Source: a virus. From it: DNA of 22,500 nucleotides. The stretch spans positions 1 through 22,500 of the IMG/VR virus record IMGVR_UViG_3300014962_000531; one strand, 5' to 3'. Made by a program: the position numbers and the translations under genes. This document shows, piece by piece, positions 1 to 22,500 of this stretch; the first letter of the stretch is position 1; every line of letters starts with the position of its first letter. The notes under the pieces were generated by a model. The model made no database searches and was not told the DNA's origin. It worked only from the letters and a program-made list of their open reading frames with translations.

Positions 1-98
1 CTATTGTTGTTTCTACAGTAGATAACAGCATCACTGCAAATATTGACGGTAAAGAATTAGTTTGGAATGAATCTAACCAATCATGGGAACAAATATAA
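1..98 (+). CDS. C-terminal end of an unidentified virion protein (partial)
   Basis: Reading from base 3, an open frame of 31 codons ends in TAA at 96-98, with the sequence ending in WNESNQSWEQI. The start lies upstream of the window, so length and domains are unknown. The residues are polar and beta-rich with two Trp, in keeping with the end of a tail or fibre protein like those that follow, but nothing identifies the family. Its last codons overlap a TATAAT sequence at 94-99. The gap to the next start is 33 bases. Confidence 0.6.
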   Translation, partial: IVVSTVDNSITANIDGKELVWNESNQSWEQI

Positions 99-119
99 TC
101 AGATCAAAACAATCTCTGA

Positions 120-125
120 TATAAT
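120..125 (+). promoter_or_regulatory. -10 box of a leaderless promoter for the gene at 132
   Basis: TATAAT ends 6 bases before the ATG at 132, and no Shine-Dalgarno lies between. With the usual -12 to -7 position of a -10 hexamer, transcription would start at the A of the ATG. No clear -35 box is seen. Confidence 0.55.
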
Positions 126-131
126 TTAATC

Positions 132-524
132 ATGGCATTTCCAGGTACATATAATATTTCTTATTACAAGGGTGATACTCTGGAGTTTAAGGTTTACCCC
201 AAAGATACTTCTGGTGCTACATTTAATCTTTCTCAATATGCCGTTCCAGTTTCTGAAACTACAGATCTTGGATATTTTACAATTTCTAACTATGCTGGCC
301 CCGAACAAACTGGAAACCCAAAAGTTACCATTGAGGGATACGCTGCAATTGAGGGTGACTATGTTATTTGTGCAATTACCCCAACTGCGGGGGCACTAAT
401 GAATGCAGGTACATCATATGTATATGACGTACAAATTAAAAAACAGTCTTCACCATATAACCTTGTCTATACATTACTTTCTGGTGCAATTACTGTAACC
501 GAAGAGGTTACCGAGGTAGCATAA
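132..524 (+). CDS. Small virion structural protein, beta-rich (130 aa)
   Basis: The product starts MAFPGTYNISYYKGDTLEF. It has alternating polar and hydrophobic segments typical of a single beta-sandwich domain such as those in baseplate-peripheral and tail-fibre adaptor proteins. No signal peptide, membrane helix or catalytic motif is visible. The start is the ATG six bases after a TATAAT box. Its stop (TAA, 522-524) overlaps the ATG of the next gene in TAATG, so the two are probably translationally coupled and may form adjacent parts of one structure. The role as a tail structural protein is inferred from position ahead of fibre genes; the exact family is not recognised. Confidence 0.75.
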   Translation: MAFPGTYNISYYKGDTLEFKVYPKDTSGATFNLSQYAVPVSETTDLGYFTISNYAGPEQTGNPKVTIEGYAAIEGDYVICAITPTAGALMNAGTSYVYDVQIKKQSSPYNLVYTLLSGAITVTEEVTEVA

Positions 525-1120
525 TGGTAGATAGTATCGTTTCAGTAGATACCGTCACAGTTACTGGTGGTCCATCAACAGTCAACGTACAACTTGATTT
601 TGGTCCAGAGGGACAACGAGGAAGCCTAATTTTGTATGGTCTTGGAAGGCCAACTGATCTAGGTGTTGTTTTTCCACAAACACCACAGCTACTAGACTGG
701 TATATTAATCTAGATACTAGTGATGAAGAGTATTTGTATATTTATCAATATGTAAATCGTGAAGGTAGTGATACTTGGGATCGTATTTTTAAAATTATTC
801 CAAATACATATAATACTAATCAGGTTGTGGCATTTGATAGTGGTGTGGGTACAGCAAATATTGCTGTTTCAAACACTACCCTCCCACTTTTAGCTAGTAA
901 TCCTAGTGTTAACGTTCACTTACAAATTGAGCAAACAGTAATAACGCCTTTTCCAATTGCTAGTAGTTTTATGTTTCCAGCAGAACCATCATTTGATCCA
1001 ATTACAAATCTGTACAGCCTTCCAATTACTGTTTTTGCTATGGAGTTTAATGCCGAAACACTTTCATGGCAAGCTGTAGATGGTAACAGAACGGTTCATT
1101 TCGGTATTAACGTGATATAA
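524..1120 (+). CDS. Virion-associated protein with a short collagen-like GPEGQRG motif (198 aa)
   Basis: The frame overlaps the previous stop by one base and has its own ribosome binding site, GAGGT at 513-517, six bases before the ATG. Near residues 27-32 there is a single GPEGQRG stretch, a collagen-like signature that often occurs in phage fibre and baseplate-associated proteins. The rest is beta-rich with acidic and aromatic patches (for example LDTSDEEYLYIYQYV). There are no transmembrane segments or enzyme motifs. It ends in the sequence ATATAA, so its stop codon lies inside a TATAAT box at 1116-1121. Function unknown; a structural or fibre-attachment role is inferred from the neighbourhood. 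Confidence 0.7.
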   Translation: MVDSIVSVDTVTVTGGPSTVNVQLDFGPEGQRGSLILYGLGRPTDLGVVFPQTPQLLDWYINLDTSDEEYLYIYQYVNREGSDTWDRIFKIIPNTYNTNQVVAFDSGVGTANIAVSNTTLPLLASNPSVNVHLQIEQTVITPFPIASSFMFPAEPSFDPITNLYSLPITVFAMEFNAETLSWQAVDGNRTVHFGINVI

Positions 1121-1140
1121 TTGCCTTGGTGATTAATTAA

Positions 1141-1971
1141 ATGACTGTTGATATTAACGGGGGTACCGCTGGACCATTCAATACAAAAATTCCGCTATTA
1201 AGCGACAATGCTGATATTCAAACAGCACTTCGTGTGTATCACTATGGTTCTGATACAACAAATCCAAGCCCACTGCCATCTGAATCAATTGCAGGGCACC
1301 TAACTACTCTTACAGACAATAAGGTTAATATTCCAGTTATTATTTCTGGTGCAGGAACAAACTTAAACAATTACATTACAACTGGATCATATCACCAAGC
1401 AAGTACATCTAATGCTAGAAGTGGTACATCTAATTACCCAACAGCACCAGATGGTTATCAGTATGCAGGTATGTTAGAGGTTCTTGTAGAAGGTGGCGTT
1501 ATTTATCAAACCTATACAATGGCCGATGGAATTAATAATAAATATTGGCGTATTAAGTTTGCTGGTACATGGAGTGCATGGAAAACCTCAACAGACCAAA
1601 TTACTGGTTCAGCATCAACAATTGCAACAGCAAACGTAACAGCAAACCGTGCACTAATTTCTGGGGCAGGGCAAAAAGTAGAAGTAAGTGCAGTAACATC
1701 TACAGAACTTGCAACACTATCTGGAATTAATACAACTGGTGGAGTAACCATTCAAGATCAATTTACAACTGCAGCTTCAACAACAGCAACAAATCTTACC
1801 AACGGACTTGCAACAAAACCAACACAACAAATTGGCTATAAAGATACTGGAACAACCGCAATTGGTGGAAATACTACTAAAAAGATTGTTATTGCATCCC
1901 CAAACTCAGGAGGAACGGCTCCCAATGCTTCCGGATACACCGCTTCTGAGGGCGACATCTGGTTGTGGTGA
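1141..1971 (+). CDS. Tail fibre protein with a pyocin-knob domain (276 aa)
   Basis: Residues about 70-150 look like a pyocin-knob domain: a Gly/Ser/Thr start, YPTAPDGYQYAGMLEVLVEG, a YQTYT strand and the closing motif WRIKFAGTWSAWK. This small beta domain is known from R-pyocin and phage fibres, where it sits along the shaft before the receptor-binding tip. The N-terminal 60 residues are likely a docking part. Residues 150-230 are a Ser/Thr/Ala-rich shaft. The C-terminus (SPNSGGTAPNASGYTASEGD) is Gly-rich. GGTGAT at 1128-1133, seven bases before the ATG, is a weak ribosome binding site; a TATAAT box lies at 1116-1121. It probably forms trimeric fibre protein in the tail tip; the receptor is unknown. 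Confidence 0.8.
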   Translation: MTVDINGGTAGPFNTKIPLLSDNADIQTALRVYHYGSDTTNPSPLPSESIAGHLTTLTDNKVNIPVIISGAGTNLNNYITTGSYHQASTSNARSGTSNYPTAPDGYQYAGMLEVLVEGGVIYQTYTMADGINNKYWRIKFAGTWSAWKTSTDQITGSASTIATANVTANRALISGAGQKVEVSAVTSTELATLSGINTTGGVTIQDQFTTAASTTATNLTNGLATKPTQQIGYKDTGTTAIGGNTTKKIVIASPNSGGTAPNASGYTASEGDIWLW

Positions 1972-1976
1972 TATAA

Positions 1977-3482
1977 ATGGCAACACAAAGTCAGGGATAT
2001 AACAATACTGCTTCTTACACTGATTATGACTATTCTTATGTTTATCAGGATAAAGTAGGTTTCCCGACTGGCCGCACGGATCGTGACGGTAGTCAACCGG
2101 TTCGTGTTGTTTCTGTCGGTGGTGGTTATTCTTCTACCACCTCTTACTGGCGTATTGTCTATGCTGGTGTTGAGACTGGCGGGCCATACACTTTCAGTTC
2201 GTCTGGTAGCACGATGCAGGTGCGACAATATAACAGTGGCACTGCTCGAATGTATTTTGGCCGTAATACTAATGCTTCAGGTTATGTTTATGATCCGGGT
2301 GATGGTCAACCTTATCAGGCTGGTGCGCTTTCGTATTCAATGAATTATCAGGTTGTTGCAAATGCACCAGCCTCAGCCTCAGCGTCAAGATCAGTTAGAA
2401 ATGTTACAGTAACTTGTACTGCACCAACAGCAAACAATGCAACACCAAATGAATTTGGCGATGGAACTATTAGTGACTATAAAGTTCAATATAGAAGTGC
2501 TTCATCTGCTGCTGGATTGTCTTCTGCTGCTTGGGGTAATGAACAAACAATGTCTTCAAGATCGTATACTTATACTTCACTTACAGGAAATACATATTAT
2601 GAATTTAGAACATATGCTGTAAATGAAGTTGGAAATAGTGCTGCAACACTTACATCACAAATATATGTTCCAACAACTCCTAGTGCACCAACCGGTGTTA
2701 CGGCATCTGCAAACAATACAGATTCACAAAAAATAGATATTTCTTGGACAGCACCATCAAATGGTGGGGCAACTATTACCCAATATGATGTTTATCGAGA
2801 CGGTGTTTCTGGAGTAGGAACACTAATTAGTAGTGTTACTGGAAATCCAGCTGCTACATCAACAACAGATACTACAGCAACAATTGGAACTAGTCATACA
2901 TATTATGTTTATGCATATAATGAAATAGGTTGGGGTCCTGTTTCAACATCATCTGGATCAGTAACAGTTCCTGGGGCACCATCTGCACCAACTTTTGGCA
3001 GCAATCCTCCTAGCAAAGTTGGAAGAAATGTTACAGTTTCTGTAACAGCAAATGCAAATGCATACGGAAAAACAATTTCTGGATATTATGTTCAGTATCA
3101 ATATGCATCAACATCTGGGGGTACCTATAGTGCTTGGTCTACACCAGTTGCAATGACGCTTTCTGGAGGAAACTATTCCTACACTTATAGTCTTATGACA
3201 CCAGCACTTTGGTATAAGTTTAGGGTATATGCCTATAATTCAATTATAAATAATTCATCTGGAACACGTACATATTATCCACATAATAATCTTACATATA
3301 CCGCAAACTTTTCACCGTCATCTACTGGAACTACGGCAATATTTGTTTCATCTGGTGGAAAAAGGTATACAGGAACAACCTGGCAACCAACAGAAATTGC
3401 TAAAAGATACAACGGTTCTTCTTGGGTAGATATTACAATTGCCAAACGTTTTGATGGTACAAACTGGGTTGATTTGACTTAG
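1977..3482 (+). CDS. Minor tail protein with three fibronectin type III domains (501 aa)
   Basis: After a Tyr/Ser-rich N-terminal region (1-125) there are three FnIII-like domains at about 128-232, 234-332 and 334-440. They show the expected PSAPTGVTASANN start, SWTAPSNGGATITQYDVYR core and YYVYAYNEIGWGP end. FnIII modules are frequent in phage tail tips and are thought to bind surface carbohydrate. The C-terminus (460-501) holds three short repeats, each with aromatic-Gly-Trp spacing: KRYTGTTWQP, KRYNGSSWVD, KRFDGTNWVD. GGTGAT at 1967-1972, overlapping the previous stop, gives a ribosome binding site four bases before the ATG. Bases 1977-2350 are richer in G and C than the rest, suggesting a joined origin. 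Confidence 0.85.
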   Translation: MATQSQGYNNTASYTDYDYSYVYQDKVGFPTGRTDRDGSQPVRVVSVGGGYSSTTSYWRIVYAGVETGGPYTFSSSGSTMQVRQYNSGTARMYFGRNTNASGYVYDPGDGQPYQAGALSYSMNYQVVANAPASASASRSVRNVTVTCTAPTANNATPNEFGDGTISDYKVQYRSASSAAGLSSAAWGNEQTMSSRSYTYTSLTGNTYYEFRTYAVNEVGNSAATLTSQIYVPTTPSAPTGVTASANNTDSQKIDISWTAPSNGGATITQYDVYRDGVSGVGTLISSVTGNPAATSTTDTTATIGTSHTYYVYAYNEIGWGPVSTSSGSVTVPGAPSAPTFGSNPPSKVGRNVTVSVTANANAYGKTISGYYVQYQYASTSGGTYSAWSTPVAMTLSGGNYSYTYSLMTPALWYKFRVYAYNSIINNSSGTRTYYPHNNLTYTANFSPSSTGTTAIFVSSGGKRYTGTTWQPTEIAKRYNGSSWVDITIAKRFDGTNWVDLT

Positions 3483-3502
3483 TTTTAAAACGCATGGTAT
3501 CC

Positions 3503-3508
3503 TAGAAT
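3503..3508 (+). promoter_or_regulatory. Possible -10 box for the lysis genes
   Basis: TAGAAT lies in the 55-base gap before the NlpC/P60 gene. Transcription from near 3515 would leave a leader that contains the ribosome binding site at 3526-3533. No convincing -35 box. Weak evidence on its own. Confidence 0.3.
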
Positions 3509-3525
3509 CTCACAAAATTTTTTGC

Positions 3526-3533
3526 GAGGTGAT
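3526..3533 (+). promoter_or_regulatory. Ribosome binding site that decides the NlpC/P60 start
   Basis: GAGGTGAT is an eight-base complement to the 16S rRNA 3' end. A GTG at 3529 and an ATG at 3532 lie inside or against this sequence and cannot be used efficiently. The in-frame ATG at 3538 is well spaced, so it is the likely start. Confidence 0.75.
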
Positions 3534-3537
3534 GACT

Positions 3538-4074
3538 ATGTTATCTTTTATAATTTCAAATTTATTAATTATTCCCAGTATTGTGATGGGATCGGTATCT
3601 CCTTATACCGCTGATATTGTGCAGGAACCAAAGGAGATTAAATCACAGACCTTATTTTCTTTTGGTTATGTTGAACCAGAAAATCGTGATAGTGTTCAAT
3701 CTGCTATGCAATTAACAGCAAATACATACTATGCTTTTGATGCTGCAACAGATGGAATTGTCGGAACAGCTATGAGTTTGCGTGGAGTTCCATATGTCTT
3801 TGCTGGATCAGCCCCATCTGGATTTGATTGTTCTGGATTTACTGCATATGTTTATGGGAAAAATGGAATCCAGCTTCCACATTCTGCTAGCGCACAGGCT
3901 GGCATGGGGATAGTCGTATCTGAAGATCAGGCAACACCAGGAGATTTAGTTTATATGCCAGGACATATTGGTATTTGGTTAGCTCCTGGTGTAATGATTG
4001 ACTCTGCTGAATATGGAACTGTTGTAGATGTTAGAAAAATTTGGGGCACACCTCAAATTATTCATATTGGCTAA
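3538..4074 (+). CDS. NlpC/P60 peptidoglycan endopeptidase with N-terminal hydrophobic segment (178 aa)
   Basis: The C-terminal half is an NlpC/P60 cysteine peptidase: catalytic Cys98 in GFDCSGF, His143 in PGHIGIW and an acidic residue, Asp155, at the third catalytic position (Glu in mycobacterial RipA). These enzymes cut the D-iso-Glu to diaminopimelate bond in peptide stems. The conserved GxPYVFAG and ATPGDLVYMPGH motifs are present. Residues 1-19 are hydrophobic (MLSFIISNLLIIPSIVMG) but lack the usual positive charges, so this is either a weak Sec signal or a signal-anchor. A spacer of about 50 residues follows. The gene lies 30 bases before the M23 lysin gene, so a lysis role is most likely; a tail-tip cell-wall hydrolase is the alternative. 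Confidence 0.88.
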   Translation: MLSFIISNLLIIPSIVMGSVSPYTADIVQEPKEIKSQTLFSFGYVEPENRDSVQSAMQLTANTYYAFDAATDGIVGTAMSLRGVPYVFAGSAPSGFDCSGFTAYVYGKNGIQLPHSASAQAGMGIVVSEDQATPGDLVYMPGHIGIWLAPGVMIDSAEYGTVVDVRKIWGTPQIIHIG

Positions 4075-4079
4075 TGTGT

Positions 4080-4098
4080 TATAATTTAGTTTGAGGAG
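4080..4098 (+). promoter_or_regulatory. -10 box and ribosome binding site of the M23 lysin gene
   Basis: TATAAT at 4080-4085 is followed by a short leader with GAGGAG at 4093-4098, six bases before the ATG at 4105. Unlike the fibre genes, this promoter would give a transcript with a conventional Shine-Dalgarno. No recognisable -35 box. Confidence 0.5.
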
Positions 4099-4104
4099 AT
4101 TTTT

Positions 4105-5505
4105 ATGAGACATCCTAGCGATTATAGATACGATTCCAGCGACCCATTTGGTGCAACCGCTGGACGACGTTACCCACATACGGGTTCAGATTATTTTGCA
4201 CCTACAGGAAGCCCTGTTTATGCCATTGCTAATGGTGTAATTAACCACATTGGTGAGACATCATACAATGGCAAGACTGTGATGCAATCCATTGACGGCC
4301 ACGGTCTCAACGCGGCATATCTTCATCTTTCAAACAACTCTGTGGTTGGCGATGGCCAGCGTGTAAGCGAAGGTCAGATTATTGGATATTCTGGTAACTC
4401 AGGTTCTAATTCACTTGGTCCACACCTTCATATCACCATTTCTAACGGTGCAGCTTATGATGGTTTGGGTGCAAAGATTGATCCATATGCTTTTATTACA
4501 TCTAATGGTGCAACTCAATCAGGTTCTGGTGGAGGTAATGCATCTGTTAAGGAATATCAGGCACTTCTTAATAACTTTGGTTATGGTCTGGCAGTTGATG
4601 GTGACCACGGTCCTAAGACAAGTGCTGCTGTACGTGATTTTCAATCAAAGCATGGTCTTGTGGTCGATGGTATCGTTGGACCACAAACACTTGGTGCACT
4701 TAAGGCTGGTCCTTCAACAGGTCTAGCAGTTGACGGAGATTTTGGTCCAGCTACAAAGAAAGCATTGCAACGAGCACTTGGTGTTGCAGATGATGGAAAC
4801 TTTGGTCCAATTTCTACCCGTGCACTTCAGGCATTTCTTGGAATTGACCAAGACGGGGATTGGGGTCCAGCGACATCTCGTGCACTCCAGGGGTTTTTGG
4901 GTGTTGCACAAGATGGAGATTTTGGTCCTGCATCAACACGTGCACTACAAGAGCGTTTGAATGCTGGCACCTTTACAAAACCAGCACCAGTGGTGCCCCC
5001 AAAAGAAGAAGTCGCACCAGAGCCAACTCCAGTACCAGAAGTAAAACCAGAAAATCCAGTACAGGAAGAAAAACCAAAACCAGAAGTAACCGAACCACCA
5101 GCAGAAGCGGTGGGCGGAATAAACAACGAAAAACCAAAGGAGGATAACATGCCAGAGCCAGAAAAGACATATGCAGTTACAGCTGAGCAATGGGCAGAGA
5201 TCCAGAATAAAGTTGACAACATGCCAGTCGATGATGAAGATAACCTTCGTCAGTATGATCTTGCATCAGTTAGCTTCTGGAACTATGCTGGTGAGCGTGT
5301 CATTAAGACATTTGCTATGACATTTGCATCAATGCTTAGCACTACAGGTGCAGTTGTTGTTACAGCACCAAATACAGCTAATGTATTTGCAGAAATTGGT
5401 TGGTGGTACATTCTAAGTGTTGCAGGTGTTTCTGCACTTACATCACTTCTAGTGGCACTATCATCGTTCCGTAATATTGTAACTATTAAAAAGAAAAAGA
5501 AGTAA
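4105..5505 (+). CDS. M23 metallopeptidase endolysin with peptidoglycan-binding repeats, fused to a holin (466 aa)
   Basis: Residues 20-130 are an M23 (LytM-like) zinc peptidase: His25 and Asp29 in HTGSD, His74 in YLHL, and the HxH pair His107/His109 in PHLHI. Residues 148-200 are a full PG_binding_1 domain. Residues 209-288 are four exact-period 20-residue repeats of the form DGDFGPATxRALQxxLGVA. A Pro/Glu/Lys-rich linker fills 289-347. The C-terminus resembles r1t-like actinophage holins: FWNYAGERVIKTFAMTFAS, a second hydrophobic helix at about 433-455 and a five-Lys tail. Such holins are normally separate genes. A strong internal start at 5149 (codon 349) suggests a separate holin is made too. 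A rho-independent terminator follows. Confidence 0.88.
   Translation: MRHPSDYRYDSSDPFGATAGRRYPHTGSDYFAPTGSPVYAIANGVINHIGETSYNGKTVMQSIDGHGLNAAYLHLSNNSVVGDGQRVSEGQIIGYSGNSGSNSLGPHLHITISNGAAYDGLGAKIDPYAFITSNGATQSGSGGGNASVKEYQALLNNFGYGLAVDGDHGPKTSAAVRDFQSKHGLVVDGIVGPQTLGALKAGPSTGLAVDGDFGPATKKALQRALGVADDGNFGPISTRALQAFLGIDQDGDWGPATSRALQGFLGVAQDGDFGPASTRALQERLNAGTFTKPAPVVPPKEEVAPEPTPVPEVKPENPVQEEKPKPEVTEPPAEAVGGINNEKPKEDNMPEPEKTYAVTAEQWAEIQNKVDNMPVDDEDNLRQYDLASVSFWNYAGERVIKTFAMTFASMLSTTGAVVVTAPNTANVFAEIGWWYILSVAGVSALTSLLVALSSFRNIVTIKKKKK
4729..4968 (+). repeat. Four tandem 60-base repeats encoding short peptidoglycan-binding units
   Basis: Asp-Gly pairs recur at residues 210, 230, 250 and 270 of the lysin, exactly 20 residues apart, each followed by xxGPxxxxALQ. 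The DNA copies have diverged at third positions, so the array is not a recent slippage product. Each unit corresponds to roughly the second half of a PG_binding_1 domain. Confidence 0.85.
5136..5143 (+). promoter_or_regulatory. Internal ribosome binding site for a separately made holin
   Basis: AAAGGAGG lies inside the lysin gene, five bases before an in-frame ATG at 5149. It is stronger than the gene's own GAGGAG. The encoded residues here (KPKED) sit in a linker where sequence is free to vary. Confidence 0.75.
5149..5505 (+). CDS. Nested in-frame holin, r1t-like (118 aa)
   Basis: Starting at the internal ATG (codon 349 of the lysin) the product would be MPEPEKTYAVTAEQWAEI and onward: an acidic soluble part of about 40 residues, then the conserved NYAGERVIKTFA motif leading into a first hydrophobic helix (about residues 51-71), a second helix (about 85-107) and a basic KKKKK end. 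Size, two-helix layout and charged tail are those of phage holins, which open the membrane to release or activate lysins. The ribosome binding site at 5136-5143 supports independent translation. That this product is made is inference; the holin resemblance itself is well supported. Confidence 0.7.
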   Translation: MPEPEKTYAVTAEQWAEIQNKVDNMPVDDEDNLRQYDLASVSFWNYAGERVIKTFAMTFASMLSTTGAVVVTAPNTANVFAEIGWWYILSVAGVSALTSLLVALSSFRNIVTIKKKKK

Positions 5506-5518
5506 GTAGAGGCATTTT

Positions 5519-5548
5519 AATACCCCCAGTTACGGCTGGGGGTATTTT
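5519..5548 (+). terminator. Rho-independent terminator after the lysis genes
   Basis: AATACCCCCAG pairs with CTGGGGGTATT across the six-base loop TTACGG, giving an 11 bp stem with five G-C pairs in a row, followed by TT (with the stem end, TTTT). The upstream side carries TTTTAA, so it may also act on the other strand. It separates the lysis genes from the fibre region. Confidence 0.9.
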
Positions 5549-5571
5549 GCTATATCTACCAAAATAAACAT

Positions 5572-5592
5572 TATGATATCATTAATTAGGAG
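5572..5592 (+). promoter_or_regulatory. Possible promoter and ribosome binding site for the long fibre gene
   Basis: Directly after the terminator a new promoter is expected. TATGAT at 5572-5577 is a candidate -10, with a poor TTGCTA -35 at 5547-5552 (19-base spacing). AGGAG at 5588-5592 lies four bases before the ATG at 5597 and chooses that start over the ATG at 5573, which has no ribosome binding site. Confidence 0.45.
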
Positions 5593-5596
5593 ACTT

Positions 5597-8500
5597 ATGC
5601 TTACAAGAATGCTGCAACGCCGTGGTACAACGGCACAATGGGAAGACGTAAAAAGTACCCTAATTCTTTCTTCTGGTGAAATTGGTATCATTTTTGATGA
5701 CCCAGATTTAGGAAATAATGGTAAGTTTAAGGTTGGAGACGGTGTTACCGTCTGGGAAGACCTTAGTTTTTATCTTAAAGATGATGATAATGCAGATATT
5801 TATGCAAAACTTATTGCAACACAAACTTTTACTGGAACACAGGTTTTAACACCAGCAAATGCTGTATCTGTTCCACTGGTAATTTCTGGTGCTGGATCGC
5901 AGTCAGCAAATTTGCAGGTATGGAGAAATAGCTCAGAAGTAGTAAAAGCATCAGTTAGTTATGATGGATTGATTACTGGTAATGGTGGTGTTTTTAATGC
6001 TAACGTAAGTCTTGCTGGAAATAAAGTTACCAATCTTGGAGCACCAACATCAGATCAAGATGCAGCAAATAAGCTATATGTAGATGATGCAATTGCGGGT
6101 CTTGCATGGAAGGCACCAGTTAATCTTATTTCAGCATCAGGTCTTAACACATACATCAATGTTCCACTTACTGGTTCTGGTGGAACAATAGTTCTTGACG
6201 GACATACTGCTCTTACAGATACCCATAATGGTTATAGGCTTTTACTTCTTGCACAAACTACTACTTCTGACAATGGTATTTATGTATATAATCAAACAGG
6301 CGGAACATATACATTAACTCGTGCAACAGACTCAGACTCTTATACAGAACTTAAAGGAGCATCTGTATTTGTTGAAGAAGGAACAAATTATGGAACATCT
6401 TCCTGGGTACAAACAAATCATTACCTAACTTCATTTTCTGGACAAAACTGGGTACAGTTTAATGGTGCATCTCAAATCACTGCGGGTACTGGTTTAACAA
6501 AAACGGGTAATACTGTAAATGCTATTGGCACAACTGATCGTATTACAGCAAATGCAGATTCAATTGATATTGCTTCTACTTATGTTGGACAGACTTCTAT
6601 TACTACCCTCGGAACTGTGGCAACTGGTACATGGAATGCAGATACAATTTCGGTGGGTAAGGGTGGAACAAACATTACATCATACACTACTGGTGATCTT
6701 TTATATGCTAGTGGAACAACACAACTTTCTAAACTTACTGCTGGTACAGCAAACTATACATTGCTTTCTGGTGGTGCAGGTACAGCACCATCATGGGGTC
6801 AAGTTGTAACAGCATCACTTGCAAATGCATCAAACACAACAACTGGTGTCACATATGCAAAGATGCAATATGTTTCGGCACAGTACAAAGTACTTGGTAG
6901 AATTTCCAGCGGTAGCGGTGTAGTTGAAGAATTATCAGCAGACAACCTTATTACAATGCTTAATACTGGTACATCAACTATTAGTGCCAACAGACTAACA
7001 TCATCTTCTGGAAGCAACTATGGAACATCAACAGATGCCGCACGTAAAGACCACACCCACACAATTGATGATCTTTCTGATGTAATTATTACTGGAACAC
7101 CTGCATCTAGACAGGTTATTAAATACAATGGAACAAACTGGGTAAACGAGCTACCATCTGGTGGTATTTCAATTGGAGCAACCTCTCCATCAAGTCCTGC
7201 TGCAGGTGATGCATGGTTTGACTCAACTGATGGTTCACTATATGTTTACTATGATGATTCCACAAACCGTCCATCTGGAACTAACTTAATTACAAACCCC
7301 AGTTTTGAAACTAACGCTACAAGCTGGTCTGGCACAAATGCCACGGTAGCACAAAGCTCAGCACAATACTATATTGGTACCAAATCAATGCTAGTAACAC
7401 CATCAACTACAACTGGTAAAGCATCATTTACTGCTACAACAGTAAATGGAACTACATATAGGTTCTCGGCATATGTTTTTTCTACAATTAATAAAAATCT
7501 TCGTGTAAGCATTACATCACCAGCCACTAATGGAACAACTACAGCCGTTACATATAACACGTGGACACGTCTTGATGTATCGTTTGTAGCTAACGGAACA
7601 TCAACTACAGTAAATATTGAAAGCATTGACTCTACAGATGCATTTTATGTTGATGCAGTAATGCTTGAAGCTTCGGCCACTCTCAATGATTATTTTGATG
7701 GTTCATCACTTAATTCAAACTGGGTTGGAACAGCACATGCTTCAACATCATCAACATCTGGCGGACAAACAAAACAATGGGTTCAGGTACGTGCTAACTC
7801 AGCACTTGAAGCCACTATCCTTACCCGTATGTCGGCGGTAGAGTCAAGAGCAACTAACCTAGAAGCAGCTAACCCAGTAGTTGTTACATCACAAGCTGCA
7901 CGTTCTGCTATATTCCCATCACCAGTACAAGGTAATACAGTATTCCGATCTGACCTAGGCTACATGGAACGTTACTACGCAGCATATGATGCTGTAACCA
8001 ATCCATCAGGAACTACTGGTACTGTAGGGTGGTATGAGTATCGTGGTGGAGCACCACTGAGTAGTAATTATATTATCAATGGTGCCTTCGATAACTGGCA
8101 ACGTGGAACTACCTCAACACAAGTAGATGCATATGGATCTGCAGATAGATGGGTATTCAAAGGCGTTCTTGCAAGACAAACTTTTACACCAGGAACATCG
8201 CCATCTGGGTCATCAACATATTATGCAAATTTGTCATGGTCATCAACATATCAATACATGAGTCAAAGAGTTGAGGATATTTCTCTTATGGCTGGGAAAA
8301 CGGTTACATTTAGTTTTTACGCAAAGTCTTCTACCACTACGACTGTATATCCGAGAATTGTAAGAAATTATGGTACTGGTGGTTCTACTCAAGAAGAATT
8401 AGTTTTTGCAACCACTCCAATTACAATTTCATCTTCATGGAATAGATATTTTTATACATATACCATTCCATCACTATCTGGAAAAACTTTGGGTTCAAAA

Positions 8501-8992
8501 GAAACTACATTTATGGAGTTTGCTTTGTATGGAACAAAAGCTTCTGCAACAACAGCTAATTTTGATATTGCAGATGTTCAAATTGAAGAAGGTCCAGTAG
8601 CAACACCATTCCGTCGTAACCAGCCAAACATTCAGGCTGAACTTGCTGCATGTCAGCGGTACTACTGGCGAATTAAATCAGATGGAACAAATGCAAATAC
8701 TCCAATACCATCGGGCGGCGCTGGAATAGCAACAACAAGGGCATACATAACAGTAACGCATCCAGTTGCCATGCGTATCCCACCAACATCTTTAGAGCTT
8801 TCTGGAATGAATGTTAATACACCAGGCATTGAGGGTTTTGCAATAACATCAGCAGCCATTGCTACCAATGTTTCAAATAATTTAATTACAATGGTTGATT
8901 GTTATGTAGCAAGTGGCCTTACCTTTAGAAATGTTTATAGACTTGAAACTGGTTCAGTATCTGGCTATATCGGTTTTAGTGCGGAGTTATAA
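5597..8992 (+). CDS. Long tail fibre protein (1131 aa) with Mtd-type N-terminus and carbohydrate-binding-like domains
   Basis: Residues 1-60 match the N-terminal domain of Mtd-like and hyaluronidase-like phage fibres: LQRRGTTAQWEDV, then LSSGEIGI and KFKVGDGVTVWEDL. Residues about 90-125 carry the SQSANLQVWRNSS module shared with two genes downstream. About 150-178 is the common fibre repeat NKVTNLGAPTSDQDAANKLY. KDHTHTIDDL and the GDAWFDSTDG module follow. Two beta-sandwich domains resembling CBM4/9 start near residues 562 (NLITNPSFETNATSW) and 824 (YIINGAFDNWQRG). The C-terminal 150 residues begin QAELAACQRYYW, typical of fibre tips. Probably a trimeric fibre; glycan binding is inferred. 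It is the largest adhesin in this region and ends in two consecutive TAA stops. Confidence 0.88.
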   Translation: MLTRMLQRRGTTAQWEDVKSTLILSSGEIGIIFDDPDLGNNGKFKVGDGVTVWEDLSFYLKDDDNADIYAKLIATQTFTGTQVLTPANAVSVPLVISGAGSQSANLQVWRNSSEVVKASVSYDGLITGNGGVFNANVSLAGNKVTNLGAPTSDQDAANKLYVDDAIAGLAWKAPVNLISASGLNTYINVPLTGSGGTIVLDGHTALTDTHNGYRLLLLAQTTTSDNGIYVYNQTGGTYTLTRATDSDSYTELKGASVFVEEGTNYGTSSWVQTNHYLTSFSGQNWVQFNGASQITAGTGLTKTGNTVNAIGTTDRITANADSIDIASTYVGQTSITTLGTVATGTWNADTISVGKGGTNITSYTTGDLLYASGTTQLSKLTAGTANYTLLSGGAGTAPSWGQVVTASLANASNTTTGVTYAKMQYVSAQYKVLGRISSGSGVVEELSADNLITMLNTGTSTISANRLTSSSGSNYGTSTDAARKDHTHTIDDLSDVIITGTPASRQVIKYNGTNWVNELPSGGISIGATSPSSPAAGDAWFDSTDGSLYVYYDDSTNRPSGTNLITNPSFETNATSWSGTNATVAQSSAQYYIGTKSMLVTPSTTTGKASFTATTVNGTTYRFSAYVFSTINKNLRVSITSPATNGTTTAVTYNTWTRLDVSFVANGTSTTVNIESIDSTDAFYVDAVMLEASATLNDYFDGSSLNSNWVGTAHASTSSTSGGQTKQWVQVRANSALEATILTRMSAVESRATNLEAANPVVVTSQAARSAIFPSPVQGNTVFRSDLGYMERYYAAYDAVTNPSGTTGTVGWYEYRGGAPLSSNYIINGAFDNWQRGTTSTQVDAYGSADRWVFKGVLARQTFTPGTSPSGSSTYYANLSWSSTYQYMSQRVEDISLMAGKTVTFSFYAKSSTTTTVYPRIVRNYGTGGSTQEELVFATTPITISSSWNRYFYTYTIPSLSGKTLGSKETTFMEFALYGTKASATTANFDIADVQIEEGPVATPFRRNQPNIQAELAACQRYYWRIKSDGTNANTPIPSGGAGIATTRAYITVTHPVAMRIPPTSLELSGMNVNTPGIEGFAITSAAIATNVSNNLITMVDCYVASGLTFRNVYRLETGSVSGYIGFSAEL

Positions 8993-8994
8993 TA

Positions 8995-9144
8995 ATGAAC
9001 TATGAAATCTTAAAATCTGATAATCCATATACCAAAGAGACTTATGAGTATGTTCTCATTACTCGTGAGGATGGTTCATTTGAATCCTTCCCCGTTGATG
9101 AGAATAACTCTCGCTATCTCGCGTGGCTTGAGGAGAATAAATAA
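8995..9144 (+). CDS. Small tail-fibre-associated protein, XkdW-like (49 aa)
   Basis: This short gene starts at an ATG overlapping the second TAA of the long fibre gene, with GGAG at 8983-8986 eight bases upstream. It ends in TAA overlapping the next ATG. The C-terminal half (SFPVDENNSRYLAWLEENK) has the pattern of a short family found beside phage fibre genes, in which a Pro-x-Asp-x-x-Asn turn precedes a YxxYLxWLxxGN-like helix (XkdW-like). Such proteins are thought to help fibres fold or attach. Its codons use more C and G than the neighbours (TCTCGCTATCTCGCGTGG), so it may have come with different DNA. Family assignment is moderately sure. Confidence 0.7.
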   Translation: MNYEILKSDNPYTKETYEYVLITREDGSFESFPVDENNSRYLAWLEENK

Positions 9145-9935
9145 TGGCACTAGATTTTCCCTCTAACCCAGTAAATAACCAAATTTACGGTAACTTCTAT
9201 TGGGATTCCTCTATGTCTGCTTGGAGAGCAACTGGTACTTCTGTTCCTACTGTACCCTCGGGGGTAGTGTCTCAATACATGGGAACAACTGCTCCATCAG
9301 GATACTTAATGTGTAATGGACAATCAGTTCTTGTTGCTGATTATCCTGCCCTATATGCGGTTATCGGCTATAACTATGGTGGATCTGGTGCTAACTTTAG
9401 TTTGCCAGACATGCAGGGTAGAGTACCAGTAGGAAAAGCATCATCTGGAACCTTTAACGTTTCTCTAACATCTGCTGCAATTGGTGGGGCAGAATCTGTA
9501 ACACTTACCGCCGCACAATCTGGAATTCCAACTCACCAACACGCAAATACACTTTCTAATGGAACGGTTGCGTCAAGTACACACCGACATGATTTTGGCT
9601 TTGTTCTTTTTGATAAAAACTGGTCACCAGCTGGTGAAGCTGCTGGTATGGGTAGTGCAGCAAACGCCGCAGCTGGTGCATACCGATACTCTACTGGAGT
9701 ATATCAAGGATCATCTAGCATTGGTAGCTTTACAATTAATGTTAACTCAAATGTAAACAGTGGAACTTTTACTTCTCAAAGTACTGGTAGATATCGAACA
9801 ACTGGTGACACAGATACGCCATCTTCTACAACAACTGTAGGGATTACCAATGTTGATAATGTTTCTGCAAACGCATCACAAGCTCATACAAACCTTCAGC
9901 CATACATTGTTGTTAATTACATAATCAAGACCTAA
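9144..9935 (+). CDS. Tail-collar fibre protein, MALDFP family copy 1 (263 aa)
   Basis: Residues 1-28 form the shared docking module (MALDFPSNPVNNQIYGNFYW). Residues about 38-98 are a Phage Tail Collar domain: GTTAPSGYLMCNGQSV, YPALYAVIGYNYGG and FSLPDMQGRVPVGK. A Gly/Ser/Thr-rich distal part with HQH (131-133) follows, and the end is AHTNLQPYIVVNYIIKT. This layout is that of short tail-fibre or receptor-binding proteins, which trimerise and contact the cell surface. GAGGAG at 9130-9135, inside the previous gene, is eight bases before the ATG, so this copy, unlike most of its paralogues, is translated with a Shine-Dalgarno and coupled to its small neighbour. Confidence 0.88.
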   Translation: MALDFPSNPVNNQIYGNFYWDSSMSAWRATGTSVPTVPSGVVSQYMGTTAPSGYLMCNGQSVLVADYPALYAVIGYNYGGSGANFSLPDMQGRVPVGKASSGTFNVSLTSAAIGGAESVTLTAAQSGIPTHQHANTLSNGTVASSTHRHDFGFVLFDKNWSPAGEAAGMGSAANAAAGAYRYSTGVYQGSSSIGSFTINVNSNVNSGTFTSQSTGRYRTTGDTDTPSSTTTVGITNVDNVSANASQAHTNLQPYIVVNYIIKT

Positions 9936-9937
9936 TG

Positions 9938-9943
9938 TATACT
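9938..9943 (+). promoter_or_regulatory. -10 box of a leaderless promoter for the gene at 9950
   Basis: TATACT ends exactly six bases (TAAAAT) before the ATG, in a 14-base intergenic gap that has no Shine-Dalgarno. Confidence 0.65.
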
Positions 9944-9949
9944 TAAAAT

Positions 9950-10032
9950 ATGACTTTAGATTTTCCCGCTTCCCCTACCGACGGTCAAACATACGGTAAT
10001 TTTATTTGGTCTGCTTCCACGGGGGCATGGAA
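9950..10032 (+). repeat. Direct DNA repeat, copy A (5' end of fibre gene)
   Basis: These 83 bases differ from 12818-12900 at only six positions, mostly third codon positions. Similarity falls off beyond. The other MALDFP genes share the protein sequence but are less alike in DNA. Confidence 0.8.
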
Positions 10033-10780
10033 AGCAAAACCTTCAGTATCTACAACCACAATACACTCTTCTGCCATTCCCACAACTGCCAATGCTGGAG
10101 ATGTATGGTTTAATACTAATACTGGTGTATCTTTTACTTATTATGATGATGGAACTAGTAAGCAATGGGTAGAAATGGTTTCTTCTTCTGTACCCGCAGC
10201 AAATACAATAATGCCATCTGGAACAATTGTGCAAACTGCAAGAGCAACATCACCAGATGGATGGTTTTTATGTCAAGGTCAGGCAATTTCAAGAACAACA
10301 TATGCAACTTTATATGCAGCTATTGGAACTTCTTATGGTTCTGGGGATGGCTCAACTACCTTTAATATCCCAGATCTTCAAGGTAGAGTAGCTGTTGGCA
10401 AAAATTCTGGAACTTTTGCTTCATTGGGTGCAACTGGCGGTACTGAAACAGTAACACTAACTATTGCACAAATGCCTTCTCACACACACATTCAAAACTC
10501 CCACAATCATATTCAAGATGCCCACAATCACAACCACAGGCAATGGATTTTTAATGGTGCTGCATCAAGCGGCACACACTATGGTTTTGGTTATTCATCA
10601 AATACTGGAGCGGCAAACGATACAACCGCTGCTTCAAGTTCTGGTGAGGTTCAATATGGTAACTATCCTACAACAGCTACAAACCAGGCAACTACTGCAA
10701 CTAACCAGAATACTGGTGGAGATGGAAGTCACAATAACCTGCAACCATACATAGTTCTTAATTACATGATTAAGGTATAA
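9950..10780 (+). CDS. Tail-collar fibre protein with His-rich tip, MALDFP family copy 2 (276 aa)
   Basis: The order is docking module 1-28 (MTLDFPASPTDGQTYGNF), then the second shared module at 36-78 (TANAGDVWFNTN, YYDDGTSKQWVEM), then a collar domain at about 88-150 (SPDGWFLCQGQAIS, IPDLQGRVAVGKN). A strikingly His-rich stretch at 178-196 contains HTH, HNH and HNHNH, and the end is HNNLQPYIVLNYMIKV. HxH motifs bind iron along the T4 gp37 fibre tip, so metal-stabilised trimerisation is plausible. The first 83 bases are almost the same as those of the gene at 12818, pointing to a duplication or gene conversion. Its stop lies within the next gene's TATAAT box. Confidence 0.88.
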   Translation: MTLDFPASPTDGQTYGNFIWSASTGAWKAKPSVSTTTIHSSAIPTTANAGDVWFNTNTGVSFTYYDDGTSKQWVEMVSSSVPAANTIMPSGTIVQTARATSPDGWFLCQGQAISRTTYATLYAAIGTSYGSGDGSTTFNIPDLQGRVAVGKNSGTFASLGATGGTETVTLTIAQMPSHTHIQNSHNHIQDAHNHNHRQWIFNGAASSGTHYGFGYSSNTGAANDTTAASSSGEVQYGNYPTTATNQATTATNQNTGGDGSHNNLQPYIVLNYMIKV

Positions 10781-10781
10781 T
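10776..10781 (+). promoter_or_regulatory. -10 box of a leaderless promoter for the gene at 10788, overlapping the preceding stop codon
   Basis: TATAAT ends six bases (TAAAAT) before the ATG. The TAA stop of the previous gene (10778-10780) is part of the box. No Shine-Dalgarno. Confidence 0.65.
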
Positions 10782-10787
10782 TAAAAT

Positions 10788-11687
10788 ATGGCACTAGATT
10801 TTCCAGCAAATCCTACCCAAGGACAAACATATAATAATTTTTATTATGATTCTACTACTGGTGCATGGAGATCTTTAAGTTCTGTTTATTCTCCTAATGC
10901 CCTGCGAAATTCAACTATAACAACTTCATCTGCTGCTGGCGTACCACTTACAATCCAGGGGTATGCAAGTCAATCAGCAAATTTACAAGAATGGAAAAAT
11001 AGTTCTGGAACAGTTTTGTCTAGTATTAATTCATCTGGAAATATTTCAACACCTGTTATATCTACAACAACTTCTGCATATTTAAGAGATGTTCATATAG
11101 ATAGAGATGACTCTAATCTTGAAGGTGGACAGATTAGTTTACGTAGGTCAACAGATAACGCAGACTACTGGTTTATTGATGTTTATGGAAATACGTCTAC
11201 GCCTTCATTAAGATTTTTTAATGCATCACAACCAACACCAGCAATGATTATGGACTCTTCTAATCAAATAAGAATGCCATATCAACCAGCATTTTTTGCA
11301 TATGGTTCAGGAACACAAAGTTTTAGTGGCACATATGTGGACACAAAAGTAAATATAACTAATGGAACATTTTTAAATAGGGGAAATAATTTTGCACTGG
11401 CATCTGCAAGATTTACAGCACCAGTGTCTGGGGTTTATCTGTTTTTTGCATATGCAACAGCATCTGTAAATAATACTGGACCAGAGCTAAAACTTTTTAA
11501 AAATGGTTCTTTATTAAATTTAATGGGTATTAATTATGATACAAGTACATATACAACATGGGGGCAAAGTGTGCCAATTTCTTTAACTGCAAATGATTAT
11601 GTAGAATTATATTGTGCAAACAATAACTCAACAAGTTTTACCCTTGATTTATCAAGAACATATTTTGGTGGGTATTTTGTTGGATAG
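10788..11687 (+). CDS. Fibre protein with C1q/TNF-like tip, MALDFP family copy 3 (299 aa)
   Basis: Docking module at 1-29 (MALDFPANPTQGQTYNNFYY). Residues 51-86 carry the GVPLTIQGYASQSANLQEWK module also found in the long fibre and in the gene at 13669. Residues 110-147 (GGQISLRRSTDNADYWFID) form a beta-rich shaft module seen in marine phage fibres. The C-terminal 135 residues have the C1q/TNF-like jelly-roll pattern: PAFFAYGSG start, FTAPVSGVYLFFAYAT core, LTANDYVELYC and TYFGGYFVG end. Such domains form compact trimers that bind ligands. It is expressed from its own leaderless promoter. The receptor is unknown; the jelly-roll call rests on pattern, not alignment. Confidence 0.83.
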   Translation: MALDFPANPTQGQTYNNFYYDSTTGAWRSLSSVYSPNALRNSTITTSSAAGVPLTIQGYASQSANLQEWKNSSGTVLSSINSSGNISTPVISTTTSAYLRDVHIDRDDSNLEGGQISLRRSTDNADYWFIDVYGNTSTPSLRFFNASQPTPAMIMDSSNQIRMPYQPAFFAYGSGTQSFSGTYVDTKVNITNGTFLNRGNNFALASARFTAPVSGVYLFFAYATASVNNTGPELKLFKNGSLLNLMGINYDTSTYTTWGQSVPISLTANDYVELYCANNNSTSFTLDLSRTYFGGYFVG

Positions 11688-11689
11688 TG

Positions 11690-11695
11690 TATAAT
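11690..11695 (+). promoter_or_regulatory. -10 box of a leaderless promoter for the gene at 11703
   Basis: TATAAT ends seven bases (AAAAACT) before the ATG; it follows the previous TAG stop by two bases. No Shine-Dalgarno. Confidence 0.6.
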
Positions 11696-11702
11696 AAAAA
11701 CT

Positions 11703-11975
11703 ATGGATCTTACAATTACACTTACAGAAGCAGAAACTAAGGCATTAGCATATGTAGCTTATGACCCACAAGAATGGGCAGAAAACGCAGTTAAAGAACG
11801 TGCACGTATTGCTATGGAAGAAATTTTTCAATTAGAAGTGCAAAGAATGCTTGCTGATCCAAATACTACTGAAATACCAGCTGACCGTGAAATAGTTGTT
11901 TTAGCAGCAAATATTCAAAGTGCCGCTGCTCCTCAGGCGGAGGTAGAAGCAAATGGCCCTGGACTTTCCAGCTAG
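11703..11975 (+). CDS. Small helical protein between fibre genes (90 aa)
   Basis: The product is mostly alpha-helical, unlike the beta-rich fibres beside it: TEAETKALAYVAYDPQEW, NAVKERARIAMEEIFQLEVQ and IPADREIVVLAANIQSAA. It has no membrane segment. Small soluble proteins of this kind recur in phage fibre clusters and may be assembly factors, but no function is established. Its last seven residues (NGPGLSS) are read from the first bases of the next gene in another frame, giving a 23-base overlap and suggesting that an older stop was lost when the downstream fibre gene was joined on. GGAGGT inside its end serves the next gene. Confidence 0.75.
   Translation: MDLTITLTEAETKALAYVAYDPQEWAENAVKERARIAMEEIFQLEVQRMLADPNTTEIPADREIVVLAANIQSAAAPQAEVEANGPGLSS
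11939..11944 (+). promoter_or_regulatory. Ribosome binding site for the fibre gene at 11953
   Basis: GGAGGT within the preceding gene, eight bases before the ATG. This copy of the MALDFP family has a Shine-Dalgarno and no adjacent -10 box, as does the copy at 9144; both are preceded by an overlapping small gene. Confidence 0.7.
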
Positions 11976-12783
11976 TCCAACAGATGGACAGGTTTACGGC
12001 AATTTTATTTGGTCTTCATCTACCAATGCTTGGAAGTCAAAACCTTCTACATCAACTGTAACAATACATTCATCTACAGCACCAACTAGTGCTAATGCTG
12101 GAGATGTTTGGTTCAATACAAATGATGGCACAACTTTTACTTATTATGATGATGGAAACACAAAACAATGGATTGAACTTATAAGTTCTGGTATTCCTGC
12201 TGTTCCAATTTCTGTAATTAATGGTGGTACAGGAGCAACATCTTTTACATCTGGAACATATTTAAAAGGTTCGGGTACTTCTGCAATAACAACACAAGCA
12301 GTACCAATACCAGTAACTGATGGAGGAACTGGTGCAACCTCGGCTGCCTCAGCATTAACAAGTCTTGGCGCATCACCACTAATGCAATATGGAGAGTATA
12401 CATTACCAACATTTTCGGTAGCAACAAGCTCAACAACATATCCTACTGGAACACCATCACTTGCCAATGGGTCTGCAAACATTACATCAAAAGTAACTGC
12501 AAATGCTGGAAGTTTAACTCTTCAACCAGGAATTTGGAGTATAGGATTAAGCTATACATATGGATCTTTTAATGGTTCAGCTAGAACATTTGTTGTGTGT
12601 AGCTTTAATGGAGTAGACCTAAGAGCCTCAATGCCCGTAGAAGAAGTTCAAACATTTGGATGGCCTACACGAAGAATCACTAGTGCTCAAAACTTATCTT
12701 TTGGATTTTTTCAAGCATATGGAACAACTCAAAATCTTACTTTATATAGAACATATTTAACCTGGCTTGGACCAGCAAACTAA
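11953..12783 (+). CDS. Fibre protein with jelly-roll-like tip, MALDFP family copy 4 (276 aa)
   Basis: Docking module 1-29 (MALDFPASPTDGQVYGNFIW); second shared module 36-80 (TSANAGDVWFNTNDG, YYDDGNTKQWIEL). Residues 88-131 hold two copies of the NGGTGATS/DGGTGATS fibre-shaft motif. The C-terminal 130 residues (QYGEYTLPTF, GSLTLQPGIWSIGLSYTYG, TQNLTLYRTYLTWLGPAN) look like a C1q-like or related jelly-roll tip. The codons of the docking module (ATGGCCCTGGACTTTCC) differ from those of its paralogues, so this copy has been separate for longer or was acquired separately. It overlaps the previous gene by 23 bases. Receptor unknown. Confidence 0.82.
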   Translation: MALDFPASPTDGQVYGNFIWSSSTNAWKSKPSTSTVTIHSSTAPTSANAGDVWFNTNDGTTFTYYDDGNTKQWIELISSGIPAVPISVINGGTGATSFTSGTYLKGSGTSAITTQAVPIPVTDGGTGATSAASALTSLGASPLMQYGEYTLPTFSVATSSTTYPTGTPSLANGSANITSKVTANAGSLTLQPGIWSIGLSYTYGSFNGSARTFVVCSFNGVDLRASMPVEEVQTFGWPTRRITSAQNLSFGFFQAYGTTQNLTLYRTYLTWLGPAN

Positions 12784-12805
12784 TAGTTTTATTTTTACGG
12801 TTTGA

Positions 12806-12811
12806 TATACT
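12806..12811 (+). promoter_or_regulatory. -10 box of a leaderless promoter for the gene at 12818
   Basis: TATACT ends six bases (TAAATT) before the ATG in a 34-base gap. No Shine-Dalgarno and no hairpin in the gap. Confidence 0.65.
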
Positions 12812-12817
12812 TAAATT

Positions 12818-12900
12818 ATGGCTTTAGATTTTCCCGCTTCCCCCACTGACGGACAGACATACGGTAACTTTATTTGGTCTGCTTCCACGGGGGCATGGAA
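12818..12900 (+). repeat. Direct DNA repeat, copy B (5' end of fibre gene)
   Basis: Counterpart of 9950-10032, six differences in 83 bases. Together with that copy it could recombine and remove or duplicate the 2.9 kb between them. Confidence 0.8.
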
Positions 12901-13654
12901 GTCAACCCCTTCATCTAAAACAGTATCAACGGTTTCTCCTACAGCACCAACATCAGCAAATAACGGAGATATTTGGGTAGACTCTTCTGACGGATCATCT
13001 TTTTATTATTATGATGACGGAAATACTAAACAGTGGGTAGAACTTATTAGTTCTGGTATTCCATCTACCCCAGTTTCCGTTGTTAATGGAGGTACAGGAA
13101 CTACAACGGGTATAAATTTAGTACCTACTGGCTCTATAATGATGTGGTACACCAATACTCCACCATCAGGATGGCTAATTTGTAATGGACAGTCTACTTC
13201 TGGATATACAGCTTTAGCGTCTATAGTCGGTGCAAATGTGCCAGATTTACAAGGTAGAGTGGCTGTTGGTAAAAATACAGGTACATTTGCAACTATCGGT
13301 GCAACTGGTGGTGCCGAAACAGTTTCTTTATCAGAATCGAATATTCCAGGTCACACCCACACATTTTCTGGTACAACCTCTGCTGGAACAGCACACAGCC
13401 ACTGGATTTCGGGTGCGCTTTGGGATGATGGAAACTTTTCTGGTCATGGAGGTAATTCACAGGATTGGGGTCTATATGCAGATGCAGGATCTTATACATC
13501 TACAGATCAAGGTCGTGCTTATGGTCGATATTCAGGAACTGAATCTGCACATACACATACATATTCTGGAACAACAGGAACTGGTTCTGGAAGCGGTACA
13601 GCACACAATAACCTTCAACCATATATAGTTATCAACTATATTATTAAGACTTAA
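12818..13654 (+). CDS. Tail-collar fibre protein, MALDFP family copy 5 (278 aa)
   Basis: Docking module 1-29, nearly identical in DNA to that of the gene at 9950. Second shared module 42-80 (TSANNGDIWVDSSDG, YYDDGNTKQWVEL), one NGGTGTTTG shaft motif, then a collar domain at about 102-152 (TPPSGWLICNGQS, VPDLQGRVAVGKN). The distal part is rich in Gly, Ser and His (GHTHTFSG, AHSHWISG, AHTHTYSG) and ends AHNNLQPYIVINYIIKT. The three collar proteins share this C-terminal signature, so they probably trimerise the same way while the middle, which differs, meets the receptor. Its own leaderless promoter lies just upstream. Confidence 0.88.
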   Translation: MALDFPASPTDGQTYGNFIWSASTGAWKSTPSSKTVSTVSPTAPTSANNGDIWVDSSDGSSFYYYDDGNTKQWVELISSGIPSTPVSVVNGGTGTTTGINLVPTGSIMMWYTNTPPSGWLICNGQSTSGYTALASIVGANVPDLQGRVAVGKNTGTFATIGATGGAETVSLSESNIPGHTHTFSGTTSAGTAHSHWISGALWDDGNFSGHGGNSQDWGLYADAGSYTSTDQGRAYGRYSGTESAHTHTYSGTTGTGSGSGTAHNNLQPYIVINYIIKT

Positions 13655-13656
13655 GA

Positions 13657-13662
13657 TATAAT
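13657..13662 (+). promoter_or_regulatory. -10 box of a leaderless promoter for the gene at 13669
   Basis: TATAAT ends six bases (TAAATT) before the ATG in a 14-base gap with no Shine-Dalgarno. Confidence 0.65.
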
Positions 13663-13668
13663 TAAATT

Positions 13669-14649
13669 ATGGCACTTGATTTTCCTAGTAATCCAACCGA
13701 TGGACAAGTATATGGTAATTTTTATTACAGTGCATCTAAGGGGGCATGGAGAAGTACGACTTCTTTTAATACCCCCAGCCAACTAACAAATGCTGTAATA
13801 ACAGATAATGCAGCAACCGCTGTACCACTTACTGTAAAAGGGTATGCAAGTCAATCCGCAAATCTTCAAAACTGGACAAACTCTTCTGGAACAACATTGG
13901 CTAGCATTAGTTCTGCTGGTGTTCCAACATTTCCGGGTGGTGTCTTTTCGTCACCAGCAAACGTACAAACTTCTGGGGTAACAAATCTAGTTCTTGGTGG
14001 TTATGATGCAAACGGAACTATTGAAATTGGTAGAATTGATGGAGTAGCCTCAACACCATATATTGATTTTCATTCTTCTACTTCAGCATCAGACTACAAT
14101 GCAAGAATTATGGCAGATGGAGGAACATCTACTGCAGGTAGTGGAAATCTAAGCATTCAAGCATCAAAACTTACATTGCCGACAAACACATATGCTCCTG
14201 GAGCTATTATTCAAGTTCAACATGTACAAAGTTCTGCAACCAGATATACAATTTCGGCAGCAGATATTACAGCTATTCCAGAACTATCTATATCTTTTAC
14301 ACCAAAATTTTCAACCAGCAAAATTTTGTTACAAGCAATGATTAACTCAAGCCAAACATATGTTTGTACTTTTGGATTTTTAAAAAATGGAGCATATATA
14401 TTGTCAAACACAAACACAAACTCTGCTGGATCTATTGCAACAACATATATAACGGACACTAATGGTGCAAATATGTTTAATAATTTTATTTCATATGTTG
14501 ATACTCCAGGAACAACTTCTGCAATTACATATGCCGCCGCCGCTGCATCTTCTTGGGCAGGAACTAATTATAATTTGTATATTAATGATAGAAGTGACAG
14601 TGCAATGAGATCAATAAGCTCAATGACAATTTATGAGATTGCCGTATAA
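13669..14649 (+). CDS. Fibre protein, MALDFP family copy 6 (326 aa)
   Basis: Docking module 1-29 (MALDFPSNPTDGQVYGNFYY); residues 51-86 are the VPLTVKGYASQSANLQNW module. At 108-148 there is a GGYDANGTIEIGRIDG and TPYIDFHSSTSASDYNARI beta-shaft module known in marine phage fibres. The C-terminal 145 residues (GAIIQVQHVQSS, ISFTPKFSTSKILLQAMI, FGFLKNGAYI) form a beta-rich tip of a type common at fibre ends, probably a jelly-roll. GGGTATGCAAGTCAATC in the middle module is identical to the copy in the gene at 10788. The stop codon overlaps the -10 box of the next gene. Confidence 0.82.
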   Translation: MALDFPSNPTDGQVYGNFYYSASKGAWRSTTSFNTPSQLTNAVITDNAATAVPLTVKGYASQSANLQNWTNSSGTTLASISSAGVPTFPGGVFSSPANVQTSGVTNLVLGGYDANGTIEIGRIDGVASTPYIDFHSSTSASDYNARIMADGGTSTAGSGNLSIQASKLTLPTNTYAPGAIIQVQHVQSSATRYTISAADITAIPELSISFTPKFSTSKILLQAMINSSQTYVCTFGFLKNGAYILSNTNTNSAGSIATTYITDTNGANMFNNFISYVDTPGTTSAITYAAAAASSWAGTNYNLYINDRSDSAMRSISSMTIYEIAV

Positions 14650-14650
14650 T
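14645..14650 (+). promoter_or_regulatory. -10 box of a leaderless promoter that sets the start at 14657
   Basis: TATAAT contains the preceding TAA stop and ends six bases (TTTATT) before the ATG at 14657. A longer frame could start at 14633, but that ATG lies before the promoter and has no ribosome binding site. Confidence 0.6.
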
Positions 14651-14656
14651 TTTATT

Positions 14657-14980
14657 ATGCATAAAATTTTTGATATTACAGATGCCATGCAGTCATTAGC
14701 ACCAGGTGCTACATGGACAATGACTGAAAACGACTACTCTTCAATAAATTGGATTAGCAGTAATATCCAACAACCAACTAAGGCAGATGTAGAAAACGAG
14801 CTTATAAGACTCCAGTCAGAATATGACGCACTAGAATATCAACGCCTCCGTGCCGCAGAATATCCAGATTTTAGAGACTATCTTGACGGTATTGTAAAAA
14901 ATGATCAAGAACAAATTCAGACATATATTGATGCATGTTTGGCGGTAAAAGAAAAATACCCCAAACCATCTGAATCTTAG
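14657..14980 (+). CDS. Probable tail assembly chaperone-like protein (107 aa)
   Basis: The product MHKIFDITDAMQSLAPGATW has a short N-terminal beta part followed by a helix. The motif IQQPTKADVENELIRLQSEY followed by RLRAAEYPDFRDYLDGIVKN matches the widespread phage tail assembly chaperone pattern (Pro, helix, then RxxEYPxxxDxLD). Members lie next to fibre genes and are proposed to aid fibre or tail folding. The ATG at 14657 is chosen because it sits six bases after a TATAAT box. It closes the fibre cluster, 24 bases before the next gene. The family assignment is by motif only. Confidence 0.7.
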   Translation: MHKIFDITDAMQSLAPGATWTMTENDYSSINWISSNIQQPTKADVENELIRLQSEYDALEYQRLRAAEYPDFRDYLDGIVKNDQEQIQTYIDACLAVKEKYPKPSES

Positions 14981-14990
14981 CATGATAAAC

Positions 14991-14996
14991 TAGATT
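14991..14996 (+). promoter_or_regulatory. Possible -10 box for the large tail protein gene
   Basis: TAGATT lies eight bases before the ATG at 15005; TAAACT at 14986-14991 is an alternative. Either would give a leaderless or nearly leaderless transcript. No good Shine-Dalgarno. TAGATTAG also occurs before the protease gene. Confidence 0.35.
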
Positions 14997-15004
14997 AGAG
15001 AATT

Positions 15005-18000
15005 ATGAGCACTCCATCTAATCTATATGCAGAAAAGGTTTTTGCCGAACATCCAATAGCACTTTGGTCACTTGACGATGAAGTTACCTATACATCACTA
15101 ATTGATGATTTTCAAAGAGATGTGGGGGAATGGATTAATTCTGGTGATTTTGACAATTCCGTCTCATTTGAAAATGAAACGGCAATTCTTGAAACTACCC
15201 CTAATCTTGGATTTCCAGCTTTAATTTTTCCAAATAGTTATACTACACAAATTTTTTGTACAGATGTGTTAGAAAATGAAACTGGAACTGTAACAATGGC
15301 TAGTGATATGATTTTCCAACCAGGAGATTTTGATCCAAAAATAAAAACGGTATCTATCGGTACCTACGTCTATCCATTTAGTAAAAGTATTTCCTTTTCT
15401 ATTGGATATTACTATGAAGATTTAAGCAATCAACCACATTATGCCTTAAAAAATTTTTATATTGGAGATGTTCAGCAGTGGGCATATGTTTCTGAAATGT
15501 TTAATTTACCTTCAGAATTTAAAAATCTTCAAGTTTTATTTAGAGCAACCTACAATGGTCCTTCAACAGGATATTATTTTCTTTTAAATGGAATCTCTAT
15601 TGGTCAAAATTCAGAACAATTTAATATGGAATCTTTGGGTCTTTTACCAAATAATATAAATAATCAAGAAGACTATCCCATTTTTGAAACTAGTATCTTT
15701 GGCACCAGGGCAGAGTCTTATGGGCTTCAGTCTAAAAATGCCTACTATCTTACTAATCAAAATGGAACATTTTGTGCAATAAATTCTGGTATGCCACTGG
15801 TTTATGGGGCCGTTAATAGTACACAAATAACGCCAAATGATTCGGGTAAACCATCTTTGATAATTCCTGGATTTGGATTTTTAAACGAAGAAGGACAGCA
15901 CAAAGACTTAACACTTGAAATGTGGATTCGTATACATACAAAAACAACAGAACCCCTAAGAATTATTGGGCCAATTGCTTCTGAAGATGGACTTTATGTA
16001 AATGATTCATTTTTAATTTTAAAAATTGGCAACCAAGAAGCAACATATTATATTAATGAATGGTCAAGACCAATGCTGGTTGCTATTCGATATACCGATG
16101 AATCTATTAGTGTTGTTATAAATGGTGAAGAAGTTATGTCAATAAGCTTGCTTGGAGAAACACTTTCTTTACCAAGTAATTTTATTACAATTGATAATCA
16201 AACATATAATCAAGACTGGATTGGTTTTTATGCTTATACAGATATTCCATTAATTGAAATAGACTGTGTTGGAATTTATCCATATACCGTTCCAGCAATT
16301 ATGGAAAAACGTAGATGGATTTATGGTCAGGGTGTAAGTACGCCATCTGGAATTTCATCAACAGAACTTTCATCTTCTATTGCAACAGATTTTACTGTTT
16401 CTAATTATGTTAAAAATTATGCCTACCCAGATTTGGGTCGATGGCAGCAGGGTATTAATGAAAACCTTTCAATAGATAATCAATCAATATCTTTACCACA
16501 ATATAATTTACCAATAATATCGTTTAGCAATAGAACGTTAGATGAATGGTACCAAGATGTTCCAAACATCGATCATACGTTTGGAACAGCCATTAGTTTA
16601 CGTCCAAATACTACTGCTGCAATTAATGACTGGTCATCTACTGAAGGTTACATTCTTTTTAAAACACTTAATATGTTAAATCAAGACACGAAAGCCTTTT
16701 ATGCACTTTTTGAATCAGATGAATTAAATACTGAAAAACAAATGTTATTTTCAATAGAAAATGAAATGACAAAAGACATTCTTGAAGTCACTCTTGAAAA
16801 TACAGCAGTTACATATTCTATTAAATATTTAAATCCAGACGGATCAATGTCAGACCCAGATCCTCTATATACAACAGAAGGAACCCCAAATGAACATGTT
16901 CCTGGACAATTCCTTTTTGCTGGCATAGAAATTGCTAAATTTTCTCAAGCTTTTGGTGGAAGAGTTTCTACACTTTTTGGAAGCAAGCAACAGCTTAAAG
17001 TTTATGTTGGTGGTGACAGAACACTAAGCAATACATTTACTGGAAAAATATATCGTGTTGGATTCTGTACTGCAAGAAATCTTCAAAAAATTTCTAATGC
17101 TTTTGCAAGCAATGGTATTGCAATTGGATATAACGAACTAGAAGCTTCATATGTATATGATGCAGAGGGATTTGCTGGATCAAGTCCAACAACCATTACA
17201 GATTACTCCGAGGCATTAATTGCAGATGGTGGAGATTCATATTTTGGAAATACAAATACGGTATTTGAAGAGATCATAGATGGTGGAAGTGTATACAGTA
17301 TTCTTGTAGATAAAATTTTGTCACATGTTGCAAGCTATACACTAATTCCAAAAACATTTTTAGGAACTTTTAAATTAGATATTGCCGTTAATGGGTACTG
17401 GCAAGACTATGTTCCTCTAAGTTATTTTGGCAAATATGTAAATGATGGACGAAACAATAAATATTATGACCTTGACTTTATTCAATATAATATTTCATAC
17501 CCAGCAATTCAAAAGTATATTAATCATAAATACGATACGTCAAACTCTGTAGTTAAAACATATATCTCTTTTGACTATTTAAAAAATAAGGCTACCATAG
17601 ATGCATCATACTATACATCAACAATAGGGTTGGGAGAAAATAATGTTATTGAGCCAGACTCAAATTGGTATAAACGACTTTATGAAATTACAGACAACAC
17701 TATAATTTATCCACCACCAGGAATTGATTTTAAAACTATTGCACTTGTACTACATGTTGAGATTTTATCAAATGGTATTGTAGAAAGTCCAGCAAAAATT
17801 CAATCACTCCAGCTTTCATCCCAAGCACTTAACTCTTTTGTAGCAAATCCAGTTGGAACTAAGTATGGATCAGATATTTATCCATACAGAAAAGCCGGAG
17901 GGTATTTTGATTATAAAGGACGTAATCCATTTAGCATGTTTAAATCTAATATGCCATATTTATATTTAACAGAAAAGAGTGGGTTTAGACTTCACAACAT

Positions 18001-18730
18001 GGACGGTATTACAATTGAACGTGGTATTGGAATTCCTGTAAATAAAAATGCAGCACAATATCATAAATTATCTGGTTTGCAGTTTAATGCTTTGTATGAT
18101 GGTGAGTCATTTCCAGACGGTATTAAAGAGATCTTCCATATACAAGCAAATGAAAAATATATTCGTATTTATATGCAAAAAGACTCTTCTACTGCACAAA
18201 GAGCAAGACTGTATGCCGTAGATGCACTTACTGGTTTGCCACAAGATGGCATTGTGTTTTATATTAATGGAAGAAAAGTAAGTGTTCCAGTTATAAACAT
18301 TAATTCCTGGCAAATGATTGGAATGATGTTTAATACTCCCATAGATTTCTCTGGTCAGATTGGTGCTATTAGAATGACTGGACCACTTGTGTGGAACAAC
18401 CTTATTCAATATCAAGCTAGCGAAGCTGACGAAGCTGCTCGATCAGTTTATCGTAAGTGGTTCTCGGTTAAGACTGTTAATGAAGAAGATAAAGATTGGC
18501 AGTATTGGTTAGATCTTGAAACAACACCAGGACAATCATTTGCTTGGCGTGATGTTTTGTTTGTTTCCTCACAAGATACCTCTGTTTTAGATGGAGGTTT
18601 GGTATACCGAAAGTATACTGGTGCAAATAGAATTATTATTGACACAGAAAATGTTTTTAGGTTAAAGAACTACCAATATTCTGTTTACAATGACCTTATA
18701 TGGAGCACGTCAACCGTCACACCAGCATAA
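15005..18730 (+). CDS. Large tail protein with LamG-like domains (1241 aa)
   Basis: The N-terminus (NLYAEKVFAEHPIALWSLDD) is a beginning known from minor tail proteins of environmental actinophages, where ALWxLDD-like motifs mark laminin-G/concanavalin-like sugar-binding folds. A LamG-like domain covers about 245-430: LTLEMWIRIHTKT, RPMLVAIRYTDESISVVING and DWIGFYAYTDIPLIEIDCVG. A second LamG-like stretch covers about 535-700 (FKTLNMLNQDTKAFYAL, GKIYRVGFCTARNLQ further on). The rest is beta-rich and the C-terminus is aromatic (DWQYWLDLETTPGQSFAWRD). There are no membrane helices or enzyme motifs. It is probably a tail-tip or side-fibre protein binding surface polysaccharide. Function is inferred; only the LamG segments are recognised. 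Confidence 0.75.
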   Translation: MSTPSNLYAEKVFAEHPIALWSLDDEVTYTSLIDDFQRDVGEWINSGDFDNSVSFENETAILETTPNLGFPALIFPNSYTTQIFCTDVLENETGTVTMASDMIFQPGDFDPKIKTVSIGTYVYPFSKSISFSIGYYYEDLSNQPHYALKNFYIGDVQQWAYVSEMFNLPSEFKNLQVLFRATYNGPSTGYYFLLNGISIGQNSEQFNMESLGLLPNNINNQEDYPIFETSIFGTRAESYGLQSKNAYYLTNQNGTFCAINSGMPLVYGAVNSTQITPNDSGKPSLIIPGFGFLNEEGQHKDLTLEMWIRIHTKTTEPLRIIGPIASEDGLYVNDSFLILKIGNQEATYYINEWSRPMLVAIRYTDESISVVINGEEVMSISLLGETLSLPSNFITIDNQTYNQDWIGFYAYTDIPLIEIDCVGIYPYTVPAIMEKRRWIYGQGVSTPSGISSTELSSSIATDFTVSNYVKNYAYPDLGRWQQGINENLSIDNQSISLPQYNLPIISFSNRTLDEWYQDVPNIDHTFGTAISLRPNTTAAINDWSSTEGYILFKTLNMLNQDTKAFYALFESDELNTEKQMLFSIENEMTKDILEVTLENTAVTYSIKYLNPDGSMSDPDPLYTTEGTPNEHVPGQFLFAGIEIAKFSQAFGGRVSTLFGSKQQLKVYVGGDRTLSNTFTGKIYRVGFCTARNLQKISNAFASNGIAIGYNELEASYVYDAEGFAGSSPTTITDYSEALIADGGDSYFGNTNTVFEEIIDGGSVYSILVDKILSHVASYTLIPKTFLGTFKLDIAVNGYWQDYVPLSYFGKYVNDGRNNKYYDLDFIQYNISYPAIQKYINHKYDTSNSVVKTYISFDYLKNKATIDASYYTSTIGLGENNVIEPDSNWYKRLYEITDNTIIYPPPGIDFKTIALVLHVEILSNGIVESPAKIQSLQLSSQALNSFVANPVGTKYGSDIYPYRKAGGYFDYKGRNPFSMFKSNMPYLYLTEKSGFRLHNMDGITIERGIGIPVNKNAAQYHKLSGLQFNALYDGESFPDGIKEIFHIQANEKYIRIYMQKDSSTAQRARLYAVDALTGLPQDGIVFYINGRKVSVPVININSWQMIGMMFNTPIDFSGQIGAIRMTGPLVWNNLIQYQASEADEAARSVYRKWFSVKTVNEEDKDWQYWLDLETTPGQSFAWRDVLFVSSQDTSVLDGGLVYRKYTGANRIIIDTENVFRLKNYQYSVYNDLIWSTSTVTPA

Positions 18731-18735
18731 TATGG

Positions 18736-18741
18736 TATACT
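18736..18741 (+). promoter_or_regulatory. -10 box of a leaderless promoter that sets the start at 18749
   Basis: TATACT ends seven bases before the ATG at 18749. An in-frame ATG at 18743 is only one base after the box and would not be included in a transcript starting at the normal distance. Confidence 0.6.
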
Positions 18742-18748
18742 GATGGTT

Positions 18749-19120
18749 ATGGAAAAGGTTATGAAGGGCCAAATTGGTCCAACCAAGATCAGTGTGGTCG
18801 AAGAAAAGTTTTCCAACGCGGGTATCTATGTTTGGCAACTGCCATCTGGTAAGTATTTTACCGATGGAGATGGTAATGCTTTGTCCATTGAGTCTATGAA
18901 AGATGATCCCGCAAAGATGAAAGAACTTGCAGATGCAGCTAAATATTATGGTCAAGCAGAAGGAAAAGCAGTATTTTTTGCAAATGTTCGTAAAATTTCT
19001 GATGAAGAATATAGCGAGCAAATGGATCGTATGGCAAATGGACTAATTCCATCACAAAACGATATTGGTGCATTTATGGCAGCTAAACAAACATTTGATA
19101 AGTGGGGTTCGGATGAATAA
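18749..19120 (+). CDS. Conserved-looking hypothetical protein upstream of portal (123 aa)
   Basis: The product MEKVMKGQIGPTKISVVEEK is soluble, with a mixed N-terminal part that includes GIYVWQLPSGKYFTDGDGN and a helical C-terminal half. The latter contains PAKMKELADAAKYYG, SDEEYSEQMDRMANGLIP and DIGAFMAAKQTFDKWG. No membrane segment or known catalytic motif is visible. Its stop overlaps the portal start by eight bases, so the two are coupled and may be made in a fixed ratio. In most tailed phages terminase precedes the portal; this protein does not resemble either terminase subunit. Function unknown; a head or packaging accessory is only a guess from position. Confidence 0.7.
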   Translation: MEKVMKGQIGPTKISVVEEKFSNAGIYVWQLPSGKYFTDGDGNALSIESMKDDPAKMKELADAAKYYGQAEGKAVFFANVRKISDEEYSEQMDRMANGLIPSQNDIGAFMAAKQTFDKWGSDE

Positions 19121-20720
19121 CAATGATTACCAAAGAATTGAAATCCCAATGCGTATTGATGATGTAATTGAGGATGTAAATCCATATGCAGACATGGATC
19201 CATTTAAAAAGTCTTGGGATGAACTAAAAGGTTTTAACGGACTTGATATTAACTTTAAGCGTCGTGCACAACGTATGGAAAAGGCAGCAATGTCAGACGC
19301 ATACATGGAAGAGTCTGGTGCAATTGACAGCGGTATCGGTGGAGCCAAATCAAAGCGTATTAATCCTGGCGTTGTTTATCGTAACGCCTACGGCATCTTT
19401 GATGTAATTACACCACCCTATGATCTATACCAACTAGCTGGCTATTACGATACATCTTTTGCTAATCACGCTGCCATTGATGCCAAGGTAGAAAATGTTG
19501 TTGGACTTGGATATGATTTTGTTCTTTCTGATAAGACAAACCTAAAGCTTGAAGCTGAAGAAGATTCAGAAAAGGTAAAAAAGGCACGTAAGCGTATTGA
19601 ACGTTTAAAGGTTCAGCTTCGTGATTGGCTTGAAACACTTAATGATGAAGAAAGCTTCACCAGTGTAATGGAAAAGGTTTTTACAGATGTTCACGCTACT
19701 GGAAATGGCTATATTGAAATTGGTCGCACAGTAAAGGGTGAGATTGGGTATGTAGGTCATATTCCTTCCACTACCGTTCGTGTTCGTCGTCTTCATGATG
19801 GGTTTGTTCAGATCATTGCAAACAAAGTTGTTTATTTCCGTAATTTTGGGGCATCAAACTCAAACCCAGTAACCGCTGATCCACGTCCTAATGAGATTAT
19901 CCACATTAAGGAATATTCTCCTCTAAATACTTTCTATGGTGTTCCAGATATTATTGCTGCAATGCCATCACTTATTGGTGATTCATTTGCTTCACAATAC
20001 AATATTGATTATTTCCAAAACAAAGCTGTGCCACGTTATGTCGTAACACTCAAGGGTGCACAACTTTCTCAGGAAGCAGAGGACAAGCTATTCCGATTCC
20101 TACAGACGGGTCTAAAGGGGCAAAATCACCGCACACTTTACATCCCACTCCCTGGTGATTCAGATACTAATAAAGTTGAATTCAAAATGGATCCAATTGA
20201 AAACGGTATCCAAGAAGGATCATTCTCACAATACCGTAAGCAAAGTCGTGATGATATTCTTGTTGCCCACCAAGTTCCACTTTCAAAATTGGGCGGTAGC
20301 GATGCATCAAATATTGCAGCAGCCCTATCACAAGATCGTACATTTAAAGAGCAGGTTGCACGTCCAGCACAACGTAATCTTGAAAAAATTCTAAATAAGA
20401 TTATTCGTGAAAAGACAGATATCCTTGAACTTAAGTTTAATGAGCTTACTCTTACAGATGAAAATGCACAGTCACAAATTCTTGAGCGTTATGTTCGTAA
20501 CCAAATCATGCTTCCAAATGAAGCACGTGAGGTTATTAACCTTCCAGAACGCAATGACGGTGACCAACCATTTCAAATGACTTCCAGAGCAGCAGCTGAT
20601 GCAGCAGCTAATCAGGGCAAGACACGTGCTCGTGATGCACAACGCACAAACGAACAGTCAGATAGCCCAGCAACTACCCAGGGTAGAAACCCAAAGGGTG
20701 AGGGAAGATCCACCAACTAA
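19113..20720 (+). CDS. Phage portal protein, PBSX/HK97-type (535 aa)
   Basis: The portal is the dodecameric ring at one head vertex through which DNA enters and leaves. The family signature is clear: PPYDLYQLAGYYDTSFANHA and AIDAKVENVVGLGYDF (residues 101-136), GNGYIEIGRTVKGEIGYVGH (198-216), then a NEIIHIKEYSPLNTFYGVPD motif and the C-terminal crown-side helix. The core shows QVPLSKLGG and AALSQDRTFKEQVARP, the usual portal motifs. The start is ATG at 19113, overlapping the previous stop; an upstream ATG at 19065 would add 16 residues but has no support. The last 45 residues are Ala/Gln/Ser-rich and probably disordered. Length is normal for the family. Confidence 0.95.
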   Translation: MNNNDYQRIEIPMRIDDVIEDVNPYADMDPFKKSWDELKGFNGLDINFKRRAQRMEKAAMSDAYMEESGAIDSGIGGAKSKRINPGVVYRNAYGIFDVITPPYDLYQLAGYYDTSFANHAAIDAKVENVVGLGYDFVLSDKTNLKLEAEEDSEKVKKARKRIERLKVQLRDWLETLNDEESFTSVMEKVFTDVHATGNGYIEIGRTVKGEIGYVGHIPSTTVRVRRLHDGFVQIIANKVVYFRNFGASNSNPVTADPRPNEIIHIKEYSPLNTFYGVPDIIAAMPSLIGDSFASQYNIDYFQNKAVPRYVVTLKGAQLSQEAEDKLFRFLQTGLKGQNHRTLYIPLPGDSDTNKVEFKMDPIENGIQEGSFSQYRKQSRDDILVAHQVPLSKLGGSDASNIAAALSQDRTFKEQVARPAQRNLEKILNKIIREKTDILELKFNELTLTDENAQSQILERYVRNQIMLPNEAREVINLPERNDGDQPFQMTSRAAADAAANQGKTRARDAQRTNEQSDSPATTQGRNPKGEGRSTN

Positions 20721-20729
20721 AAATTGGTG
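20711..20729 (+). other. Small inverted repeat spanning the portal stop codon
   Basis: CACCAA and TTGGTG flank a seven-base loop that contains the TAA stop. The stem has six base pairs and no T-run follows, so it is not a good terminator. TATAAT starts right after it at 20730. It could be an mRNA end structure, an operator, or chance. Confidence 0.35.
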
Positions 20730-20773
20730 TATAATAACAATTGTATAACTTTTAATAAAAAAGGGTCTATAAT
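20730..20773 (+). promoter_or_regulatory. Promoter region of the protease-scaffold gene with multiple -10-like boxes
   Basis: The 62-base gap holds TATAAT at 20730-20735, TATAAC at 20744-20749 and TATAAT at 20768-20773. The last ends nine bases before the ATG, which would give a leader of only about three bases; no Shine-Dalgarno is present at a usable distance. The eight-base palindrome ACAATTGT lies at 20737-20744. Strong expression of head genes from here is plausible. Confidence 0.5.
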
Positions 20774-20782
20774 TAGATTAGT

Positions 20783-22102
20783 ATGACTATTCAAAAAGCT
20801 CATTGGGCAACCGAAGGTGATAACGTTCGCCTATCTATGCCATTCAGTAAAGTTGATCAAGAGAGACGTATTGTCTCTGGTTTTGCTACCCTTGACAACA
20901 TTGACAAGCAGGGTGACATTGTTACCACCGAGGCTTCAGTTTCTGCATTTACAAAATTCCGTGGAAACATTCGTGAAATGCACCAACCTTCAGCGGTAGG
21001 TAAAATGATCAGCTTCAAAGAAGATAAATACTTTGACCCAGAAACAAAGAAATTTTACACTGGTGTATATGTTTCTGCATATGTTTCAAAGGGTGCTCAA
21101 GACTGCTGGGAAAAAGTACTTGATGGTACATACACAGGTTTTTCAATTGGTGGACGTATGAATAAGTGGGACGATGCTTATGATGAAAAAGCAGACTGTT
21201 CAGTTCGTGTTATTAAAGACTACGATCTAGTTGAGCTTTCACTTGTAGACAACCCAGCCAACCAATTTGCTAACGTTCTTTCTATCGAAAAGGTAGATGG
21301 CGTTGATGTTCTTAAAGGGCTTGATTCAAATACTATTCTAGAAAATGTTTTCTGGGATAAAGAATCAGGCCTTGTTCTAGTTTCAGAAAATGAAGTTGAA
21401 CTCAGCCCTACAACTGGTGTTGCTATGCAAAACATCGGGTTTGTTGAGAAAACAGATTCAGAGAAAGTAGACATGATAAAGTTCTTAGTTGACAGTGCCA
21501 AGGGTACAGAAACAACTGGGATTAACAAGGAGGTAAGTACTATGACAGAAAATGCAACTGAAGTTGTAGAAGAAGTTGAAGTCGCTCCAGAGGCAGATGC
21601 CGAAGTTGAAACTACTGAGGAAGAGACAGAAGCCGTTGAGGAAGTAACAGAGGAAGTTGCTGACGAGGCTGAGGTTGACAAGGTAGATGAAATCGTTGCA
21701 AAGGCTAAGACCACTGACAGCCCTGAAGAAGAGGCTACAGAAGAGGTTGACAACCTTGAGGAAGAAGCTAACGAGGACATGAAAACTAAGAAGTCAGACG
21801 AGCTTTCTGCTATTGCAGATCTCAGCGACTCTATTACTGCTGCCCTTGGCGACATTGCTTCAACAGTAAAGGCACTCGCTGCCGAAGTTGATGCACTTAA
21901 GAAGTCAAACGAACTCACAAATGCAAAAATTGCAGATGCTGAGAAGGACTTCGAAGATCTTGGAAAGTCACTAACTGCTCTTGAGGCAGATACAGCTTTC
22001 CGTAAGTCTGGCGATCTGGGCGAGATCGTACAGGAACCAGCAATGGTTGAAAAATCAGTATGGGGCGGACGTTTCCTCACAACATCCGACCTACTAAAAT
22101 AG
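20783..22102 (+). CDS. Prohead protease (S78/XkdF-like) fused to a scaffold domain (439 aa)
   Basis: Residues 1-170 are a prohead serine protease of the herpesvirus-assemblin-like fold: ATLDNIDKQGDIV, catalytic His67 in MHQPSAVGK, Ser121 in GFSIGGR, and the conserved YDLVELSLVDNPAN. It cleaves scaffold and other head proteins once the prohead has formed. After a link (170-250) comes a strongly acidic tract (about 258-335, many Glu and Asp), a coiled coil (about 344-405, ASTVKALAAEVDALKKSNEL) and a C-terminal tail (SVWGGRFLTTSDLLK), as in scaffolds. A strong internal ribosome binding site and in-frame ATG at 21542 would make the scaffold alone, as in lambda C/Nu3. The gene directly precedes the capsid gene. 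Confidence 0.92.
   Translation: MTIQKAHWATEGDNVRLSMPFSKVDQERRIVSGFATLDNIDKQGDIVTTEASVSAFTKFRGNIREMHQPSAVGKMISFKEDKYFDPETKKFYTGVYVSAYVSKGAQDCWEKVLDGTYTGFSIGGRMNKWDDAYDEKADCSVRVIKDYDLVELSLVDNPANQFANVLSIEKVDGVDVLKGLDSNTILENVFWDKESGLVLVSENEVELSPTTGVAMQNIGFVEKTDSEKVDMIKFLVDSAKGTETTGINKEVSTMTENATEVVEEVEVAPEADAEVETTEEETEAVEEVTEEVADEAEVDKVDEIVAKAKTTDSPEEEATEEVDNLEEEANEDMKTKKSDELSAIADLSDSITAALGDIASTVKALAAEVDALKKSNELTNAKIADAEKDFEDLGKSLTALEADTAFRKSGDLGEIVQEPAMVEKSVWGGRFLTTSDLLK
21527..21534 (+). promoter_or_regulatory. Internal ribosome binding site for a separately made scaffold
   Basis: AAGGAGGT lies in the protease-scaffold gene. GGAGG ends eight bases before the in-frame ATG at 21542. This is one of the best Shine-Dalgarno sequences in the window, and it lies exactly at the junction between protease and acidic scaffold domains. 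Confidence 0.8.
21542..22102 (+). CDS. Nested in-frame scaffold protein (186 aa)
   Basis: Starting at codon 254 of the protease gene (MTENATEVVEEVEVAPEADA), the product is the acidic tract, the coiled coil and the C-terminal tail without the protease. Free scaffold in excess of the protease fusion guides major capsid proteins into a prohead shell and is then digested. Lambda Nu3, nested in gene C, is the known precedent. The ribosome binding site at 21527-21534 and the coincidence of start and domain boundary support it; the product itself is inferred. Confidence 0.75.
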   Translation: MTENATEVVEEVEVAPEADAEVETTEEETEAVEEVTEEVADEAEVDKVDEIVAKAKTTDSPEEEATEEVDNLEEEANEDMKTKKSDELSAIADLSDSITAALGDIASTVKALAAEVDALKKSNELTNAKIADAEKDFEDLGKSLTALEADTAFRKSGDLGEIVQEPAMVEKSVWGGRFLTTSDLLK

Positions 22103-22119
22103 GAAAAACAAAAATTCAT

Positions 22120-22127
22120 GGAGGTGA
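22120..22127 (+). promoter_or_regulatory. Ribosome binding site of the major capsid gene
   Basis: GGAGGTGA, a full match to the 16S rRNA 3' end, lies five bases before the ATG at 22133. It fits the high translation needed for a capsid protein. Confidence 0.8.
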
Positions 22128-22132
22128 ACAAT

Positions 22133-22500
22133 ATGTCAGAAGATATCGTAAAAAACTATCCAGGTACTTCGCAGGGCCACACCCATACAGGTGAAGGTGC
22201 AGTAGCATCTGGTTCTACCGCAGACGCAGCAGCCATTGTTAATGGTCGTGAAGGCGTTATGGGTAACATTGCGGGTGCAAACTACGGTGATGCTCAACTT
22301 GGTGTAAATCCAGTTGGTACACCTGGTGGTATCCTACTGCCAGAGCAGGCTCGTCGCTTCATAGATTATGTCTGGGATGCAACTGTTCTCGCTAAGGATG
22401 GACGTAGAGTTACAATGAGAGCCAACACAATGGAACTTGAAAAGGTTAACGTTGGTGAGCGTGTAATTCGTGCAGCAGCACAAGCAAATCCTACATTTAC
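22133..22500 (+). CDS. Major capsid protein, HK97-type (partial, first 122 aa)
   Basis: The frame is open to the window end. The N-terminus (MSEDIVKNYPGTSQGHTHTG) is flexible and likely part of a delta-domain or cleaved arm. Later residues, LLPEQARRFIDYVWDATVLA and RVTMRANTMELEKVNVGERV, resemble the N-terminal region of HK97-fold major capsid proteins. The position directly after the protease-scaffold gene and a very strong ribosome binding site agree. The start is fixed by that site. The gap to the protease stop is 30 bases. Only about a third of a typical capsid protein is visible, so the assignment relies on these motifs and context. Confidence 0.85.
   Translation, partial: MSEDIVKNYPGTSQGHTHTGEGAVASGSTADAAAIVNGREGVMGNIAGANYGDAQLGVNPVGTPGGILLPEQARRFIDYVWDATVLAKDGRRVTMRANTMELEKVNVGERVIRAAAQANPTF

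Follow-up and report, generated by a model that had tools for sequence, protein, structure and literature searches.

A viral lysis gene that fuses an M23 lysin to an r1t-type holin and carries a candidate internal start for the holin alone

Holins are viewed as timers that merely release a separate, soluble lysin, and a gene in the 22.5-kb virus record analyzed here (the whole stretch is herein referred to as the window) raises the question of whether a timer and its enzyme can be both joined and separately produced from one reading frame. Between its ATG and its TAA this frame runs for 466 codons (positions 4105–5505) with no stop, as had been claimed in the initial annotation of the window, and profile matches place in it, in order, an M23 peptidase, peptidoglycan-binding repeats, a Pro/Glu linker and a two-helix r1t-type holin (table 1). 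The combination of a catalytic domain with a wall-binding domain (M23 and PG_binding_1/3) is that of the modular endolysins of Gram-positive systems, but the protein is not of the soluble kind that stops after the wall-binding domain; the frame runs on into the linker and the holin. We hypothesize, with a probability of roughly 0.55, that this is a dual-start lysis gene that would yield a membrane-tethered lysin–holin and a free holin, which would co-assemble, the ratio of the two products tuning the timing of lysis.

Judging by its sequence, the gene seems to form a unit by itself, with its own promoter and terminator, and the hairpin that we regard as the likely terminator is absent from the list that a consensus terminator scan returned for the plus strand. 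Directly upstream (3529–4074) lies a gene for an NlpC/P60 peptidase whose N-terminus includes a hydrophobic segment; this is a second wall enzyme, which may be secreted or virion-borne.

Table 1. Features of the lysin–holin gene and its flanks, in window coordinates
Feature	Position	Strand	Basis or remark
TATAAT box, candidate −10 of the gene's own promoter (probable)	4080–4085	+	Sequence inference; scan gave no −35 partner
GAGGAG, Shine–Dalgarno for the full-length lysin–holin	4093–4098	+	6 nt 5' of ATG 4105
CDS, 466-aa lysin–holin fusion	4105–5505	+	Uninterrupted frame; 78%-identical relative with the same architecture
Peptidase M23 catalytic domain, residues 24–115	4174–4449	+	PF01551, E 2e-21
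Peptidoglycan-binding repeats (PG_binding_1/3), residues 146–288	4540–4968	+	PF01471, E 3e-26; PF09374
Pro/Glu/Lys-rich linker, residues 291–348, fast evolving, indels in-frame only	4975–5148	+	Translation; comparison with L001
GINN motif	5116–5127	+	Sole linker stretch common to all three r1t-type fusions (window, L001, L015)
AAAGGAGG, internal Shine–Dalgarno	5136–5143	+	Strongest of the window, together with that at 21527
Nested in-frame CDS, candidate free holin, 118 aa, ATG	5149–5505	+	Sequence; aligned start is GTG in L001 (118 aa) and ATG in L015 (119 aa)
r1t-type two-helix holin domain, residues 390–455	5272–5469	+	PF16945, phrog_443; predicted helical hairpin
12-bp GC-rich hairpin followed by a T-run, likely terminator	5519–5546	+	Fold −27.2 kcal/mol for 5500–5560, z −4.9

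The proposal that the C-terminal part (residues 349–466) is an r1t-like holin held when this 118-aa piece was compared with profiles: it matches holin profiles only, namely PF16945 (E 3e-6; 27.5 bits, above the curated cut-off of 26.9) and phrog_443 (E 8e-10). AlphaFold2 (12 sequences) folds the piece with moderate confidence (pLDDT 64) into a helical hairpin of helices 41–72 and 74–111; the model of the full-length fusion is poor (pLDDT 43), and the first transmembrane helix (TM1) of the r1t-type domain is weakly hydrophobic. Holins of this type are small free-standing proteins with two transmembrane helices; the window's domain is fused, and its free form would arise only by use of the internal start. 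LysF1a of the mycobacteriophages Girr and NormanBulbieJr is of the same family and has two transmembrane domains (TMDs), the number predicted for the window protein; it is a free-standing gene product of 77–80 aa with a predicted N-in/C-in topology (PMC13056207); by profile match, the NormanBulbieJr protein is a phrog_443 member (E 4e-28). By analogy with LysF1a, and because basic residues flank both helices of the window protein, its holin part is predicted to be N-in/C-in, with the fused lysin facing the cytoplasm. LysF1a differs in being unfused, in having no dual start and in acting with LysF1b (PMC13056207); since lysis required this partner, an r1t-type protein may be insufficient as a holin by itself. 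A second r1t holin was looked for in the three records and not found; as the records are fragments, a further holin may be encoded outside them.

At the junction of linker and holin, AAAGGAGG is followed after a 5-nt gap by ATG 5149–5151, which is codon 349 and in frame because (5149 − 4105)/3 = 348; an internal ribosome-binding site and start had been proposed at exactly this junction, and both are there. The gene thereby shows what defines endolysin genes with internal starts, an in-frame start with its own Shine–Dalgarno (SD) and a common stop. The internal SD outranks that of the gene itself, and at most other genes of the window the SD is weaker or absent. The pattern AAGGAGG-N3-9-ATG occurs twice in the 22.5 kb, both strands together, against 0.32 expected, and an 8-base SD match precedes 2 of the 167 in-frame internal start codons of the window's genes (5149 and 21542), both of which fall on domain boundaries. 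The background for such an SD with an in-frame internal start is 0.14 per 1000 codons, which comes to about 0.014 over the whole junction, and RNA folding leaves the internal SD and AUG unpaired except for one weak 2-bp stem.

The same site can be read with the fusion as the sole product, its r1t module both holding the chain in the membrane and forming the hole, and the internal SD and start being either a chance product of Lys–Glu codons or a relic of a formerly separate holin gene. Lys–Glu codons do readily yield SD-like AAGGAG: the P-K-E-D-N-M codons give an SD this strong in 15% of synonymous shuffles of the window protein (36–50% for two other fusions, L015 and L040), which makes the window site on its own only suggestive, and codon conservation around the SD (p 0.06) is likewise suggestive and below significance. 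That this SD is the strongest present and exceeds the gene's own argues against the sole-product reading, which we consider unlikely; what the relatives show weighs more heavily than the internal site alone.

Four further fusions bear on the question. In L001 (IMG/VR 3300014962_000012; 78% identity) the same fusion is kept in frame throughout, and at the aligned place AAAGGA-7nt-GTG would open a 118-aa product. Between it and the window, synonymous sites are saturated in the lysin and the holin core, dN is 0.06–0.12 in the lysin, 0.09 in the holin core and 0.33–0.45 in the linker and N-terminal holin segment, and every linker gap is of whole codons. L015 (3300022305_000884) carries a holin 63% identical to that of the window, joined to an unrelated Amidase_2/CW_7 lysin (Pfam E 2e-19 and 5e-13) by an Ala/Lys/Glu linker unlike the window's; its junction, AAGGA-12nt-ATG, has a long spacing and leads into 119 aa. 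Used as a query for further fusions, the L015 lysin returned only L015 itself. The holins of L001 and L015 fall under the PF16945 cut-off, yet match phrog_443. Within this r1t clade the aligned shared segment opens just 3' of the internal start, as is expected if the 118–119-aa protein is a unit, and the one exception is the GINN motif just before it, which is kept 5' of the internal start in the window, L001 and L015 despite their differing linkers. L040 (3300042549_003538) and L002 (3300032225_000633) form an independent pair, in which M23 lysins run through Lys/Pro-rich linkers into another 2-TM module; the two copies of this module are 75% identical to each other, are unrelated to the r1t holin and have no Pfam match, that of L002 also having no PHROG match. 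The L040 junction is AGGAG-9nt-ATG, leading into 91 aa, and L002 has an aligned GTG.

These relatives dispose of the idea that two normal genes were joined by a sequencing or assembly error, a missed stop or indel being one of the refutations that the initial annotation had named. We reject it as scarcely credible: an out-of-frame TAA at 5120–5122 is present and is all that speaks for it, but the same fusion is found in L001 and L015 with the frame preserved, parallel fusions occur in L002 and L040, which come from other contigs, and indels within the linker spare the frame. The close relatives are fused, which also answers the concern that related phages might always keep two separate genes.

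A separate holin might also arise after translation, by a host protease that cuts the full-length protein in the linker, for instance near GINN, and so releases equal amounts of lysin and holin. The linker is disordered and fast changing, and a single conserved GINN among three otherwise different linkers would fit a cleavage site; but no known protease site was found, the motif could reflect conservation at the DNA level (GGAATAAAYAAC), and the SD and start would then be superfluous, such that we regard cleavage as quite improbable.

A start codon stands at the aligned position in all five fusions and an SD in four of the five, which argues against the fusion as sole product; L002, the one without an SD, favors it. 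With a background of 2.0 per 1000 codons for in-frame starts with SD ≥5, such a start in 4/5 junctions has a chance of about 0.005 (0.008 for all three lineages). These statistics, from few sequences, lend moderate support to the internal start, and products of about 466 and 118 residues would be the best explanation of the two starts.

At several of the loci (L015:2392–2649, L002:4739–4993, L012:4714–4992 and L040:2581–2904) the lysin has as its neighbor a gene for a small coiled-coil protein with a single TM helix at the C-terminus, those of L002 and L012 being hemolysin XhlA-like by weak PHROG matches; none was seen next to the lysin of the window.

Split and free-standing forms exist as well. 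L012 has a split cassette, in which the M23 lysin, the coiled-coil protein with one TM helix and a 2-TM holin each have their own gene, and a Leifsonia locus (L042) pairs an M23 lysin of 185 aa with a separate small TM gene. The distant r1t relatives (L016–L028) are free-standing genes, mostly of 61–75 aa, with mostly 32–38% identity and higher values over short matches. Because distant r1t holins are free-standing and split cassettes exist, the fusion is a derived state, built from recombined modules. A first scan of bacterial genomes found no fusions. Among 395 genomes of the class to which a Leifsonia genome belongs, 15 encode r1t holins, some within long open frames; the loci read from this sample gave an outcome in all cases but L047, L052 and L053: the r1t genes of L045, L046, L048 and L050 are short, and no upstream lysin sequence was recognizable by eye in L044, L049 and L051. 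Among annotated phages the holin piece had no match at E ≤ 1, and no record covers 80% of the fusion.

Holin and endolysin are normally separate genes, as the initial annotation had stated, but a natural fusion of opposite order has been published, from Clostridium sporogenes and of the TpeE/BhlA family (PMC9527704). As in the window, holin and endolysin are there translationally joined in one natural gene, with no free endolysin expected; that fusion, proposed to work without one (PMC9527704), lends some plausibility to a window gene with a single product. The C. sporogenes holin is N-terminal and belongs to another family, with one TM helix and an amphipathic helix, and the available text of that report describes no nested free-holin start (PMC9527704); the window shows the reverse domain order and a different holin family. 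For a Gordonia phage, a holin–capsid fusion has been put forward (PMC9671378). Endolysin genes often carry in-frame internal starts, such as those of Ms6 lysA and CTP1L, which resemble the window's in having a second in-frame start, its own SD and a common stop; their short product is the wall-binding part, or a second catalytic domain with the binding part, where that of the window would be a holin (PMC9430671). In the dual-start holins lambda S107/S105 and phage 21 S71/S68, two N-termini from one gene set lysis time by their ratio, but the two forms differ by 2–3 residues and the extension in the window is a whole 348-residue lysin (PMC6116005). Measured against the lambda S type, the window has two starts that are visible in sequence only. 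Loessner et al. are said to have described in 1999 a holin-like gene, hol187, inside the ply187 endolysin gene of S. aureus phage 187; it reportedly lies out of frame and hence gives no fusion protein, unlike the window gene. Each element of the window gene has a precedent (a reverse-order fusion, in-frame internal starts, dual-start holins, hol187), and among the open-access papers searched we found none that reports their combination, in which a lysin at the N-terminus is joined to a holin at the C-terminus and a start for the holin alone is nested in the same frame.

How the two products would act together can be outlined by analogy. Translation from ATG 4105 would give a lysin with an r1t-type holin as its C-terminus, and translation from ATG 5149 on the same mRNA the holin alone, the latter probably in excess because the internal SD is stronger. 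The fused lysin would hang on the cytoplasmic face of the membrane by the linker of ~58 residues and a short helical segment, and free holin and fusion would probably gather in shared assemblies in the membrane. By the time such an assembly opens, the lysin tethered to it would already be at the lesion, and the linker, together with the 40-residue N-terminal holin segment, would let it reach the wall, with the ratio of fusion to free holin tuning the time of opening. That the fusion acts as an anchored lysin or as a dominant modulator that fixes the timing of lysis is plausible, and LysF1a, whose lysis competence and timing shift when its N-terminal cytoplasmic part, TMD1 or C-terminus is changed, gives this indirect support (PMC13056207). 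The fusion may additionally delay triggering, an effect that N-terminal extensions have in dual-start holins (PMC6116005), and tethered delivery and slowed triggering are compatible roles that sequence does not separate.

Taken further, the fusion could be mainly antiholin-like, its bulky cytoplasmic lysin impeding the movement or packing of TMD1 until free holin from 5149 overcomes the block, in the manner of S107/S105 and S21 71/68. The antiholins of lambda and phage 21 arise by N-terminal extension (PMC6116005, PMC13056207), and LysF1a mutants altered in the N-terminal cytoplasmic part, TMD1 or the start of the C-terminal part are lysis competent and lyse prematurely (PMC13056207). Were its role purely inhibitory, however, the sole M23 lysin found in this fragment would double as the brake. 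We hold this to be less probable than co-assembly of a tethered lysin with free holin, with which it is compatible and from which it is hard to tell apart by sequence.

Other starts in the window deserve mention. A second perfect internal SD, AAGGAGGT at 21527 with an in-frame ATG at 21542, lies inside the head maturation protease gene (20783–22102; phrog_9427, E 1e-114). Initiation there would give a separate C-terminal protein of 186 aa (to 22102), acidic and scaffold-like, an arrangement that recalls the nested protease and scaffold genes C and Nu3 of lambda. The large tail-fibre-like gene listed at 5573–8992 probably starts at ATG 5597, which is preceded by TTAGGAGACTT, rather than at 5573. 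The pattern TATAAT/TATACT-TNAAWT-ATG stands just 5' of the gene starts at 120, 9938, 10776, 12806 and 13657, mostly without an SD; it has 11 matches (at most 2 mismatches) against 2.85 expected, some of them away from gene starts. A −10-like box this close to the ATG, mostly with no SD, recalls leaderless transcripts.

That the design recurs in environmental phages, built from differing lysins and holins, suggests selection and not accident. More broadly, and slightly short of even odds in our estimate, it would represent a recurrent one-gene lysis architecture that draws on two or more kinds of lysin and on two holin-like modules unrelated to each other; the lysin would extend the holin at its N-terminus on the cytoplasmic side, the internal start would determine the proportion of tethered lysin to free holin, and enzyme delivery and hole formation would become one event. 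If the dual-start reading is true, an enzyme tied to the timer would act beside a free timer, and the lysin would be delivered locally, in stoichiometric coupling with the opening of the hole. In such a single-gene system one ribosome-binding site would alter the ratio of the two products, and the dependence of lysis time on holin composition would therefore be directly testable.
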